A stretch of 64,000 nt of DNA, taken from contig JAENYQ010000008.1 of NCBI GenBank assembly GCA_016841675.1, positions 1 to 64,000 of the forward strand. The letters run 5' to 3'. The DNA comes from Desulfotomaculum sp. (GTDB lineage Bacteria; Bacillota; Desulfotomaculia; Desulfotomaculales; Desulfallaceae). The notes beneath the pieces were generated by a model. It worked only from the letters and a program-made list of their open reading frames with translations. It had not been told where the DNA came from and made no database searches. Below are positions 1 to 64,000 of this stretch, piece after piece; position 1 is the stretch's first letter; each line of letters starts with the position of its first letter. A program made the translations under genes and the position numbers.

Positions 1-1027
1 GCGATATGAACATGGCCATAAACCGGATCAACCTTACTGCCGAGGTGAATAAGAATCGCTCGTAATAATCCTCACCGGCATGGAGATACTCTATGAACAG
101 GTTGGGCACGGTGAGGACAAAGGGGGTCCCGTCCACCAGAATGGCTACCCGCCCTTCCAGCAACATTGCCGCCACCCGGTCGGGCTTTTCCGTGTGGTTG
201 ACGGTGGGGAAAAGGCTCCAGGGGTTGTCCTCGATCAGTTCTTCGATGTAGCCGCTTTCCAAGATGCCGTCAATTTGAATTCGTTCCAGCCGGCTCTTCA
301 CTTCCGCCACCAGCTTGTTGTTTACGATGCCCTCAATATACATAATGGCTATGTCGGTGTCGGTGACCTCGCCCAGCCGCAAGGCTTCAATTTTCAAATT
401 GGGACTTTTTATTTTGCGTCGGATGAGCGCTGTATTGACTCGCAAGGACTCCACGAAAGATTCTCGCGGCCCCCGCACCGTCGGTTCCACTTCCGGTTCG
501 GAAATTTTACGCGCTTCCCAGCCCCTGGCCCCGTTGATGATGGCGGTGGCGTGCCCGTCCACCAGCAAAACGGTATCACCCGATAGAATGGCGCGGATAA
601 TATCCTCTAGTTTATCGCTTTCCTTGATTTGGTGGATGCACAGCCCCCGCTGTTTGATAAATTCCAGGGCCCGGGCTTTGGTGATCTCCTGGCCGGACGC
701 GACCATCGGCACTTCCAGGGCCAGCGCCCGCATGATTTGTTCGCTGACCTGTGCTTTGTCCGCCAGTCCGTCAATATAGATTAGAGCCAGTTTGATCTGT
801 TCATTCTGGGCCAAAACAAACTCCCGGTAAACCACATCGCTGCAGTTGTTCAGAATGGCTTTTATCTCCCGGAGGTTGGTTTCCAGGTCCGGGGTTAACA
901 CCCAGTTTTTTAAAGATGCGCTGGAAGTAGCGCCGCCGTTCTGTATATCCGCGAGGCGCCTGCCCTGGCTTTTACTTTTACCCCGGCCCAACAAACTGGC
1001 CCGGAGCGGCTTAATAAATCTGGTCAT
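1..1027 (-). CDS. Spore germination protein, GerA/GerKA family (partial)
   Basis: The frame starts at an ATG (complement 1025-1027) preceded by an AAGGA-type ribosome site and runs off the left edge of the window, so about 342 N-terminal residues are visible. The visible part matches the cytosolic N-terminal region of GerA-family germinant receptor A subunits: a basic, low-complexity start, then segments such as VLLVDGHATAI and VAILVDGTPFVL that are typical of the family. The first hydrophobic stretch begins just before the edge. The family sits in the inner spore membrane and, with B and C subunits, senses germinants. The B and C genes would be expected further left. Identity rests on recognised motifs and layout. 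Confidence 0.85.
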   Translation of the reverse strand, partial: MTRFIKPLRASLLGRGKSKSQGRRLADIQNGGATSSASLKNWVLTPDLETNLREIKAILNNCSDVVYREFVLAQNEQIKLALIYIDGLADKAQVSEQIMRALALEVPMVASGQEITKARALEFIKQRGLCIHQIKESDKLEDIIRAILSGDTVLLVDGHATAIINGARGWEARKISEPEVEPTVRGPRESFVESLRVNTALIRRKIKSPNLKIEALRLGEVTDTDIAIMYIEGIVNNKLVAEVKSRLERIQIDGILESGYIEELIEDNPWSLFPTVNHTEKPDRVAAMLLEGRVAILVDGTPFVLTVPNLFIEYLHAGEDYYERFLFTSAVRLIRFMAMFIS

Positions 1028-1185
1028 CTTTCCATCCTTACCTTTTTCAGTATTTTATAAATAGTATCAGCAAGGCTCAGCTTTCCATAATAGTATTATT
1101 TATGTAATATAGGTTATTTATGCCATTTACAGCGTATATTTATTTGGAAGTAACAAGCCATGGGAAACATTGTTCTATGCGGTAG

Positions 1186-1204
1186 AATAATAAATATTAT
1201 TATT
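1186..1204. promoter_or_regulatory. AT-rich dyad, possible Fur/Zur-type operator
   Basis: AATAAT and ATTATT half-sites face each other around an AT centre about 105 bases before the Fur-family gene start. Fur-family operators are AT-rich dyads of this size, so autoregulation is plausible. No exact consensus is met. Confidence 0.3.
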
Positions 1205-1309
1205 TAGGGTGCTGTTCTGTTGGGGACATTGACTTTTAGCCGTAAAGAGAGTATTTTATTACTAAACAGGAATTGTTCTTTTTTGTGTCTAAAAAGGAGG
1301 AGTACTCTT

Positions 1310-1741
1310 TTGAATGTCCAGGACATTATAATTAAATTAAGGGAAAACGGCTATAAGATAACCCCACAGAGACAAGAAATCATCGCTGTACTGATGCACG
1401 AGAAGAAACATTTGACCGTGGAGGAAATCCATACCCTGATTTCACATCATTACCCCAACCTAAGCCCGGATACAGTGTACCGTAACGTTGGTGTACTGGC
1501 ACAGCTGAACGTGCTGGCCCGGGCTGATTTCGGGGACGGCAGGGCTAGGTATAAACTACTGGAACATGATGGGCACAAGCACCATTTGGTGTGTTTAGGC
1601 TGTGGCAATTCGGAGGAAGTAGATTTTTGTCCTTTGGATTATATGGACAGTCGCGCCATCAGGGATAAGAAATTTGATGTTAAAAGACACAGCTTTGAAA
1701 TTTACGGTTATTGTTGGGCCTGTAGGCATAAGGAGGTTTAA
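1310..1741 (+). CDS. Fur-family transcriptional regulator, likely Zur
   Basis: Encodes a 143-residue winged-helix metal-responsive repressor. The TTG start at 1310 is chosen because a strong AAGGAGG lies 8-14 bases upstream; an upstream in-frame extension to 1220 lacks a ribosome site. Family marks are ITPQRQEII near the N-terminus, LSPDTVYRNV in the recognition helix, the histidine-rich HDGHKHHLVC metal site, and two CxxC pairs (CLGC, CWAC) for structural zinc. An ABC ATPase and permease of the zinc/manganese class follow in the same direction after about 75 bases, which points to a zinc-sensing Zur rather than iron Fur or PerR. The metal assignment is inferred from neighbours. Confidence 0.85.
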   Translation: MNVQDIIIKLRENGYKITPQRQEIIAVLMHEKKHLTVEEIHTLISHHYPNLSPDTVYRNVGVLAQLNVLARADFGDGRARYKLLEHDGHKHHLVCLGCGNSEEVDFCPLDYMDSRAIRDKKFDVKRHSFEIYGYCWACRHKEV

Positions 1742-1817
1742 TAAATTTGTTAAATAGGTACGTTGATATAACGACTAATTGGCTTTTTGACTTACTCTGG
1801 ACCCGGAGGTCACTGTG

Positions 1818-2573
1818 ATGGTCATTGAACTGAACAATGTCCGGTTTACCTATGGCTGTCATCCGGTGTTAGATGGAGTTTCGCTGCAGGTTGGAGCAGG
1901 GGAAATTGTGGGTATTACCGGTCCCAACGGTGCCGGTAAAACCACCCTGCTGCATTTAATAGTGGGACTAGTGCGCCCGCAGTCCGGAGAATTAAAGCTA
2001 TTCGGTGTACCTGCAGGAGTATTCAAAGAACGACATCAAATAGGCTTTGTTGGCCAACGGGCGTCTCACTTCAACCGCAGCTATCCAGCCACTGTATACG
2101 AAGTGGTTCTTTCGGGCCGGACGGCACTGCGCGGGTTTTTCCGTTTTTTCAAACGCCAGGACCGCATTTGTGCTGAGGAAGCCCTGGAACGGGCAGGCAT
2201 GCTGGCTTACAGAAATGTCCCGGTGGGTGAGTTGTCTGGCGGGCAGCAGCAGCGGGTGATGATTGCCCGTGCTCTGGCGCTGCGTCCACGTCTGCTGGTG
2301 ATGGATGAACCCACTAACGGTGTGGATTATGCCGGGATCAAGGATTTAAGCCGGTTGATCGGCGGCCTGCGAGACGATGGTATCACCATCCTGGTAGTTT
2401 CCCATGAGCCGGGCTGGCTTACGGGTTTGACCAGCAAATGGGTGTGCCTGGACCGCAAGATTTGTTCATGTAACAGCCGTGTGTTTCCCGGGGAGGCCGG
2501 GTTATCCGTATGTTTGTCTGTCCGGGGTGAAAAACTTGGATTGGGCTGTGCCGACAGCCCCGTTGGAGGGTAA
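1818..2573 (+). CDS. znuC: Zinc/manganese-type ABC transporter ATP-binding protein
   Basis: A 251-residue ABC ATPase that would power metal import. Walker A (GPNGAGKTT), signature (LSGGQQQR), Walker B (LLVMDEPTNG) and the switch histidine (VVSHEPG) are all present. The ATG at 1818 is preferred over the adjoining GTG at 1815 because GGAGGT at 1805-1810 gives normal spacing. The C-terminal part after the H-loop has an unusual run of cysteines (for example CSCNSR) that might bind metal. It lies between the Fur-family regulator and the permease. No periplasmic-type binding protein (ZnuA) is adjacent, so the solute-binding subunit must be encoded elsewhere. Manganese or iron as substrate cannot be excluded. 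Confidence 0.85.
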   Translation: MVIELNNVRFTYGCHPVLDGVSLQVGAGEIVGITGPNGAGKTTLLHLIVGLVRPQSGELKLFGVPAGVFKERHQIGFVGQRASHFNRSYPATVYEVVLSGRTALRGFFRFFKRQDRICAEEALERAGMLAYRNVPVGELSGGQQQRVMIARALALRPRLLVMDEPTNGVDYAGIKDLSRLIGGLRDDGITILVVSHEPGWLTGLTSKWVCLDRKICSCNSRVFPGEAGLSVCLSVRGEKLGLGCADSPVGG

Positions 2574-2577
2574 TTAG

Positions 2578-3426
2578 ATGGAAATACTACAGTATGACTT
2601 CATGCTTCGGGCTCTTGCGGTAGGGGTGATAATCGGCGTGGTTTGCCCGCTGGTGGGACTTTTTATCACCCTGCGCCGCATGTCTATGATATCTGATGCC
2701 CTTTCGCATGTCTGCTTATCCGGGGTGGCAGCAGGACTTTTTATCGGGGTGCAGCCTATTTTGTCGGCGTCAGCCTTTGCTGTGGGGGGCGCACTTTTAA
2801 TTGAAGTGCTGCGTGAAAAATATCAGCACTATGCCGAATTGTCCATTGCCATCATCCTTTCTACCGGGGTGGCAGTAGCGGCCATCCTCATCGGCCTGGG
2901 TAACGGGCTGGGCGGTGGATTTATGAGTTATCTGTTTGGCAGTATTGTGCTCCTGACTACCAAAGACGTTGTTATAATAGCAACTATCGGTACTCCGGTG
3001 CTGCTGCTTACGCTGCTCTTTACCAAAGAAATGTTTAATATTACCTTCGACGAAGAGGCGGCCCGGGCCTCGGGACTGCCAGTAAAACTAATTAACATAG
3101 GTTTTATAGTTTTAACCGCGCTGACCATAGCGGTGGCCATGCGTATCGTTGGTATACTATTGGTTTCTTCGCTGATGATTCTGCCCGTTGCTACAGCCAT
3201 GCAAACGGCGAAAAGTTTTACCGGTACGCTATTTTGTTCAGTCCTCGTTGGGGAATTGGCAGTAATCACGGGCCTGGTGTTATCTTTTTATCTGAACCTG
3301 CCGCCCGGAGGGACAATAGTAATTACCTTGGTGCTGGTACTAATCACTACCTTGGTTTTTTCCGCTCGCCGGGCCGGCCAAGCCGGTTACACCGCTCGGG
3401 CCAATAGAAGCGAATTGGGCGGTTAG
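2578..3426 (+). CDS. znuB: Zinc/manganese-type ABC transporter permease (ABC-3 family)
   Basis: A 282-residue membrane protein with about eight hydrophobic segments. The family segments LITLRRMSMISDALSHV near residues 30-45 and FDEEAARASGLP in the large cytoplasmic loop are characteristic of ABC-3 metal permeases. It starts four bases after the ATPase stop, behind GGAGGG, so the two are translated as one unit and should form the transporter. A GAG-rich leader belonging to the next operon starts about 80 bases downstream, so the metal-transport unit probably ends here. Confidence 0.87.
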   Translation: MEILQYDFMLRALAVGVIIGVVCPLVGLFITLRRMSMISDALSHVCLSGVAAGLFIGVQPILSASAFAVGGALLIEVLREKYQHYAELSIAIILSTGVAVAAILIGLGNGLGGGFMSYLFGSIVLLTTKDVVIIATIGTPVLLLTLLFTKEMFNITFDEEAARASGLPVKLINIGFIVLTALTIAVAMRIVGILLVSSLMILPVATAMQTAKSFTGTLFCSVLVGELAVITGLVLSFYLNLPPGGTIVITLVLVLITTLVFSARRAGQAGYTARANRSELGG

Positions 3427-3507
3427 TAATCTGGTGCGCTGGTGAGCAGGCGGCTATTTAGAGTTGACAGTTAAGTTTGATTATTATAACATGTTGCTAA
3501 ACATTAT

Positions 3508-3578
3508 AAGCTTAGCCGGTAATGAGATTGAGCAGAGCGGAGAGATATTTGAGACGACTCGGAGACCGATGGGGTGAG
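3508..3578 (+). promoter_or_regulatory. GAG/TAG-triplet leader, possible TRAP-binding attenuator
   Basis: NAG triplets begin at 3508, 3513, 3524, 3530, 3535, 3540, 3551, 3562 and 3576. Most steps are 5 or 6 bases, or 11 (two steps with one degenerate repeat); the last is 14. TRAP (MtrB) binds up to 11 G/UAG triplets spaced by 2-3 bases and controls trp and folate-operon pabA/trpG genes in bacilli. An intrinsic terminator follows immediately and pabA starts 70 bases later. A competing antiterminator was not clearly found, so this is a candidate only. Confidence 0.4.
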
Positions 3579-3605
3579 AACCAGCATTTTTGTGCTGGTT
3601 TTTTT
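3579..3605 (+). terminator. Intrinsic terminator in the pabA leader
   Basis: Perfect 8-base arms AACCAGCA/TGCTGGTT around a six-base loop, followed by seven T. It lies after the GAG triplets and before pabA, as an attenuator would. It could also simply end the upstream metal-transporter transcript. Confidence 0.8.
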
Positions 3606-3648
3606 GATGCCGGATACAGGATGAAATATCTACTTAAAAGGGGCGAAA

Positions 3649-4242
3649 GTGTTGATACTGTTAATCGACAACTACGATTCTTTCGTATACAATTTGTACC
3701 AGTACTTATCGGAGCAGGGTAAAGATGTCCTGGTTTACCGCAACAACCGGATTTCTGTGCTGGAGGCAGAAGAAATGGCCCCGGAATGCATTGTTCTTTC
3801 GCCCGGGCCGTGTACACCGGATGAGGCGGGCATTACGCTGGATTTTGTCAGGCAGTTGGCCGGTAAAATACCTATCTTTGGTGTTTGTCTTGGTCATCAG
3901 GCCATTGGACAGGCCCTGGGCGGCCGGGTGGTGCGCGCCGGTCGGCCCATGCACGGCAAGACTGACCGGGTTTTTCACAACGGCAGGGGCATTTTTGCCG
4001 GGCTGCCCAATCCCATGCCTGCGGCGCGCTATCATTCCCTGGTTATCGAACGGGAAAGTATCCCGGGTTGCTTGGAAGTAACAGCCAGCACTGCGGATGG
4101 GGAAATTATGGGCGTACGGCATCGGCAGCTAGCGGTGGAAGGGGTTCAATTTCACCCCGAGTCCATTTTAACCACCTGGGGTAAAAAACTCTTGGCCAAT
4201 TACCTGCGCCTGATCGGGGAGGGCATGCGTAATGTTGTTTAA
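3649..4242 (+). CDS. pabA: Aminodeoxychorismate/anthranilate synthase glutamine amidotransferase subunit
   Basis: A 197-residue class I glutamine amidotransferase that supplies ammonia from glutamine to the chorismate-using partner. Visible features are IDNYDSFVYN at the start, SPGPCTPDEAG, the nucleophile in GVCLGHQAIGQ (Cys80) and the HPES dyad (His169, Glu171). The GTG at 3649 follows AAAGGGG at good spacing. It overlaps the PabB gene by 11 bases, which argues for a folate role; such subunits are often shared with tryptophan synthesis, so a dual PabA/TrpG role is possible. No other trp gene is in the window. The preceding leader suggests transcriptional attenuation. Confidence 0.9.
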   Translation: MLILLIDNYDSFVYNLYQYLSEQGKDVLVYRNNRISVLEAEEMAPECIVLSPGPCTPDEAGITLDFVRQLAGKIPIFGVCLGHQAIGQALGGRVVRAGRPMHGKTDRVFHNGRGIFAGLPNPMPAARYHSLVIERESIPGCLEVTASTADGEIMGVRHRQLAVEGVQFHPESILTTWGKKLLANYLRLIGEGMRNVV

Positions 4243-5668
4243 ACTGCCTTTATATCAGGATATCCCTGCTCCCGCAGGCGGTGCGCCGGCAATCCTTGAA
4301 CGGCTAAAGGCACTGCCGTGCCCGTTTCTGCTGGATACAGGTATGCTTGTGCCAGGCCTGGGACATCACTCATTCGTGGGGGCCGACCCTTTCCTGGTGC
4401 TCAAGGCGCGGGGACAGCAGATTACGGTGTCCGAGGGGGGTAAAACCATTGTATATAATGGGGATCCCATAGTCGAACTGGGCAAACTGCTGGATCGCTA
4501 TAAATTGCCTGCTGCACCGGGTCCATATCCTTTTAACGGCGGGGGGGTCGGTTATTTTAGCTATGACCTGGGCCGTAGTTTTGAAGTATTGCCATCGTTG
4601 GCTGTCGACGACCTGAAAACACCGGACCTGTGCCTGGGCTTTTATGATGTTGTAGTGGCTGTTGATGTATTGTCCGGTGAAGTCACGGTAATTTCCACTG
4701 GGCTGCCGGAACGAGGCCCCGCCGCTGTAGTCAGGGCGCAGGAAAGACTGGTTGCTGTGGTGGAGCTTTTAGCTGCTCAGCCGATATCCGGCGCTGGGGC
4801 GGGTGTTCCAGTTCGTGATGGTAAAGTCGGTGAGCTGGTTTCCAACTTCACCCCGGACGCCTATCGCGAAGCGGTCCGGAGGGCCGTGGAGTACATTTAC
4901 GCCGGTGACATATTTCAGGTTAATCTTTCTCAGCGGTTTAGTACGCCGCAAGTTGTGGACACCTGGTCATTGTACACCAGGTTGAGGCAAATCAACCCCG
5001 CCCCCTTTGCCGCATTTTTGTCTTACGACGATCTAGAAGTGATTAGTGTATCACCGGAACGGTATATGAAACTGGATGGGAGCAGGGTGGAAACTTGCCC
5101 CATCAAGGGAACCCGGCCCCGGGGTCGCACGCCGGAGGAAGACATGCTATTACGGCAGGAACTGCTGGACAGCGAAAAGGACCGGGCTGAATTAATGATG
5201 ATTGTGGACCTGGAACGCAACGACCTGGGCCGGGTATGTGAGGTGGGTACGGTTAAGGTGCCGGAACTTTACCGACTGGAAGAGTATGCCACGGTATTTC
5301 ACCTGGTTTCCACGGTTGAAGGCAAGTTGTACCCGGAAAAAGACATTACGGATTTGCTGGCTGCATCTTTCCCCGGCGGTTCCATAACTGGGGCACCCAA
5401 AATCCGGGCCATGGAGATTATCGAGGAAATGGAACCAGTACGCCGGGGGATATATACCGGGTCCATCGGGTATATCGGTTTCGACGGCCGGGCCGACCTA
5501 AACATTGTTATCCGCACTATTTTAGCTGCTCAGGGAAACTTTTACTTCCAGGTGGGTGGTGGTATTACCGCCGAATCGGATCCACACCAGGAATACGTGG
5601 AGACGCTGGACAAAGCCAGGGCACTGGTCAGGGCGCTGGGGTTGGAAAAAAGTGGACATGGTTTTTAA
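4232..5668 (+). CDS. pabB: Aminodeoxychorismate synthase component I
   Basis: A 478-residue chorismate-binding enzyme that aminates chorismate to 4-amino-4-deoxychorismate for p-aminobenzoate and folate. The C-terminal catalytic domain shows GDIFQVNLSQRF, ISVSPERY, DSEKDRAELMMIVDLERNDLG in part, and FPGGSITGAPK. Lys292 in the PIKGT segment is the residue that separates PabB from anthranilate synthase TrpE, which has Ala there (PIAGT). This favours PabB directly from sequence. It overlaps pabA upstream and is followed by pabC, giving a complete p-aminobenzoate branch. Length is normal for the family. Confidence 0.92.
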   Translation: MLFKLPLYQDIPAPAGGAPAILERLKALPCPFLLDTGMLVPGLGHHSFVGADPFLVLKARGQQITVSEGGKTIVYNGDPIVELGKLLDRYKLPAAPGPYPFNGGGVGYFSYDLGRSFEVLPSLAVDDLKTPDLCLGFYDVVVAVDVLSGEVTVISTGLPERGPAAVVRAQERLVAVVELLAAQPISGAGAGVPVRDGKVGELVSNFTPDAYREAVRRAVEYIYAGDIFQVNLSQRFSTPQVVDTWSLYTRLRQINPAPFAAFLSYDDLEVISVSPERYMKLDGSRVETCPIKGTRPRGRTPEEDMLLRQELLDSEKDRAELMMIVDLERNDLGRVCEVGTVKVPELYRLEEYATVFHLVSTVEGKLYPEKDITDLLAASFPGGSITGAPKIRAMEIIEEMEPVRRGIYTGSIGYIGFDGRADLNIVIRTILAAQGNFYFQVGGGITAESDPHQEYVETLDKARALVRALGLEKSGHGF

Positions 5669-5699
5669 GTTACAATAGGTAGCCATAGGATTCCAAATC

Positions 5700-5781
5700 G
5701 TAGGGGCGCCCCCCGCGGGTGCCCGGTTCACCCATACCCCCGCATCATTAATTTGGGCACCCGCAAGGGTTGCCCCTATGA
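5700..5781. repeat. GGGGCACCC-type inverted repeat between pabB and pabC
   Basis: The ends are inverted: GTAGGGGC at the left and GCCCCTAT at the right, with GCGGGTGCCC and GGGCACCCGC arms inside. Related shorter copies lie at 14273-14298, 22387-22414 and 45402-45419. It falls inside the pab operon and would form a long hairpin in the transcript. Confidence 0.7.
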
Positions 5782-5818
5782 CAACTATTGGGAATATTGT
5801 TGGCAGGGAGGCGGTAGT

Positions 5819-6643
5819 TTGCCCCATTATTACCTTTGCAAAGGTGAAATAAAACCCGTCGAGCAGTTAACGTTATCCCCCCGGGATCAGGGACTGCTGT
5901 ACGGTCTTTCCCTGTTTGAGACCATGCTGGTAAAGCAAGGCCGGGTAATTATGTTGCAGCAGCATCTACAAAGGTTAACCGGTTCTGCCGCTTCAATAGG
6001 TATAACCATAGGTGCAGATAGGGATTTGTTGGCAGCAAATAGCATTGATGCGGTGGAACGTACCGGTGCAGCCGATGGGGTATTACGGCTTACTGTTACA
6101 GCCGGGCCCGCGGACAGCGGGATGGGATTAATCCTTTTCTCGGTGCAGGAAGGAACTCCCTACCTGCCCGGGCGATATGCAAAGGGTTTTTCACTGCTGA
6201 CTCTTTGTTTTCCCCGCAATGAAAAGTCCCCCCTGATCCGTCATAAGACTGCCAATTATATGGAAAATCTGTTGGGCCGCCGGGAAGCATTGCGGCTTGG
6301 TTATGACGAGGGGCTGTTTCTGAATTCACAGGGTAACGTGGCCGAAGGCACTGTAAGCAATATCTTTGCTGTGCAAAAAGGCGAACTGTTTACCCCGCCG
6401 CCCGAGGCCGGCCTGCTACCGGGCACAGTCCGACAGTTGGTTATTGAACTTGCGCCATTAATGGGCTATCAATGCCGGGAAGAGGATATAACTACCAATG
6501 ACATTAAAACGGCCGATGAGTGTTTTTTGACAAACTCACTGATGGGAATCATGCCGGCCACCAGTCTGGACGGTAAGGACATAGGAAGTGGCCTGCCGGG
6601 CCGGGTAACTTTGGATCTGATGAAATTGTACCCGCCCGAATAA
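5819..6643 (+). CDS. pabC: Aminodeoxychorismate lyase, class IV PLP fold
   Basis: A 274-residue class IV aminotransferase-fold enzyme that releases pyruvate from aminodeoxychorismate to give p-aminobenzoate. The TTG at 5819 is chosen because GGGAGGCGG lies just upstream; the open frame extends back to 5753 into the inverted repeat without a ribosome site. Family segments are LSPRDQGLLYGLSLFET, the PLP lysine in RHKTANYMEN, GNVAEGTVSNIF and LLPGTVRQLV. It follows pabB after the hairpin repeat. Substrate is assigned from the operon; branched-chain or D-amino acid transaminases share the fold. Confidence 0.88.
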   Translation: MPHYYLCKGEIKPVEQLTLSPRDQGLLYGLSLFETMLVKQGRVIMLQQHLQRLTGSAASIGITIGADRDLLAANSIDAVERTGAADGVLRLTVTAGPADSGMGLILFSVQEGTPYLPGRYAKGFSLLTLCFPRNEKSPLIRHKTANYMENLLGRREALRLGYDEGLFLNSQGNVAEGTVSNIFAVQKGELFTPPPEAGLLPGTVRQLVIELAPLMGYQCREEDITTNDIKTADECFLTNSLMGIMPATSLDGKDIGSGLPGRVTLDLMKLYPPE

Positions 6644-6998
6644 TCTTCGTAACTTAATGGGCTTGAGTTAAGGATGATACTGAAAAAGTTAATAAATACC
6701 AATATTGTCATTCTGAGCGTAGCGAAGAATCTAAGTATTTAAGCGATTTTAGAGATTCTTCATTTCATTTCGTTTCATTCAGAATGACAAGGATCTAGAC
6801 TTTTTCAATGGCTTAAATTAGTGCAAGGTTTTTGGCATTAAAAAGTTATCTTTAGTTAGCGGGGCGGCCTTTTGGGTGGGTTGCTTTTTCTTTTGCCCGG
6901 GGCTAAAGAAAAAATAGTAATCGGATGGATAACATTGTAATTACTTCCGACCGTCTGGCCGCATAGTATAAACCATTAACGGACAACGGAGGTTTGAA
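6644..6998. repeat. Intergenic region with GTCATTCTGAGCG hairpin repeat (core 6705-6790)
   Basis: The core begins GTCATTCTGAGCGTAGCGAA and ends in the inverse CAGAATGACA, so it folds on itself. It is one member of a family repeated near 13.9, 14.1, 17.2, 31.7, 31.8, 36.6, 41.8, 60.1 and 62.3 kb. No coding frame of interest is seen in the rest of the gap. Confidence 0.8.
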
Positions 6999-8048
6999 AT
7001 GCCATATACTATCACCAGGGTTAATAACCCTGCCGCCATGCAGGCTTTTATGCAGATGCCCCGGGCGGTTTACCGGGAAGGCAGGATACCGCCGGCCACT
7101 GCCGGCAGCGCCAACTGGATGCGTTTTACGCCCCTGGCGAATCCAACTCTGCGGCATGTCAGGTTCGCCAACTTCGTAGCTCTGGAAGGTGTCCAACCGG
7201 TGGGACGGATAACCGCCTCGCATGACCTGCTTAACCCCCGAACCGGTGAAGGGTTTTGGGGAAGTTTTGAATGTGTTGATCGGCCACAGGTGGCCAAACT
7301 TCTGCTTGACGCGGCTGCCGGGTGGTTGAAAGAGCAGGGCAAGACTGTGATAATCGGGCCGGCCACTTTAAATACCAATCAACAGGTTGGTCTATTGGTA
7401 GAAGGTTTCGAGTATGAGCCACAGGACGAGATACCGTACAATCCGCCGTACTACAAAGATTTGTTGACTGAGACGGGGCTGGAAAAAATACACGACCTGG
7501 AGTGCTTTGAGTGGCACCTGCCCGAAGAGATGCCTTACCAACTGCGGGATGCCACAGCGCCTTCCGGTCTGGTAATCCGACCGGTTAACTACCAGGCATT
7601 AAATCGGGAAGCCCGGATAATCATGGAAGTTCATAACAAGTCCATGTCCAGAATATGGGGATTTATCCCCATGACCATTGAAGATGCTAGTGGGTTTTTG
7701 TTCAGCCTGACCGTCAGCGTTCCGCCGGAACTGTTTTTCATAATTGAAATGAATGGAGAACCGGCGGGTTTGTTTTTGTCAATACCAATTAGACGGCCGG
7801 GCCCGAACAGGAATGATGGGTTAATCAGGCTAGCTATTGGGGGCATTGTGCCGAAATTCCATCACAGGGGTATACACTGGTTTGTTTTAAAGGTGTTCTA
7901 TGAACAATGCAGGAAGCTGGGTTACACCATGGGCGAGGCATCACAGGTTGCTGAAAGCAATGATGTGATTAAAAGGAAAATTATTAAACCAATGTTCGGC
8001 GGCAGGGTAATCAAGTTATATCGTATTTATAAACGGGATCTTGGTTAA
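6999..8048 (+). CDS. GNAT-fold protein, YghO-like
   Basis: A 349-residue soluble protein behind GGAGGTTTGAA. The segments GSFECVDRPQVAKLLLDAAAGW, shortened here to its style, and IGPATLNTNQQVGLLVEGF resemble the conserved family related to E. coli YghO, which is thought to contain two acyl-CoA N-acyltransferase-like halves. The C-terminal half has GGIVPKFHHRGIHWFV, in the position where acetyl-CoA-binding loops lie. I cannot name a substrate. It stands alone between a repeat region and a YjcZ-like small gene. The family call is from memory of similar sequences and is moderate. Confidence 0.55.
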   Translation: MPYTITRVNNPAAMQAFMQMPRAVYREGRIPPATAGSANWMRFTPLANPTLRHVRFANFVALEGVQPVGRITASHDLLNPRTGEGFWGSFECVDRPQVAKLLLDAAAGWLKEQGKTVIIGPATLNTNQQVGLLVEGFEYEPQDEIPYNPPYYKDLLTETGLEKIHDLECFEWHLPEEMPYQLRDATAPSGLVIRPVNYQALNREARIIMEVHNKSMSRIWGFIPMTIEDASGFLFSLTVSVPPELFFIIEMNGEPAGLFLSIPIRRPGPNRNDGLIRLAIGGIVPKFHHRGIHWFVLKVFYEQCRKLGYTMGEASQVAESNDVIKRKIIKPMFGGRVIKLYRIYKRDLG

Positions 8049-8129
8049 AACCCCTTATTTGTAACACTTTTGGGGTTAGTGAATATTTTATAAGGGGAGC
8101 TCAAATATTTATAAAAGGAGGAATAGTTA

Positions 8130-8228
8130 ATGGGTGGTACCTATTTTGACGGCAGCTTTATTCTGTTCCTGATCCTAATCCTGCTGGTATTTGGCACTAT
8201 GCCCTATTTATTTGCCGCCGGTAAATAA
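8130..8228 (+). CDS. Small hydrophobic YjcZ-like protein
   Basis: A 32-residue peptide that starts MGGTYFDGSF, followed by one strongly hydrophobic helix (LFLILILLVF) and a short tail. A strong AAAAGGAGG precedes the ATG by 8-10 bases, which supports translation. Small glycine-rich one-helix proteins of this kind (YjcZ family) are associated with sporulation in bacilli. Function is unproven. It is too short for routine gene finding. Confidence 0.7.
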   Translation: MGGTYFDGSFILFLILILLVFGTMPYLFAAGK

Positions 8229-8283
8229 TCCTCACTTGCGGGAGCAGCTAAACCAATATTCCCATTGTAGTACAACTAAGTTA

Positions 8284-8338
8284 CCGCCTGTTCAGGCACC
8301 GGTTTTAATACGGGGTGTCCGAACAGGCGGCATATTTT
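8284..8338 (+). terminator. Strong intrinsic terminator
   Basis: CCGCCTGTTC and GAACAGGCGG pair, extended by GGCACC/GGTGTC inside, followed by CATATTTTTTT. It ends the YjcZ-like transcript. Confidence 0.85.
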
Positions 8339-8455
8339 TTTGGTGTTTTTTGCAAAAGGTATAGGTGAGGGGGTTTGTGGCTAAAAATACGCTACCAGGC
8401 AAAGCAAAGGAAGGAATAACTTGCCTAACAGTAGAAACTAATATGATGACACTTT

Positions 8456-8647
8456 TTAAGAACGTACACGCCGTATGCGAATACAGTTACCTCTGGACCC
8501 TTTGAAAAGATCCCGGAACAGTTGGTCCAGTTCTGCTTGTTTAAGGCGAATTAAGCCCTCAGGATTGATTAAAGTGTCATTGACGAAAATACGTATATAA
8601 ACACGTTCTTTGGTCTCAACCACGGTAACAAGTTTATACTGGTTCAA
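8456..8647 (-). CDS. Small conserved-looking hypothetical protein
   Basis: A 63-residue protein beginning MNQYKLVTVVETKERVYIRI. The TTG at complement 8645-8647 is preceded by GGGAGGTGTTAAATCG, an excellent ribosome site; the longer open frame has none. It is charged, predicted alpha/beta, without cysteines or membrane segments, and ends in a very basic RIRRVRS. It is divergent from the metallophosphoesterase gene, 57 bases apart. I do not recognise the family. Confidence 0.6.
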   Translation of the reverse strand: MNQYKLVTVVETKERVYIRIFVNDTLINPEGLIRLKQAELDQLFRDLFKGSRGNCIRIRRVRS

Positions 8648-8704
8648 CGATTTAACACCTCCCGGTAGGGATAAATAGCTGGCATAAATACAGGAGGAAG
8701 AGCG

Positions 8705-9427
8705 TTGAATATATATGCCATCGGTGATCTGCACCTGTCTTTCGGGCAGGCGTTTGATTTAGAAGACTGGGAAAACAATTCCCAGTATAAACCAATGGAA
8801 GAAATAGACTCTTTTTGGCGGCAGCATGCCCGTAAAATATACGACAATTGGAACAGGATAGTAGCGCCGGGTGATGTGGTGCTGGTTCCTGGCGACATAT
8901 CCTGGGCCATGCGTCTGGATGAGGCTAGGTACGATCTGGATTTTTTAAGCTTGTTTAATGGTTTGATTGTATGCGTGCAGGGTAACCATGATTACTGGTG
9001 GCAGAGTGTTTCCCGAGTCAGGTCCTTTGCTCCGCCCAACATGAGGTTCATTCAAAATGATTATGTAGAGGTCGGCGGCATGAAGTTCTGCGGAAGCAGA
9101 GGATGGGTTTGCCCCAACAGCTCGCTTTTTAAAGAAGGGGATGAAAAGATTTACCGCCGGGAATTGATTAGAATGGAAAATTCACTGCGTATCGCGGGCG
9201 AAGGGCAAAAAGTAGTGTTAACGCACTATATGCCTACCAGTGAGAAACACGAGTATTCACAATTTGTTCAGCTTTTTAATGCGTACGACGTTGAGACAGT
9301 GGTGTACGGGCACCTGCATGCCAGGGCGTGCCGTTACCGGCTTCCAGACCAGGTCTGGGGTATCAATTTCCACCTGGTCAGTGCCGATTATCTAGGTTTT
9401 AATCCCAAATTAATTTGCTCAATTTAA
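8705..9427 (+). CDS. Calcineurin-like metallophosphoesterase
   Basis: A 240-residue cytoplasmic phosphoesterase. The five metal-binding blocks are visible: GDLHL at the N-terminus, PGDISWAM, QGNHDYWW, LTHYMPT and YGHLHA. The TTG start lies behind AGGAGGAAGAG. There is no signal peptide or membrane helix. Proteins of this compact type (COG1768-like) are predicted phosphohydrolases without a settled substrate. Its stop overlaps the stop of the convergent zinc-knuckle gene by four bases. Confidence 0.88.
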   Translation: MNIYAIGDLHLSFGQAFDLEDWENNSQYKPMEEIDSFWRQHARKIYDNWNRIVAPGDVVLVPGDISWAMRLDEARYDLDFLSLFNGLIVCVQGNHDYWWQSVSRVRSFAPPNMRFIQNDYVEVGGMKFCGSRGWVCPNSSLFKEGDEKIYRRELIRMENSLRIAGEGQKVVLTHYMPTSEKHEYSQFVQLFNAYDVETVVYGHLHARACRYRLPDQVWGINFHLVSADYLGFNPKLICSI

Positions 9428-10266
9428 TTCTCGTCGTTCTCAAGGGACATAAAACAATCCCGGTGGCCGAATATGAACTCCTTGCCTAATAAGGCGTGTA
9501 CAGCCTTATCGCCGGCGGGGATTTCACGTTGGCATACCAGGCAGGGTTTGGTTTCCTTATTTGGAAGCATCACACCGATTAAAGCTTCATTTTTCCACAT
9601 TAGGTTTACTGGTTCAAATTTGTTCTTGTGTGGCTTTACAGGTGTACAGCCGGGATGGTAGTATCGGCTTTTTTTCTTGCCGTGCTCCCTGTATCTGTAC
9701 TGCACCATCGGTGTATAGGGCTGAATTTTTTCTCGGCAGCGGGAACACTTTCTAACATGCCCGGTATTGGCTCTGAGGATATATTTGAACTGCGCCGGTT
9801 TGCAGCGCACACGCATATCCTTAATGAACTGGTTGCGGGATGGGTCTTCTTTAATCCAGGCGTCCACAAAGCGGTAGAACTCCCGGTAATTTCGCTCTTC
9901 CAGTTGGATATCCGCCGGAAAGCCTGCATCCACGATTTGTTCTTGAAAAGAACTTTCAGCTACGTCGTGGGCCAGGCCGTCCATTTTAGCCATTTCCCAG
10001 TGGTAGCCATTTTCGGTAAGCCATTTATGCAAGTTGTAAAACAGGTTGCTGGAACATACGTAAAGAAAGTCTTCTTTGGTAACTCCAGCTTCATGGATCA
10101 TTTCCAGTACCTTATTAAATACCATCTCTTCAACGGAAATGCTATTTCCCCAGGTAATCGGCAAAATTCTTTGATGGATACGCCTTGGGTTTTCACTGAC
10201 CAGAACCAAAACCTCAGAAAAGGCTCTACAGCCGCCGCCTGCATCTTCAATATACCAGTATGTCAT
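9424..10266 (-). CDS. Unknown protein with two C-terminal zinc-knuckle motifs
   Basis: A 280-residue protein I do not recognise. It starts MTYWYIEDAG. Residues 30-170 are mixed helix and strand without clear motifs. Two zinc-binding-like modules follow: CSRCREKIQPYTPMVQ then YHPGC, and CLVCQREIPAG then GHRDC. Each has the CxxC...HxxC or HxxxC layout of treble-clef fingers such as PARP-type or LIM-like fingers. The upstream control region is shared with the divergent gene at 10432, which also begins with a CxxC knuckle. A nucleic-acid or protein-binding role is possible but unsupported. Confidence 0.7.
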   Translation of the reverse strand: MTYWYIEDAGGGCRAFSEVLVLVSENPRRIHQRILPITWGNSISVEEMVFNKVLEMIHEAGVTKEDFLYVCSSNLFYNLHKWLTENGYHWEMAKMDGLAHDVAESSFQEQIVDAGFPADIQLEERNYREFYRFVDAWIKEDPSRNQFIKDMRVRCKPAQFKYILRANTGHVRKCSRCREKIQPYTPMVQYRYREHGKKKSRYYHPGCTPVKPHKNKFEPVNLMWKNEALIGVMLPNKETKPCLVCQREIPAGDKAVHALLGKEFIFGHRDCFMSLENDEN

Positions 10267-10308
10267 CCGCGACCTCCGTTATAGATGCAACCACATAAGT
10301 TGGGACAT

Positions 10309-10340
10309 TAATTAATAGTATCTGTGATTACTATTAATTA
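10309..10340. promoter_or_regulatory. 12-base perfect inverted repeat in a divergent control region
   Basis: TAATTAATAGTA and TACTATTAATTA are exact inverses across eight bases. The site lies nine bases before a TTGACT -35-like hexamer (10349-10354) with an AT-rich -10 region reading toward the gene at 10432. It is between two divergent genes, as an operator would be. Confidence 0.55.
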
Positions 10341-10431
10341 GATTCTAGTTGACTTGCCTGTATTATGATATATTATAACATAAGCAGATGTTAAATGTCT
10401 TTGCATGTTTACAGCCCGGGAGGGGGATAAA

Positions 10432-10767
10432 ATGTCCATTTTCGTTTGCGATGTATGCGGTGAAGAAATTGCCTTGCATGAAGGGATTCTTACTTGGTCC
10501 AGGAACAACGACACCCTGTCAAATTTTAAATTGACCCATAAGAATGGCGACACCGGACGTGTCTGCCGCCCGGAAGAGAATAACCGCTTTAAGGATCTCT
10601 ATACATTAACCCTGATTAGCGGCTACCTGGAGTTTACAAAATATCTTTTTGAACGATGGGAAAATGGTTTTACCCTTAAGGATGCTGATATGTTGGAAAT
10701 TGTGCTGCAGCAATTGAATATGCATATGCACGAAAAGTTAATTATGTTAACAGAAGACGAAGAATGA
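10432..10767 (+). CDS. Hypothetical protein with N-terminal CxxC knuckle
   Basis: A 111-residue protein. The ATG at 10432 follows GGGAGGGGGATAAA. It opens with MSIFVCDVCGEEIALHEGIL, a half zinc-knuckle, and contains one later cysteine (RVCRPEE). The C-terminal half is helical and acidic, ending LTEDEE. I do not recognise the family. The similar knuckle in the divergent neighbour and the shared palindromic control region suggest the two genes are related in use. Confidence 0.7.
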   Translation: MSIFVCDVCGEEIALHEGILTWSRNNDTLSNFKLTHKNGDTGRVCRPEENNRFKDLYTLTLISGYLEFTKYLFERWENGFTLKDADMLEIVLQQLNMHMHEKLIMLTEDEE

Positions 10768-10823
10768 TAATACTTGAAGCCCTGGCATAACCGGGGTTGT
10801 TTTATTGTTAAGGATAGTTTACC

Positions 10824-10877
10824 AAAAAGGGGACAGGCTGCTTTTTTCGGTTTTTAAAAAATGCCTGTCCCCTTTTT
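10824..10877 (+). repeat. AAAAAGGGGAC hairpin repeat, copy 1
   Basis: AAAAAGGGGACAGGC pairs exactly with GCCTGTCCCCTTTTT over a loop containing CTTTTTTCGGTTTTT. The 3' T run means it can also act as a terminator for the gene at 10432. Related copies lie at 10906, 12572 and 24015. Confidence 0.8.
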
Positions 10878-10905
10878 GTCTTCTCATTGATAAGGAAAGT
10901 TTACG

Positions 10906-10956
10906 AAAGGGACACATTGCTTTTTTCAGTTTTTGAAAAAAACAATGTGTCCCTTT
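10906..10956 (+). repeat. AAAAAGGGGAC hairpin repeat, copy 2
   Basis: AAAGGGACACATTG pairs exactly with CAATGTGTCCCTTT. The loop again holds CTTTTTTCAGTTTTTGAAAA, the same layout as copy 1 with a different arm sequence. Confidence 0.8.
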
Positions 10957-11031
10957 ATTTTTCATACTTGTCTAGTATTTGTCACCGGTGGTTTACAAAC
11001 AATAAGTCAAAAAGAAATGGCGGTGTTTTAG

Positions 11032-11190
11032 TTGCAAGATAACAACAAAACATTTAAACACGAGCTGGTGCAGGAGAAATCTCCCATTGAATTGTGGGAC
11101 AAGGACGAGAAGGGCGAGGCCTTGCGTCAGAACCCTTACAAGACCCCGCCCAATAATTTAACGACCAAGCAGAAAAAGTACGGTTTTTAA
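11032..11190 (+). CDS. Small charged hypothetical protein
   Basis: A 52-residue reading frame from TTG 11032, starting MQDNNKTFKHELVQEKSPIE and ending KQKKYGF. It is highly charged and polar, with no cysteine and no hydrophobic stretch. The upstream ribosome site is weak (GGCGGTG). A strong terminator begins right after its stop codon, which supports it being a real transcript. Family unknown. Confidence 0.5.
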   Translation: MQDNNKTFKHELVQEKSPIELWDKDEKGEALRQNPYKTPPNNLTTKQKKYGF

Positions 11191-11236
11191 AAACCCGGCC
11201 AGTTTGCACTACCGTTGGTGTAAACTGGCCGGGTTT
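11191..11236. terminator. Bidirectional intrinsic terminator
   Basis: Nineteen-base arms (AAACCCGGCCAGTTTGCAC against GTGTAAACTGGCCGGGTTT) with a single non-Watson-Crick pair, ending in T or A runs on either strand. It lies between the convergent small gene and the aminotransferase gene and can serve both. Confidence 0.9.
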
Positions 11237-11253
11237 GATAATTTAGCAGGCTA

Positions 11254-12438
11254 TTACATGTTAAACTCTTTGGCCAGCGCTTCAAAAGCAGGCAGCGAAT
11301 TACGAATTATCTGCATGTCTACACAATAAGAAAGCCTGAAGAATCCGGGGCCACCAAATCCACTGCCTGGAACAAGCAGTAAGTTATATTTCTGGGCCTG
11401 CAGTACAAATTCCACGTCATCTGCAATGGGGCTTCGGGGGAATAAATAAAATGCGCCCATTGGTTTAACCAATTGGAAACCAAGGGTTACCAGATGGTTA
11501 TATAGCACGTCACGCTTTTCCATATATTCTCCGATATCCACGCTTTCGCGCTGCAACGGCGCCACCAGGCGCTGGGCCAGAGCCGGCGCATTGACGAAGC
11601 CCAAAGTACGGTTGCTGAATACCATACCTTCTAGCAAAAGCGGAGCATCCTCTATGGCCGGGTTGACGGCGATGTAACCGATGCGTTCTCCCGGCAGGGC
11701 CAGGTCCTTGCTGTGGGAAGTCACTACAATTGAGTTTTTGATGAATTTAAATATTTGCGGCACGGTTAATTCATCGTAAACTATTTTGGCGTAGGGTTCA
11801 TCCGATATAACGTAAATAGTGGTGCCTAGTTCTTGTTCTTTCTCTTCAAGCAGCCGGGCCAGGGTGGCCAGTGACTCGGCGGGATAAACTGCCCCGGTGG
11901 GGTTATTGGGCGAATTTAGCAATACCGCACGGGTTTGGGGACCTACTGCTGCCGCTACCGCCTCCGGATCAAGCTGGAAATCTTCACCGGTAGGGACTTC
12001 CTTAAAGGTGCCACCATGATTGTCGATGTAAAAACGGTACTCCACAAAATAAGGAGTTGGTATAATAACTTCCTCACCTGGATTTAATAGGGTTTTTAAT
12101 ACCGCGTTTAGGGCTCCCCCGGCTCCGCAGGTCATTACTATGTGGTCTGCGGTGACCGGTTGACCTGATTCTTCCGCTAGTACCTGGGCCACCGCCTGCC
12201 TGGTTTCAAGGTATCCAGCGTTGCTCATATATCTGTGCATTCCGGGCATAGGGTTTTGAGCCAGCTTGAGCAGTTCTTCATGAAACGCTCTAGGGGGTTC
12301 CACGTTGGGGTTACCTAGGGTGAAATCGTACACTTTATCGACGCCGTGAATGCGCCTCAGTCTTTCCCCTTCCTCAAACATTTTTCTAATCCATGATGAA
12401 GCAGATAAAAAATTTTCAATTTTACCGGCAATGGGCAT
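11254..12438 (-). CDS. Class I/II PLP-dependent aminotransferase
   Basis: A 394-residue fold-type I aminotransferase behind AAAGGAGGTTTATTTC. Family marks are FTLGNPNVEPP, TCGAGGALNAVL for phosphate binding, NSPNNPTGAVY, ISDEPYAKIVYD and the Schiff-base lysine in SHSKDLALPGERIGY, with the C-terminal arginine in FFRLSYC. This is the aspartate/aromatic aminotransferase-like group. The substrate cannot be fixed from sequence alone; aspartate, alanine, aromatic amino acids or LL-diaminopimelate-related roles are options. It is monocistronic, flanked by terminator-like hairpins on both sides. Confidence 0.9.
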   Translation of the reverse strand: MPIAGKIENFLSASSWIRKMFEEGERLRRIHGVDKVYDFTLGNPNVEPPRAFHEELLKLAQNPMPGMHRYMSNAGYLETRQAVAQVLAEESGQPVTADHIVMTCGAGGALNAVLKTLLNPGEEVIIPTPYFVEYRFYIDNHGGTFKEVPTGEDFQLDPEAVAAAVGPQTRAVLLNSPNNPTGAVYPAESLATLARLLEEKEQELGTTIYVISDEPYAKIVYDELTVPQIFKFIKNSIVVTSHSKDLALPGERIGYIAVNPAIEDAPLLLEGMVFSNRTLGFVNAPALAQRLVAPLQRESVDIGEYMEKRDVLYNHLVTLGFQLVKPMGAFYLFPRSPIADDVEFVLQAQKYNLLLVPGSGFGGPGFFRLSYCVDMQIIRNSLPAFEALAKEFNM

Positions 12439-12571
12439 GAAATAAACCTCCTTTTGAGATTGATGACGGCAGATGGTGTATTATTATGGTTATTATTTCT
12501 AGCTGGCTGTAGGAAATACCTGCATTAGACTAGAATAACAAAGTTAATGTTTTTCATTATTATATATCAAC

Positions 12572-12628
12572 AGGGGACAGACATTTTTTTCAAAAAACCG
12601 AAACAAGTTGCAGCCTATCCCCTTTTTG
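12572..12628. repeat. AAAAAGGGGAC hairpin repeat, degenerate copy
   Basis: AGGGGACAGAC faces GCCTATCCCCTTTTT across a loop with TTTTTTTCAAAAAACCG. The arms no longer match fully, so this copy is decaying. Confidence 0.6.
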
Positions 12629-12686
12629 TTCTTCATTGGAACAATTTAGGGCAAAATGTCGTCTATTTATGGCGTGGGGGTGAAAT

Positions 12687-13847
12687 ATGAATTTACATAA
12701 ATTTTTTTTAACGGTAATCGTATTATGTACGATAATGGTGTTGGGGGTACCCACGCCGGGTGCCGGCAATGAACCCGACCCAAAGACGACTTCTGTTAGG
12801 ACAAATATTTTTGCAGACGTTGACACGGAGCACTGGGCTTATGAGCCTATTATACGCATGGCGGAACGTAATGTTTTAAACGGGTATCCAGACGGCAGTT
12901 TTAAACCGCTGCGGCTGGTTTCCCGGGCTGAATTTGCCGCCATGCTGACCTCGGCTGCCGGTTTGGACGCGAATGGAACCAACGGGAATCAATTTGCCGA
13001 TATTCCCGAACGAATCTGGTTTCACCGTGCGGCAATGGCAGTTGCCCGGTATTTACCAGGTACTGTTGAGCAGGACGGTAAACGGTATTTTTTACCCCAT
13101 GATGATGCTACCAGGGAAGATGTGGTTGTGGCACTGGTTAAAGCGCTAGGGGCTGGCAGTCAGTATGCGGATCCGGGTGTTTTAAGGGCCCGGTTTACCG
13201 ATTATGAAGACCTTGATGTGGCAGCCAGGATGCCGCTGGCCTGGGCTTTCCAAAACGACTTACTCAGGGGTTTTCCGGACGGGACGCTGAAGCCCGATGA
13301 AGGTATATCCCGCGCTGAGGTGGCGGCATTGCTGCACAGAGCTTTCTTTATCGACACTTCTATCGAGGGGTTATTGGCCAGCCACCGGATTGAACATTTA
13401 AATGACAGTGACCGGGAATTAAACGACTCGATTACTGTATTACAGAGTAAGTACGGTGAAATAAAACTCGGTTCTATGCAGGGATATGGAATTGAATACT
13501 ACGCCCGGAAAGTAGCTCTCTACGAAGGTGAAAGCCCGCAGGTGTTATATTTTTTTGGTAATATTGAGCCCAGGTACCATAGCTGGGAGGCTGATTTTGA
13601 ACGTAATGCCGAGGGTGTGCGGAAATTGACTGAGGATGTGGCCCGGGAAACTGCCCGCCTGTACCCCCGGAATACAATTTTGGTGATGCTTGGGCACCAA
13701 ATCAAGTTCCTGTTTGACGTAAGCGGGATTTATGAAGCTAAATATCTGTCCAAGACTACGGATGGTTGGCAATTGAAACGCTTTTATACCGGGGTGATGG
13801 TTAAAGACGGAACAATTGTTGATACCTGGACCGAACAAAAATTTTAA
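12687..13847 (+). CDS. S-layer homology (SLH) domain exported protein
   Basis: A 386-residue secreted, cell-wall-anchored protein. Residues 1-28 form a signal peptide (positive start, hydrophobic LTVIVLCTIMVLGV, AG-type cleavage zone). Three SLH modules follow at about 48-90, 105-165 and 175-225, with FADVDTEHWAYEPI, GYPDGSFKP, SRAEFAAML, FTDYEDLDVA and GFPDGTLKP. SLH modules bind pyruvylated secondary cell-wall polymer. The C-terminal 150 residues (from about 235) contain no domain I recognise; they are mixed alpha/beta with many aromatic residues. ATG 12687 lies behind GGGGGTGA. It stands alone. Confidence 0.9.
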   Translation: MNLHKFFLTVIVLCTIMVLGVPTPGAGNEPDPKTTSVRTNIFADVDTEHWAYEPIIRMAERNVLNGYPDGSFKPLRLVSRAEFAAMLTSAAGLDANGTNGNQFADIPERIWFHRAAMAVARYLPGTVEQDGKRYFLPHDDATREDVVVALVKALGAGSQYADPGVLRARFTDYEDLDVAARMPLAWAFQNDLLRGFPDGTLKPDEGISRAEVAALLHRAFFIDTSIEGLLASHRIEHLNDSDRELNDSITVLQSKYGEIKLGSMQGYGIEYYARKVALYEGESPQVLYFFGNIEPRYHSWEADFERNAEGVRKLTEDVARETARLYPRNTILVMLGHQIKFLFDVSGIYEAKYLSKTTDGWQLKRFYTGVMVKDGTIVDTWTEQKF

Positions 13848-13864
13848 GTCTACCCTGAAAATAG

Positions 13865-14300
13865 ACTTTAGGTTGTTGCCCTGAGCGTAGCAAAGGATCT
13901 AGATTCCTCACTTCGTTCGGAATGACAATCCAAGCAGATCTTCATCCTTCTGATGGTGCCGCTAGCGGCATGGTGGTCTACCCTGAAAATAAACTTTGCT
14001 TTTGTCATCCTGAGTGCAGCGAAGGATCTTAAGGATCTAAATTCTTCACTTTGATCAGAATTACCATGCGTACTTGCACCACGATAAATGAATACAACTT
14101 ACCTTTGTTCAGATTAAGCTTGTCATCCTGAGCGATAGCGAAGGATCTTATCTTTAAGATTCTTCGCTGCGCTCAGAATGACAGGATCCTTTTTGATACT
14201 CATAGCAATGACAATCCAAGCAGATTCTCATCCTACTGATGATGCTGCGACAGCGGCGTGGGCTTCTACCCAGGGCACCCGCAAGGGGTGCCCCTACTTA
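13865..14300. repeat. Composite intergenic repeat block
   Basis: The whole gap between the SLH gene and the convergent phosphoesterase is repeats. CTACCCTGAAAATA occurs twice (13852 and 13981). GTCATCCTGAGnGnAGCGAAGGATCT hairpin cores lie near 13880-13926, 14005-14065 and 14120-14182. A module reading CACCACGATAAATGAATACA is near 14080 (found again near 31770 and 60080). A GGGCACCCGCAAGGGGTGCCCCTAC hairpin ends the block at 14273-14298. No coding frame is evident. Confidence 0.8.
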
Positions 14301-14310
14301 TGATCTGTTT

Positions 14311-15726
14311 TTATTCGCCGGCTTCTGTCTCGGAGTCTGCTCTTTCATACCGTTTTCTTTCCAGAGTAAAACCCTGGTCCGGCTTGATTACTGAGATGGA
14401 GTCAGCCGCAATCAGCCGCATTTTCTCGTTTTCCGGTTTAAAGTGCAGCAAAACTACCGAATATGGGATGTGCATTGCTTGCAGGCCACGCAGGCCGGAT
14501 GCCCCGGAGGTGCCCGCATTGACCAGCACACTGTTGGACCGGGTTTCCACTTTCAACTGGTGATTATGACCGAACAGGATAACCGGGGCCGAACCAACCA
14601 GTGACTGGGCCATTCTATCGTTGTGCAGCATTAGAATGTCGACTTCTGCCGGAAGTTGCCCCAGTTGATCCATCACTTGTACCACCAGTCGCGGGATATT
14701 ACTAAGGTCGGGCGGCAGTACCGTAGGCAGGGCGGAAGAAGGGTCCGGTACACCGTAGAAAACAAGGTTATTCATCTCCAGCATTCCGTTAACTACGGTT
14801 ACACCGGGAACCGCACCCATTCGATCCACTATAGACGGAGAATCGTGATTGCCGGCGATGAACAGGTAGGGAACATCCAACTGGTGCAGGCGGTCGATCA
14901 GCAAGGTTTCCAGCGGGCTGCCGAAGTCGCTGATATCGCCGGTGTCGATGATCATGTCCACCTTGAATAATTCAGTTATCTGCATCACGAAATCCATGCC
15001 GGCCGGGTTATTATGCAGGTCGGAAATATGCAGAATTTTAAAGCTGTCCTCATCTTCGCCCAAGGGCTGTAATTCGTTCACCTGGGCATATAATTGATTT
15101 AGACCGATGGCTACCTCCTCAAGCTGGTCACCAAGGGTTTCTATTTTACCCAAAGTCTCCTGGGCCATACTCACCATCCAGGGTGCCGCCCGAAGCACGC
15201 CTGAATACTGAGGGTTGCGGAAGGCACTTTGATCATAGGTCAAGTAGGTACTTAAAAGAAGCAAAGTGGTAAGCAGGAAACCGGCCATCAGGCCGGTAAT
15301 ATATTTACGGGGGTTTTTTGTGCGGGTCAGGTAGACACCAAGGGCACTACCCAACAGGGCCAGGACCAGTATTTGCAAAATAAAAAGTGCTGATACCCGC
15401 CTTAAGGCCAACCTGCCCTGGTTGATGAGTTCGTCCCGCTCCAGAGGCCCGGCCAGCAGTTGCTGCAACGGTTGGATGTCAATATTCTCCAGCCGCAGCT
15501 TAATTAACACCGGTGTGGCATGGGTGTGGGCCCTGACGGTGCCGAGAGGTGGTATTTCCACCTCGGTATAGCCGATTTCATGGAATTGCACTCCGACACG
15601 GAATTGCAAAGCCTCGATGTAGAAATTCATATGGCCGAAGATACTAATCAGAAACAGCGCGCCGACAATAGCCACTAGGGGGATGTAGAGTCTCTTTATT
15701 TTTTTTAAATCAAATTTTTTTGCCAT
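14311..15726 (-). CDS. Membrane-anchored metallophosphoesterase
   Basis: A 471-residue protein. Hydrophobic segments near residues 13-30 (LYIPLVAIVGALFLISIF), 110-130 and 142-162 anchor it, with an extracellular-type stretch between the first and second. A long helical link (about 185-220) leads to a C-terminal calcineurin-like domain with ISDLHNNPAG, IDTGDISDFGS, IAGNHDSPS, LHNDRMA and GHNHQ, giving the metal ligands. This resembles YkuE/YaeI-type membrane phosphoesterases. Substrate unknown. It is divergent from the DegT-family gene 180 bases away. Confidence 0.85.
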   Translation of the reverse strand: MAKKFDLKKIKRLYIPLVAIVGALFLISIFGHMNFYIEALQFRVGVQFHEIGYTEVEIPPLGTVRAHTHATPVLIKLRLENIDIQPLQQLLAGPLERDELINQGRLALRRVSALFILQILVLALLGSALGVYLTRTKNPRKYITGLMAGFLLTTLLLLSTYLTYDQSAFRNPQYSGVLRAAPWMVSMAQETLGKIETLGDQLEEVAIGLNQLYAQVNELQPLGEDEDSFKILHISDLHNNPAGMDFVMQITELFKVDMIIDTGDISDFGSPLETLLIDRLHQLDVPYLFIAGNHDSPSIVDRMGAVPGVTVVNGMLEMNNLVFYGVPDPSSALPTVLPPDLSNIPRLVVQVMDQLGQLPAEVDILMLHNDRMAQSLVGSAPVILFGHNHQLKVETRSNSVLVNAGTSGASGLRGLQAMHIPYSVVLLHFKPENEKMRLIAADSISVIKPDQGFTLERKRYERADSETEAGE

Positions 15727-15910
15727 ATGGTTCTCCTGGATGCAATTATTTAAAGCTAATTTGTAAATGTCGTTAAATAGCTGGGGCGAAACACCAATGA
15801 ATTCATTAATATCTTGACCGAACAGGGTAATTATTAAAAGATATTAAAGATTTTATTTTTAGATCAATAAAAAATTATGATTAGAGGGGGAAAGGGCCAA
15901 AACAGCCCGC

Positions 15911-17125
15911 ATGATGATAAACAAACCGGCGGTGGCCGGGGGCTTGCCGGTTCGCAGCCGGATGCTGCCCCTGGCGGCAGCGGAAATGACAGCGGATGAT
16001 ATTCAGGCGGTTACCCGGGTACTTAGTGATGGTGTGCTAGGCAGCGGCGACAAAGTAAGGGAATTTGAAACGGCTGTGGCCGAATATGTGGGTGCCAAGT
16101 ATGCCGTGGCAGTATCGTCAGGTGCTGCCGGACTCCACGTAGCCCTTATGTCCGCCGCAGTAGGTCACGAGGACGAGGTTATTACCACACCCCTGACCCA
16201 CCCCGCAACATCCAACTGTATCCTGTACCAGAATGGCATTCACACATTTGTGGATGTGGATCCAACAACCTATAACATAGACCCGGTAAAAGTAAAATAC
16301 CGCATTACCGGACGGACCCAGGCGTTAATCCCGGTCCATTTTGCCGGTAACCCATGTGAACTTGATTTATTACACAACTTGGCCCGGGAAAATAATTTAT
16401 GCGTTATTGAGGACGCCGCCCACGCACTGGGCGGTTGCTATAAGGATAAGCAAATTGGTGCATTAAGCGACCTTACCGTATTCAGTTTCAGCGATCCGCA
16501 ACACTGCTATACGGGGGAAGGCGGTATAGTAACCACCAATTCAGAGGAGCTCTTGGAGTGGATGCTTGTTTTTCGGGAAAACGGGTTGGTTCGCGATCCC
16601 CAAAAAATGATCAGTCCGGAAGGCCCGTGGCACAAAGAGATGCAGGACCGTGGCTTTAACTACCGGCTTACCGACATGCAGGCAGCCCTTGGTATTTCCC
16701 AACTGGCCCGGGTGGAAGAGTTTATCAAATGCCGTACCGATATTGCCAACCGTTATAACCGTGCTTTAGCCGGTCACCCCGCTATAGCTCTGCCACAGCA
16801 GAATCCCCGGGGGCGTTCCACCTGGCATCGTTATATTGTAACCTTGCGCATAGAAAAGCTAAAGGCCGGCCGGACTGAAATATGTAACGCTATCAGAGCC
16901 GAAAACATCGAGGTGGGAGTGCACTACCTGCCGGTTTTTCTGCATCCTTATTACCTTTGGATTGGGCACCCCGATGTATGTACTATTGAAGGCAGTCTAT
17001 GTCCCGTTGCCGAGGACCTTTATAACCGGTTTTTAACCTTGCCCCTGTTTCCATCCATGACTGACCGGGATGTGCAAGACGTTATCGAGGCTGTTACCAG
17101 GGTGCTGAATTACTATTTATTATAA
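15911..17125 (+). CDS. DegT/DnrJ/EryC1/StrS-family protein lacking the PLP lysine
   Basis: A 404-residue fold-type I protein of the sugar aminotransferase family. The PLP pocket is otherwise conserved: SSGAAGLHVAL for phosphate binding, TPLTHPATSN, IEDAAHALGG and the TGEGG loop. Where active members have FSFHPVK before TGEGG, this protein reads FSFSDPQHCYTGEGG, so Gln197 (codon CAA) replaces the Schiff-base lysine. It therefore should not act as a normal transaminase. Known lysine-less members, such as GDP-4-keto-6-deoxymannose 3-dehydratase (ColD, with His), catalyse dehydration. Function here is open. The first ATG (15911) and the second (15914) follow GAGGGGGAAAGG. There are no sugar-biosynthesis neighbours. 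Confidence 0.85.
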   Translation: MMINKPAVAGGLPVRSRMLPLAAAEMTADDIQAVTRVLSDGVLGSGDKVREFETAVAEYVGAKYAVAVSSGAAGLHVALMSAAVGHEDEVITTPLTHPATSNCILYQNGIHTFVDVDPTTYNIDPVKVKYRITGRTQALIPVHFAGNPCELDLLHNLARENNLCVIEDAAHALGGCYKDKQIGALSDLTVFSFSDPQHCYTGEGGIVTTNSEELLEWMLVFRENGLVRDPQKMISPEGPWHKEMQDRGFNYRLTDMQAALGISQLARVEEFIKCRTDIANRYNRALAGHPAIALPQQNPRGRSTWHRYIVTLRIEKLKAGRTEICNAIRAENIEVGVHYLPVFLHPYYLWIGHPDVCTIEGSLCPVAEDLYNRFLTLPLFPSMTDRDVQDVIEAVTRVLNYYLL

Positions 17126-17140
17126 TCCCTTAATTTTACT

Positions 17141-17365
17141 CATGGTTATACCGTTAACTCAGTAAGTGGTACAGCGTCGTGTCATTGCTATGAATACAAG
17201 AATTGAAGAACCTTTTAAGCCTGTCATTCTGAGCGCAGCGAAGAATCTTAAAACCAGATCCTTCGCTAACGCTCTTAGATGACAACTCTCCCCCCGCAGT
17301 GCACAATGTTTATTAAAAATGTTTATCTCATCAATGGGGATTACTGAGTAAAGGGAATAATCATG
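17141..17365. mobile_element. 225-bp MITE-like element, copy A
   Basis: The left end CATGGTTATACCGTTAACTC and the inverted right end CATGATTATTCCCTTTACTC form imperfect terminal inverted repeats of about 25 bases that continue into AGTAA. The interior holds the GTCATTCTGAGCG hairpin core. A second copy of exactly the same length lies at 41739-41963, and a shorter inverted copy at 36561-36696. No coding frame is inside, so it would depend on a transposase elsewhere. Confidence 0.75.
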
Positions 17366-17464
17366 TTTTTATTTATGAAAAGAACGGCATTAAAACCAAA
17401 TATTTATAGCCAGGCGTGCACCCGAGAAGGGGTTAAACACGTTTTTTTTTGCTTGCCCGGGACC

Positions 17465-17480
17465 TGTGATGAATATCACA
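17465..17480. promoter_or_regulatory. CRP/FNR-type palindrome TGTGATGAATATCACA
   Basis: TGTGA and TCACA are separated by six bases, the full CRP-family consensus. It lies 340 bases upstream of the ferredoxin gene at 17820 and just after the MITE. The distance to a gene start is long, so its target is uncertain. Confidence 0.5.
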
Positions 17481-17819
17481 CCTCCAACGCGAGACACTTA
17501 ACTTTACAGTTATCATTGTTGTTTTATAGTAAATAATAAAGGTAATAAGTCAGAAATCAGGAGCAGGGGGCAGAATAGAGAACAGGTAAAAACATGTATG
17601 TAGACTAAATAGCATAGCAGAATGCGCATGTCATACCAGCCTTTTCGAAGTTTGAGATATACGGTTGTCGTCGCATTTTCGGTGTGCCTTCGTTTTATGA
17701 CAGCGAATATTTCGGAAGGTTTTCGAAACAGAGATAGGAATGGAAGCATATTCTCGGGACTAGTAGATTTTTGAATACCTGAGTAGTAACTAATAAATTT
17801 AAAATATGAGGTGGTAATA
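17481..17819. other. Gap before the ferredoxin gene
   Basis: About 340 bases without a convincing gene. The complementary strand is open but only as an antisense shadow reaching into the ferredoxin gene. Nothing else is seen beyond the CRP/FNR-like site at its left edge and the ribosome site GAGGTGG at its right end. Confidence 0.5.
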
Positions 17820-18197
17820 ATGGCTGTCAGACAGATTGTCAGTATCGACGAAGAAAAGTGTAACGGTTGCGGCCTTTGTGTGAGCCCTTGCGTTGAGGGT
17901 GCTATCACTATAGAAAACGGAAAAGCCAAAGTGAAAAATGAAAAGCTTTGCGATGGGGCTGGTTTTTGTATAGGAGTATGCCCCCAGGGTGCTCTCTCAG
18001 TGGAACATCGTGAAGCGCCGGGTTTTGATGAACATGCGGTGAATGAACACATAAAACAAAACCCGGGGACGTACATTCCCCAGGTTTGCCATCGGTGCGG
18101 CAGGAATGAGGACCAGGTAATAGTACTGCCTTGCCGTAATCGCGGCCAAAGTATATGGGTGTGTACCGGTTGTCTACCGGCACTTATACACGGGTAA
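17820..18197 (+). CDS. 4Fe-4S ferredoxin with C-terminal zinc-ribbon-like tail
   Basis: A 125-residue protein behind GAGGTGGTAATA. Residues 15-60 hold two iron-sulfur cluster motifs: CNGCGLCVSPC and CDGAGFCIGVCPQGAL; the second has the CxxxxxCxxxCP spacing variant rather than CxxCxxCxxxCP. Residues 95-125 contain CHRCG, then LPC and CTGC, which could bind zinc or a further cluster. Proteins of this kind serve as electron carriers or as subunits of redox enzymes. It converges on a small minus-strand gene, and the sulfite reductase operon lies about 1 kb further on. Confidence 0.85.
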   Translation: MAVRQIVSIDEEKCNGCGLCVSPCVEGAITIENGKAKVKNEKLCDGAGFCIGVCPQGALSVEHREAPGFDEHAVNEHIKQNPGTYIPQVCHRCGRNEDQVIVLPCRNRGQSIWVCTGCLPALIHG

Positions 18198-18330
18198 TAC
18201 CTGGCTTTAGTTTCCAACGATTTGCACCAACAATAACTCCAATCCAAATCATAGGGCTACCCGAAAATACTACGATTCCCATCCTCCGATGGTGCTGCGC
18301 TTGCAGCATGGGCGTCTACCTAGTTTGTTT

Positions 18331-18543
18331 TTATTCAGCGCTTTCAGGTGGTCGTGCAAAAATGGCGCCGGCCGTTTCGAAACTGGCATTCATAGCCTCG
18401 ACGCCTTCTCTCATTGCTTTCAGGGAACGTGATGTTTGATCCAGTAACCCTCTGACGTATCCCAGCTTCACATCGGCTTGTTTATCGGTGCTAAGTACTA
18501 GCAAAATTAAAATTAAAAATAAACTAAAAGGGTTATTATTCAT
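18331..18543 (-). CDS. Small one-helix hypothetical protein
   Basis: A 70-residue protein starting MNNNPFSLFLILILLVLSTD. The ATG at complement 18541-18543 sits behind AAAGGAGGCCGGG; a longer open frame overruns the ribosome site. One N-terminal membrane helix is followed by a soluble amphipathic helical part ending in PPESAE. I do not recognise it; small proteins with this layout are common among sporulation genes of Firmicutes, but that is inference only. Confidence 0.6.
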   Translation of the reverse strand: MNNNPFSLFLILILLVLSTDKQADVKLGYVRGLLDQTSRSLKAMREGVEAMNASFETAGAIFARPPESAE

Positions 18544-18903
18544 AATAAGAATTACCCGGCCTCCTTTCACCCCAATCGTTTTTTATATAGTATGCACAGT
18601 GCTGTAGAAGGTGAAAAAGCCGGGTTTTTCTGATACCCTTCAGTGTTAGATTCCACTGTTCCGGTATCAGAAAAAAATGCCAACGTTCTTGTTGAGCTTA
18701 CAGAACCACCTCAACAGCAACCATATTTGCTGGATTAAGGTTGCTGAATCTTTTTTACCAAAGCAAGGGTGGTTATCGGTTTGACTATGTTTTGCCTCCG
18801 GGTTTTCAGATAAAGCTGTTAATTTTATATTTCCGATGATTTAGTACTGGTCAATGTCATGTATAAGGCGAGTGCAATCCCTTGGGGATAATACCAAGCC
18901 TGA
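18544..18903. other. Gap with inverted repeats and a terminator-like hairpin
   Basis: Two structures are seen. TTTTTCTGATACC (18625-18637) is the exact inverse of GGTATCAGAAAAA (18663-18675). CAGCAACC (18715-18722) pairs with GGTTGCTG (18739-18746), then AATCTTTTTT, a plus-strand terminator. A GTTGAG/CTCAAC pair just upstream could compete for folding. No plus-strand gene directly precedes it, so an unannotated small RNA is possible. No convincing coding frame is present. Confidence 0.4.
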
Positions 18904-19122
18904 TTATATTGGGCGCAGCGGCACACTAATGACCTGGTCTTTGCCGCATTTGGGGCAGGTGAATAGGTGATGGCAGTGAGGATCCTCGAATTCAGTGTTA
19001 TAGTACGGGCTATACGGTCCTGAATAATCGTAGACCGGTCCACTATCCTGCATTGCACCGCCGCAGGCGCACTGCGGGGAGAGCATGATCATGGCATTGC
19101 ATAGTTCACAGACTGTATCCAT
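18904..19122 (-). CDS. Small zinc-ribbon protein downstream of sulfite reductase
   Basis: A 72-residue protein starting MDTVCELCNAMIMLSPQCAC. It has three cysteine pairs or groups (CELC, CACGG and CPKC) and HCHHLF, the layout of a small zinc ribbon. The ATG lies 10 bases after the sulfite reductase stop, so the two are co-transcribed. Role unknown; a maturation or electron-transfer partner of the reductase is a guess from position. Confidence 0.65.
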   Translation of the reverse strand: MDTVCELCNAMIMLSPQCACGGAMQDSGPVYDYSGPYSPYYNTEFEDPHCHHLFTCPKCGKDQVISVPLRPI

Positions 19123-19132
19123 AATATTAAAC

Positions 19133-19870
19133 CTAGTGGTGTATGCTTTTTTCCGGTAGCACCGCCGCTTTAAATATGTCCAAATCAATTCGCTCGATGA
19201 ACCGACCCAGTCTTTCGTTGGCATTAGCCTGTTCACTGTAAAAACTAACCACGCGGTCCAGCAGATCAAGTACTTGTTGCGGAGTCTGTTGTTCAGCCAG
19301 CGACTGGCCCAAGCGCGGTTTTAAACCGCCGTTGCCGCCAACAAAGACATTAAAACCCTTTGATGTGCCCACTGCTCCGAAGTCGATCATCATTGAATCC
19401 ATGCACTGGTTGGGACACCCGCTGATACCAATTTTGAACTTGGAAGGCATAGTCATACCATGGTATTTATTGTCTATCTCATTACCTAACCCCACGGAAT
19501 CCTGTTGACCACGTTTGCAAAAGGTTGTGCCGGGGCAAAATTTGACGCTGCGTACGCATAGTCCGATGGCAGCTCCGGGCTTCATGTCCAGGTCGGCCCA
19601 GGCGGCGTCTATATCATCTTTTTGCAGACCTACCAGGGCGATGCGCTGAGACGAAGTGACTTTTAATGCTGCGCAGTTATACTTTTTAGCTGTTTCAGCC
19701 AAACGAATTAAAAGGTCCGGGTCGGTGATAATGCCACCGGGCAGGTGTGGTGCTATTGCATAGGTGCCATCCCGCTGTAAAATAGCACCCTTTTCCAGCA
19801 GGTCCCGGTCAGTATTGCTGTGCTGAAACCGCTTATCAATTTGATTAGGCATTTCCTGGTTATTTTCCAT
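19133..19870 (-). CDS. Small siroheme sulfite/nitrite reductase-like protein
   Basis: A 245-residue siroheme-[4Fe-4S] reductase. The cluster and siroheme ligands are CPGTTFC (CX5C) and GCPNQC (CX3C), the signature of the sulfite/nitrite reductase family; TSSQRIALVGL lies in the ferredoxin-like half-domain. At this length it is far smaller than DsrA, DsrB or NirA and matches the low-molecular-weight assimilatory-type sulfite reductase described from Desulfovibrio. There are no DsrB or ferredoxin-domain extensions. ATG 19870 is preferred to an upstream frame that lacks a ribosome site. A zinc-ribbon gene follows closely. Whether it reduces sulfite or nitrite in vivo is undecided. Confidence 0.85.
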   Translation of the reverse strand: MENNQEMPNQIDKRFQHSNTDRDLLEKGAILQRDGTYAIAPHLPGGIITDPDLLIRLAETAKKYNCAALKVTSSQRIALVGLQKDDIDAAWADLDMKPGAAIGLCVRSVKFCPGTTFCKRGQQDSVGLGNEIDNKYHGMTMPSKFKIGISGCPNQCMDSMMIDFGAVGTSKGFNVFVGGNGGLKPRLGQSLAEQQTPQQVLDLLDRVVSFYSEQANANERLGRFIERIDLDIFKAAVLPEKSIHH

Positions 19871-19989
19871 CACGATCACTCCATTTAAATTACATTTAAT
19901 TTTTATTATTTTCCCCATCTGTTGATGTGAAATGCATCTCGTTTTGGATTTAAAATGCATTGGCAAAAAGCCAGTTAATGATTTGTAAG

Positions 19990-20026
19990 TAAATAAAAGA
20001 AAACCTGCGTCGTATAACACAGGTTT
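19990..20026 (-). terminator. Intrinsic terminator (minus strand)
   Basis: On the minus strand AAACCTG pairs with CAGGTTT and is followed by TCTTTTATTT. It ends the AMP-binding fragment upstream of the sulfite reductase gene. Confidence 0.7.
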
Positions 20027-20056
20027 TAAATGCTATAGGATATATAAGAGCGCATT

Positions 20057-20422
20057 TTAATTGCGCCTGACGCATCCTTCCAGCAATTTCATTTTTAATA
20101 CTTTACCGCTGGGGGATTTGGGGATGCGCGAAACGAATCTTACTTCACCTGGCAGTTGTTCGATTTGCAGCTGTCCGCTTTGCTTAAGATACTTAAAGAT
20201 TTCCTCTTCAGTCATGCCGGGTTCTCTAGGAACAATGAAAGCTACTATATTTCTATTTTCGCTCTCGTCATCGGCAATGCACAAAACCGTTACCTCATCT
20301 ACCCCGGAGTGCTCATAAAGTATGTTCTCAACCTGACGCAGGTTAAACCTGCTGGCGGCAACCGAAGTTATACCATTGTCCGGCGGGCTAAATTTGTTCT
20401 GTACCAAGTTTACCACTCCCAT
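20057..20422 (-). pseudogene. C-terminal fragment of an acyl-CoA synthetase (AMP-binding domain remnant)
   Basis: A 121-residue frame that covers only the mobile C-terminal domain of ANL-superfamily ligases: FNLRQVENILYEHSGVDEV, then an LPGEV segment, then the PKSPSGKVLK motif carrying the catalytic lysine. The large N-terminal adenylation domain (about 400 residues) is absent; the preceding 500 bases hold no recognisable remains. No good ribosome site precedes its ATG. A decayed gene or deletion remnant is the simplest reading. A stand-alone C-domain protein is less likely. Confidence 0.7.
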
Positions 20423-20955
20423 CCCAAGATTTCATGGGGTTATGACCGCGGAACTCACTGGTAAACGTAGAAACCACGTCCACATTTGCGACACAGGTGG
20501 TCGGCGCGCCCATTCTGCGCAGCAAATGGAGGGACGATACTTGGAATCACCAGTCTCACTTATAAAGTATCGCATACCATCAGCATAGTGTCCAGCCCTA
20601 TTAAGTCGCATCATGCCAGCGGGCCAATGGGGTTGTCTATTTTGACGTTTTAATTATTTCTCTAATTATAATTAAATGTCCTGCCCATGTATGTAAAACT
20701 TTCGACATTAAACGGATTTCATAAACTAAAGAAATACCATACGCATATTTTAGCCCATCCATTACAGAGCAGGTATCCAATAAAGCAAAAAGGTTATCCT
20801 CTTACATAACAACATTCTGGTATTGGAATTGGAATAATCAGAGTAAATAAATCGTTTTTTTATTCTGAGGCCTGAATAGTTAAACAATATCATAAACACC
20901 GCCGATTAACTTGTGGTATTATATCATGGAGCAATCTGTATTGGAGGTATGGGTT
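20423..20955. other. Gap between ligase remnant and lspA
   Basis: About 530 bases. Short open frames occur on both strands around 20430-20620 but match nothing I recognise and lack ribosome sites. They may be rubble of the truncated ligase gene. From 20640 the sequence is AT-rich and probably carries the lspA promoter; no clear hexamer pair stands out. Confidence 0.4.
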
Positions 20956-21426
20956 TTGCGGTTTGCGGCCATTGTTTTGTTAACGCTTATTGTAGATCAG
21001 CTTTCCAAGTATATAATCACTTCCAGCATGTATCACGGTGAATCATTGGCTATTTTACCGCCTGTTTTTTATATCACCTATGTGCTAAACCCGGGTGCGG
21101 CTTTTGGCATGCTGGCCAATCAAACCAACTTTTTTATAGTGATATCACTGCTTGTAATTATTGGTGTTTTAGTTGGTTACCGGTATTTGCCCCGGGAAAG
21201 GGTATGGTCATATATCGCCCTGGGCTTGGTGGTAGGCGGTGCCATGGGTAACCTGATTGATCGGGTTCGGCTGGGGCTGGTGATTGATTTCCTTGATTTT
21301 AGAGTTTGGCCAGTGTTCAATCTGGCTGATACCGCCATTGTAACCGGGGCTGCTATACTGGTGTTGGATGTGTGGCTGGCAGACAGGAAAGAATCGCGGA
21401 AGGTGGATCAAGGTGCCGGGGAGTGA
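20956..21426 (+). CDS. lspA: Lipoprotein signal peptidase (signal peptidase II)
   Basis: A 156-residue inner-membrane aspartyl protease that removes signal peptides from prolipoproteins. Four membrane helices are evident. Family blocks are DQLSKYII, LNPGAAFGML, GGAMGNLIDRV and VIDFLDF...FNLADTAI with the two catalytic aspartates (in NLIDRV-adjacent and NLAD segments). The TTG at 20956 is chosen because GGAGGT ends seven bases upstream and the resulting length fits the family; upstream in-frame ATG lacks a site. It overlaps rluD by 14 bases. Confidence 0.93.
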   Translation: MRFAAIVLLTLIVDQLSKYIITSSMYHGESLAILPPVFYITYVLNPGAAFGMLANQTNFFIVISLLVIIGVLVGYRYLPRERVWSYIALGLVVGGAMGNLIDRVRLGLVIDFLDFRVWPVFNLADTAIVTGAAILVLDVWLADRKESRKVDQGAGE

Positions 21427-22354
21427 AAAATACGTTGTGTCCGGTGATGAATCCGGTATGCGGTTGGATGTGTTTGCTTCCGGAACAGAGCCCGGTATAA
21501 GCAGATCCTATGCGCAAAAACTTATCGGTGCGGGATTAATTACAGTCAACGGGGTTGGAGTAAAGGCCAATTACCGTTTGCGCGGCGGGGACGAGGTGGC
21601 GGTAATGATACCGCCACCCGTTGAACTTGAAGTACTGCCCGAACCAATCCCACTTGAAGTTTACTATGAAGACTCAGACCTGATCGTGGTCAACAAACCA
21701 AGGGGGATGGTGGTACACCCGGCGGAGGGCAATTATACGGGCACCCTGGTTAACGCGCTCCTATACCACTGCCGGGATCTTTCAGGCATCAATGGTGTTT
21801 TAAGACCCGGTATCGTGCACCGGATTGACAAGGAAACATCGGGGTTATTAATGGCCGCTAAAAACGACCTGATTCATGAAGGGTTGGCCGGACAGTTGAA
21901 AGAGCACACTGTGTCCCGCGGGTACGTGGCCTTGGCCCACGGTTTACTTGCGCACAACCGCGGGATGGTAGACGCACCGGTTGGCCGCGACCCCTCGGAC
22001 AGGCAGCGGATGGCGGTTAATTATCGCCATGGTAAAAACGCGGTTACTCACTACCGAGTGCTGGATCGAAAGAACAACTTTACGTTGCTGGACCTGCGCC
22101 TGGAAACCGGGCGCACTCACCAGATCAGGGTGCACATGTCTTACATTGGTCACCCGCTGGCCGGCGATATTCGCTACGGTCCCGCACGCCCTCATTTGGG
22201 ACTGGTAGGCCAGTTCCTGCATGCTTACCTGCTGGGGTTTATACACCCCAGGACGAAGGAATACCTGGAAATCAGGGCACCGTTGCCGGATGAACTGAAA
22301 ACAATCCTGGAACAAAATGTCGGGATGCATTTTTCTATTAAGGGTGAAGTGTGA
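21413..22354 (+). CDS. rluD: RluD-family 23S rRNA pseudouridine synthase
   Basis: A 313-residue enzyme isomerising uridines in 23S rRNA. Residues 15-75 are an S4-like RNA-binding domain (MRLDVFASGTEPGISRSYAQ). The catalytic domain follows with VNKPRGMVVHP, the aspartate in GIVHRIDKETSGLL, and LETGRTHQIRVHM. GTG 21413 is chosen for its AGGTGG site, inside the end of lspA. Pairing of lspA with this synthase is common in Firmicutes. It is the last gene of the pair; a perfect palindrome follows. Confidence 0.92.
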   Translation: MPGSEKYVVSGDESGMRLDVFASGTEPGISRSYAQKLIGAGLITVNGVGVKANYRLRGGDEVAVMIPPPVELEVLPEPIPLEVYYEDSDLIVVNKPRGMVVHPAEGNYTGTLVNALLYHCRDLSGINGVLRPGIVHRIDKETSGLLMAAKNDLIHEGLAGQLKEHTVSRGYVALAHGLLAHNRGMVDAPVGRDPSDRQRMAVNYRHGKNAVTHYRVLDRKNNFTLLDLRLETGRTHQIRVHMSYIGHPLAGDIRYGPARPHLGLVGQFLHAYLLGFIHPRTKEYLEIRAPLPDELKTILEQNVGMHFSIKGEV

Positions 22355-22386
22355 GGGTGCAGGTCAAACAACGCCTATTCCCATAT

Positions 22387-22414
22387 GTAGGGGCACGGCA
22401 TGCCGTGCCCCTAC
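22387..22414. repeat. 28-base perfect palindrome
   Basis: GTAGGGGCACGGCA is followed directly by its exact inverse TGCCGTGCCCCTAC. It belongs to the same GTAGGGGC/GCCCCTAC family as 5700-5781. It sits between the convergent rluD and DUF441 genes, without a T run. Confidence 0.85.
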
Positions 22415-22418
22415 GCAA

Positions 22419-22871
22419 TTATTTGAACAGGTTTAATACCCCCAGGAACAGTGCGGTTAGCCCGGCTGCCATAAGCGGCCCCACCGGGATGCCGCCCATA
22501 AAGACAATGCCGAAAACTGAACCCACCAACAGTCCAAAAATTATTTCCGGGTCAATTTGCAGTAACTTTAACCCCTCGCCGTTAAGATGGGTGGCCAGTG
22601 CGCCTCCGGCGATGGCCAGGATCCCAGAAACAGAGGTAAAGGTGCATAATAAGTCTTTTTCCGAGACCCTACCCGTGGCCACGGGCACCAAAATGGCAAG
22701 CAGCAGAAACAGTAGGCCTATTTCCAAGCCCCTTTTTTCCAGCAGGGGAAAAATAAAATTTAGATTGGCAAACTTAATAATCAGCAATACGCAGGCGGCA
22801 GTGGCAATGAGGTTGGAGCGGGATACGATTCCAATTAGCAGCAACGCTACCAGTAAGAAAACTCCATTCAT
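22419..22871 (-). CDS. DUF441 (UPF0756) membrane protein
   Basis: A 150-residue protein that is almost entirely hydrophobic, with four to five membrane helices. Segments such as PLLEKRGLEIGLLFLLLAIL and GIPVGPLMAAGLTALFLG are typical of the UPF0756/DUF441 family, whose function is unknown. It stands alone and converges on rluD. ATG 22871 is the only reasonable start. Confidence 0.85.
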   Translation of the reverse strand: MNGVFLLVALLLIGIVSRSNLIATAACVLLIIKFANLNFIFPLLEKRGLEIGLLFLLLAILVPVATGRVSEKDLLCTFTSVSGILAIAGGALATHLNGEGLKLLQIDPEIIFGLLVGSVFGIVFMGGIPVGPLMAAGLTALFLGVLNLFK

Positions 22872-22982
22872 TGACCGAAAACCTCACTTAAAAGATATTA
22901 GTTGAAAGAGGCTTGTTCAACCACCTTTCTTCGTAAATATATGCCATTGCTGCCAGCTCTATTACCACAATAAGGTTAATCC

Positions 22983-23804
22983 CTAATCGCAGACCGGAGT
23001 CTCGTTCACCATCAACTGCAGCGTATCGGCCCGCAGTCCCAGTCGCATTGCTTCCAGGGCCAGTACTTCCTGGGTTGGAATGTTGCCCAGGTTAACATCG
23101 GAGCCGAACCGGGTAATTAAGTCTTGTTGCTGGGGTTTTAGTGGTGCTTCCCAGATAATCTTGCCCGGGTCGCCGATATACTCCAAAAGCACTTGAATGT
23201 CCGCAGTGTCCATTTTGCCTTTCGCGTTATATAGGCCTACGTTGAGTCCGCACTCCCTGCCTTCCAGGATCACCTTATGCGCACCCATCTCTAAATCCTC
23301 TCCAGCTTGCTCGGCAAGGGATATTACCGGAATACCGGGGCCGGCGTTTTTTTTACCTACTTCGGTGAGGACCATAAAACCCTTATCCGCAGCTATTGAT
23401 ATTGCTCGTGCTCTCACCTCTTTACAAATATTAATGGTGCCGTCGCTAACTTCGATGGCTGTGAACCCTAGCGATTTGCATTTGTCAAGGTACTCAATTA
23501 ATTTATCCTGCCATAACGCTATTTCAAAAAATGTTCCTCCGGGATAAATTTCGATGTTGTAGGAACACGCCAGGTGGATTTTTTCTTCCAGTAAACCGTC
23601 CGTGTAAAGCATCGATGTGCCAAAGGCAAGCTTAATGAAGTCAATATACGGGTGGTTTAGCTTGAGCAAATCCTGGGTCTCCCCGGTACCCATCCCCTTA
23701 TCCATAACCATGGTCAAACCCCGATGCCTGGGTTTGGCTGCGCGATCCCCCATTGGGAATGTTATAATTTCCCGCCACCCGTTGGTGTTAAAACATCCGG
23801 ACAA
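22983..23804 (-). CDS. comA: Phosphosulfolactate synthase (ComA/YitD family)
   Basis: A 273-residue TIM-barrel-type enzyme that adds sulfite to phosphoenolpyruvate, giving phosphosulfolactate. Family blocks are KPRHRGLTMVMDKGMG, DFIKLAFGTS, YPGGTFFE, AIEVSDGTI and LTEVGKK, and ANLGNI-like SDVNLGNIP near the end. In methanogens it opens coenzyme M synthesis; in bacilli the homologue serves sulfolactate formation during sporulation. The TTG at complement 23802-23804 follows AAGGGAG and gives the usual family length; the longer frame to 23864 is possible. No ComB or ComC lies beside it. Confidence 0.88.
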   Translation of the reverse strand: MSGCFNTNGWREIITFPMGDRAAKPRHRGLTMVMDKGMGTGETQDLLKLNHPYIDFIKLAFGTSMLYTDGLLEEKIHLACSYNIEIYPGGTFFEIALWQDKLIEYLDKCKSLGFTAIEVSDGTINICKEVRARAISIAADKGFMVLTEVGKKNAGPGIPVISLAEQAGEDLEMGAHKVILEGRECGLNVGLYNAKGKMDTADIQVLLEYIGDPGKIIWEAPLKPQQQDLITRFGSDVNLGNIPTQEVLALEAMRLGLRADTLQLMVNETPVCD

Positions 23805-24014
23805 AAAACCAGCTCCCTTCCCTATATGATGCATCCAGCCGTTATGACGGATGCCGGCTATCACCTCCTTTTGCTACTGTGTGGGAAAGGGCTAAATTTG
23901 CCACCTGGTTAAAATTATTCAACCCCGAATGAGATGGTTACCAGGATGAAGCTGCCAAAAAACGGAGTTATGTTGGAAAATATGGATAAAGTGTTTGGGT
24001 ACAAAGTATACGCG

Positions 24015-24069
24015 AAAAAGGGGACTGGCTCTTTTTTCGCTTTTTGAAAAAAGAGCCAGTCCCCTTTTT
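24015..24069. repeat. AAAAAGGGGAC hairpin repeat, copy 4
   Basis: AAAAAGGGGACTGGCTCTTT and its exact inverse flank a short CGCTTTTTG loop, giving 24-base arms. It lies between comA and dat on the minus strand and may terminate dat. Confidence 0.85.
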
Positions 24070-24096
24070 TATGGGCAATTTTCCCTTGAGTATGTA

Positions 24097-24948
24097 TCAC
24101 ACTCCTGCATTGCGCAGGGTTATGAACCCGGTGTGAATTTGGTTCGCCACCGGACCTGGGGCGCCACTGCCAATGATGTGGTCATCAACTTTGATCACTG
24201 GAACTACTTCTGTCACTGAATTTGTGAAAAAGACTTCATCGGCTGCTAAAAGGTCTGTGCTAGTAAATGTCTCTTCACGGGTATTAATACCCAGTGAATG
24301 GGCTGCTTGAAGCACGTATTTGCGGGTAATGCCGCTTAAAATCCGGTTGTTGGCCGGGTGGGTCAATAGTACCTTATTGCTATAGATAAATATGTTGCTG
24401 GCCGAACATTCCGTAACAGTACCGTCTTCCATGACGAATACGGCTTCAGCTGCTTCAGCCTGGGCAGCCCTGTTTTTGGCCAGTACACTGGATAGCAGTG
24501 ATGTGGATTTAATGTGACAAAGCTGCCAGCGGAATTCAGGCTGGGTGATGATTTTAACACCATCGGTATACATATCCCGTGCAATTTCCGGAACTTGCCG
24601 TACTGTAATAAGCAGGTTGGGGTTTATTTGCGGGTCATATAGGTGGTTTCTGTGCGCGGTACCCCGGCTGATTTGAATATAGATTATAGCTTCCTTAATG
24701 CCGCTTTGAACCAATAAATCTTCTGTAAACATGGCTAATTGTACCCTGCTCCAGGGAATTGTCATCTCTATTGCGGCGGCACTGTTCTCCAGGCGTTCCA
24801 GGTGATCGACAACGGCAAAGGGTACGCCGTTATAAACCCTGACTACCTCGTAAATACCATCCCCAAAATTGTAACCCCGGTCATTGACTGAAATAAACGA
24901 GTCTTCAAAAGAACCTATCCAACCGTTTAAATAAACCAATTCCTGCAA
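24097..24948 (-). CDS. dat: Class IV aminotransferase, D-alanine aminotransferase-like
   Basis: A 283-residue class IV PLP enzyme. Marks are ISVNDRGYNFGDGIYEVVRVY at the N-terminus (typical of D-amino acid aminotransferases), the PLP lysine in CHIKSTSLLSSVLAK, and the phosphate loop TECSASNIFI and LSGITRKYVL. TTG 24948 is chosen because GAGGGA lies just upstream; another TTG at 24966 has none. D-amino acid transaminase would supply D-glutamate or D-alanine for peptidoglycan. Branched-chain transaminase is a less likely alternative. Confidence 0.82.
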   Translation of the reverse strand: MQELVYLNGWIGSFEDSFISVNDRGYNFGDGIYEVVRVYNGVPFAVVDHLERLENSAAAIEMTIPWSRVQLAMFTEDLLVQSGIKEAIIYIQISRGTAHRNHLYDPQINPNLLITVRQVPEIARDMYTDGVKIITQPEFRWQLCHIKSTSLLSSVLAKNRAAQAEAAEAVFVMEDGTVTECSASNIFIYSNKVLLTHPANNRILSGITRKYVLQAAHSLGINTREETFTSTDLLAADEVFFTNSVTEVVPVIKVDDHIIGSGAPGPVANQIHTGFITLRNAGV

Positions 24949-25136
24949 AACAATCCCTCTTTTCAAAACGTTAATTATTTATGCATTAGCTGTTGCGTTT
25001 GTTTGTAATGGTACTATTAGTAAATTAAATACGAAATAGAAATTTCCTGCCCGCATTTCCAATTTCATTGAGTACATTTGGGTCGAGCGAGAACTACTGA
25101 TGAATAATAGTTAAATAATTAATTACTTGTTGTGGT

Positions 25137-25172
25137 GAAAAAACGGACAGGCCCGGAAAAAATCCGGGCCTG
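25137..25172 (-). terminator. Intrinsic terminator after the solo ferredoxin gene
   Basis: On the minus strand CAGGCCCGGA and TCCGGGCCTG pair over six T, then GTCCGTTTTTTC follows. It ends the transcript of the gene at 25223-25477. Confidence 0.88.
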
Positions 25173-25222
25173 CTTCAATAAGCATTGATGCGTTATTTTT
25201 TTAATTTGCCTTATGCGGTATA

Positions 25223-25477
25223 CTAAGCTGGAAGCACCGGCGTTGCAGTTTTGGTTCGTGCTGCGGCGTGGTTAACCGTGATAGCCAGGTCGGGGCAGTG
25301 GGATGCGCATTTTCCGCAGGCTGTGCAAGCTGCCGGGTTGGCCACTATCGCTTTACCGCGGTTATCCAACACCAATACCTTGCTGCTGCATAAAGCGATG
25401 CAAATACCGCAGCCTTTGCACCATTGTGATTTAACTATGATTTTGTTATTATCGATATAAGTGGCCGGTTTTGCCAT
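25223..25477 (-). CDS. 2x[4Fe-4S] ferredoxin, 2-oxoacid oxidoreductase delta-like
   Basis: An 84-residue ferredoxin with WCKGCGICIALC and CTACGKCASHCPD, each giving a cubane. It resembles the ferredoxin part of the KorA fusion at 55.2 kb almost segment by segment, so the two are paralogues of the delta subunit (KorD/VorD type). It stands alone, with its own terminator and a consensus sigma-54 promoter 64 bases upstream. The missing alpha, beta and gamma neighbours suggest it works with enzymes encoded elsewhere, perhaps the kor operon in this window. Confidence 0.9.
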   Translation of the reverse strand: MAKPATYIDNNKIIVKSQWCKGCGICIALCSSKVLVLDNRGKAIVANPAACTACGKCASHCPDLAITVNHAAARTKTATPVLPA

Positions 25478-25540
25478 TTGCCATCACTCCCGTCCCGGTT
25501 TAACAAGCCGGGGATAATATTTATTATAACCTAATGCTAC

Positions 25541-25556
25541 TGCAACCAGCGTGCCA
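25541..25556 (-). promoter_or_regulatory. Sigma-54 promoter for the solo ferredoxin
   Basis: On the minus strand the sequence is TGGCACGCTGGTTGCA, a full match to the -24/-12 consensus with GG and GC ten bases apart. It reads toward the ferredoxin gene that starts at 25477. Confidence 0.85.
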
Positions 25557-25743
25557 GGCGTTTATAAATCTAAATAACTTTATAGAAGGTGCCCGTGAAG
25601 GCCCTTGATAGCTGTTTTTTTACTGCGCCTTGCCCATGCTTAAATGCTTTAAGCAGCAGAACAGAGCCGACATATCTATCTCAAAATGACATAGATCATC
25701 CCGAAAGACTAGTTAGATAGCGCTTACTCTCACAATGACATAG

Positions 25744-25758
25744 GTATCAAATTGATAC
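25744..25758. promoter_or_regulatory. Palindrome GTATCAA-A-TTGATAC, possible activator site
   Basis: Perfect seven-base arms about 190 bases upstream of the sigma-54 promoter at 25541-25556. TTGATA half-sites also make up the palindrome upstream of the kor sigma-54 promoter, at a similar distance but in the opposite arrangement. Confidence 0.4.
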
Positions 25759-25790
25759 GGGTTTGGGGTTGCTGATCAGGTGAAACTGAA

Positions 25791-26501
25791 ATGATTACAT
25801 TAAAAAGTGGCGGAGTCCAGTATACAGTAGAGCGCAGCAAAAGAATTACTGGTTTGAAAATCACCGTTGACGCCGAGAGAGGGGCTGTTGTGACAGCACC
25901 GCTTAACTGTAGCGTAAATTTAATAGAAGCTTTTGTCAAGGAAAAGGCTTTGTGGATTACAGAGAGGTTGCAACATCTGGAGAATATGACGGGCTGTCGG
26001 GTACCCAGGAAATTTGTAAGCGGCGAACAACTTTTTTTTCTGGGGGACCGGTATACATTATTAGTTAAAAAAGCAACCGATTATCAAGGTGTACTAATCC
26101 AGGACCGGGAAATTCATGTGGCCATTGATGATGTGGAAAACAGCCCGGGGTGGATGGTTAAAAATACATTAGTTGAATGGTATGTAGGCCGCGCCCGGCA
26201 GTTAATCAATGCCCGGGTGAATTTATTTGCCGCTGCGATGGTGCAAAAACCCGCTGCAATTAGAATAAAAAAGCAGAAAAGCCGCTGGGGTAGTTGCTCG
26301 GCCAGGGGCAATTTAAACTTCAACTGGAAATTGGTTATGGCGCCGATTGAAGTAATTGATTACGTGGTTGTGCACGAGTTATGCCATTTGGTCAAGCTTG
26401 ACCACTCGGCGGAGTTTTGGTACTTGGTGGCTTCCCTGTTGCCGGACTATAAAAAAAAGCGCCAGTGGTTAAGAGAATTCGGCCCGGCGCTGAGCTTTTA
26501 G
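25791..26501 (+). CDS. YgjP-type zinc metallopeptidase-like protein (DUF45)
   Basis: A 236-residue soluble protein of the DUF45/YgjP family. The zinc site HELCHLVKLDHSAEFW follows the conserved KKQKSRWGSCSARGNLNFN segment. These proteins resemble the WLM/SprT zincins; in many genomes they lie next to restriction systems, but here the neighbours are a ferredoxin and an MFS gene. ATG 25791 is used; the ribosome site (CAGGTGAAACTGAA) is moderate. Substrate unknown. Confidence 0.88.
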   Translation: MITLKSGGVQYTVERSKRITGLKITVDAERGAVVTAPLNCSVNLIEAFVKEKALWITERLQHLENMTGCRVPRKFVSGEQLFFLGDRYTLLVKKATDYQGVLIQDREIHVAIDDVENSPGWMVKNTLVEWYVGRARQLINARVNLFAAAMVQKPAAIRIKKQKSRWGSCSARGNLNFNWKLVMAPIEVIDYVVVHELCHLVKLDHSAEFWYLVASLLPDYKKKRQWLREFGPALSF

Positions 26502-26505
26502 AGTT

Positions 26506-27828
26506 TTATTCCTTGGGGCTGTTTTTAGGGTTTTTGTCTGTTTCGGATATGGGTTTACGGGATGGGCTGAAAACGAATTCGGTCATTATAGGAGGTGCCC
26601 CCGATTGTTCGCCCTGCCCGGCCTCGCCGGGCTGCTGCATATCTCGCACCCGGATTAGAACAGCCGTAGCCACCGCAGTAATTCCGGCCAGTGCCCCTCC
26701 GCCCCAGTACATATAAGCGTTACCCTGATCCATCAGGTAACCGAAAAGGGGCGGCCCCGCGGCTACACCCAGGAAGCGAACGCTACCGTATACAGATGTA
26801 ACCAGGCCCCGCTCGGCGGAGTCAACTGTACTGGTGATGATGGTGTTCAGACATGGTAGCAATAACCCGGTTCCTGTACCGGTGATTGATATGCCGACAA
26901 AAAAGAGGTAGATGTTCTGGAAAAAATTCAGCGACATCAGCGATAGAGCAATAAGACTAAGCCCGGTGACAGCCAGCCACTTCATCAGCTTGACCTTTTT
27001 TTTCAATAGCATGCCGGTAACGTAGGATGTTATGCTCATAAATAAAACGGGCACCGCCAAGGCGAACCCTTTCATGATACCGTATATGCCAACGCTTGTT
27101 TCCAGGTAATCGCTAAGAAAGAACAAAATGCCAAACAAAATTAACAAAGCAGTCATGCCGCCCAAAAATGAGGTTAGCAGTATGGCTGATTTTTTATGAA
27201 AAACTTTTTTAATCGATTGGGCATATTTGGACACACTTTGTTTTTCCCGTTTGCTTTCAGGCTCTTTAACTAAAAGCCACATTCCTATTACTATGGGCAC
27301 TACAATGGCGGGAAAAAAAATAAACGCGGCGTACCAGGCAATTAAGCCGATGGCCGCTCCCAATACCGGGCTAAGCACCTTACCCATTCCGTTGGCGGCT
27401 TCCACAATTCCCAAAGACTTGCTGCGCTGGGGGCCCGTAAAAAGGTCGCCAGTGAGGGCCATGGCGATGGGAGTTGTGCCGGCGGCGCCGATGCCCTGGA
27501 TTATGCGACCACCGATAATCCAGGCAAATGCATTTTCCCGTAGGATTATGGCCGCTGCCCCGGCGGTAATGCCACCAATACCGTACAGTATCAGGCCAGG
27601 AATGATTATCCTTTTCCGGCCAATGCGGTCGGATAAAAATCCGGCCAACGGTATAAGTAGGCCGGGTATGGAAAATGCAGTAATAATCATGCTTACTTCA
27701 AGTTGGCTCAGGTTCATTGTTTGCTTCATGGCCGGCAAAACCGGGATGAGCATTGAATTACCCAAAACCATGATAAAAGGCACGCCTGATATTGCCGCCA
27801 GCACAGCGGCACTATTTTTAGGTTTCAT
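26506..27828 (-). CDS. Major facilitator superfamily transporter
   Basis: A 440-residue protein with 12 to 14 membrane helices. The MFS loop motif is GFLSDRIGRKRIIIPG near residue 65, and GRIIQGIGAAGTTPIAMAL fits motif C of drug:proton antiporters. ATG 27828 is chosen with AAGGA upstream. A hydrophilic loop (EPESKREKQ) lies between the halves and the C-terminal tail is charged. A multidrug export role is likely from motif C; the substrate is unknown. It converges on the peptidase gene with only four bases between stops. Confidence 0.88.
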   Translation of the reverse strand: MKPKNSAAVLAAISGVPFIMVLGNSMLIPVLPAMKQTMNLSQLEVSMIITAFSIPGLLIPLAGFLSDRIGRKRIIIPGLILYGIGGITAGAAAIILRENAFAWIIGGRIIQGIGAAGTTPIAMALTGDLFTGPQRSKSLGIVEAANGMGKVLSPVLGAAIGLIAWYAAFIFFPAIVVPIVIGMWLLVKEPESKREKQSVSKYAQSIKKVFHKKSAILLTSFLGGMTALLILFGILFFLSDYLETSVGIYGIMKGFALAVPVLFMSITSYVTGMLLKKKVKLMKWLAVTGLSLIALSLMSLNFFQNIYLFFVGISITGTGTGLLLPCLNTIITSTVDSAERGLVTSVYGSVRFLGVAAGPPLFGYLMDQGNAYMYWGGGALAGITAVATAVLIRVRDMQQPGEAGQGEQSGAPPIMTEFVFSPSRKPISETDKNPKNSPKE

Positions 27829-27947
27829 AATTATCAGTCCTTCCTGATGCGACACGGTTATTTTATCTCGGTACCATGAACGGTATGCATTTATTACCCC
27901 CGTCAGGCATATGAAAAAATATCTAACCCGACGGGAGGTATAAAAAT

Positions 27948-28223
27948 TTGTTTTTAAATTTAGATAAAGTTGTTTTATCCATGGCTTTGCTGCGTTTTTT
28001 ATCGTCCAGTATTGAGTTTACCGCCGCCATGCTGATGCTATATTTCAACCGGGTAGATGTGGCGTTCAAGATTAACGCGGTACTGGCCATGGTAGGTCCT
28101 ACAATATTTATAGGCGTCACCACGCTGGGTCTGGTGGGATTAGCCGGCAAAGTATCTTTGCTGGGTATGGCTTCCATAGCCACAGGCGTATTTTTGATAT
28201 TTCTAGGGATCAATAAACTCTAA
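27948..28223 (+). CDS. yqhV: YqhV-family (DUF2619) membrane protein
   Basis: A 91-residue protein with three hydrophobic helices, including MALLRFLSSSIEFTAAMLML, the family's hallmark segment. TTG 27948 lies behind CGGGAGGTATAAAAA. In bacilli yqhV stands beside the spoIIIA operon; here it does not. Function unknown, probably sporulation-linked. Confidence 0.85.
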   Translation: MFLNLDKVVLSMALLRFLSSSIEFTAAMLMLYFNRVDVAFKINAVLAMVGPTIFIGVTTLGLVGLAGKVSLLGMASIATGVFLIFLGINKL

Positions 28224-28494
28224 AACGGGGCAGGGCTTAAAGAAGATGATAATAACATTTCCAGGCCCCAAGGGAAGCAAAAAAATGTTCCGGCAATAAA
28301 CGGCCGGAAAACTAAAAAACATTAATAATGCAAAAAGGAGGAGTGGTTTGAGTGTGTTAAAAGTATTATAGACAGGTTTTTAAAATAAGATGTTGCAGCA
28401 TTTATGGGTGAAGTGCCTGTTTTTAACTGCACCATGTTTGTAGAATGAATGATTATTTCTTTTACATGAGCGTCCTGTAGTGTTTAAATAAAGG

Positions 28495-28523
28495 TTGACG
28501 TCAAATAGGGTATCTGATAAAAT
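28495..28523 (+). promoter_or_regulatory. Sigma-A-type promoter of the pyr operon
   Basis: TTGACG and TAAAAT are separated by 17 bases. The PyrR attenuator begins just downstream. Confidence 0.75.
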
Positions 28524-28529
28524 TGTTTA

Positions 28530-28640
28530 AGTGAAAATTACCTTGAAATCGGTCCCGTGAGGCTGGTAAGGGTTCATAAATGTTAAACTTGTGCATTTAT
28601 ATGCCTGTCTATGCCTACTTCGCGGTGAGACAGGTTTTTT
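28530..28640 (+). promoter_or_regulatory. PyrR attenuator 1, before pyrR
   Basis: The PyrR-binding loop GGTCCCGTGAGGCTGGTAAG (28551-28570) is followed by a terminator, CCTGTCT (28604-28610) with AGACAGG (28628-28634) and six T. UMP-bound PyrR stabilises the loop hairpin and lets the terminator form. This is the known arrangement in Firmicute pyr operons. Confidence 0.9.
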
Positions 28641-28642
28641 AG

Positions 28643-29233
<591 letters not shown>

Positions 29234-29249
29234 TGCCTGGCGCATCCTT

Positions 29250-29345
29250 TTAAAGCGGTCCCGTGAGGTCGGCAAGGGAGGCCAAGTGTTAATTTGTCTT
29301 GCCGGCCTCCGTCGGGTTTTGATAAACCCGGGAGGTCTTTTATTA
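29250..29345 (+). promoter_or_regulatory. PyrR attenuator 2, before pyrB
   Basis: The binding loop GCGGTCCCGTGAGGTCGGCA (from 29255) is followed by GGCAAGGGAGGCC, which can pair with CTTGCCGGCCTCC as an antiterminator. The competing terminator is CCTCCGTCGGGTTT with AAACCCGGGAGG and a TCTTTTATT tail. Confidence 0.9.
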
Positions 29346-29368
29346 TTTGGGGAAGGGGGTAGCGATAA

Positions 29369-30292
29369 TTGTTTAAACATAAAGATTTATTGGGCATACG
29401 GGATATGTCTGCTGATGAAATCGGCTTTCTTTTAGACACGGCCGGGCCCATGAAAGAGATAATTAAAAGGCCGATTAAAAAGGTACCCACCTTGCGTGGC
29501 AGGACTGTTGTAACCCTATTCTACGAGAACAGTACCCGGACCCGCGGCTCATTTGAGCTGGCGGCCAAGTACCTGAGTGCAGACAGTATTAACATGTCTG
29601 GATCGTCCAGCAGTGTGGCTAAGGGGGAAAGCCTGTACGACACCGGCCGCACGCTGCAGTCGCTGGGCGCTGACGTAATCGTATTGCGTCATCCCATGCC
29701 CGGCGCGCCGCGACTACTGGCTCGTTCGGTGCAGGCTGCCGTAATTAATGCCGGCGACGGGGCCCATGAACATCCCTCCCAGGCGCTGTTGGACATGTTC
29801 ACAGTGCGAGAAAAGAAAGGGGGCCTGGCGGGATTACAGGTGGTCATCGTGGGCGATATACTGCACAGCCGGGTGGCCCGCTCAAATATTTGGGGGTTCA
29901 CCAAAATGGGGGCCAAGGTAAGGGTCTGCGGCCCGCCTACATTAATCCCGGCCGGACTGGAACAAACCGGTGTGCGGGTAGTTCATCAAATGGACCAAGC
30001 CCTTGACGGGGCCGATGTCATTATCATGCTGCGCATCCAAAAGGAGAGACAGGAGCAGGGATTATTCCCCGGGCTCAGGGAATACTCGAGGCTTTATGGA
30101 CTAAATAGGCGGCGGCTGGAACTGGCTGCCGGGGACGCACTGGTGCTACACCCCGGTCCCATGAACCGCGGGGTTGAAATTGCAGCGGATATGGCCGACG
30201 GTTCCCAGACGGCCATAGAAGAACAGGTAACCAACGGGGTGGCGGTGCGTATGGCGCTGCTGTACCTGCTCATCGGGGGAGGTGCTCAGTGA
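29369..30292 (+). CDS. pyrB: Aspartate carbamoyltransferase catalytic subunit
   Basis: A 307-residue enzyme joining carbamoyl phosphate and aspartate, the first committed step of UMP synthesis. The carbamoyl-phosphate loop [13 protein letters not shown], the HPSQALLD segment and [12 protein letters not shown] are present. TTG 29369 follows GGGAAGGGGGTAGCGATAA. No pyrI regulatory gene is adjacent, so it is probably the unregulated trimeric form. It overlaps the pyrC start by one base. Confidence 0.95.
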
Positions 30293-31584
30293 TGAAGTTA
30301 ATTATTCAAAATGGGCGGCTTTTGGACCCGGTGGCCGGCCGGGATCAGAACGCAGACCTTTATGTTAATAATGGATTGATTTGTGCGCCATTCCAGCCCG
30401 ACAGCACCACAAGCATCATCGATGCCGGGGGCAAACTAGTGGCGCCGGGCCTGGTGGACATGCATGTACATCTGCGGGAACCAGGGTTTGAGTACAAGGA
30501 GACCATTGTCACCGGTACTGCGGCAGCAGCCCGGGGTGGGTTTACCGGTGTGGCCTGCATGCCCAACACCGACCCTGTAACCGATAACCGGGTGACGGTG
30601 GAGTATATTAATAAACGGGCTCAAGAGGACGGACTGGTGAAGGTCTATCCGGTAGGCGCCATCACCCGTGGCAGTCGGGGTCAGGAACTGGCTGAACTGG
30701 CGGACATGCGGGAAGCCGGCGCGGCGGCCTTCTCAGACGACGGCCAACCGGTGACGGACGCCGGCTTGATGCGTCGGGCCATGCTGTACTGCAGCATGCT
30801 GGGCGCGGCCATCATCTCCCATTGCGAAGATAAAAGTTTGGCCGGTGGCGGGGTGATGCACGAGGGTGCTTACTCCACAATACTAGGTTTAAAGGGGATC
30901 CCTGCTTCAGCCGAGGAGGCAATGGTGGCCCGGGATATTATTCTGGCCGGGGAAACCGGCTGTCCGCTGCATCTAGCCCATATAAGTACTACGGGCTCGG
31001 TGTCCCTGGTTCGCGAGGCCAAAAAGCGTGGTGTAAGGGTTACGGCGGAAGTGACGCCACACCACTTTACCCTGACGGACCGGGCGGTAGGGGACTTTAA
31101 CACTAACGCCAAAGTAAACCCGCCGCTGCGCGGCGAGGCCGACGTACAGGCAGTACGCCAGGGATTGGCCGATGGCACCATTGATGCCATAGCCACCGAC
31201 CACGCGCCTCATTCCTTTGATGAGAAAAACGTGGAATTCGACCTGGCCCCCTTCGGGTTGGTGGGTCTGGAGACAGCGGTGGGACTGGTGTGGACTGAAC
31301 TGGTGCTAACCGGTATTTTGACCCCGCTGCAGGCGGTGCAAAAGCTCTCCTGCAACCCGGCCCGCATCCTGGGCGTTGCGGGTGGCACCTTGACCGAGGG
31401 GGCGTCGGCGGACATTACCATAATTGACCCCCTGCTTGAGGAAACGGTAAACCCGGCTGATTTTGCCGGTAAAAGCAGAAACACCCCCTTCACGGGCCGC
31501 CGGCTTAAAGGTTTGCCGGTCCTCACCATAGTAGCAGGGGAGATTAAGTACAGGAGACAGGAGTCAGTAGTCAGTAGTCAGTAG
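30292..31584 (+). CDS. pyrC: Dihydroorotase
   Basis: A 430-residue class I dihydroorotase. Metal ligands appear in DMHVHLREPG, ISHCED, LAHIST and ATDHAPH. ATG 30292 shares a base with the pyrB stop (TGATG), and GGGGAGG lies upstream. The last residues (RRQESVVSSQ) and the TAG stop are encoded by a heptamer repeat array, so the C-terminus has been rewritten by repeat insertion; catalytic residues lie well before this point. Confidence 0.94.
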   Translation: MKLIIQNGRLLDPVAGRDQNADLYVNNGLICAPFQPDSTTSIIDAGGKLVAPGLVDMHVHLREPGFEYKETIVTGTAAAARGGFTGVACMPNTDPVTDNRVTVEYINKRAQEDGLVKVYPVGAITRGSRGQELAELADMREAGAAAFSDDGQPVTDAGLMRRAMLYCSMLGAAIISHCEDKSLAGGGVMHEGAYSTILGLKGIPASAEEAMVARDIILAGETGCPLHLAHISTTGSVSLVREAKKRGVRVTAEVTPHHFTLTDRAVGDFNTNAKVNPPLRGEADVQAVRQGLADGTIDAIATDHAPHSFDEKNVEFDLAPFGLVGLETAVGLVWTELVLTGILTPLQAVQKLSCNPARILGVAGGTLTEGASADITIIDPLLEETVNPADFAGKSRNTPFTGRRLKGLPVLTIVAGEIKYRRQESVVSSQ

Positions 31585-31604
31585 TCAGTAGTCAGGAGTC
31601 AGAA
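31563..31604 (+). repeat. GTCAGTA heptamer array, six units
   Basis: Four exact GTCAGTA units are followed by GTCAGGA and GTCAGAA. The array supplies the pyrC stop codon. TACTGAC-orientation units recur at 36792-36840 on the other side of carAB. Confidence 0.9.
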
Positions 31605-31925
31605 TGAAGGCATGGTTAATCCGTCTCGATATTTCAGGACATTTTATTGTCATTGCTATGAATACAACGAATCTGTCATTCTGAGCGCAGCGAAGAATCT
31701 TAAAGACTAGATCCTTCGCTACGCTCAGGATGACAAGCTTAATCTTGATGAAGGTAGATTGTATTCATTTATCGTGGTGCGAGTACGCATGGTAATTCTG
31801 AACGCAGTGAAGAATCTTAAGATCCTTCGCTACGCTTCGAGGATGACATCTCGCAAGGTTTATTTTCTAGGTAGATATTTTACAGATAAAAACTGTTACA
31901 GATAAATTGCGGAGGTGTTTGCAAC
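31605..31925. repeat. Repeat block between pyrC and carA
   Basis: Contains two GTCATTCTGAGCG-type hairpin cores (about 31676-31736 and 31793-31850), the TTGTCATTGCTATGAATACA module shared with the MITE, and TGTATTCATTTATCGTGGTG, the inverse of modules near 14080 and 60080. It interrupts the pyr operon. The carA ribosome site GGAGGTG is at its right end. No gene or PyrR loop is seen here. Confidence 0.8.
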
Positions 31926-33005
31926 TTGAAAGCTATTTTAGCTCTTGAAGACGGCAAAGTGTTCACCGGCCAATCCTTTGGCGCCGCCACCGAACAATGG
32001 GGTGAGGTGGTATTTAACACCGGTATGACCGGTTACCAGGAAGTGCTTACCGACCCCTCTTATGCCGGGCAAATCGTGGTCATGACCTACCCGCTGATTG
32101 GCAACTACGGTATCAACCGGGAGGATTACGAATCCAAACGTTCTTTTGTGCGCGGTTTCGTGGTCCGGGAATATTGCGACCATCCCAGTAACTGGCGGGC
32201 CAGTTACCGGGTCGGCGAATTCTTAACCCGGGCGGGCGTGCCAAGCATCAGCGGAGTAGATACCAGGGCATTGACCAGGCACCTGCGCAGTTACGGAACT
32301 ATGCGGGGCTATCTCGCCACCGGCGACGTGAATCCCGAAGAGGTAGTGACCAGGGCACGCACCAGCCCGCAGTTAAGCGGCTTGAATCTAGTGGACGAGG
32401 TGGCCACCGGGGAGAATTACACCATTGAGGGTAGTGGGCCGCGGGTGGTACTGGTGGACTTGGGCGCCAAACATAATATTGTCCGCAAGCTGCGGGACAG
32501 GGACTGTACGGTTATTGTCGTGCCTCCCGGTACCACCGCGGGTGAAATTAACGCCCTGTCCCCGGATAGCGTCTTTTTTTCCAACGGCCCGGGAGACCCG
32601 GTGGATGTACAGAATACCATTAAGACCAGCCGCAGACTAATCGGTACGGTACCGCTGTTTGGCATTTGTCTGGGGCATCAGGTGCTGAGCCTGGCTCTGG
32701 GTGGCAAAACCTATAAGATGAAGTTCGGCCACCGGGGCTCAAACCACCCGGTTAAGGATATGCGCACCGGGCGGGTTTACATCACCTCCCACAACCACGG
32801 CTACAGTGTTGATGAGTCATCACTGGCGGGGCTGGATGTGGAAGTTTCCCACATTAACCTGAACGACAACACCGTGGAAGGCATCCGGCATAAAAAACTG
32901 CCCATATTTGCAGTGCAGTATCACCCCGAAGCATCACCGGGGCCGCACGATTCAGACTATATATTCGACCAGTTTATGGACATGATGCGCGGGGAGGGAC
33001 AATAA
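31926..33005 (+). CDS. carA: Carbamoyl-phosphate synthase small (glutaminase) subunit
   Basis: A 359-residue subunit that releases ammonia from glutamine. The N-terminal domain has MTGYQEVLTDPSYAGQIV; the class I amidotransferase domain carries the nucleophile in GICLGHQVLSLALGG and the VQYHPEASPG dyad. TTG 31926 follows CGGAGGTG. It abuts carB directly with no spacer. Whether expression comes from the pyr promoter through the repeat block or from a local promoter is not clear. Confidence 0.95.
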   Translation: MKAILALEDGKVFTGQSFGAATEQWGEVVFNTGMTGYQEVLTDPSYAGQIVVMTYPLIGNYGINREDYESKRSFVRGFVVREYCDHPSNWRASYRVGEFLTRAGVPSISGVDTRALTRHLRSYGTMRGYLATGDVNPEEVVTRARTSPQLSGLNLVDEVATGENYTIEGSGPRVVLVDLGAKHNIVRKLRDRDCTVIVVPPGTTAGEINALSPDSVFFSNGPGDPVDVQNTIKTSRRLIGTVPLFGICLGHQVLSLALGGKTYKMKFGHRGSNHPVKDMRTGRVYITSHNHGYSVDESSLAGLDVEVSHINLNDNTVEGIRHKKLPIFAVQYHPEASPGPHDSDYIFDQFMDMMRGEGQ

Positions 33006-36000
33006 ATGCCGATTAAAGAGGGCATTAAAAAAGTATTGGTAGTCGGCTCGGGCCCCATCATCATCGGCCAGGCCGCGGAGTTTGACTACGCCGGCACCCA
33101 GGCCTGCCGGGCGTTGCGTGAGGAAGGCATGGAAGTAGTGCTGATTAACAGCAACCCGGCCACCATTATGACCGATGTCAACATGGCAGACCGAATTTAT
33201 ATTGAACCAATTACCCCGGATTTTGTCACCCGGGTCATTGAAAAAGAACGGCCCGACGGGTTCCTGCCTTCACTGGGCGGTCAAGTGGGCCTGAACATGG
33301 CTCTGCAGTTGGCCGAACTCGGTGTGCTGGACAAATATAATGTCAAGCTGCTGGGCACCCCGCTCGACGCGATCAAGCGGGCCGAGGACCGGGAGCAGTT
33401 TAAGAGTACCATGGAGCGGATTAATGAGCCGGTGCCCGAAAGTGCCGTTATCTCTACGATTGATGAAGCAGTTGAATTTGCCCGGCAAGTCGGGTTTCCG
33501 CTGGTGGTACGCCCGGCTTACACCCTGGGCGGTACCGGTGGCGGTATGGTTTACAACATCAATGAACTTATCGACACCTGCACCCGGGGCCTAAAGGCCA
33601 GCATTATTCACCAGGCGCTAATCGAGCGCAGCCTGGTGGGGTGGAAGGAAATCGAAATCGAGGTGATGCGGGACGGGGCCGACAACTGCATCACCATCTG
33701 CAGCATGGAGAACCTGGATCCCATGGGCATTCACACCGGGGACAGCATCGTGGTGGCCCCCACCCAGACCTTGAGCGACAAGGATTACCAGATGCTGCGC
33801 ACAGCCGCGCTTAAAATTATCCGGGCCCTGGGTGTGGAGGGCGGCTGCAACATTCAGTACGCCCTGGATCCCAACAGCTACCAGTATTATGTTATCGAAG
33901 TCAACCCGCGGGTGTCCCGTTCTTCAGCCCTGGCCTCCAAGGCCACCGGTTACCCCATCGCCAAGGTGGCCACGAAGATCGCTATCGGCCTAAACCTGGA
34001 CGAGATCAAAAATGAAGTGACAGGCAAAACATACGCCTGTTTCGAGCCGTCCATCGACTATGTGGTGATCAAGTTCCCCCGCTGGCCCTTTGACAAGTTT
34101 GCCCTGGCCGACCGGACCCTGGGTACCCAAATGAAGGCCACCGGCGAGGTGATGGCCATAGACCGTACCATTGAAGGGGCGCTTTTAAAAGCTATCCGCT
34201 CACTGGAAATCGGTGTCCCGGGCTTGCTATACCCCGGTATGGAAAATCTCATTGAGGAAGAAATTGAGCAAAAGCTAATCACGGCCAACGACGAACGTCT
34301 TTTTGTACTGGCCGAAGCACTGCGCCGGGGTATGCTGGAGGAACATATCTGCAACCTGACCAAAATGGACCGTTTCTTCATCCGCAAAATTAAAAACGTA
34401 GTGGATTTGGAACAACACCTACGCCAACAGGGGCCATCGGCCTTGACCCCGGAAACCCTGCGGCAGTGTAAGCAGATGGGCATGGCCGATGCCTATATTA
34501 GCCAGGTTACCGGACTAAAGACCGATGCAGTGCGGGCGCTGCGCCAGGCCAAAGGTGTGGAACCGGTCTATAAAATGGTGGACACCTGCGCCGCCGAATT
34601 CGAGGCCCAAACACCTTATTATTACTCGACCTACGATGAAGAGGACGAGGCGCCGCCTACGGACCGGCGCAAGGTGGCGGTGCTGGGCGGCGGGCCCATC
34701 CGCATCGGTCAAGGTATTGAGTTTGACTACTGCTCGGTGCATTCGGTTTGGGCGCTCAAAGAAATGGATTACGAGACCATTATCATCAACAATAACCCCG
34801 AGACTGTCAGCACCGACTTTGACACCGCCGATCGGCTGTACTTTGAGCCGCTGCTTCCCGGGGATGTGCTGAACATTTTAGAAAAGGAAAAACCAGAAGG
34901 CGTAATCGTGCAGTTCGGCGGCCAGACACCCATTAACTTGGCGGCTCACTTGGTCCGGGCCGGGATTAAAATTCTGGGTACCTCATTAAACGATATCGAC
35001 CGGGCCGAGGACCGCGAACGGTTTGACGAGCTTTTAGAGGAGTTGGATGTTCCCCGGCCGCCGGGTGGAACGGCCTTTTCGGTATCTGAAGCCGTGGAGG
35101 TAGCTACCCGCATCGGGTATCCCGTGCTGGTGCGACCCTCTTACGTGCTGGGCGGCCGGGCTATGGAAATTGTTTATAATGTGGAAGATTTGACAAACTA
35201 CATGCAAACTGCGGTAAAAGTTACACCGGAGCACCCGGTACTGGTGGACAAATACTTTCTGGGTGAGGAAATTGAAGTCGACGCCATCGCCGACGGTGAA
35301 ACGGTGCTTATACCCGGCATCATGAAACACGTGGAGCGGGCCGGGGTGCATTCCGGGGACAGCATCGCGGTTTATCCAGCCAACCACCTGGACCGCCACG
35401 CCCGGGAACAAATTGTGGATTACTCCTCCCGAATGGCCCTGGCCATGAATGTGCGGGGGATGATCAACATCCAGTACGTGCTGTACAACGGTCAGATTTA
35501 CGTACTGGAGGTAAATCCCAGGGCTAGTCGAACTGTGCCTTATATGAGTAAAATAACCGGTGTGCCCATGGTCAACCTGGCCACTAAGATTATCATGGGT
35601 CACAAACTAAAAGGTATGGGGTATCAAGGCGGGCTGTACCCGGAAACCAAACTGGTAGGCGTGAAGGCACCGGTGTTTAGCTTTGGCAAACTGCTGCAGG
35701 TGGATATTTCGCTAGGTCCGGAAATGAAATCCACCGGCGAGGTGCTGGGGGTTGACGCCAGCTATCCGGTGGCGCTGTATAAGGCTCTGTTGGCCTCGGG
35801 GGTGGAATTCCCGCGTCAGGGCAATATATTGTTCACCGTGGCCGACAAGGACAAAGAAGAAGCGCTGCCCATTGTAAAGGGTTTTTCCGGGCTGGGTTAT
35901 AATATCCTGGCCACTGCCGGAACGGCCCGTTATCTGGGTGAACACGGTGTACCGGTGCAGCGGGTGAACAAGGTGCGCGAAGGGACTCCCCATATAACCG

Positions 36001-36218
36001 ACTTGCTGAGACAGGGGGATATTCACCTGGTGGTGAATACTCTCACCAAGGGTAAGCAGCCCGAACGGGACGGTTTTGCCATCAGGCGGGCCACCGTGGA
36101 ACTGGCCGTGCCCTGTCTCACTTCTCTGGACACCGCCAGAGCTATTCTGGAGGTTCTAACAGACTTCCAGGAAGGATCCGATGTCGCGCTGGTGCCGTTG
36201 CAAGAGTACCTGAATTAG
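33006..36218 (+). CDS. carB: Carbamoyl-phosphate synthase large subunit
   Basis: A 1070-residue enzyme of normal length with two homologous ATP-grasp halves. The first half opens [20 protein letters not shown] and the second [20 protein letters not shown]; each has its RPSYVLGG or RPAYTLGG segment. The C-terminal MGS-like regulatory domain (from about 930) contains [14 protein letters not shown] and binds UMP or other effectors in the family. Together with CarA it supplies carbamoyl phosphate for pyrimidines and arginine. A terminator follows. Confidence 0.96.
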
Positions 36219-36280
36219 ATAAACTCAACCTCTAAACAAGCTTTTTCAGGAGACAGGGATATTACTTTTGATAGATGAAA

Positions 36281-36320
36281 GCCCCGGACGGTTCATGACC
36301 GTCCGGGGTCTATTTAAACC
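36281..36320 (+). terminator. Terminator-like hairpin after carB
   Basis: CCCCGGACGGT and ACCGTCCGGGG pair over TCATG. The following tract is only TCTATTT, so termination may be incomplete and allow read-through to pyrK. Confidence 0.65.
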
Positions 36321-36560
36321 GGACGCCTGGCCCGGGTTTTTTAAAATTTAAGGTTTGATGAAAAAAATTAAGATTGTGGATTGTCATGCTTAAAAGGTTC
36401 TTCATTGCGCTTCGTTACATTCAAAATAGCTAGTTTCATCAACCCTTGTTCCTTGATTGTTCCTTACAGGGGCGAGAGTTTAGGTTTTAAAAAAAAGCAA
36501 TAAAAAAGCGCTCTCCGGTTTAATGTATGCCGGCTTTGCGCGTTGGTGACTGTTCTTTAA

Positions 36561-36696
36561 CATGATTATTTCCTTTACTCAGTAATCCCCGTTGGGGAGA
36601 GCTGTCATCCTGAGCGTTAGCGAAGGATCTAGATTCTTCACTTCGTTCAGAATGACACGACGCTATACCATTTACTGAGTTAACGGTATAACCATA
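36561..36696. mobile_element. MITE-like element, short inverted copy
   Basis: Begins CATGATTATTTCCTTTACTC and ends GAGTTAACGGTATAACCAT, the same termini as the 225-bp copies but in the opposite orientation. About 90 bases of the interior are missing; the GTCATCCTGAGCG hairpin core remains. Confidence 0.7.
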
Positions 36697-36865
36697 TTCT
36701 TTAATACTTCCCTATAATAAGTACTTATCCTTCAATGTTGCTACGCAGCGGCATAGTCTTCTACCCTTGAAAGTATATTTTCTTAGGTATTCTGACTACT
36801 GACTACTAAATTCTGACTACTGAATTCTGACTACTGAATTTTTGAAATCGGAGGTTTGAGTTAAA
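36697..36865. repeat. Heptamer repeats upstream of pyrK
   Basis: TGACTAC occurs at 36792, 36799, 36813 and 36827, mixed with TGAATTC. These are the inverse of the GTCAGTA units at 31563. Upstream, GCTACGCAGCGGCATAGTCT (36738-36757) matches modules near 13960 and 14245. The pyrK ribosome site GGAGG ends the gap. The gap from 36219 holds otherwise the carB terminator and the MITE. Confidence 0.7.
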
Positions 36866-37708
36866 ATGTCACAATTAGTACAGGTTGAAATAGCAGGAAA
36901 TTCAAGCCCGGCTCCTAATATATATGTGTTGGAACTATTTGCTCCAACCCTGGCGGAAATTGCACAGCCGGGTCAATTCTTACATATACGCTGCGCCCAA
37001 GGCATCGACCCGCTGTTGCGCCGTCCCATAAGCATTCATGCCGTGAACCGTGAAACCGGGCTGGTGCGGATTATGTTCCAGGTAGTGGGTCGGGGTACTG
37101 AGATGCTAGCCCGTAGGCAAGATGGTCTACTGGACGTTTTGGGCCCCCTGGGCCGTGGGTTTACCTGGGGTCAGGACCGGCAAAGCCGCACAAACCCAAT
37201 TCCTGCGCCGGTTGATGGTAGTACCACCAACCAGGGCAATATTATCCTTGTAGGCGGCGGTATCGGCGCGGCGCCACTTTTCTTCCTGCTGCAGGAACTG
37301 GCGGCAACCCAAGCGGCTCCGCGAGTGAAGGTGCTGCTGGGGGCCAGGAGTGCCGACCAGCTCTTAACTGTGGAACTGGCTGCGGCGCTGGGTTTTAAAG
37401 TGCAAATTGCCACTGACGACGGCTCGGCCGGGTTTCACGGACTGGTTACCGATTTGCTGGCGGAAGAACTGCGGCAAAAAACGGAATATGTTTATGCTTG
37501 CGGACCGACACCCATGCTTAAAGCTGTCTGTACGTTGCTTAGTCAGGCTAAGGTGCCGGGAGAAGTTTCATTAGAAGAAAGAATGGCTTGCGGGGTGGGC
37601 GCCTGTCTATCTTGTGTCTGCCGGGTGCGGGAACCCGGTGGGGAGGAAAACCATCAGCGGGCCTGCGTGGACGGCCCTGTATTCAGTGCGGCGGAGGTGG
37701 TCTGGTAA
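36866..37708 (+). CDS. pyrK: Dihydroorotate dehydrogenase electron-transfer subunit
   Basis: A 280-residue FAD and [2Fe-2S] protein that passes electrons from PyrD to NAD. The FAD domain has [11 protein letters not shown], the NAD domain [13 protein letters not shown], and the cluster cysteines are in [12 protein letters not shown] plus a later Cys in RACVDG. An internal stretch near residues 100-125 ([20 protein letters not shown]) looks like an insertion relative to the usual sequence. ATG 36866 follows CGGAGG. PyrD starts two bases downstream, so the two form type 1B dihydroorotate dehydrogenase. Confidence 0.94.
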
Positions 37709-37710
37709 TA

Positions 37711-38619
37711 ATGAACACCACAGTAAACCTGGGCGGTATCATCATGAAGAATCCGGTCACCACGGCCTCGGGTACCTTCGGGTTCGGGTTTGAGTACCAA
37801 CCCTATGTGAACCTGCAACGGCTGGGGGCCATAACTGTAAAAGGCACTACTCCGGCGCCCCGGGCGGGCAATTCCACTCCACGGATCGCCGAAACGCCCG
37901 CAGGCATGCTTAACGCCATTGGGCTGCAAAACCCGGGTGTGGACCGGGTGGCACAAGAAATTATGCCCCGACTGGCGGAACTGGGTGTGCCGGTTATTGT
38001 TAATATTGCCGGAGACACTGTGGAAGATTACGCCCTGGTGGCCCGCAAACTGGACGGGGTAGTTGGAGTAGCCGGCTTGGAAATTAATATTTCCTGCCCC
38101 AATGTAAAGAAGGGGGGCATCCAGTTTGGCAGCGATCCCCGCTCAGCGGCCGAGGTAACCAGGGCTGTAAAAGCCGCTGCAGGGTTGCCGGTAATTGTAA
38201 AACTTTCACCTAATGTTGCCGACATGGCGGCCATGGCTGAGGCAGTGGCTGAAGCCGGGGCGGATGCTTTATCGATGATCAACACTTTGGTGGGCATGGT
38301 CATTGATGTAGACCGGAGAAAACCACTTTTAGCCAACCTAACCGGGGGATTAAGCGGTCCGGCGATCAGGCCGGTGGCGGTACGGGCGGTATGGCAGGTC
38401 TATAAGGCGGTAAAACTGCCTATTTTGGGCATGGGAGGCATTATGAACGCCAGGGATGCTCTGGAGTTTATCCTGGCCGGGGCTACTGCAGTAGCCGTGG
38501 GTACAGCCAATTTTGTTAACCCACGGACCACCATTGAAATTATTGAAGGTATTGAGAACTACATGCGGCAAAACGGGTTTGATAATATAAATCAGCTGGT
38601 AGGCTTGGCCCATAAATGA
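37711..38619 (+). CDS. pyrD: Dihydroorotate dehydrogenase, type 1B catalytic subunit
   Basis: A 302-residue FMN TIM-barrel enzyme that oxidises dihydroorotate to orotate. Marks are [13 protein letters not shown], the catalytic cysteine region [10 protein letters not shown], and [20 protein letters not shown] for the phosphate site. ATG 37711 is chosen (GGAGGTGG 10-17 bases upstream); a longer frame reaching into pyrK is a shadow. With PyrK it uses NAD as acceptor. It is the last gene of the cluster; pyrE is not seen and pyrF lies 7 kb away. Confidence 0.95.
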
Positions 38620-38697
38620 ACTTAAAATACTACTTTAAACTTTTGCCCGTATGGATTAAAATTTAGCATAGAATAAATTAACATAGGGAAAAGGTAA

Positions 38698-39606
38698 TTG
38701 TCCTTGTCCAAGCAATATTATACTGGTGTAAGCCTGGTTTTTATATCGGCCATCGGTTTTGGCCTGCTTCCTATTTTCGCCCTTTATGCATACCAGGGAG
38801 GGGTTAATGTAACCACCCTTCTTTTACTGCGTTTTTCTTTGGCTGCGGTTTGTTACTTTGTACTGGTACTAATTAATAAAGTGAATATCAAATTGGATAA
38901 GAACCTGTTGGTACTGTTATTCGTCATGGGCAGTATTTTTTATATGCTGCAGTCTAATTTTTATCTTGCTGCGGTGCAATATATCCCAGCTTCTGTGGCG
39001 GTGTTGATTTTTTACACGCATCCCATTTTTGTAGCAGTACTATCTTTAATATTTTATAAAGAATCGTTGACCAGTAATATTTTAATTTCTATTTTGATAT
39101 CGATAATCGGGTTAACTATGGTTTTGGGCAGCGACTTCGGTGGATTAAGTGCCAGGGGTTTGATGCTGGCAGGCGGTGCCGCGCTGGTTTATTCTTGTTA
39201 TATTGTTTTGGGTCAGCGGGTGTTAAAACAACTGCCGGTTATGGTTGCCAGCTTAATGGTGACTATGTTTGCATCGTTTTCCCTGCTTGCAATTGGCATT
39301 GCAACAAATTCTTTGAACTTTAATATGCAGCCCATGGCCTGGATGGCTTTAGCGGGGATGGTGGCATTTTCAACAGTATTGTCCGTTTTTACATTTTTTA
39401 GAGGTATTTCATTAATTGGCTCCACTAAAGCATCAATTTTAAGTATGGTAGAACCGCTGACCACCATTGGTTTTTCGGCGTTGCTTTTTGGTGAACGAAT
39501 GAGCTGGCTGCAATTGGCAGGCGGCCTGGCTGTTTTGGCCGGTTCACTGCTGGTCATTACAGCAGGAAAACCTGTAGCCGGTGTCTCCGAAAAAAGTCTT
39601 GACTAG
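38698..39606 (+). CDS. EamA/DMT-family transporter
   Basis: A 302-residue protein with ten predicted membrane helices in two repeated EamA halves; the second half carries TKASILSMVEPLTTIGFSALLFGE, the typical signature region. It probably exports metabolites or amino acids. TTG 38698 or TTG 38704 could be the start; GGGAAAAGG precedes both. It is separate from the pyr cluster by 78 bases. Substrate unknown. Confidence 0.88.
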   Translation: MSLSKQYYTGVSLVFISAIGFGLLPIFALYAYQGGVNVTTLLLLRFSLAAVCYFVLVLINKVNIKLDKNLLVLLFVMGSIFYMLQSNFYLAAVQYIPASVAVLIFYTHPIFVAVLSLIFYKESLTSNILISILISIIGLTMVLGSDFGGLSARGLMLAGGAALVYSCYIVLGQRVLKQLPVMVASLMVTMFASFSLLAIGIATNSLNFNMQPMAWMALAGMVAFSTVLSVFTFFRGISLIGSTKASILSMVEPLTTIGFSALLFGERMSWLQLAGGLAVLAGSLLVITAGKPVAGVSEKSLD

Positions 39607-39640
39607 GGGTTTTGTGTAATATCATCAACCCCCTGCGTTG

Positions 39641-40999
39641 CTACACCAGGTAAGCAATGAAAAACGTGGCTACGCCGAAGTAGACCATCAGGGAAAAAAT
39701 ATCGTTTAGGGTTGTAATTAAAGGCCCCGAAGCTACAGCGGGGTCGATTTTCATTTTATATACTATAAGCGGTATAACGGTACCCGCCAGGGTGCCTATC
39801 ACCAGGGTTATTAGAAGTGAACTACCCACCACCAGGCCAAGTATGGGGTTACCCAGCCAGACGTAAGCAATAATGGTTATTAATATGCCGCAGGTGGTGC
39901 CGATAATTAAACCTACCCCCAGTTCCCTCATTACCAGACGCAGGGCAATGTTTTTATCTATGTCGCGGGAAACAAGACCTCTAACCACCACCGCCAGCGA
40001 CTGCGTTCCGGTGTTCCCGGTCATACCGGCGATCATGGGCATAAAGAAAGCCAGGGCCACCACTTGTTGCAGCGTGTCCTCAAATACACTGATAATACTG
40101 CCTGATATAAGTCCGATAAATAATAACAAAACCAGCCACGGCAAACGGCGGTAAGCAGCTTCCCAGGCTCGGGTATCAAAATCGATCGAATTGCCTGTCG
40201 CAGACAATTTTCCTATATCCTCGTTGGCTTCCTTAATAATTACATCCAAAACATCGTCTACGGTAACAATTCCTACCAGTACGTTGTTTTCTTCCACTAC
40301 CGGCACAGCTAAAAAGTCATAACGCTCGATAATCCGGGCTACGTCTTCCTGGTCTGTATCCACCGGAACCGAGATTACCCGGGTAAACATGATGTCGCTG
40401 ATTTTTTCGTCGGCACCGGCTAGGAGCAAGTCCCGGTAGGATACCACGCCCACCAGTCTTTTATCAGTATCAATAACGTACAGGTAGTTTATAGTTTCTG
40501 CTATTTCCGCAAAAGACTTAAGCTTATTTACTGTTTCACCCACGGTATAATCAAGCGGTATCCAAACGTAGCGGTTAGTCATCAACCGCCCCGCTGTTTC
40601 CGGGGGGTGCTCCAGAATATCCTTTACTATTCTGGATTCTTCTTTTTTCATCACGGATAGAAATGTTTCCGTTTCCTGTTTAGAAAGCCCGCCCAGCAAC
40701 GTGGCCAGGTCGTCATTGTCCATCAAGTCCATGATGCGGCTTGCTTTTTCAAGGCCTAGTTTATTCAAAACTTCTAACTGCTGGTCCTTATCGAGTTCTT
40801 GGATTAAGTCTGCCAACTGTTCAGCATGCACCAGCATTAAAAAACGCGCCTGGTGCTTCTCGGGCAGGTTTAAGTAAAACCGGGCCAGGTCGTAAGGCTG
40901 CAATTCATCCATCAGGGCATTGAAACCTTTTAAGTTAAGATCTTTTACATGCTTAATAATCTCCAGAATAATTTGGTCTTCCGATGTTTTGGTAACCAT
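39641..40999 (-). CDS. mgtE: Magnesium transporter MgtE
   Basis: A 452-residue channel. Residues 1-125 are the helical MgtE N domain, about 130-255 hold two CBS domains (VGVVSYRDLLLAG, VGIVTVDDVLDVI) that sense cytosolic magnesium, and about 285-452 contain five membrane helices with PMIAGMTGNTGTQSLAVVVR, the pore signature. ATG 40999 follows GGAGGGCTCAT; the longer frame to 41107 has no site. I looked for an M-box riboswitch upstream and found none. Confidence 0.94.
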   Translation of the reverse strand: MVTKTSEDQIILEIIKHVKDLNLKGFNALMDELQPYDLARFYLNLPEKHQARFLMLVHAEQLADLIQELDKDQQLEVLNKLGLEKASRIMDLMDNDDLATLLGGLSKQETETFLSVMKKEESRIVKDILEHPPETAGRLMTNRYVWIPLDYTVGETVNKLKSFAEIAETINYLYVIDTDKRLVGVVSYRDLLLAGADEKISDIMFTRVISVPVDTDQEDVARIIERYDFLAVPVVEENNVLVGIVTVDDVLDVIIKEANEDIGKLSATGNSIDFDTRAWEAAYRRLPWLVLLLFIGLISGSIISVFEDTLQQVVALAFFMPMIAGMTGNTGTQSLAVVVRGLVSRDIDKNIALRLVMRELGVGLIIGTTCGILITIIAYVWLGNPILGLVVGSSLLITLVIGTLAGTVIPLIVYKMKIDPAVASGPLITTLNDIFSLMVYFGVATFFIAYLV

Positions 41000-41278
41000 A
41001 TGAGCCCTCCAAAAAGTGCCCGTCCACATTAGGTGTGATTTATTTATATTTATTATCCTAGTATTTACGGGCCCGGGTAGCAAATATAAAAACAACTCTG
41101 TAAACAAATTAATTTAATTAACTGGTTAACAGTAATATAGCGACAGCGATAGCACGTAACCCAAAACAAATAAAGTGCTGTTAGCCAAGGTTACGATGCT
41201 CATTTTGAAAGCGTAACGCATAATCCGGTTATTTAAATGACACAGACTTAGATTTCAGTCTCCTGTCAGATCTATATA

Positions 41279-41461
41279 CTAATGATTTTTATCTTGGTTA
41301 ACCTTGGTGTCAATGTGGTACATTTCCTGTAGATCCGCTGCGTTGACGTCCCGGAGTTCCCCGGAGTTGATAGTCCTAATTTTTTCTGCTTTAGTTCTGC
41401 GGAAATGTTCACTGTTTATGGTGTCCGCCCTTTGGTTTTGGTTCGAATCGGTATCGGTCAT
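41279..41461 (-). CDS. Small hydrophilic hypothetical protein
   Basis: A 60-residue charged protein beginning MTDTDSNQNQRADTINSEHF. ACGGAGGAGTTCTTA before the ATG is an excellent ribosome site, the main support for it. It is rich in Asn, Asp, Lys and Arg with no cysteine or hydrophobic stretch. Family not recognised. Confidence 0.6.
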   Translation of the reverse strand: MTDTDSNQNQRADTINSEHFRRTKAEKIRTINSGELRDVNAADLQEMYHIDTKVNQDKNH

Positions 41462-41738
41462 TAAGAACTCCTCCGTATAGCTATAGTTTTGTTAATTATA
41501 TTTTGACCTATGCTTTATCTTTATATGTGCGGTGCTGCGGTTCCTTCTTTTGGGGATTGTTGTTCTGGTTACCGTTTTTTACTTCAAAATTTCTCGAGTT
41601 GAATAAAATAAAATTAAAAGTAGTGACAAAAAGTACTATCCGTCAGCCCGTTTTTGTTGTAAAATAAATGTAAAATTAATCACAAAGTCCATAACTCTTG
41701 TGACAAAGCTCTATTTGCCAAAGAAAAATAAAAAGAAA

Positions 41739-41963
41739 CATGGTTATACCGTTAACTCAGTAAATGGTACAGCGTCGTGTCATTGCTATGAATGCAAGAA
41801 CTTAAGAACCTTTTAAGCCTGTCATTCTGAGCGCAGCGAAGAATCTTAAAACCAGATCCTTCGCTAACGCTCTTAGATGACAGCTCTCCCCCGCGGTGCG
41901 CAATTGTTTATTAAAAATGTATATCTCATCAATGGGGATTACTGAGTAAAGGGAATAATCATG
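41739..41963. mobile_element. 225-bp MITE-like element, copy B
   Basis: Nearly identical to copy A at 17141-17365 in the same orientation and of exactly the same length, including both imperfect terminal inverted repeats and the hairpin core. It begins CATGGTTATACCGTTAACTC. Confidence 0.8.
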
Positions 41964-42023
41964 TTGTTTATTAAAAATGTTAATCTTATCAATGGGGATT
42001 ATTTAGTAAAGGGAATCATCATG
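41964..42023 (+). repeat. Tandem duplication of the MITE right end
   Basis: The last 59 bases of the element (from TTGTTTATTAAAAATG to the CATG end) are repeated once, with several substitutions (for example ATTTAGTAAAGGGAATCATC). It may mark a second, nested or recombined insertion. Confidence 0.75.
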
Positions 42024-42174
42024 AAAAGAATTTTAAAGGTCAACTTTTGTATTTGTAACTAATATGGGAGGGAAAGAGAGTTATAAGACAATCTGTATGC
42101 TTTTTAGTGTGCCAACCATAGTGAAATATCGCACAAGTTTATGGGTCTAGTTTTAATTAAAAGGAGGTTGACGC

Positions 42175-42720
42175 ATGGATAAATACATTATATCGGTTAA
42201 CTCGTTAGAGGATGTTTTGCCAGAATATCGCGATACTCCAATTGAGCTTCTGTTAAAATATCATAATCTGGAGTATCCTCACGATACCTATAGACATGCC
42301 GAGCTTTTAATTGGTATGTGCATGGATTACCGCAAGCATCTGAACATACCCAATAATTTTGCCTATATCTTGCGTACCGGTGGCGGGAATCTTCGCTACA
42401 GCGAATTTAAAGTATCATACGCCATCGCTATTGGCGGTATTACAGCGATTGCGCTGATTGGACATGACAATTGCGGTATGGTTAACCTAATGTCCAAAAA
42501 AGAAAAGTTTGTCCAGGGCATGGTTGAAAAAGCGGGCTGGGATAAAAACATGGCCGAGGATCATTTTACACATTTTGTTCCCATGTTTGAAATTGGTAAC
42601 GAACTAGATTTTGTTTTGAGCGAGGCCAAAAGAATTCGTAACCGGTACCCCAAAATACTTGTTGCCCCAATGTTTTACAGCATGAGTGACAAGACCCTGT
42701 CCCTTTTAAAAGAAAGCTAA
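42175..42720 (+). CDS. Beta-carbonic anhydrase-like protein
   Basis: A 181-residue protein with the beta-carbonic anhydrase zinc signature: CMDYR (CxDxR) and GHDNCGM (HxxC), 49 residues apart in the expected order. The usual hydrophobic VLGHTDCGG-type surroundings are varied (ALIGHDNCGM). Beta enzymes interconvert CO2 and bicarbonate; related proteins of this clade often have no measured activity. ATG 42175 is behind AAAGGAGGTTG. Its neighbours are a MITE upstream and larB downstream. I am confident of the fold, less of the activity. Confidence 0.75.
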   Translation: MDKYIISVNSLEDVLPEYRDTPIELLLKYHNLEYPHDTYRHAELLIGMCMDYRKHLNIPNNFAYILRTGGGNLRYSEFKVSYAIAIGGITAIALIGHDNCGMVNLMSKKEKFVQGMVEKAGWDKNMAEDHFTHFVPMFEIGNELDFVLSEAKRIRNRYPKILVAPMFYSMSDKTLSLLKES

Positions 42721-42937
42721 ATGTTATCTTTCAACTCGTTTATTAGGTTAATATTAATTCTTTCCCAAATAAAAACACCTTCTGTTAAACACCAACAGAG
42801 GGTGTTTTGGTTTTGATGAACTACAGTGGACTTTGGAAGAAACCGGTGCAGGACGTAGACTTGCTGGTGGAGAAATTAACACCAATACCGTGAATGTCAA
42901 TAACCGGATGCGCGATGTTAATAAGGGAGATCCGTTA

Positions 42938-43702
42938 ATGACCAAAGACGAGCTTCGTCATCTGCTGGAGGCAGTAAAAAACAACAACCTGGACGTGGAT
43001 ACCGCACTGGGCAGGTTAAAAAACCTGCCCTACGAAGACCTCGGTTTTGCTAAAGTCGATCATCACAGGGCTATACGCAAAGGTTTCCCCGAGGTTATTT
43101 TCTGCCAAGGCAAGACTGTTGAACAGATAGTTGCAATATACAAAAGGCTATGCGGGAATAATCGAGTTATTTTAGGCACCCGGGCTGGCCACGATGTTTT
43201 CGAGGCGGTTAAGAGTGTTTTTCCAGGTGCTGAGTATTCCCACCTGGCCCGCACTATTGTAGTCCGACAGGGGCATGTGACCCCTGCCAAGGGCAATGTG
43301 CTGATCATGAGCGCCGGTACCGCTGACCTGCCTGTAGCCGAGGAAGCTGCTGTAACAGCCGAAGTCATGGGCAACAACGTGCAGAGGTGTTATGACGTTG
43401 GAGTGGCCGGCATACACCGGCTGTTTGATAAACTCGATTTGCTCAGCTGGGCCCAGGTTTTAATAGTTGTGGCCGGCATGGAAGGTGCATTGGCCAGTGT
43501 AGTTGGCGGCCTGGTGGAACAGCCTGTCATAGCCGTACCCACCAGCGTGGGTTACGGTGCCAGCTTTAACGGGTTGGCGGCGCTGCTTGGCATGTTGAAC
43601 AGTTGTGCTTCAGGCGTGGGTGTGGTAAACATAGACAACGGGTTTGGAGCTGCGGCTCTGGCCAATGCCATAACCCAAACGATTATGGAGGCCAGACAAT
43701 GA
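42938..43702 (+). CDS. larB: Nickel-pincer cofactor biosynthesis protein LarB
   Basis: A 254-residue carboxylase/hydrolase of the PurE-like family that carboxylates nicotinic acid adenine dinucleotide to start the nickel-pincer cofactor of lactate racemase and relatives. The N-terminal part has DLGFAKVDHHRAIRKGFPE; the AIR-carboxylase-like domain has IMSAGTADLPVAEEA and VPTSVGYGASFNGLAALL. ATG 42938 follows AAGGGAGA. It overlaps larC by four bases. LarA is not in the window. Confidence 0.92.
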   Translation: MTKDELRHLLEAVKNNNLDVDTALGRLKNLPYEDLGFAKVDHHRAIRKGFPEVIFCQGKTVEQIVAIYKRLCGNNRVILGTRAGHDVFEAVKSVFPGAEYSHLARTIVVRQGHVTPAKGNVLIMSAGTADLPVAEEAAVTAEVMGNNVQRCYDVGVAGIHRLFDKLDLLSWAQVLIVVAGMEGALASVVGGLVEQPVIAVPTSVGYGASFNGLAALLGMLNSCASGVGVVNIDNGFGAAALANAITQTIMEARQ

Positions 43703-44454
43703 AGACGGCTTTTTTTGATTGTTTTTCCGGCATCAGCGGTGATATGTGCCTGGGTGCACTGGTTGATGCAGGTGTTGATTTCGATACGCTGCAGAAAATG
43801 CTGAGTGTGCTGCCGGTGGGCGGTTATTCTTTAAGCTGTGCCAGGGTTATGAGAAGCAGTATTTCTGCTGTCAGCGTCTATGTGGAGATAACATCTGAAC
43901 AACCTGAACGGCATCTGGCGGATATCATACAAATTATTGACGCCAGTAAACTGCCGGACAAGGTAAAGGTTACCAGTAAAGAAGTATTTATGAACCTGGC
44001 CCGGGCCGAGGCTAAAATCCACGCTACCACCCCGGAAAAAATTCACTTCCACGAGGTGGGCGCGGTAGACGCCATAATCGACGTGGTGGGTACCGTGCTG
44101 GGGTTGCACCTGCTGGGAGTGGAAAAAGTACTTGTTTCACCTCTGCCCATGGGGCGCGGATTCATTAATTGCGCGCACGGTGTGATACCTTCTCCGGCGC
44201 CGGCCACCCTGGAAATACTTGTAGACAGGCACATCGCCGTATATGGAACCGACGTGGAAATGGAATTGGTTACCCCTACCGGTGCCGCCCTGGCCGCCAC
44301 TTTAAACAATGGATGCGGAACGTTACCTGTTATGCAGGTCACACAGGTTGGTTACGGTGCGGGTAAAAAAGAGTACCAACGGCCAAACTTGCTGCGCCTG
44401 ATTATCGGTGAGGCACCACTTGTACCACAATTACCCAAATATGCATTAGGTTAA
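43699..44454 (+). CDS. larC: LarC N-terminal (LarC1-type) nickel insertion protein, short
   Basis: A 251-residue protein matching only the N-terminal domain of LarC: TAFFDCFSGISGDMCLGALV, KIHFHEVGAVDAI, and GYGAGKKE near the end. The usual enzyme is about 400 residues; its C-terminal CTP-binding domain (LarC2) is made in some species by frameshifting. Here the stop comes right after the N-terminal domain and larE starts 24 bases later, so no LarC2 is encoded in any frame. The start overlaps larB (ATGA). Nickel insertion may need a separate LarC2 or may work differently. Confidence 0.88.
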   Translation: MKTAFFDCFSGISGDMCLGALVDAGVDFDTLQKMLSVLPVGGYSLSCARVMRSSISAVSVYVEITSEQPERHLADIIQIIDASKLPDKVKVTSKEVFMNLARAEAKIHATTPEKIHFHEVGAVDAIIDVVGTVLGLHLLGVEKVLVSPLPMGRGFINCAHGVIPSPAPATLEILVDRHIAVYGTDVEMELVTPTGAALAATLNNGCGTLPVMQVTQVGYGAGKKEYQRPNLLRLIIGEAPLVPQLPKYALG

Positions 44455-44477
44455 ACATAAAAAAAAAGGGTTGATCC

Positions 44478-45281
44478 GTGACCATGGTTGTCAATGAAAA
44501 ACTGGCGCGGTTACAAAAAAAATTTTTGGAATACCGAAGCGTGGTTGTTGCCTTTTCCGGCGGGGTGGACAGTTCTCTGCTGCTTAAGGTGGCTGTGAAC
44601 ACCCTCGGTAATAAGGTATTAGCTGTTACCCTCAGGTCGGTGATTAACCCGCCCGGCGAAATGGATGAAGCTTTGCATTTAGTAGGAACTATAGGTGTCA
44701 AACATGTCATCATTGATATTAATCCGCTCCAGGACGAGGAGTTTGTGGCTAACTCTCCGCTGCGCTGTTATTACTGTAAGCAGAAAATCATGGGCTTGGT
44801 GTTGGCACTGGCCAAGGGGCAGGGTTATCAACACGTGCTAGACGGGATAAATGCCGACGACACCGGTGACTACCGGCCGGGGATGCGGGCATCCCGGGAA
44901 CTGGGTGTCAAAAACCCTTTACTGGAAGCCGGGCTGAACAAGGCTGAAATACGGGAACTGTCGCGGCGGATGGATCTGCCCACCGCCGAAAAGCCATCGG
45001 CGGCCTGTTTGGCGTCTAGATTCCCCTACGGCACGCGCATTACCGCCGAGGCGCTGCAGAGGGTGGCCGCGGCCGAAGTATTCCTGCGTAGTAAAGGCTA
45101 TACCCAGGTGCGGGTGAGGAATCACGGGAATCTGGCCCGGCTTGAGGTGCCGGGTAAAGAAATCCCCGGATTATTATTGGATGCAGCTGGAATTGCCGCT
45201 AAACTAAAAGAATTAGGGTTTATCTATGTTACCGTGGATTTGCAGGGATACCGCACCGGCAGTATGAACGAAACCCTCTGA
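44478..45281 (+). CDS. larE: LarE, ATP-dependent sulfur transferase of the nickel-pincer pathway
   Basis: A 267-residue PP-loop enzyme that adenylates the cofactor precursor and adds sulfur. The PP-loop is AFSGGVDSSLL. Cysteines lie at 97 and 100 (RCYYCKQK) and at 177 (SAACLASRF). The Lactiplantibacillus enzyme uses one sacrificial cysteine at the position of Cys177; enzymes with all three cysteines are thought to bind a [4Fe-4S] cluster that donates sulfur catalytically, which is predicted here. GTG 44478 gives the best spacing to AAAGGG; ATG 44484 is an alternative. Confidence 0.9.
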   Translation: MTMVVNEKLARLQKKFLEYRSVVVAFSGGVDSSLLLKVAVNTLGNKVLAVTLRSVINPPGEMDEALHLVGTIGVKHVIIDINPLQDEEFVANSPLRCYYCKQKIMGLVLALAKGQGYQHVLDGINADDTGDYRPGMRASRELGVKNPLLEAGLNKAEIRELSRRMDLPTAEKPSAACLASRFPYGTRITAEALQRVAAAEVFLRSKGYTQVRVRNHGNLARLEVPGKEIPGLLLDAAGIAAKLKELGFIYVTVDLQGYRTGSMNETL

Positions 45282-45363
45282 CCTTGGTGCCAGGTGTTGC
45301 AAGTTGAATTTGTTGCAAGTTAAACAGCTTACCCTCTGTTTTGGGGTGTATCTGCTTTCACTG

Positions 45364-45372
45364 TGGTATAAT
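45364..45372 (+). promoter_or_regulatory. Extended -10 promoter before pyrF
   Basis: TGGTATAAT is an extended -10; no good -35 hexamer is seen at 16-18 bases. Transcription would begin about 85 bases before pyrF. A short GTAGGGGCACCCCTA repeat (45402-45419) lies in the leader. Confidence 0.5.
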
Positions 45373-45461
45373 ATGTACCAATAATATCCCCAATCGTTGT
45401 CGTAGGGGCACCCCTATGATTTGTAATCCTACTTTAAAAAGATATTTTGGAGATGAACCAT

Positions 45462-46187
45462 ATGTCTAAGGAAAAACTAATCGTTGCTCTGGATGTGGAC
45501 AGCCGCGCCCGGGCCATGGAATTAGTAAACAAACTGGCCGGGAACGTCGGTTTATTTAAAGTGGGGATGGAGCTCTTTTATGCCGAAGGTCCAGAGATGA
45601 TCAGGGATATCACCGCGACCGGCGCCAAAGTGTTTCTAGACCTGAAACTGCATGATATACCCAATACTGTGGGACGAGCCGCCAGGGTGTTGGCGCGTTA
45701 CGGCGCCGCCATCATTAACGTCCATGCGGCGGGAGGCAAGGACATGATGCGGGTCGCCAGGGAATCGGCGGCTGAAGAAGCCCAAAAACATGGCGTGCCC
45801 ATGCCTATGGTAGTGGCGGTGACAGTACTTACCAGCATTGATCAAAATGCTTTTAACTATGAAATAGGCTTGCCGGGCGCAATCAAAGACCGGGTACGAG
45901 CATGGGCGCTGCTGTCCAAGGAATCAGGTTTGGATGGGGTAGTCTGTTCACCGATAGAAATTGCCCTGGTACGTGAAGCATGCGGTCCGGATTTTAAAAT
46001 TATCACTCCCGGTATCCGTCCGGCCGGCGCTGAGCTTGGCGACCAGCGCCGGGTAATGACCCCATTTAATGCGGTACATGCCGGAGCAAGTTACATTGTA
46101 GTCGGACGTCCGATAACAGGCGCACCAGATCCGGTTGCCGCTGCCGGGGCCATTAGTGAGGAGCTTGGCCGGGCTGCCGAAAGCTAA
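45462..46187 (+). CDS. pyrF: Orotidine 5'-phosphate decarboxylase
   Basis: A 241-residue TIM-barrel enzyme that makes UMP from OMP. ALDVDS, VGMELFYAEGPEMI, DLKLHDIPNT (the catalytic DxKxxDI) and VVGRPITGAPDP are present. ATG 45462 follows TTGGAGATGAACC. It is detached from the main pyr cluster and carries no PyrR loop, so it may escape that control. Confidence 0.95.
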   Translation: MSKEKLIVALDVDSRARAMELVNKLAGNVGLFKVGMELFYAEGPEMIRDITATGAKVFLDLKLHDIPNTVGRAARVLARYGAAIINVHAAGGKDMMRVARESAAEEAQKHGVPMPMVVAVTVLTSIDQNAFNYEIGLPGAIKDRVRAWALLSKESGLDGVVCSPIEIALVREACGPDFKIITPGIRPAGAELGDQRRVMTPFNAVHAGASYIVVGRPITGAPDPVAAAGAISEELGRAAES

Positions 46188-46234
46188 TTTCAAACTGTTA
46201 TTTAAACCGCCAAAGTTTAAAGAGGTGACGGAAA

Positions 46235-47134
46235 ATGAAATTAAATTTAATTAAAGATAATATTTATTACATTGATGCGCCCGTTAATATGGGCCTTATT
46301 GTAAACGAACAGAGAGAGGCTCTACTGGTGGACACCGGTATTGACGATAGCGTGGCCAGGAAAGTGCGGCGTCTGGTGGATGAAAGTGGGTTTACCCTGA
46401 AAGGGATTATCATTACCCATGCTCATGCCGACCACTGTGGCGGTGCACCGTACCTGGTGAAAAACACCGGAGCGAAAGTTTACGCCAATGCCCTTGAGAA
46501 AGCTGTACTGGAAAACCCGATTCTGGAACCGGTTTATCTTTTCGGCGGCGCCTGCCCACCTCAACCATTACATAATAAGTTTTTTCTTGCTCCAGGTGTT
46601 CAGGTCGACGGAGTGCTGGAAAATGGGCTGCATAACATGGCCGGGTGCGAGCTGGAAATCGTGGACCTGGCGGGGCACGCGCTGGGGCAGATAGGGGTTG
46701 CCGCCGGTGGGGTGCTGTTTTGTGCGGATGCGGTAATAGCACCAGAAATATTGAACAAGCACGGTATCCCTTTAAATGCCAGCATTGACCGGGCAGTGGA
46801 AACATTCGCACTGCTGGAGCAGCGGCGGGACAACTTCTACCTGCCGGCCCATGGTACCCTGCTGGAAGATATCCAAATGGTGGTGGCGGCCAATCGGCGG
46901 CGGGTTGAAGAAACCGTGGATTATATTCTTTCTCTACTAACCTGTCAGCGAACTGCCGAAGAGCTGCTGGCAACGACCTGTGCCAGATTCAACGTGCGCA
47001 TTAACAACCTGGGCCAATATTACCTGATGCATCTGACGGTAATGGCTTACCTGGGCCACCTGCTGGACAAAAAACAAATTGCCACTTCGTATCAAGATAA
47101 CAGGCAGTATTTTTCCCTTACCACAGCAGGATAG
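46235..47134 (+). CDS. MBL-fold metallo-hydrolase
   Basis: A 299-residue metallo-beta-lactamase-fold protein with THAHADHCGG (HxHxDH), the DLAGHALGQIG segment, CADAVI and LPAHGT giving the remaining ligands. A C-terminal helical region (about 215-285) is present, as in several hydrolases of the glyoxalase II-like or RNase Z-like group. Substrate unknown. ATG 46235 follows AGAGGTGACGG, 47 bases after pyrF, so it may be co-transcribed. Confidence 0.87.
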   Translation: MKLNLIKDNIYYIDAPVNMGLIVNEQREALLVDTGIDDSVARKVRRLVDESGFTLKGIIITHAHADHCGGAPYLVKNTGAKVYANALEKAVLENPILEPVYLFGGACPPQPLHNKFFLAPGVQVDGVLENGLHNMAGCELEIVDLAGHALGQIGVAAGGVLFCADAVIAPEILNKHGIPLNASIDRAVETFALLEQRRDNFYLPAHGTLLEDIQMVVAANRRRVEETVDYILSLLTCQRTAEELLATTCARFNVRINNLGQYYLMHLTVMAYLGHLLDKKQIATSYQDNRQYFSLTTAG

Positions 47135-47612
47135 ACTACCTATAATTTATTCAATCATTAGAAGATGGACCGGGCAGTCCGCCGTCGTGCGCTACCCATT
47201 ATCTCCTAAAATGTCGACACGAAACCATGTGGCAATTTTTACAAAGGTATAACACAGGCGTCTCCAACAAGGACATTGTACTACTGTTTATCAACAAACC
47301 GTCCATGATCCGGTACGGCAATTTCGTCAAAATGATGTGTTAGCATATCCAGGTGACGGGTTAACTCTTCACCCTGCATTGGGCAGTTGGAATTTTCTGT
47401 CTAGAAAAATTTCATCTGTTTTTTTATGTTATTTAGGTAATACAGATATGATAAAAAATTAATATCAAATTACAAGGTTGTTTTAGTACAGTGTCATTAA
47501 TTATTCACCAGATGTGTTTAAATGTTAAGAGAAAATATGCTCAATTGAGTGGATAACTGAATAAACATTTGTTATTAGGCCGTTTTTTAAGTATAACGTG
47601 GGGGGATTTATT
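47135..47612. other. Gap without a convincing gene
   Basis: About 480 bases. A 38-codon plus-strand frame from 47228 (MWQFLQRYNTG) and a 32-codon minus-strand frame near 47300-47400 (MQGEELTRHLDM) lack ribosome sites and are probably chance or rubble. The right half (47400-47600) is AT-rich and likely holds the promoter of the sigma-like gene. Confidence 0.4.
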
Positions 47613-48068
47613 GTGTCCTCGGCTACTAATGAAATGCTGAACAAGGATAATTCATTCGAAAGATTGTTTAGTCTTATATATTCTACCGGGTTCAGATTGA
47701 CCGGCAATCACCAATCGGCAACCGTGTTGGTGAAAAAGGCCCTGCATAGACATGAGAATAACGGAGGGCCGGAACCGGCAGAAGCGATTAAAAACTTGTG
47801 CCGCGTTTTTATTGAAGACACAGCAAACTCACGGCCCAAATCCGGAGTTTGTGGCTCTAATACCCCCACCCGCAATAACAGTCGGGTACAGGAGGCACTT
47901 TTAAACTTAGAACCGGGAGAAAGGACTGCGGTAGTTCTTAGAGACACCTTGGGTTTTTCTTATGCTGAAATTGCCGTGGTTACCCTGGCTAGCGAAAATG
48001 ATGTGGTCATAAAAATTGCATCGGCCAGGTATAAACTAAAAAAGCTGTTAGTACCGACTGCTGTTTAG
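47613..48068 (+). CDS. Sigma-70-family (ECF-like) protein, divergent
   Basis: A 151-residue protein. The C-terminal part has LNLEPGERTAVVLRDTLGFSYAEIAVVT, matching sigma region 4; the N-terminal SFERLFSLIYSTGFRLTGN only weakly recalls region 2. A loop rich in Asn, Ser and Arg (about 85-105) separates them. GTG 47613 follows GGGGGGATTTA. It lies 12 bases before the DUF1287 lipoprotein gene, with which it probably forms an operon. No anti-sigma gene is directly beside it. Whether it still directs transcription is uncertain. Confidence 0.65.
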   Translation: MSSATNEMLNKDNSFERLFSLIYSTGFRLTGNHQSATVLVKKALHRHENNGGPEPAEAIKNLCRVFIEDTANSRPKSGVCGSNTPTRNNSRVQEALLNLEPGERTAVVLRDTLGFSYAEIAVVTLASENDVVIKIASARYKLKKLLVPTAV

Positions 48069-48080
48069 GGGTGTAATTGG

Positions 48081-48785
48081 ATGGTTAAAGTACTGAATAC
48101 AAATAAGATAAAGCCAGTGATACTGTTTCTGTTTTTAATTACTATTCTGTTATCAGGTTGTGGACAAGCAACTGAACAGGAACAAGCTCCAAAAAAAGAA
48201 ACAGAAACTCAAAAAACAGAGCAGTTACCACCGTCCCCGGTGGAAAAAATTCCGGCGGAAGAACGCAATACATATGATAACGTGGTTATTGGCGCCCGGG
48301 GGGAAGTCCAGAGGCGGGTCATGTACGATGCCACTTACCGGCAAATTGACTACCCGGGTGGCGACGTGCCGTCCGAGGTGGGCGCCTGCACTGATGTGGT
48401 GGTACGAGCCTATCGCAACGCCGGCATTGACCTGCAGCAGCTGGTTCACGAGGATATGCAGGCCAACTTTAGGCAGTACCCGCAAAACTGGGGACTAAAC
48501 GGGACAGATTCCAACATTGACCACCGCCGGGTACCCAACCTGGTCAGGTTTTTCCAGCGGCATGGCCAAACCCTCACCACATCAACGGATGAAGATCAAT
48601 TAACCGAGTGGCAGTGGGGTGATGTGGTGTTCTGGAGATTTTCCAACGGCCTGGACCATTGCGGGATTATCAGTGATCGCACCAATGAAGACAGGATCCT
48701 TCTGGTCATTCACAACGCCGGGATGGCCCGGGAAGAAGACTGCCTCAACCGCTGGGAGATAACCGGACATTATCGGTACCCGTAA
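48081..48785 (+). CDS. DUF1287 lipoprotein
   Basis: A 234-residue exported lipoprotein. The signal peptide ends in LLSGCGQ, the lipobox, so the mature protein is anchored at Cys27. A low-complexity Glu/Lys/Gln linker runs to about residue 60. The DUF1287 domain follows with GDVPSEVGACTDVVVRA, WQWGDVVFW and HCGIISD, a layout like NlpC/P60-type papain-fold hydrolases with Cys and His as likely catalytic residues. Role presumably at the cell wall. It follows the sigma-like gene closely. Confidence 0.82.
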   Translation: MVKVLNTNKIKPVILFLFLITILLSGCGQATEQEQAPKKETETQKTEQLPPSPVEKIPAEERNTYDNVVIGARGEVQRRVMYDATYRQIDYPGGDVPSEVGACTDVVVRAYRNAGIDLQQLVHEDMQANFRQYPQNWGLNGTDSNIDHRRVPNLVRFFQRHGQTLTTSTDEDQLTEWQWGDVVFWRFSNGLDHCGIISDRTNEDRILLVIHNAGMAREEDCLNRWEITGHYRYP

Positions 48786-48969
48786 AACCTCTGGCTGAAA
48801 ACTAAAGGGCATGGAGCCTATTTGCCAGTGGTTACTGGCACCAATTACGTGATTGTAAACGTTATGAAACTATTAATAACACTATAAAAACCCTCATTTT
48901 ATTCTCTCCTTGAGTCTTCCCCTGAAAATATCTCCAAAGGTAAAAAGGCACATTTTTCTTTAGTATTAA

Positions 48970-49379
48970 ATATTTTTTCTTATTTACTACCACCAAGAAC
49001 ACGATAGTACTCTGCTTTATTAAGGAAAACCCCTGATAATATGATAATTTTCGAGGGACTGTAAAGTGTCCGTCTGGCTTTGTCAGATTGCAAAGCAACT
49101 ATGGTATAGAGAATATAAGAAATGAAACCGATATACATCAGATTCAATCGATAAGATTTCAGACAGTCTCCCAGCGAGAGAAAATGTTGAACAGATGGTT
49201 TTGGAAAATGATTAAAAAATTGCATTGTATTAACAACTAAAAAAATTGAGATAAAAAGACACGAGAAGTTATGTATTTAGGCTTACAGGAGAACTCAGTT
49301 TTCGTGTAAACTAAATAGAAATGAGACATGGGCACGGGTTACGTTCTATCGGGACAAACAAAAACTTATGAAGGAGTGA
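48970..49379 (+). pseudogene. Decayed ECF sigma factor gene
   Basis: Segments of an ECF sigma factor are readable in order but broken by stops and frameshifts. VSVWLCQIAKQLWYREYKK (49066-49122) ends at a TGA. The same frame then reads SDSLPARENVEQMVLEND up to a TAA at 49213. After further stops, a shifted frame gives GELSFR, and finally TWARVTFYRDKQKLMKE, ending in the TGA at 49377. The upstream part (YSALLRKTPDN, FEG) matches region 2 with stops. The order and spacing match a clostridial-type sigma gene. The intact anti-sigma gene begins three bases after the final stop. Confidence 0.8.
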
Positions 49380-49381
49380 CA

Positions 49382-50344
49382 GTGATAAAAAAAGTATTGA
49401 AATGTAGCATCGTTCAGGATTTACTTCCAAACTACATTGAAAAACTAACCAATTATGATACAAATCAAGCTGTACAAGAGCATTTAAATATTTGTGCGTA
49501 CTGTAAAAATTCGTATGCCCAAATGGTTGCAGATATTGGAAAAACAGATAAAACTCCAGTAATAGAGCTTAAATTTCTTAAGAAAGTCAAGAGAACCAGA
49601 GTGCTGGCAGCGGTATTATGTGTAATTTTGACACTAGTCTTATCGTATTTGATATATACAATGGAGTATAAATACAATATGGATAAAACTGACTTGTCAG
49701 GTGCTGTCACTGAATTCATGGCTCCTTTTAATGGTGCAGTAGAAGCGTATGTTCTTGAAACTAAAGAAATTGACGGTATACTATTTGCTTCCTTCAAGGA
49801 TCAAAATAATGGAACTGTAAATGGAATTGCAAAGTTTTTAAAAGGCTTTAATCAAAAATATAGGATTGTCCAAACAAAAGTTGAATCCTCTGAATATTCA
49901 ACGGTCTTGCAATTCTATCCCGTTGAGATTAAAGATGAACAATATATTGCTGTTAGCGGTTATAATCTGTCGGATGAGATTAAGTATTATGGACTGGATT
50001 ATTCTACTTATTCAAATCCAGGATATCTATCAAAGGATAGGGTGAGTGAATCTGTAAAATTTGAAGTAAAAAACCAACAATTTTTGGAATTTTATAAAAC
50101 AAAAGAACTAGAAAGCCTTCTTGTGAAATCAGTTGAAAACACTTTATACAATTACCACCTTGTGGAAACTTCCATTTATGATGCAAATGGCGTTGAGATT
50201 ACTGAGAATTTCAGGATCGTGGATGGCAGTACTCACAATGTAAGTTCCGGGGCAGGAAAAGCTGAATTATTCCTACTGTATGTCTATATCGCAATTGTTA
50301 TAGGCCTTGGAATAATAATAACGAGATATTTTTTAACAGAATAG
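49382..50344 (+). CDS. Anti-sigma-factor-like membrane protein with zinc-finger N-terminus
   Basis: A 320-residue protein. Residues 1-50 show the zf-HC2 layout (LKCSIVQDLLPNYIEK, then HLNICAYC, HxxxCxxC). A membrane helix lies at about 72-90 and a second at the C-terminus (about 292-313), with a large extracellular domain between. GTG 49382 is chosen, as it follows the decayed sigma gene directly with GGAG upstream. Codon use is AT-rich, like the following genes. Its partner sigma gene is broken, so it is either orphaned or acts on another sigma factor. Confidence 0.78.
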   Translation: MIKKVLKCSIVQDLLPNYIEKLTNYDTNQAVQEHLNICAYCKNSYAQMVADIGKTDKTPVIELKFLKKVKRTRVLAAVLCVILTLVLSYLIYTMEYKYNMDKTDLSGAVTEFMAPFNGAVEAYVLETKEIDGILFASFKDQNNGTVNGIAKFLKGFNQKYRIVQTKVESSEYSTVLQFYPVEIKDEQYIAVSGYNLSDEIKYYGLDYSTYSNPGYLSKDRVSESVKFEVKNQQFLEFYKTKELESLLVKSVENTLYNYHLVETSIYDANGVEITENFRIVDGSTHNVSSGAGKAELFLLYVYIAIVIGLGIIITRYFLTE

Positions 50345-50482
50345 ATTTTTAACAGAATAGATACACCCTGATGTATAAGAGCTATGTGAAACCACATGTC
50401 GAGTGCGTGGTTAGGATAGAAAGAAAATGAAAGTCGGTTATACTATGAACAATAAACAAAAAATAATAAAAGAAGGTACAAG

Positions 50483-51325
50483 ATGATAGAAATAGGGAAA
50501 ATACATAAATTGCAATTAATTAAAAAGACTGAAATGGGGGCGTATCTGAATTATAAAAATGCCGAAGACAGGGATGATATTTTATTACCTAAAAATGAGG
50601 TGCCACAGGGATTTGAAATAGGTGATGAAATAGAGGTATTTGTATATAAAGATTTTGAGGACAAAACCATAGCTTCGGTTGGAAAACCAAAGCTGACAAT
50701 TGGAGAACTGGGCTTTTTAAGAGTAGTGGGAACTACTAATTTTGGTGCTTTTTTAGACTGGGGCCTACGGAAAGACTTGCTGTTACCTTTAAGGGAGCAA
50801 GTAGGTAAAGTTTCAAAGGGAGATTTATGTTTGGTAGGTTTGTATATTAACGATAATAATAAAATATGTGCAACTATGTATATTTATAATCTACTAAGCT
50901 CCGATTCACCATATAAACAAAATGATAGAGTCTGTGGAACTGTTTATAGCATAAATAGAGAAATCGGGATTTTCGTAGCTGTGGACAATAAGTACCACGG
51001 ATTAATTCATAATAATGAATTGTATGGAAATTACACTGTAGGTGACTATATAGAATTAAGAGTTAAAAGGGTAAGGGATGATGGTAAGCTGGAATTAAGT
51101 ATGCGAAAAGAGGCTTACAATGAAATAGAAGGTGATGCGCAAAAGATTATGGCTCAGTTGAAGTCAAATGGTGGTATTCTTCCAATCAATGATAATAGCT
51201 CTCCTGAGGATATAAAGGCAGAGTTTAACATAAGTAAACGTGCTTTTAAAAGGGCTATTGGTCGACTTTTAAAAGAAGGAGCAATAAAAATTACAGAGGA
51301 AGGTATTGAATTGATGTGGCAATAG
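50483..51325 (+). CDS. S1 RNA-binding protein, CvfB/YitL family
   Basis: A 280-residue protein with tandem S1-type barrels and a C-terminal winged helix. Visible are KTEMGAYLNY, DILLPKNEVP, TTNFGAFLDWGLRKDLLLP, VCGTVYSINREIGIFV and FNISKRAFKRAIGRLLKEG. The family (CvfB, conserved virulence factor B; YitL) binds RNA. ATG 50483 follows AAGAAGGTACAAG. AT-rich composition contrasts with the genes before 48.8 kb. It is monocistronic. Confidence 0.88.
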   Translation: MIEIGKIHKLQLIKKTEMGAYLNYKNAEDRDDILLPKNEVPQGFEIGDEIEVFVYKDFEDKTIASVGKPKLTIGELGFLRVVGTTNFGAFLDWGLRKDLLLPLREQVGKVSKGDLCLVGLYINDNNKICATMYIYNLLSSDSPYKQNDRVCGTVYSINREIGIFVAVDNKYHGLIHNNELYGNYTVGDYIELRVKRVRDDGKLELSMRKEAYNEIEGDAQKIMAQLKSNGGILPINDNSSPEDIKAEFNISKRAFKRAIGRLLKEGAIKITEEGIELMWQ

Positions 51326-51386
51326 TACCCAAAGGAAACGCAATTCTATGATATTAGTCTAACATAAACAAGGAGGGTGAAAGAAA

Positions 51387-51785
51387 TTGATAAACAAACG
51401 ATTAATTAATCCTGCCAATATTCATGCCACGAGAGGCTATTCACATGCTATCCAGGTGGGCAATACGGTCTATATTGCCGGTCAGGTAGGTCTTGATCGG
51501 GACGGAAAACTTGTGGGCAAGGATGACCCAATTGCCCAGACAAGACAGGCTGTCGAGAACATTAAGGCCATTCTGGATGAGGTAGGCGCAGGTGCCCAGG
51601 ATATTGTTAAAATGAGGACTTACGTTACTGACAGGGAAAACTGGGCAGCAATACTAAAGGAAATTGGTCGTCTAACCGCCAAGCATTGTCCCGCCTATAC
51701 TACGGTGCTGGTAGATGGATTGCTCTTGCCGGGCACAATAGTAGAGATTGAAGCCATAGTAGTATTAGAAAATGAAAAAGCATAG
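51387..51785 (+). CDS. RidA-family enamine/imine deaminase
   Basis: A 132-residue protein. TVYIAGQVGLD, the long helix QTRQAVENIKAILDE, and KMRTYVTDR, with the substrate-binding arginine, mark the family. The last strand reads LLPGTIVEIEAIV, where Glu is conserved in deaminating members. RidA hydrolyses reactive enamines from PLP enzymes. TTG 51387 follows AAGGAGGGTGAAAG. Confidence 0.9.
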   Translation: MINKRLINPANIHATRGYSHAIQVGNTVYIAGQVGLDRDGKLVGKDDPIAQTRQAVENIKAILDEVGAGAQDIVKMRTYVTDRENWAAILKEIGRLTAKHCPAYTTVLVDGLLLPGTIVEIEAIVVLENEKA

Positions 51786-51895
51786 GGATAGCATGGTTGG
51801 AAAAGATAGAATTTGCCCTTCGTTTAACTTATTTTATAAGCGTTCAGAATGATTATTGTGGTACGCAAATTAAAAAAAACCAGGGAGGAAGTTTA

Positions 51896-52528
51896 ATGAA
51901 AGTTGTTGCCTTTAACGGCAGTCCAAATATGGAAGGAAATACTTATCATGCAATAAGAATAGTTACAGGAGAACTCGAAAAAGAAGGAATAGAAACAGAA
52001 ATTATTCATGTGGGAAACAAGACAATTAGAGGATGTTTAGCATGTGGGCAATGCCGAAAGAAAAGGGATGAGAAGTGTGTTGCGGAGGATGAAGTGAACG
52101 AATGGATTCAAAAAATGAAAGAAGCGGACGGCATAATTTTAGGATCACCTGTTCATTATTCGTCAATTGGTGCTACCATGAAAGCTTTTTTAGATAGGGC
52201 ATATTATGTTGCTGGTAACAACAATGGTATATTTAGACATAAAGTGGGTGCTGCTGTTGTTGCTGTAAGACGTTCAGGGGGACTGCCTGCCTTTGATCAA
52301 CTAAATCACTATCTTACTTATTCGGAAATGATGATACCAACCTCATGTTATTGGAATGTTATTCATGGCACTAAGCCTGGGGAAGCGTTACAAGATGAAG
52401 AAGGGGTGCAAATTATGAGGATCCTTGGTAAAAATATGGCATGGCTTCTCAAATTAGTTGAAAACGGAAAAGGGTCAGTGAAGGAACCGGAAAGAGAAAA
52501 TAAAGTAGTTACAAGTTTTATTCGTTAA
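51896..52528 (+). CDS. Flavodoxin-fold NADPH-dependent FMN reductase
   Basis: A 210-residue protein. The FMN phosphate loop is FNGSPNMEGNTYHA; GCLACGQCRKK is the cysteine pair found in this iron-sulfur-flavoprotein-like family; GSPVHYSSIGATMKAFLDR closes the flavin site. ATG 51896 follows GGGAGGAAGTTTA; the longer frame to 51797 has no site. The cysteines in CxxC spacing may bind a cluster or act in redox, but a full four-Cys motif is not present. Electron donor and acceptor unknown. Confidence 0.88.
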   Translation: MKVVAFNGSPNMEGNTYHAIRIVTGELEKEGIETEIIHVGNKTIRGCLACGQCRKKRDEKCVAEDEVNEWIQKMKEADGIILGSPVHYSSIGATMKAFLDRAYYVAGNNNGIFRHKVGAAVVAVRRSGGLPAFDQLNHYLTYSEMMIPTSCYWNVIHGTKPGEALQDEEGVQIMRILGKNMAWLLKLVENGKGSVKEPERENKVVTSFIR

Positions 52529-52732
52529 AATATAGTGAAAGCGTTGGGAATTTTCAGAAAGGGTCAGATCTAAGAAGTCAATAGAGACCTCTAAGTTTTC
52601 ATCAGCGAATAATAGTGGTACGTTGACGTAACAATAAATCATAAACGAGGATAAAATTATATGCACATCATACAACTTATCTTTAAGGGCAAACTTAAAA
52701 ATCATTTGGGACTTTAATTTACAGGAGATACC

Positions 52733-53866
52733 ATGACAACATTTGCTGAGACTGGTCTGAATTTGAAACTAATTGAAGGTTTGAGCAAGGGAAGTATAAC
52801 CCAACCTACAGAGATTCAGGCACAGGTAATCCCTATGGCGTTAGAAAATAAAAATATTATAGGACAGTCCCAAACGGGCAGCGGCAAGACTTTAGCTTAT
52901 TTATTACCGCTATTTCAAAAGATTAATTGTGAAAAGAGAGAAATGCAAGCCATTGTATTGGCTCCAACTCATGAACTGGTAATGCAAATTGATAGTCAGA
53001 TAAAAATACTAGCGAAGAATTCCGGGGTACCTATAACATCTATTCCTATTATCGGCGACGTTAATATATCAAGACAAATCGAGGCACTAAGAGAGAAGCC
53101 GCAGGTAGTTGTGGGTTCAATAGGAAGATTACAAGAATTGATTATTAAGAAGAAAGTAAATTCCCATACCATTAAGACCATCGTCATTGACGAAGGTGAC
53201 AGGTTGTTAGACAAAAATGATGTGACTAGAGTGAAAGCGGTTATTAAAACTACCATGAAGGACAGACAATTAATGGTTTTTGCAGCACATATCGATAAAA
53301 AAACATTAGCTGTTGCAAAGGAGTTAATGGTTGATGCAGAAGTTGTAAAAATAGAAGATAAAAATTTGGTAAATGCAAATATTAATCATATGTATTTTAT
53401 CGCTGAGAGCCCAAGAGATAAAGTTGATACTTTGAGAAAGCTGATTGCTGCCTTTAAGATAAAAAAAGCAATTGCTTTTGTAAATAATATTGCAGATATC
53501 GAAAGAATTACAGAAAAACTCCAATACCACCACTATAAGGCTTATAAAATATTTGGTAGAGAGTCCAAAGAAGAACGTCAAAGAGCTTTAGAAAGGTTTA
53601 GAAGTGGAGAAATTCAGGTTTTAGTAGCATCAGGTATTGCTGCCAGAGGCTTGGATATAAAAGATGTAACCCATGTTTTTAATTTAGATTTACCTGAAGA
53701 TGCCAAGGAATATTTAAACAGGGCCGGAAGAACTGGTAGAAATGGGCAGATGGGCACCGCTGTGTCGATCATTACAAAAAGGGAAATATCTATAGTCAAG
53801 AGTTATGAAAGGGAGCTTAATATTACAATCGATAAAAAAAAGATATTTAAAGGAGTTATTGCCTAG
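52733..53866 (+). CDS. DEAD-box-family RNA helicase, divergent
   Basis: A 377-residue two-domain helicase. Motif Q (ITQPTEIQAQVIP), motif I (QTGSGKT), Ia (PTHELVMQ, usually PTREL), II (DEGD instead of DEAD), III (AAH in place of SAT), V (ASGIAARGLDI), and VI (NRAGRTGR in place of HRxGRxxR) are seen. The deviations in Ia, II and III lie in parts that couple ATP hydrolysis to unwinding, so activity may be altered. ATG 52733 follows CAGGAGATACC. Composition is AT-rich. It is followed by a tiny lysine-rich gene. Confidence 0.88.
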   Translation: MTTFAETGLNLKLIEGLSKGSITQPTEIQAQVIPMALENKNIIGQSQTGSGKTLAYLLPLFQKINCEKREMQAIVLAPTHELVMQIDSQIKILAKNSGVPITSIPIIGDVNISRQIEALREKPQVVVGSIGRLQELIIKKKVNSHTIKTIVIDEGDRLLDKNDVTRVKAVIKTTMKDRQLMVFAAHIDKKTLAVAKELMVDAEVVKIEDKNLVNANINHMYFIAESPRDKVDTLRKLIAAFKIKKAIAFVNNIADIERITEKLQYHHYKAYKIFGRESKEERQRALERFRSGEIQVLVASGIAARGLDIKDVTHVFNLDLPEDAKEYLNRAGRTGRNGQMGTAVSIITKREISIVKSYERELNITIDKKKIFKGVIA

Positions 53867-53946
53867 TGTTTGGTCATAAGGCTGGGATGGCGGTAATACC
53901 AGCAAAAGAGTATAATTAAACTAATGAGTGATTGGAGGCAGTAATT

Positions 53947-54054
53947 ATGGGAGATAAAAGTATTAGGAACAAAGAAAAAAAGAAGATTAAAACTGATAAA
54001 AAAGTCATAGTTCCATTATCTTCTTCGATCGTGCCAGCTAACAAGCCCAAATAA
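53947..54054 (+). CDS. Tiny lysine-rich protein downstream of the helicase
   Basis: A 35-residue basic peptide beginning MGDKSIRNKEKKKIKTDKKV and ending IVPANKPK. GATTGGAGGCAGTAATT precedes the ATG, a good ribosome site. Half of the first 20 residues are charged. It may bind nucleic acid or assist the helicase; this is inference from position and charge. Confidence 0.5.
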   Translation: MGDKSIRNKEKKKIKTDKKVIVPLSSSIVPANKPK

Positions 54055-54117
54055 TAATACAGTGGTAAAAATTAAGGGGTCATGGTCTGACCCCAACTGT
54101 TTTAAAAGGAGAATAAT

Positions 54118-54312
54118 GTGCGAAGTTTGCGACACATTGTCATGGGAGTGGTACTTGATATCATCCTTACCCTAGTGATGCAAATGTCAATAAGTCATTA
54201 TTTAAAACCCACAGTTCGACCTGTCTTGCAAGATATTCAATATGTTAATTATATAGTAAGTCCTTTTGCTTTGGAAATGCAGCTTCCCCGAAGAATACTT
54301 TTTGCAGAATGA
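54118..54312 (+). CDS. Short hypothetical reading frame
   Basis: A 64-residue frame from GTG 54118 behind AAAAGGAG, with one hydrophobic stretch (IVMGVVLDIILTLVMQM). I do not recognise it. Beyond its stop, another frame reads TDQDEFPDELAEALIFSVRW (about 54341-54409) before a TAA, without a clear start. Both may be remnants of a decayed gene. Confidence 0.3.
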   Translation: MRSLRHIVMGVVLDIILTLVMQMSISHYLKPTVRPVLQDIQYVNYIVSPFALEMQLPRRILFAE

Positions 54313-54420
54313 TCAGGGCAACAGGGTGTTAAGAGTGGCATTAATGACAGACCAAGACGAGTTTCCCGATGAATTGGCAGAAGCCCTGATTTTTTCTGTA
54401 CGCTGGCGCGAATAATCTTT

Positions 54421-54768
54421 TTATACATCGCCCTCTTCGGGTACGATGCAGATAAAGGAAAAATCTTCGCCGGCGGGGTTGCGGAACTGGTGCTCGGCAC
54501 CGCCGGGTATGTAAGCCGTGCTGCCGGTTTTGACTTCGTGTTCTTTTTCGCCCAGCAACAAGGTGCCATTGCCGCTCAGGATGTAGATAATATGCGGCCA
54601 GAGGTGTGTATGCCGCGGCGTATATCCTGCCGCGCCCAGTGTGAAATGGCGCATTACCCAGCCTTCCCAGCCTTGCTGTGGGCCTACCAGAACCCGTTTT
54701 AGCACGTTGGCTATCCCTGGGGCTTCCAACTTTACGGATTTAATGTTTTTAACCTTGTCCACGTACAT
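54421..54768 (-). CDS. Cupin-domain protein
   Basis: A 115-residue single-domain cupin. The first metal-binding box is TPRHTHLWPHIIYILSGNG and the second IPGGAEHQFRNP. The ATG at 54768 lies behind AGGAGGTAAAG. Small cupins of this type are often metal-binding sensors or enzymes; nothing identifies the substrate. It is divergent from the kor operon, with the palindrome at 54871 between them. Confidence 0.88.
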   Translation of the reverse strand: MYVDKVKNIKSVKLEAPGIANVLKRVLVGPQQGWEGWVMRHFTLGAAGYTPRHTHLWPHIIYILSGNGTLLLGEKEHEVKTGSTAYIPGGAEHQFRNPAGEDFSFICIVPEEGDV

Positions 54769-54870
54769 AATCTTTACCTCCTGTTTAAAATTCTTTTAAC
54801 TTAACAGTAAGCAGTTTTATTAGCAGTCTAACCGACGGTTAATCAGCAGTTAGTGGAGTTTAGGTGTAAT

Positions 54871-54892
54871 ACTTTGATATTGATATCAAAGT
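54871..54892. promoter_or_regulatory. Palindrome ACTTTGATAT-TG-ATATCAAAGT, candidate activator site
   Basis: Perfect 10-base arms with a two-base centre. It lies 177 bases upstream of the sigma-54 promoter at 55069, the normal distance for an enhancer-binding protein, and a sigma-54 activator is encoded after the operon. It is also about 100 bases from the cupin gene start. Confidence 0.55.
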
Positions 54893-55068
54893 GAGAGGGG
54901 CTTAATTTTACAAGGTTGACCCGGCCAATGTGTCAATATGAGATTAAAATGGAATTAAGGCTATCGGCAGATGCGGTTGGCATTCTTGGCAGAAAAAGCC
55001 CCGCCGAGGTTGTGAAAATGGCGTTTCGCGGGGTAAAATAGTGTTACGGAACTGTACCTCGAAGTTGC

Positions 55069-55084
55069 TGGCACGGCAGTTGCT
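55069..55084 (+). promoter_or_regulatory. Sigma-54 promoter of the kor operon
   Basis: TGGCACGGCAGTTGCT matches the -24/-12 consensus fully, with GG and GC ten bases apart. Transcription would start near 55095, about 65 bases before the ferredoxin start. Confidence 0.88.
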
Positions 55085-55201
55085 GTAACAGTTACTATAA
55101 ATAAAAAGCAAATGCTCAAAAGCTTGATTTTATAGCACAGAACCAGGAGTGATTAATAATGGCCAAGGCAGCTTCTCACTCAGTTCGATGATAACAAAAT
55201 A

Positions 55202-56581
55202 ATGGTTAAAAAACAATGGTGCAAAGGATGCGGAATCTGCACCACTCTTTGCAGTAATAATGTACTGATGCTGGACGGCCGCGGTAAAGTAGCAGTAACA
55301 AACCCTGCCGCCTGCACCGGGTGCGGCAAATGTGAGGATCATTGCCCTGATATGGCAATTAATATTAATCGTCACGCCATCAGGGAATTTAAAATATTAA
55401 CTCCAACCTCGAAAAAGAAAGGGAGGATACCGGGAATGAGTCGGGTTGTCGAACTTGCCCGGTTAATGCAGGGGAACGAAGCCGCTGCCGAAGGTGCCCT
55501 GGCAGCCGGTGTACGTTTCTTTGCGGGCTACCCCATTACACCATCTACTGAATTAGCCGAGATCATGGCTGAACGGCTGCCCCGGTTGGGCGGCAAATTT
55601 ATTCAAATGGAAGACGAAATGGCCAGTATGGCCGCCATCATCGGCGCCTCACTAGCCGGTGTGAAGTCACTGACTGCGACCAGTGGGCCGGGTTTCTCTT
55701 TAATGCAGGAAAATATCGGCTTTGCCGCCATGGCGGAAGTGCCCTGCGTAATCGTTAATGTCCAGCGCAGCGGTCCCAGCACCGGAATGCCCACGGCACC
55801 GGCTCAGGGAGATGTAATGCAAGCCCGCTGGGGTACGCACGGGGATCATCCCGTTATAGCTTTGTGTCCTTCCTCGGTCAGAGAAGCTTATGACCTGGCG
55901 GTACGTTCGGTCAACCTGGCGGAAAAGTATCGGATGCCGGTGATATTGCTGATGGATGAAGTAATCGGTCACCTCAGGGAAAGGGTTGTTTTGCCTTCAC
56001 CGGATGAAATTGAGATTGTTAACCGGCGGGAAACACAAGAGGCGCCCGCCGATTATTATGCCTACCGGGCTGACGAGACCGGGGTCCCGCCAATGGCTAA
56101 TTTTGGCACGGGATACCGTTATCATGTCACTGGGCTGGCGCACGATGAAACTGGTAACCCGACCAACGATCCGGATAAGGCGGAAAGCCTGTTGCTGCGC
56201 TTACACGACAAGCTTGGCCGAAACCTCGAAGATATTCTAATTGAAGATTCCAGGTCGCTGGATGACGCTGAAGTGGTGGTGCTGGCTTACGGAGCCACAG
56301 CCCGTCCGGCCAGACAGGCGGTAAAGGAAGCACGCCGGCAGAATATTAAAGCCGGCCTGTACAGACCGCTGACGTTGTGGCCTTTCCCGACTGCCAGTGT
56401 TGATCGTCTGGCCCGCCAGGCCCGGACTATTATTGTACCGGAGATGAACCTGGGCCAATACCGGATTGAAGTGGAGCGAACAGTCCGGGGCCGGGCCAGT
56501 GTAGTGGGTGTGAATAGAGTTAACGGTGAATTGATCGCTCCCGGAGAGATACTACAGGCCATCCTGGAGGTGGTTAAATAA
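55202..56581 (+). CDS. korA: 2-oxoacid:ferredoxin oxidoreductase, ferredoxin (delta) fused to alpha subunit
   Basis: The open frame encodes 459 residues. Residues 1-60 are a ferredoxin (WCKGCGICTTLC and CTGCGKCEDHCPD). A linker follows, then a KorA-type alpha subunit from about residue 79 with GYPITPSTELAE, TSGPGFSLMQEN, STGMPTAPAQGDVMQARWGT. An ATG at 55436 behind GGGAGGATACCGGGA could start a separate KorA. The 5' end is odd: a good ribosome site and ATG at 55159 open a frame (MAKAASHSV) that hits TGA at 55189. One extra base near 55183 would account for it, compared with the paralogue at 25477. So the true start is probably 55159 with a frameshift or sequencing error. Best reading: 2-oxoglutarate-type enzyme, substrate inferred. 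Confidence 0.85.
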   Translation: MVKKQWCKGCGICTTLCSNNVLMLDGRGKVAVTNPAACTGCGKCEDHCPDMAININRHAIREFKILTPTSKKKGRIPGMSRVVELARLMQGNEAAAEGALAAGVRFFAGYPITPSTELAEIMAERLPRLGGKFIQMEDEMASMAAIIGASLAGVKSLTATSGPGFSLMQENIGFAAMAEVPCVIVNVQRSGPSTGMPTAPAQGDVMQARWGTHGDHPVIALCPSSVREAYDLAVRSVNLAEKYRMPVILLMDEVIGHLRERVVLPSPDEIEIVNRRETQEAPADYYAYRADETGVPPMANFGTGYRYHVTGLAHDETGNPTNDPDKAESLLLRLHDKLGRNLEDILIEDSRSLDDAEVVVLAYGATARPARQAVKEARRQNIKAGLYRPLTLWPFPTASVDRLARQARTIIVPEMNLGQYRIEVERTVRGRASVVGVNRVNGELIAPGEILQAILEVVK

Positions 56582-57429
56582 TGATGGAGGAATTGGAACG
56601 GTACCTGCGAATGGACCGGTTTCCCCATATGTGGTGTCCGGGTTGCGGTAACGGCATTGTGCTCGGATGTATGTTGAGGGCTATTAAAAAACTGGACCTG
56701 GAACAGGACCGGACCGTAATAGTAGGCGGCATCGGGTGTTCGTCCAGGGCAGTGGGTTATTTGGACTTTAATACCCTACATACCACCCACGGACGGGCGC
56801 TGGCTTACGCCACTGGAATTAAACTGGCCCGCCCGGAATTAAATGTAATCGTGGTTTCTGGTGATGGTGATTTAACGGCCATTGGCGGTAACCATTTTAT
56901 CCACGCTGCCAGGAGAAACATCGATTTGACCCTGGTGCTTTTTAACAATAGCATCTACGGTATGACCGGGGGGCAGTATTCGCCCCTTACCCCGGCGGGT
57001 AAAAAAGCTACTACCGCCCCTTACGGCACCATCGAGACAGGGTTTGACGCATCTGAGCTGGCCGGCGCCGCCGGTGCCACTTTTGTTGGTCGGGGTACCA
57101 CCTATCATACCGAGTTGCTTACCGGCCTAATAGTAAAGGGTATACAAAATAAAGGATTCAGCCTGGTAGAAGCCATAACTGCCTGTCCCACCGCTTTTGG
57201 CCGGCGGAACAAGATGAAGAGCGGAACGGAAATGCTGCTGTGGCAAAAAGAAAATGCGGTGCATATTAACCGGGCCGGACGGTTGTCTCCGGAAGAGTTG
57301 GATGGCAAAATAGTTATCGGAGAACTGCATAGGCATGAGGCGCCTGAATACACGGAGCTGTACGATAAATTAATTTTAAATGTACGGCAGGAGACGGATG
57401 GTGCTTCGATTAAGCCAATGAAGGTCTAA
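56581..57429 (+). CDS. korB: 2-oxoacid:ferredoxin oxidoreductase beta subunit
   Basis: A 282-residue thiamine-diphosphate-binding subunit. WCPGCGNGIV gives the cluster-adjacent cysteines, GIGCSSR is the conserved turn, and GDGDLTAIGGNHFIHAARRN with NNSIYGMTGGQ form the TPP-magnesium site. It starts at an ATG that shares a base with the korA stop; a second ATG follows at once. With alpha and gamma it oxidises a 2-oxoacid to acyl-CoA with ferredoxin reduction, or runs in reverse in CO2-fixing anaerobes. Confidence 0.93.
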   Translation: MMEELERYLRMDRFPHMWCPGCGNGIVLGCMLRAIKKLDLEQDRTVIVGGIGCSSRAVGYLDFNTLHTTHGRALAYATGIKLARPELNVIVVSGDGDLTAIGGNHFIHAARRNIDLTLVLFNNSIYGMTGGQYSPLTPAGKKATTAPYGTIETGFDASELAGAAGATFVGRGTTYHTELLTGLIVKGIQNKGFSLVEAITACPTAFGRRNKMKSGTEMLLWQKENAVHINRAGRLSPEELDGKIVIGELHRHEAPEYTELYDKLILNVRQETDGASIKPMKV

Positions 57430-57444
57430 GTGACGGGGGGAGTT

Positions 57445-58005
57445 TTGTCCTTGGGTGATAGAACAGAGTTACGTCTAAGCGGCACCGGCGGGCAGGGGCT
57501 TATCCTGGCCGGGATTATCATGGCTGACGCCGCCATAAGGGATGGTAAAAATTCCATCCAGTCCCAGTCTTATGGACCGGAAGCCCGGGGTGGTGCCAGC
57601 AGGGCGGAAGTGATTATCGGTGATGAGGAGATTGACTATCCCAAGGTAACTAATCCGAATGTGCTGCTGGTGATGAGCCAGGAGGCCTGCGATAAGTTTG
57701 CCAGTGACCTGGCCAGTGGCGGGGTAATAATTGCAGATTCTACTTACGTGCAGGAATTGCCCGCAGTTGACGGTCAGATTTGTAAGCTGCCAATCAGCCA
57801 GACCGCTCGGGAAGAGGTGGGTCGGGAGATGGTAGCCAATGTGGTGGCGCTGGGCGCAGTGGCCAGAATCACTGGCGTTGTATCCAGGGCGGCGTTAACA
57901 GAAGCTCTGATGGCCAGAATACCCAGGGGTACAGAAGAAATTAACCGCAAGGCCCTGGAACTGGGATGGCAATTGGCCGAGCAGGGCTCCACCGGTGTCT
58001 TGTGA
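57445..58005 (+). CDS. korC: 2-oxoacid:ferredoxin oxidoreductase gamma subunit
   Basis: A 186-residue gamma subunit. LSGTGGQGLILAGIIMADAA and SYGPEARGGASRAEVII are the family signatures for the CoA-contacting domain. TTG 57445 is chosen because GGGGGGAG lies just before it; GTG 57430 precedes the ribosome site. It completes the delta/alpha-beta-gamma set in family order. The sigma-54 activator gene follows after 155 bases. Confidence 0.92.
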   Translation: MSLGDRTELRLSGTGGQGLILAGIIMADAAIRDGKNSIQSQSYGPEARGGASRAEVIIGDEEIDYPKVTNPNVLLVMSQEACDKFASDLASGGVIIADSTYVQELPAVDGQICKLPISQTAREEVGREMVANVVALGAVARITGVVSRAALTEALMARIPRGTEEINRKALELGWQLAEQGSTGVL

Positions 58006-58160
58006 AAACTAATTGTGAAAACTAATGTTCATAATTAATACAGGCGGCTGCGCCTTGAATAAACGTATTGTTGAGCGCGGCCGGTTTATGATAAGATAAC
58101 GGGGTTGCAAATTGAGACCTCAGTTTAATTCGTTAAAATATTTTTCGGGAGATGCAGTTG

Positions 58161-59963
58161 ATGGTACTGAGCCTGATGGAAGCTAAGGAAACTGAACAAC
58201 GTGTCTCTGATGCTATAGCCGCCGTACTGAAGGTGGAGGTTGAAATAATTGACTCCAACCTGGTTCGGGTGGCGGGAACGGGCAAGGTACGTGCCGGTGT
58301 GGGCAACCGTCTGCTACGCGGATTGGTTAACAAACATGTGTTGCAAACCGGGAAATCGGTGTTTGTTAACGAACCAGGTTACCATCCTATTTGTCTTTCC
58401 TGTCCCTTAACAGGAACTTGTTTCTACAAGGCTTATATAGTATATCCCATTAGCGTTGAAGAAAAAGTGATCGGCACGATTAGCTTGGTGGCTTTTGACG
58501 ATGAACAAAAACGTACTCTGATGGAGAATAACGAAACACTGCTTGATTTTATCGGGCGCATGGCAGATTTGATCGCCGGTAAGGTCGTGGAAAGAGAAAT
58601 GGTTCGCGAGAAGATAGTCATTGCCAACAGGTTGGAAGCTGTGGTTGACTCCGTCTATGAGGGTGTAATGGCTATGGATGAACGGGGATTTGTTACTAAT
58701 TTTAACCTGTCCGCAGAACGCATGTTTGGCATAAAGAAGGACCAAGTGGTAGGGAAAAATGTCCAAAAAGTTTTTGGTGACAGCATGTTGATGGACGCCC
58801 TGAAAACGGGTAAGGGTTTTAAAGCCCGGGAATACTTGGTTAACTTTCAAGGCAAAAAACTGCACTTTTGGACTACTGCCAAGCCGATTAAATCAGAAAA
58901 AAAAGATTCCGTGGGCATAGTCGCCACATTCAGGGATTTCCGGGAAGCACAAAAACTGGCTTACCAAATAGTTACCACTCAGGAAAAAATGGACTTTAAC
59001 GATATTATTGGTCACAGTAAAGCTATTCGCGAAGTTATTGCCAAGGCCGCCAAAATTGCCCTAAGTAATTCCACTGTGTTGATTGTGGGTGATAGCGGCA
59101 CCGGTAAAGAAATATTTGCCCGGGCCATTCACACCGCCGGAAGTTCCGGACGTAAACCGTTTGTGACTATAAACTGCGGAGCTATACCCGAACACTTACT
59201 GGAAAGCGAACTTTTCGGCTACGAGGAAGGTGCATTTACCGGTGCCAGGCGGGGCGGTAAGCCAGGCAAATTTGAACTGGCCAACGGCGGTACCATTTTC
59301 CTTGACGAGATTGGCAACATGTCTCTTTACCTGCAGGCCAAGCTGTTGCGAGTTCTGCAGGAAAGGCAGATTGAACGGGTTGGTAGTACCCAGACGGTTC
59401 CAGTGGATATAAGGATTATTGCCGCCACCAACAGTGACTTACAGGACATGGTGCGCCGTGGGCGTTTCCGGGAGGACCTTTACTACCGGCTTAGCGTCAT
59501 CCCCCTGTTTTTACCTTCCTTACGTGAACGTCGGGAGGACATTCCATTGTTGCTGGATCACTTTACAAGACGCTTTGCAGGGTTAATGAATAAAAAAATT
59601 GAGCGTTTCAGCGAAGATGCTATAAAGCTTTGCCTGGATTACCCGTGGCCCGGAAACATCCGGGAACTGATTAATGCCGTAGAATATGCCATCAACCTGG
59701 AAGAAAGTCAAGTTATTATGCCCGAAAGTCTGCCACCCCGACTCAGGGATGGTAAGGGAAAACATGACCTGCCGTTGGCGACACACGACGCAATTAGACC
59801 ACTGGAGCAATTGGAGAAAGGAGCCATCAGTCAGGCTTTGGAAGTGTATGGTTGGACCGAGGAGGGCAAAAAGAAGGCTGCAGCAATGCTGGGTATAAGC
59901 AGGGCTACTATTTACCGTAAAATCAGTAAATACGACTTGGTACACGTAAACGATGACGAATAA
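58161..59963 (+). CDS. Sigma-54-dependent transcriptional activator with cysteine-bearing sensor and PAS domain
   Basis: A 600-residue enhancer-binding protein. Residues 1-145 form a GAF-like sensor with Cys78, Cys81 and Cys87 in CLSCPLTGTC, which could hold an iron-sulfur centre or sense redox. A PAS domain follows (about 158-265). The AAA+ core has Walker A GDSGTGKE, the sigma-54 contact GAFTGA, and LRVLQERQIERVGS. A Fis-type helix-turn-helix ends it (AAAMLGISRATIYRKISKY). ATG 58161 gives normal spacing to CGGGAG; ATG 58152 touches that site and TTG 58158 is possible. Position directly after the sigma-54-driven kor operon makes it the likely activator. Confidence 0.92.
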   Translation: MVLSLMEAKETEQRVSDAIAAVLKVEVEIIDSNLVRVAGTGKVRAGVGNRLLRGLVNKHVLQTGKSVFVNEPGYHPICLSCPLTGTCFYKAYIVYPISVEEKVIGTISLVAFDDEQKRTLMENNETLLDFIGRMADLIAGKVVEREMVREKIVIANRLEAVVDSVYEGVMAMDERGFVTNFNLSAERMFGIKKDQVVGKNVQKVFGDSMLMDALKTGKGFKAREYLVNFQGKKLHFWTTAKPIKSEKKDSVGIVATFRDFREAQKLAYQIVTTQEKMDFNDIIGHSKAIREVIAKAAKIALSNSTVLIVGDSGTGKEIFARAIHTAGSSGRKPFVTINCGAIPEHLLESELFGYEEGAFTGARRGGKPGKFELANGGTIFLDEIGNMSLYLQAKLLRVLQERQIERVGSTQTVPVDIRIIAATNSDLQDMVRRGRFREDLYYRLSVIPLFLPSLRERREDIPLLLDHFTRRFAGLMNKKIERFSEDAIKLCLDYPWPGNIRELINAVEYAINLEESQVIMPESLPPRLRDGKGKHDLPLATHDAIRPLEQLEKGAISQALEVYGWTEEGKKKAAAMLGISRATIYRKISKYDLVHVNDDE

Positions 59964-60349
59964 ACATGTTCGGCTAAATAAAATGGGCAAACAATTGGGC
60001 CCTAAAAAGGAAGTCATTTTAAACATTGACGGAGGAGCTAGATTCTTCGCTGCGCTCAGAATTAACATGCGTACTCGCGCCACGATAAATGAATACAACT
60101 TACCTTTGTTCAGATTAAGCTTATCATCCTGAGCGCAGCGAAGGATCTGGGCTTTAAGATTCTTCGCTGCGCTCAGAATGACAGGCTTAATGACAAGGTT
60201 TTTCACTTCGTTGTATTCATAACAATAACAATGACAGGATCCTTCTTGATTCATAACAATGACACGCTTTGCAGGGTCATGGGGGTTTTATGCAGTATAA
60301 GAATATTTAATATTTAAAATAATTACTTTTCCGGATGGTTATTTACTGT
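59964..60349. repeat. Repeat block downstream of the activator gene
   Basis: A GATTCTTCGCTGCGCTCAGA half-core (60041), CGCCACGATAAATGAATACA (60077), a full hairpin core (about 60122-60183), and TTGTATTCATAACAATAACA (60210) recur from 13.9-14.2 kb and 31.7-31.8 kb. No gene is seen. Confidence 0.75.
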
Positions 60350-60355
60350 TATAAT
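60347..60355 (+). promoter_or_regulatory. Extended -10 promoter before the aminomutase gene
   Basis: TGTTATAAT lies about 54 bases before the first ATG and about 100 before the TTG start with a ribosome site. No clear -35 is present. Confidence 0.45.
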
Positions 60356-60408
60356 ATAGTATGTACTAAATTAAAAGCCTTCAACAAGCAACTTGTAGTG
60401 AATATATA

Positions 60409-61728
60409 ATGTGTTTGGATATTAATGAAAAATTTAGGGAAAAGGGGTGGCGCCTTTTGGAGCTTTTAATGAGTTCGCACAGTGTTGTAAAACATTCGGA
60501 TGAAGAAAAACGCCTTGTCGCGTTGGAACGGGCCGAGGAACTTAAACAACATATCAAAGGTTACAGGGAAGCATCAAAAAACATACCCACTGGTTTTAAT
60601 CTGAGCCATGAATTTAAGGTTAGAAGGGATCAAATAAGAGAGCAATTGGGTGCCACGGAAGAGGAATGGAACGATTGGCACTGGCAGATGCAAAACCGGG
60701 TCAACGACTTGGATACATTGCGCCAGTTAATGCCTATAACGGATGAAGAGGCCAGACATATAGAAATGGTGAGCATGAAGTTTAGGTGGGCCGTTTCACC
60801 GTATTACCTAAGTATTATGTCCACTGACAACCCCAATTGTCCGGTCAGGATGCAGGGCATTCCAATTGGCAGGGAATTACAGGATATGTGGGGTAAGGAA
60901 GACCCGATGGCCGAGGAGTTTACTTCTCCGGCGCCACGCATCACCCGCCGTTACGCTGATCGCTTGATTATTAATGTCACTAACCAGTGTGCCATGTTCT
61001 GCCGTCACTGTCAGCGCAGGCGCAATATTGGCGAGGTTGACGCCCCTGCTTCGTTAGATGAAATTAAAGCTGCCATTGAGTATATCAAAAAGAACTCGGA
61101 AATAAGGGATGTTTTAATTACCGGCGGCGACCCGCTGACGCTTACCGATGCTAAACTAGACTGGATTTTAACCGAGTTGGACAACATTGAGCATGTGGAA
61201 ATAAAACGCATTGGGAGCAGGACACCGGTAACTATGCCACAGCGGATCACGCAGGAACTTTGCGACATGTTGGAAAAGCATCACCCTCTTTTCATAAATA
61301 CTCATTTTAATCACCCCAAGGAAGTAACCGATGAAGCGCTGCGTGCTACCAGGATGCTGGCCAAGGCCGGAATCCCATTGGGCAATCAGGCTGTACTGCT
61401 CAAGGGAATTAACAACGACCCGCATGTTATGAAAAAACTTAATCATGAACTGCTTAAAATACATGTGCGACCCTACTATATTTTCCATGCCAAGCCCGTT
61501 AAGGGTACCGCCCATTTTGTGCCCACCATCCAGGAAGGGTTGGAAATCATGGAGAATTTGCGCGGTTTTACGTCTGGTTTGGCTATTCCTTGGTATATTA
61601 TCAACGCCCCGGGTGGGGCAGGTAAAACACCAATTCTACCTCAATATCTGTTATCAATGGGCAAAAATCACGTCATGATTAGGACTTGGGAAGGCAAGGT
61701 TTTTCGTTGCGCTAACAATAGCCTGTAA
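60409..61728 (+). CDS. eam: Glutamate 2,3-aminomutase (radical SAM, KamA family)
   Basis: A 439-residue radical SAM, PLP-dependent aminomutase. The cluster motif is CAMFCRHC (Cys194, 198, 201) and the PLP lysine is Lys406 in PGGAGK. Lysine 2,3-aminomutase binds its substrate amine with two aspartates 37 residues apart; this protein has Lys362 (IFHAKPVKG) and Asn399 (YIINAPGG) at those positions. The same Lys/Asn pair marks glutamate 2,3-aminomutase of Clostridioides difficile, so the product should be beta-glutamate, a compatible solute. The ATG at 60409 has no ribosome site; TTG 60457, behind AAAAGGGG, may be the real start. Monocistronic, with a terminator. Confidence 0.88.
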   Translation: MCLDINEKFREKGWRLLELLMSSHSVVKHSDEEKRLVALERAEELKQHIKGYREASKNIPTGFNLSHEFKVRRDQIREQLGATEEEWNDWHWQMQNRVNDLDTLRQLMPITDEEARHIEMVSMKFRWAVSPYYLSIMSTDNPNCPVRMQGIPIGRELQDMWGKEDPMAEEFTSPAPRITRRYADRLIINVTNQCAMFCRHCQRRRNIGEVDAPASLDEIKAAIEYIKKNSEIRDVLITGGDPLTLTDAKLDWILTELDNIEHVEIKRIGSRTPVTMPQRITQELCDMLEKHHPLFINTHFNHPKEVTDEALRATRMLAKAGIPLGNQAVLLKGINNDPHVMKKLNHELLKIHVRPYYIFHAKPVKGTAHFVPTIQEGLEIMENLRGFTSGLAIPWYIINAPGGAGKTPILPQYLLSMGKNHVMIRTWEGKVFRCANNSL

Positions 61729-61749
61729 AAGACAACATTTTAAAGAGCA

Positions 61750-61783
61750 AACCCACAGTTACTTGTTGGCTGTGGGTTGTTTA
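61750..61783 (+). terminator. Intrinsic terminator after the aminomutase
   Basis: AACCCACAG and CTGTGGGTT pair over an 11-base loop, followed by GTTTAAATT. Confidence 0.75.
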
Positions 61784-61906
61784 AATTGTATAATAGTATC
61801 AATAAGGGTGCTCATTAAGTCGTTTTTGATAGCTTGGAGTGCTTTGGCCATTAAATTGTAATAATAAGCATTGGTATGTATTAGTTATATCGGGATGGTG
61901 ATTGGG

Positions 61907-62212
61907 TTGTCCGAAGTCAAGAATGTAGAGGTAAGAGGGTTTTCATATCTTAAAGTAATATTCGATCAGCGTGGTTGGCCATTTCCGATGCAGGTTTCTT
62001 TGGACAAGCAGTGCACAGCGGCGGAACTAGCAGTTAGACTTGAATTGCCGCGGGAAAAAATCGAGACTGTTTTTATCAACGGTATTGCCGGCCCGCTGGA
62101 ACGAACGGTGAACCCCGGGGATAGGGTGGGGTTTGTCCCACCGGGCACTCCAGGGCCGTACCGGGTAATCCTTGGCTTGGTTAACCAGGGAGATAAACAT
62201 AAAAATAAATAG
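61907..62212 (+). CDS. MoaD/ThiS-like ubiquitin-fold protein
   Basis: A 101-residue beta-grasp protein. Residues 10-90 carry VRGFSYLKVIFDQRGWPFPM, ELAVRLELPREKIETVFING, and NPGDRVGFVPPGTPGPYR. Such proteins accompany aldehyde:ferredoxin oxidoreductase genes, as here. The C-terminus runs on as VNQGDKHKNK, without the Gly-Gly end that sulfur carriers need for activation, so classic sulfur transfer would require processing or another mechanism. TTG 61907 is preferred; ATG 61895 and ATG 61871 are options. A repeat block separates it from the oxidoreductase gene. Confidence 0.72.
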   Translation: MSEVKNVEVRGFSYLKVIFDQRGWPFPMQVSLDKQCTAAELAVRLELPREKIETVFINGIAGPLERTVNPGDRVGFVPPGTPGPYRVILGLVNQGDKHKNK

Positions 62213-62249
62213 TGTGTCAGAAACCACTACAAAGGTCCAGATCCGTGTC

Positions 62250-62410
62250 ATTCTGCGTTCATTTTAAATGAAATGCAGTGAAATGAAGAATGGTACCAAT
62301 TGTGCACCACAAGGGGAACCGTCATCTAAGAGCGTTAGCGAAGGATCTAGATTCTTCACTTCTACAATGACATGTCGCTTTACACTTACTGAGTTAACGG
62401 TATAATTATA
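62250..62410. mobile_element. Degraded MITE-like element
   Basis: GTCATTCTGCGTTCA (62249), GAGCGTTAGCGAAGGATCTA (62331) and CTTACTGAGTTAACGGTATA (62385) are the parts of the 36561-type inverted copy, ending in a mutated terminus (ATTATAAT). The left end is no longer recognisable. Confidence 0.55.
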
Positions 62411-62722
62411 ATCCGTTATCATAAAATTTAAGAATATTTTAATAATTTATAAACTAAATATTAAAGTTTTAAGCTTAATATGATGTGGTGTTAAAGCTAT
62501 ATGAGGTTGGGTTTAAGCTAAACATACATATATTTTAGTCATGGTGCTGTATTATAAAAGTATCTTAAAAGCAAACAATTTAATCAATCAATTATTCTCC
62601 GAGCCCGGATACCTTCATTGTATTATCGTAATGGTGGTTTTGGGACGCCAGGGTGTGGCGGGAAACTGCCATGCCTCCCATTGTGGAAAGGGGATTATTT
62701 TATTATACGAGGAGGAATATTG
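62411..62722. other. Leader region of the aldehyde oxidoreductase gene
   Basis: AT-rich to about 62600, then GC-richer. A 60-codon frame at 62541 lacks a ribosome site and family features. TGGCGGGAAACTGCC (62656) recalls a -24/-12 promoter but has nine, not ten, bases between GG and GC. GAGGAGGAATATTG is the ribosome site of the next gene. Confidence 0.4.
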
Positions 62723-64000
62723 ATGGCTAAGTTTGTTAGGGTAGACATGGCCACTCAGCAAGTGAAGGTTGAAGACGTTCCCGAACAATATCTTGTTCTT
62801 GGCGGCCGCGCACTTACATCCCAATTGGTGGCGGACGAAGTGCTCCCCACTTGTGACCCACTGGGACCGTTCAACAAGCTGGTCATTGCCCCCGGGCTGC
62901 TTTCCGGAACCAGCGCCCCTTCTTCGGGACGTCTCTCTGTAGGCGCAAAAAGTCCCCTTACCGGTACCATCAAGGAAGCAAATGCTGGCGGTGTTACCTC
63001 TCAGAAACTGGCAAATATTAATATTAAAGCTATCGTAATCGAAGGTAAACCCGCTGATAAAGGGTTTTATCTACTTAAACTCACCGCCGATGGTGCTGAA
63101 ATGATGCCTGCCGACGACCTGGTTGGCAAGGGTACTTATGAAGTAACAGCAATCTGCAGAGAACGTTTTGGGGATAAAGTCGGTGTTATCACCATTGGCC
63201 CGGCCGGCGAAATGCTAATGCTAGCAGCCGGTGTTACCAACAACGACAGCGAAGGCAGCAGCAGCCGTTACGCCGGTCGCGGCGGTCTGGGCGCAGTTAT
63301 GGGATCCAAAGGCCTTAAAGCCATCATTGTTGATGCAACCAAGACTTTTGATGCACCGGTACAAGACGTCCAACGCTTTAAAGAAGCGGCCAAGAAATTC
63401 TCCCAAATGCTTCTGGACCACCCGGTTACCGGCCAGGGACTGCCCGCTTACGGAACCAACGTTTTGATGAATATCATTAACGAAGCTGGCACACTTCCTA
63501 CTCGGAACTTCAGGTTCGGCCGTTTTGACAAGGCTAGCGAGGTCAGCGGAGAAAAATTAGCTGAAGTGGCCATCGCCCGCGGGGGCAAGGCAACTCACGC
63601 CTGCCATCCCGGCTGTGTTATGCGCTGCTCCAACGCTTACCCAATGCCGGACGGCAGGGTGTGTTCTCCCCTCGAGTATGAAACTGCCTGGGGATTTGGC
63701 CCCAACCTGGAAATCAGCGATCTTGACGATGTGGCTAAAATGAACTACATCTGCAATGATGTGGGTCTAGACACCATCGAAGCCGGCTGCACTCTGGGTG
63801 TGCTTATGGAAGCCGGTGTCATTTCCTTCGGTGACGGCCCGGCTGCCATTGCCGCTTTAGAAGAAGTAGGTAAGGGAACTTTGCTGGGCCGCGTAGTCGC
63901 CAGCGGCGCCACCAACGCCGGCAAACTTTACGGTGTCACCAGAATCCCCGCTGTCAAGGGGCAGGGTATCCCGGCATATGACCCGCGTTCTTGCAAGGGT
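62723..64000 (+). CDS. aor: Aldehyde:ferredoxin oxidoreductase (partial)
   Basis: The frame opens at ATG 62723 behind GGAGGAATATTG and stays open to the window edge, so about 426 of roughly 600 residues are visible. Family marks are YLVLGGRALTSQL at the start, APGLLSGTSAPSSGRLSVG, RYAGRGGLGAVMGSKGLKAI and the cluster cysteines in CHPGCVMRCSN. These are tungsten-bis-pyranopterin, [4Fe-4S] enzymes that interconvert aldehydes and acids using ferredoxin. The MoaD/ThiS-like gene upstream is the usual companion. The remaining cluster cysteine and further accessory genes lie beyond the edge. Confidence 0.93.
   Translation, partial: MAKFVRVDMATQQVKVEDVPEQYLVLGGRALTSQLVADEVLPTCDPLGPFNKLVIAPGLLSGTSAPSSGRLSVGAKSPLTGTIKEANAGGVTSQKLANINIKAIVIEGKPADKGFYLLKLTADGAEMMPADDLVGKGTYEVTAICRERFGDKVGVITIGPAGEMLMLAAGVTNNDSEGSSSRYAGRGGLGAVMGSKGLKAIIVDATKTFDAPVQDVQRFKEAAKKFSQMLLDHPVTGQGLPAYGTNVLMNIINEAGTLPTRNFRFGRFDKASEVSGEKLAEVAIARGGKATHACHPGCVMRCSNAYPMPDGRVCSPLEYETAWGFGPNLEISDLDDVAKMNYICNDVGLDTIEAGCTLGVLMEAGVISFGDGPAAIAALEEVGKGTLLGRVVASGATNAGKLYGVTRIPAVKGQGIPAYDPRSCKG

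Follow-up and report, generated by a model that had tools for sequence, protein, structure and literature searches.

Upstream of the pabABC (folate) operon, near the beginning of the 64,000-nucleotide stretch of DNA analysed here (the window), lies a leader that we read, with a probability of about two in three, as a transcription attenuator in which a TRAP site is laid over a conserved RNA switch. The first-pass annotation had suggested a TRAP-type attenuator before a pabA operon, and this is supported by a gene for TRAP (mtrB) in the same genome, a conserved triplet period and a terminator. That reading was incomplete, as some of the conservation belongs to a distinct RNA core, which is found in triplet-free form too. 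TRAP binding, the direction of control and the use of one core pairing (S2) as antiterminator are parts of the model that we infer from sequence.

All features of the leader lie on the forward strand. A promoter-like site, TTGACA-17-TAACAT, occupies positions 3464-3492 and matches the consensus at 10 of 12 bases; from its sequence, transcription would start near 3498-3502. The site is weak on its own, since the promoter scan found 2 sites against 0.8 expected, and a similar arrangement was recognised by eye in the family leaders. It ends 16 nt ahead of the run of NAG triplets that forms the candidate TRAP-binding site (3508-3578), with AAG at 3508, TAG at 3513 and GAG at 3524, 3530, 3535, 3540, 3551, 3562 and 3576; CAG at 3533 and GAG at 3542 are overlapping extra triplets. 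The start-to-start steps are 5, 11, 6, 5, 5, 11, 11 and 14. The nine NAG triplets had been described as 5-6 or 11 bases apart, which holds for seven of the eight steps and fails for the last, a step of 14. Two to three of the gaps fit skipped repeats, and the seven GAG, one UAG and one AAG agree with a TRAP leader (approximately 11 (G/U)AG with spacers of 2-3 nt), though with fewer than 11 perfect repeats. The 71 bases of the run end, as annotated, at an intrinsic terminator before pabA (3579-3605; arms 3579-3587 and 3592-3600, U-run 3599-3605), on which positions and folding agree. Its hairpin (3579-3600) folds at -12.3 kcal/mol and is also clear by eye; a simple terminator scan reported none in the leader region. 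From the terminator to the GTG start of pabA at 3649 there are 43 nt, which contain no GAG or UAG, only isolated CAG or AAG.

This leader holds the top-scoring (G/U)AG chain of the window, at 5.5 compared to 3 for the next separate place and 4.5 for the best chain in 30 dinucleotide-shuffled windows. When all NAG were allowed, a chain at 31524-31593, in a short tandem repeat, outscored the leader (7.0 vs 6.5). The segment at 31524-31600 consists of a short tandem repeat (CAGTAGT...) imitating a NAG run, followed by GTCATTCTGAGCGCAGCGAAGAATCT; similar sequence occurs near mtrB in locus L001 (about 185-212) and may be a dispersed repeat. The sole Rfam match of the window was a Moco (molybdenum/tungsten cofactor) riboswitch, RF01055, at 62585-62709 (58.8 bits).

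The gene directly downstream, pabA (3649-4242), encodes the glutamine amidotransferase of aminodeoxychorismate synthase and matched TIGR00566 at 256.4 bits (cut-off 121.05) as well as PF00117. It is followed by pabB (4232-5668), component I of the same enzyme, which matched TIGR00553 at 356.9 bits (cut-off 328.4), with trpE_most below its cut-off. The third gene (5753-6643), a pabC-like class IV aminotransferase or aminodeoxychorismate lyase, matched PF01063 and no NCBIfam equivalog above cut-off; its true start is uncertain. Elsewhere in the genome, at G000:C146, there is a separate trpE with a TrpG/PabA-type amidotransferase gene behind it. Across 89 loci, which include repeats of one place or near-identical ones, the next gene after the core was pabA-like in 57, pabB-like in 27 and an amidotransferase slightly nearer TrpG in 4 (in two of which pabB comes next), and one locus ran to a contig end. 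In L251 (G252) a DAHP-synthase-like translation was noticed by eye between pabA and pabB. In L248 (G318) an intact core lacks its terminator and passes into pabB-like coding sequence, as though a deletion had joined leader and gene.

We examined the triplet period in 57 distinct leaders (61 less 4 triplet-free ones), which together hold 446 (G/U)AG. Pairs at lag 5 numbered 162, compared to 31.4 ± 5.4 in dinucleotide shuffles, and random pieces of the window gave lag-5 counts of 7 at most. Lag 6 was not raised (24 vs 30.3 in shuffles), while lags 10 and 11 gave 119 and 81 pairs, the latter partly reflecting a fixed GAG-11-GAG of the core. Many single leaders are unconvincing alone, as the per-leader chain test reached p < 0.05 in only 37 of 61. 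Loss of the triplets in close relatives had been named as an outcome that would speak against TRAP; instead, the 5-nt period is retained while the spacer bases drift.

The triplets overlap a near-invariant core, GACUCG..GGGGUGAGNACC, which continues into the terminator and is found before pab genes in many Bacillota families. Searches were performed with model R1, built from 11 family leaders, and model R2, built from 58 distinct rows, the building rows matching by construction. With R1, 39 of the 113 class genomes contained the element at E <= 5.8e-7 (G009, G021, G035, G041 and G089 set aside by inspection) and, in a phylum-wide sample of 398, 30 genomes gave a match, of which 28 passed inspection (G009 and G457 set aside). 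R2 matched 36 of the 398, 18 of the 20 genomes in G419's class and 6 of the 97 in G409's; among the 80 named loci (80 of 591 relatives), one match was obtained, in the Peptococcaceae MAG L042. The MAFFT alignment of the element, A3, retained 58 distinct rows of 62. Loci L178-L186, L209 and L212 were left out as bare terminators or unrelated on inspection, as was L159, where the contig ends although the element there is real. Rfam at gathering score gave no match to the core among its cis-regulatory families (THF, ZMP/ZTP, T-box, trpB motif and others), including none in eight loci of family f46, and permissive Rfam scans of the leaders gave sub-threshold matches only. The core GACUCG..GGGGUGAG was not present in trpG loci L098-L108, one copy per genome being found. 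The predicted transcript start of the family leaders L112-L122 (about ACAAYUGAAAGC) is similar across several families and also before the triplet-free cores of family f137. In L085 (G003), two similar tandem segments of roughly 90 nt were seen by eye between terminator and pabA. Genome G005 carries a similar long inserted repeat in the terminator-pabA gap of L086 and in the trpE leader of L127, where it seems to split the triplet run.

Besides the terminator, two pairings were recognised in the core. S1 joins CUCG at 3558-3561 (A3 columns 7-10), located between the triplets at 3551 and 3562, to UGAG at 3575-3578 (columns 24-27), whose GAG is the last triplet. S2, a candidate antiterminator pairing, joins UGG at 3570-3572 (columns 19-21) to 3581-3583, inside the 5' arm of the terminator. 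RNAalifold on A3, an alignment of 58 rows not fitted to structure, returned S1 (7-10:24-27) and the terminator (28-34:44-50) unprompted. The S1 pair 8:26 is UA in 49 rows and GC in 9, with none of the 58 unpaired, and the GC rows belong to two separate groups, G067 of the window's own class and family f46. The terminator pair 28:50 appears as AU, GC, GU, CG and UA, with 2 of 58 rows unpaired, and slid controls for covariation were all lower. S2 (19-21:30-32) contains two invariant GC pairs, and its pair 19:32 is UA in 35 rows, CG in 8, UG in 3 and unpaired in 12. Where column 32 is G, its terminator partner stays U (GU, 11 rows). Among 75 distinct elements, column 19 is C in 8 of 11 with G at column 32 compared to 11 of 64 elsewhere (Fisher p 0.0005, with counts that ignore relatedness). 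Pair 18:33 carries no covariation signal, 1286 of 5000 permutations reaching the observed value. The invariant bases of the 58 rows include G5, A6, G20 and G21.

S2 differs between the two forms of the element. Of the 60 triplet-rich elements, pair 19:32 is present in 48, 18:33 in 41 and 17:34 in 13, whereas all 13 triplet-poor elements form the five pairs of an extended S2 (17-21:30-34), with 17:34 as AU, GU or GC. The energy of S2 is about -1.2 kcal/mol in the window's own leader and -3.9 to -7.9 in the seven triplet-poor elements computed. Judged by these comparisons, the triplet-poor form gives S2 good support, and in the triplet-rich form the pairing is weak. Across the alignment, covariation supports S1 and the terminator, and more weakly the putative pseudoknot pairing S2. 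Together S1 and S2 would make a candidate H-type pseudoknot that excludes the terminator. The last triplets fall within this S1/S2 core, so that the candidate TRAP site would overlap a structure that may compete with the terminator; covariation for it is strong in S1 and moderate in S2, and S2 is weak in the window's own genome.

An antiterminator overlapping the GAG run had been anticipated by the first-pass annotation, and a simple nested one was not found in the window's own leader by folding. Several other structures were considered and rejected. A local GGU:ACC hairpin (columns 22-24:29-31) was considered by eye as an antiterminator and discarded, the GGGA variants having A at column 23. 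The helix CUCG:UGGG from the first RNAalifold run showed no compensating change, and 9 of the 58 rows cannot form its pair 8:21. Pairing of ACCAGC with the 5' end (which reads GCCGGU in the window's own leader) as a long-range antiterminator was inconsistent by eye and by folding among 11 leaders, that of G005 being folded in shortened form. A k-turn around S1 was dropped, as any base can occupy column 28, which changes together with its terminator partner. A leader peptide with Trp codons was likewise rejected; the one TGG of the frame in the window's own leader is absent by eye in G013 and G005.

The core also occurs in genomes in which the leader lacks a (G/U)AG run although mtrB is present (G181, G375, G419, G439 and G460 of family f46; G272 and G367 of family f33). 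In the closed genome G409, it stands directly behind a promoter-like sequence, with no triplets and no mtrB match, and the related genomes G581-G584 share the same triplet-free form. The triplet-poor form accounts for 13 of the 75 distinct elements, and in all 13 the strands of S1 are CGC[G/U] and GCG. In the 60 triplet-rich elements, CUCG is combined with GAG in 52 and CGCG with GCG in 8. The compensating change in S1 therefore also switches GCG against the TRAP triplet GAG. In the triplet-free f46 leaders L206, L208, L210, L227 and L228, a CC-rich and then a GGG segment lie approximately 20 nt before the core and possibly form a further small hairpin.

A genome without mtrB would likewise have counted against TRAP, and the gene is present, at G000:C80:7384-7584 (E 4.7e-41, above the Pfam cut-off), its product being clearly related to the solved TRAP chains in the PDB. 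Within the family, mtrB was found in 13 of 16 genomes, and the element in 11 of 16, with one copy each, always before pabA and always together with mtrB. Desulfotruncus alcoholivorax is among the 11 element-bearing genomes, since its named record, L058, matches trpG locus L101 of G006 at 100% identity across 3558 bases. In the phylum sample of 398, mtrB was present in 35 of the 36 genomes matched by R2 compared to 165 of 362 others, although these 36 are related genomes and so not independent cases. Co-occurrence in the class (38 of 39 element-bearing genomes compared to 67 of 74 others) says little because mtrB is nearly universal there (105 of 113). In G027 triplets are present and mtrB was not found in a draft of 99% completeness. 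Termination control by TRAP appears native to this family, since triplet runs also precede its trp genes and were followed by terminators in the three trp operons examined by eye. By shuffling, trpG leaders reached p <= 0.01 in 11 of 11 family genomes and trpE leaders p <= 0.02 in 10 of 11 (L132 gave p 0.08, and in L133 the assigned trpE position is doubtful). Between trpE and trpG of the window's own genome lies another TRAP-like run, equipped with a separate promoter-like sequence and terminator (L123, 3935-3987).

We propose the following mechanism. Transcription of the leader would begin from the promoter-like site at 3464-3492. With tryptophan in ample supply, TRAP carrying the amino acid would wrap the NAG run, and the bound ring should block S1 and S2, since two triplets flank the 5' strand of S1 and another closes its 3' strand. 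With S1 and S2 blocked, the terminator would form and pabABC would be off at high tryptophan. When TRAP is absent, the S1/S2 pseudoknot would delay the terminator and permit readthrough. S2 alone should not hold the terminator open, given -1.2 compared to -12.3 kcal/mol. An antiterminator may not be strictly needed, since B. subtilis TRAP can cause termination when the attenuator hairpin is mutated or deleted, according to PMC3913778. As S2 alone is weak in the window's own genome and the core persists without triplets, a second signal probably stabilises the S1/S2 core; the stabilising partner, when transcription continues, could be a ligand or a protein.

The core itself can be read in two ways. 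It is possible, and we put it forward tentatively, that the core (S1, S2 and terminator) is an undescribed, compact pseudoknot switch of pab operons that itself senses a folate-branch signal, onto which TRAP has been grafted in most lineages. The exchange of CGC:GCG for CUC:GAG in S1 would keep the helix and create a triplet, and one RNA would read both the folate-branch signal and tryptophan. As would be expected of a new riboswitch, the covarying structure is predicted also in leaders without a TRAP site; ligand binding is putative, and other proteins may act on it instead. Alternatively, and to us rather doubtfully, the leader is a TRAP attenuator without a second input, its core being an antiterminator conserved for dual pairing and triplets. 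The presence of mtrB in all but one of the 36 core-bearing genomes of the phylum sample and the GAG triplet in the 3' strand of S1 in 52 of 60 triplet-rich elements agree with this, whereas the retention of the core in triplet-poor forms, including G409 without an mtrB match, and the very weak S2 of the window's own leader do not. The invariant G5, A6, G20 and G21 also seem to exceed the apparent needs of pairing and triplets.

Two further explanations dispense with termination control of pabA. That TRAP acts on pabA translation as in Bacillus, with an incidental terminator, is very improbable here. In Bacillus, TRAP is known to control trpG at translation, going by titles that PMC4347634 cites, and triplets reach the start codon in three Bacillales loci (L004, L026 and L027). 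In the window, however, the interval between terminator and pabA start is free of GAG and UAG, from which control is probably on termination, unlike in Bacillus. The gap between terminator and gene also varies, with inserts of at least 100 nt in L085, L086 and L092, and the terminator is maintained by compensating changes. Termination control of a pab operon had been annotated as a variation on known TRAP regulation, and the conserved terminator and the lack of GAG or UAG up to the pabA start fit it. It is less credible still that the terminator belongs to the upstream metal-transport genes, with a purine-rich spacer before it and no regulation of pabA. A permease gene of that group does end at 3426 on the same strand, but a promoter-like site lies between it and the triplets, and the element travels with pabA or pabB in 88 of 89 loci, the last being cut by a contig end. 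Nor would a 5-nt period and covariation be expected of a spacer.

What is known of TRAP control comes mostly from Bacillus, in which the ribosome-binding site of the folate pabA copy is the point of regulation. The reference list of PMC4347634 holds 1995 and 1997 titles on TRAP control of B. subtilis trpG/pabA, and that of PMC10888875 one from 1997 concerning TRAP and the transcript levels of the folate operon. Among the matches listed from the open-licence PMC literature, no paper described a TRAP-controlled terminator before pabA, or the core, and text finds in PMC2965389, PMC2864571, PMC8632094 and PMC11109978 yielded no pabA or pabB in the passages returned. Both attenuation by TRAP and its control of the folate operon in Bacillus are already known; neither a TRAP site at a pab terminator nor the core was found in print in these searches. 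If the proposed reading is true, termination lets a tryptophan-sensing protein control the synthesis of a folate precursor across a broad range of Bacillota, D. alcoholivorax among them. As a candidate for a new RNA switch, the core with its triplet-free form is open to direct tests, and the compensating base changes offer a rare look at how a protein-binding site can be superimposed on RNA structure.

Pseudoknot riboswitches such as preQ1-I place a very short H-type pseudoknot beside a terminator. The pab core would resemble them in this layout and has no Rfam match. The trpB motif (RF04312), a riboswitch candidate, likewise has a two-hairpin layout with a terminator (PMC11109978), but it is associated with other genes, and its match to one triplet-free leader was sub-threshold (16.7 bits, gathering 59, E 3.1). 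The trp TRAP leaders of the same family (L123-L133), in the same genomes, share the promoter-like sequence, triplet run and terminator. Unlike the pab leader, the trpG leader of L123 contains GAGAUGAGU, complementary by eye to ACUCA of the terminator arm. The B. subtilis trp leader, as described in PMC3913778, has (G/U)AG repeats with short spacers that overlap a strand of the terminator-competing structure, and the pab leader is similar in its (G/U)AG repeats upstream of a terminator, in the mtrB of its genome and possibly in this overlap. It differs in standing before pabABC and not trp, in that its competing structure appears to be a sequence-conserved pseudoknot core, and in its strong terminator with a clean U-run, the B. 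subtilis attenuator being described there as weak. With trpG/pabA of the B. subtilis folate operon, going by the titles cited above, the leader shares the target gene and presumably the protein; the Bacillus site overlaps the ribosome-binding site, whereas the site described here stops approximately 70 nt short of the start codon, where it leads into the terminator.

Follow-up and report, generated by a model that had tools for sequence, protein, structure and literature searches.

Background

In the NorR-norVW enhancer of E. coli, three operators lie upstream of a -24/-12 promoter; they are essential and are thought to scaffold assembly of the activator ring/hexamer (PMC2941729). The NorR operator consensus is GT-N7-AC (PMC1274295). 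For Clostridiales, Nie et al. 2019 describe 39 groups of enhancer-binding proteins (EBPs) with multiple sites 100-250 bp before the promoter, mostly located beside their targets; Table 1 of that study includes neither kor nor ferredoxin targets among the 39 groups (PMC6615313). No other paper describing a sigma-54 regulon of kor and ferredoxin genes was found among the open papers searched.

The window analysed here (64,000 nucleotides, positions 1 to 64,000 of contig JAENYQ010000008.1 of a Desulfotomaculum sp., a bacterium of sulfate-reducer type) carries a solo ferredoxin gene, a kor operon and a sigma-54 activator gene at 58152. It resembles the NorR system in that the activator has an N-terminal GAF domain and that three operators are located upstream of a -24/-12 promoter. 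Moreover, the GT-N7-AC positions coincide with the spacing of the operator unit observed here, TNTCA-N3-TGANA. However, the outer operator bases are variable in the present case (A/G/C and G/T), the putative targets are kor and a ferredoxin, and the 58152 protein also includes a PAS domain and a Cys triad. This protein scores 293.5 bits with the curated NorR model NF003451, against a cut-off of 476.

The regulons of the Clostridiales EBPs, as far as they are set out in the tables and text drawn on here, provide a second parallel (PMC6615313): their members, DioR especially, are one-component PAS-type activators with multiple upstream sites. At the dpaL/DioR loci of genomes G052 and G047 there are likewise three copies of the half-site seen at kor and the solo ferredoxin gene, but the close pair is spaced by 19 bp instead of 17 bp. 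Three copies of TNTCA-N3-TGANA including a 19-bp pair were observed at L185 (1482-1650), L187 (1515-1655) and L194 (2824-2899), and the 19-bp-pair arrays adjoin related sigma-54 activators or known targets, namely dpaL (G052, G047) and an altronate-dehydratase-like gene (G009). Since related activators in other genera are found beside arrays of the same half-site, the operator appears to belong to an activator subgroup, whose members may be separated by spacing or by half-site detail.

Results and discussion

The solo ferredoxin gene

The features of this gene are:

25147..25173, minus strand: strong intrinsic terminator after the solo ferredoxin gene (11-bp stem, T tail)
25223..25477, minus strand: solo ferredoxin of the two-[4Fe-4S] type, a paralogue of KorD, the ferredoxin encoded in kor (Pfam Fer4_10/Fer4_7/Fer4 above cut-off)
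25541..25556, minus strand: predicted -24/-12 sigma-54 promoter of the solo ferredoxin gene, TGGCACGCTGGTTGCA (exact TGGCACN5TTGCW match)

The gene encodes a protein of 84 residues with two 4Fe-4S motifs, and none of its neighbours is an oxidoreductase gene. Because the terminator follows it, a monocistronic transcript is predicted. A scan of genome contigs returned three close relatives. Identity with the kor ferredoxin reaches 65% over 68 residues, in agreement with the close similarity noted in the first-pass annotation, and orthologs are found in BRH_c8a (86% identical) and MAG.313 (60%). The two 4Fe-4S motifs and a phmmer E-value of 5.6e-9 relate the protein to the KorD/OorD delta subunit of 2-oxoglutarate:ferredoxin oxidoreductase (PDB 8ys5_D). 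It differs by its isolated position, by its own promoter and terminator, and by scores below the curated delta-subunit cut-offs (OorD, 41.7 vs 93 bits; PorD_KorD, 34.6 vs 60 bits); the kor-linked ferredoxin is likewise below both (44.5 and 26.3 bits). The solo ferredoxin would most likely supply the KOR enzyme with an additional electron carrier or with a delta subunit that can be exchanged for its own.

The leader (25478-25515, minus strand) is nearly invariant in comparison with BRH_c8a, and the sequence further up has diverged. It includes a short hairpin (25493-25513) just 5' of the Shine-Dalgarno sequence GGGAGTGAT, for which a role in translational control is possible. Downstream, on the same strand, are a phosphosulfolactate synthase gene (ComA, TIGR03849 above cut-off; 22983-23864) and a D-amino-acid-transaminase-like gene (24097-24966), whose position is kept in BRH_c8a and MAG.313.

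The kor operons

The promoter and genes of the kor operon are:

55069..55084, plus strand: predicted -24/-12 sigma-54 promoter of the kor operon, TGGCACGGCAGTTGCT (exact TGGCACN5TTGCW match)
55202..56581, plus strand: KorD-type ferredoxin in one frame with KorA, the alpha subunit, in this assembly (KorA part, NCBIfam PRK08659, 581.5 vs 411 bits)
56581..57429, plus strand: KorB, TPP-binding beta subunit (Pfam TPP_enzyme_C)
57430..58005, plus strand: KorC, gamma subunit (Pfam POR)

The model passed by the KorA part, PRK08659, is that of the alpha subunit of 2-oxoacid:acceptor oxidoreductases, and the enzyme is clearly predicted to belong to this family. 2-oxoglutarate is its likely substrate because the nearest models point there, all of them below their own cut-offs: 2-oxoglutarate-specific models are among the best (alpha, 418 vs 579 bits; beta, 306 vs 364 bits), and the best NCBIfam model of KorB is the 2-oxoglutarate:ferredoxin oxidoreductase beta subunit. 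Near codon 7 of the kor ferredoxin (55159-55440), a tandem duplication of the 4 bp CTCA causes a frameshift; in this assembly the spacer before korA is lost and ferredoxin and KorA form one frame of 459 residues. The two genes are separate and intact in BRH_c8a. Either a genuine lesion or an error in the assembly could explain the single frame.

A third kor operon of this genome (korDABC, in the stretch 1993-12000 of contig C156) has neither a sigma-54 promoter nor operators. Its KorABC proteins are 82-87% identical to those of the first kor operon; homologous coding sequence alone thus does not bring the promoter and operators with it. Behind this operon come a transporter-like gene, a putative regulator of 829 residues and, further on, a glycyl-radical-enzyme-like gene (regulator and enzyme families assigned by eye), and two near-identical TGCAATAATTATCACAAA repeats are located upstream of its ferredoxin gene. 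In Desulfotruncus arcticus, a second kor copy has promoter and sites with no activator adjacent. This suggests that it is controlled in trans, the mode also proposed here for the solo ferredoxin gene.

Two predicted sigma-54 promoters

Both -24/-12 sites carry GG at -24 and GC at -12 within the spaced consensus TGGCAC-N5-TTGCW, as expected of sigma-54 promoters, and both genes are thus predicted to be sigma-54 dependent. The genome includes a single sigma-54 gene (Sigma54_DBD, E-value 1.5e-60). The promoter announced in the first-pass annotation before the solo ferredoxin gene was recovered, at 63 rather than 64 bases from the ATG at 25477, and a promoter of the same type is present at the kor operon near 55 kb, as had also been claimed. 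The solo ferredoxin promoter is conserved as TGGCACGCTGATTGCA in BRH_c8a and TGGCACAATTATTGCT in MAG.313.

Exact TGGCACN5TTGCW matches are rare: six in the 3.84-Mb genome, against none for the reversed-pattern control. Two of the six precede the solo and kor ferredoxin genes. The others are found on C4 (preceding an acyl-CoA dehydrogenase gene), on C112 (inside an ior coding region), on C17 and on C88, and none of these four was returned by the composite scan for promoter and operator described below. Allowing one mismatch yielded 145 matches vs 71 in the control, too noisy for use.

Three operators of fixed geometry

The operators upstream of the two promoters are:

25745..25757, minus strand: operator O1 of the solo ferredoxin gene, TATCAATTTGATA, within the palindrome GTATCA-AAT-TGATAC (25744-25758)
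25728..25740, minus strand: operator O2 of the solo ferredoxin gene, TGTCATTGTGAGA, its centre 17 bp from that of O1
25679..25691, minus strand: operator O3 of the solo ferredoxin gene, TGTCATTTTGAGA, spaced 49 bp from O2 and with its centre 129 bp away from the -24 T
54867..54879, plus strand: operator O1 of kor, TAATACTTTGATA, in decayed form (2 mismatches; the right half is intact)
54884..54896, plus strand: operator O2 of kor, TATCAAAGTGAGA (TNTCA-N3-TGANA)
54931..54943, plus strand: operator O3 of kor, TGTCAATATGAGA, with its centre 132 bp away from the -24 T

A TTGATA-based palindrome had been reported about 190 bases upstream of the solo ferredoxin promoter. The palindrome is present (25744-25758, about 187 bases upstream), but TTGATA was rejected as the half-site, as it is not in the conserved register; the conserved unit is TNTCA-N3-TGANA, in three copies. 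The same half-site had been claimed at a similar distance at kor. The corresponding operators do exist there, but the 20-bp palindrome that had been pointed out, CTTTGATATTGATATCAAAG, overlaps the decayed O1 and the good O2 with its symmetry out of the conserved register, and was rejected as an operator. The layout of the solo ferredoxin gene is O1, 17 bp, O2, about 48 bp, O3, about 129 bp, promoter; that of kor is the same with O1 decayed.

The sample consisted of the regions upstream of close ferredoxin homologs found in 60 related genomes: korD of korDABC operons, the solo ferredoxin gene (this genome, BRH_c8a and MAG.313), and an extra kor copy in this genome and in Desulfotruncus arcticus. 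Across these regions O1 and O2 are separated by 17 bp and O2 and O3 by 47-49 bp, and O3 is located 117-139 bp from the -24 element (82-83 bp in two genomes). The -24/-12 site itself lies 58-146 bases before the ATG in all regions except C156:1993 of this genome. Fourteen kor and solo ferredoxin upstream regions include 36 exact TNTCA-N3-TGANA sites, whereas 500 dinucleotide shuffles yielded on average 0.094 sites and at most 2. The contrast is somewhat overstated because the motif was read off the same 14 regions. The geometry and the genome scans are independent of this derivation.

The operators are conserved in relatives, a point on which the regulon suggested by the first-pass annotation depended. 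A comparison of this genome with BRH_c8a shows every motif and promoter position to be identical, 32 of 32 for the solo ferredoxin gene and 24 of 24 for kor, while identity in the rest of the upstream sequence is 64% and 75%, respectively.

The arrangement is also nearly restricted to these genes. A composite scan of the 60 genomes, combining the promoter with one operator at the right distance, returned 18 matches and none with the reversed control. Of these, 14 are at kor or solo ferredoxin promoters and 2 at dpaL promoters of the DioR kind; what the remaining 2, G007:C32 and G026, mean is doubtful. Within this genome, the scan for -24/-12 sites with upstream operators, put forward in the first-pass annotation, identified the solo ferredoxin and kor promoters only. 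Exact O1-O2 pairs, sought in 120 genomes, are all at kor or solo ferredoxin genes among the matches listed; with 3 mismatches the pair scan reaches background (28 per strand vs 15 in the control). The regulon is thus delimited by pattern scans, which single-site or differently spaced targets would escape. Contig C128 of this genome starts with a 17-bp tandem repeat, TGTCATTCTGAACCGCG (C128:2-99), whose resemblance to the operators is due to chance.

A small sigma-54 regulon of a 2-oxoacid oxidoreductase and its electron carriers, as first suggested, is supported by the common promoter and three-operator layout, the rigid spacing and the invariant motif bases, all of them features of the sequence.

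The candidate activator

Two genes downstream of korC are of interest:

58152..59963, plus strand: sigma-54 activator with GAF (Cys triad), PAS, AAA+ (GAFTGA) and Fis-type HTH domains (Pfam PF00158 and PF02954 above cut-off)
60409..61728, plus strand: glutamate 2,3-aminomutase, conserved neighbour of the activator (TIGR04368 above cut-off; synteny), possibly a regulon member

The GAF domain exceeds the cut-off in a scan limited to the N-terminal part. GAFTGA is present in all ten aligned orthologs, and the domains are those of an enhancer-binding protein. All ten also carry the triad C-x2-C-x5-C in the GAF part, and it is thinkable that this domain senses metal or redox state; a PDB profile search with the sensor domain returned nothing significant.

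The first-pass annotation had suggested the activator gene at 58161 (58152/58161 here), which is syntenic with kor in most relatives, in the order korDABC-activator-glutamate 2,3-aminomutase. A link between 2-oxoglutarate supply and beta-glutamate via the aminomutase is conceivable. A close ortholog of the 58152 protein is found in 18 of the 60 genomes. The composite site at kor or the ferredoxin gene is present in 10 genomes, every one of them with an ortholog, and in 0 of the 42 genomes that have none (Fisher p 6e-7, kinship ignored). Two more distant genomes, G022 and G046, have the ortholog and a kor operon with no recognisable sites or promoter within the stretch examined. The 58152 protein is the likely regulator of the candidate sites, to judge from its position and distribution.

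Alternative explanations

This genome encodes about 15 sigma-54 activators, and in other genomes dpaL and the altronate-dehydratase-like gene are preceded by this half-site, with a 19-bp pair, beside related activators of the subgroup; the assignment to 58152 therefore rests on synteny and co-occurrence. The operators might thus be real and sigma-54-linked while another activator of this genome governs the solo ferredoxin gene, with or without kor. This is improbable: ten orthologs share the recognition-helix region of the 58152 protein and none of the genome's other activators matches it there, this genome contains no 19-bp pair at up to one mismatch, and site and ortholog occur together.

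That the operators serve the divergent neighbours instead of the ferredoxins is suggested by the short distance, 33 bases, between O1 of the solo gene and the start codon of a YgjP-like gene (25791), and by a cupin gene (54768) divergent to kor here and in BRH_c8a. However, MAG.313 keeps the operators with its ferredoxin gene and has no YgjP gene, most kor loci have no adjacent cupin, and the operator distance is constant to the -24/-12 site and not to the divergent gene, which makes such a role very unlikely. The upstream likeness could also be a mere remnant, left when korD was recently duplicated together with its promoter, and without present function at the solo gene: the solo ferredoxin is a paralogue of KorD, and its gene is found in this genus only. 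Retention is not automatic, however, as the third kor copy (C156) lacks promoter and operators, and all 32 motif positions of the solo gene are kept between two species whose other upstream bases are 64% identical; a mere relic is hardly credible. The decay of O1 at kor counts against an explanation that involves both operons.

Proposed regulation and its meaning

A rare promoter and a three-part site common to both loci and conserved in relatives suggest that the solo ferredoxin gene and kor are probably co-activated by the regulator encoded with the kor operon. Taken as a whole, the explanation that the solo ferredoxin gene and korDABC are two targets of one sigma-54 activator, 58152, is probably correct. 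Activator dimers would bind all three operators (O1 and O2 as a close pair, O3 singly), which lie some 130-195 bp upstream, and by analogy with NorR might there assemble the active AAA+ ring. This ring would open the sigma-54 RNA polymerase held at the -24/-12 promoter. The activator signal would thus raise both the 2-oxoacid (probably 2-oxoglutarate):ferredoxin oxidoreductase and the extra delta-type ferredoxin, and also the level of the activator itself if it is co-transcribed with kor, a presumed autoregulation. BRH_c8a is described as Gram-positive and sulfate-reducing, with acetate among the organic acids it oxidizes (PMC5067608), a physiology that would fit such a regulon.

A further reading, put forward tentatively and rather unlikely to hold in both its parts, is that the activator, with its Cys-triad GAF domain, is dedicated to sensing redox state or 2-oxoacid and tunes the carrier pool, the extra delta ferredoxin exchanging with the built-in one and re-routing KOR electrons, and that the 2+1 operator geometry (17/48/129 bp) is a spacing code that separates the promoters of paralogous activators sharing the half-site.

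The mechanism is a known one; target and operator are new. The regulon, apparently undescribed, would be an addition to those of Desulfotomaculum-type bacteria and would tie one activator to a central low-potential electron reaction, that of 2-oxoacid:ferredoxin oxidoreductase. The exact operator with its fixed geometry makes the proposal directly testable. The same half-site, found with other spacings beside related activators, may make it practicable to study how cross-talk between paralogous activators is prevented.
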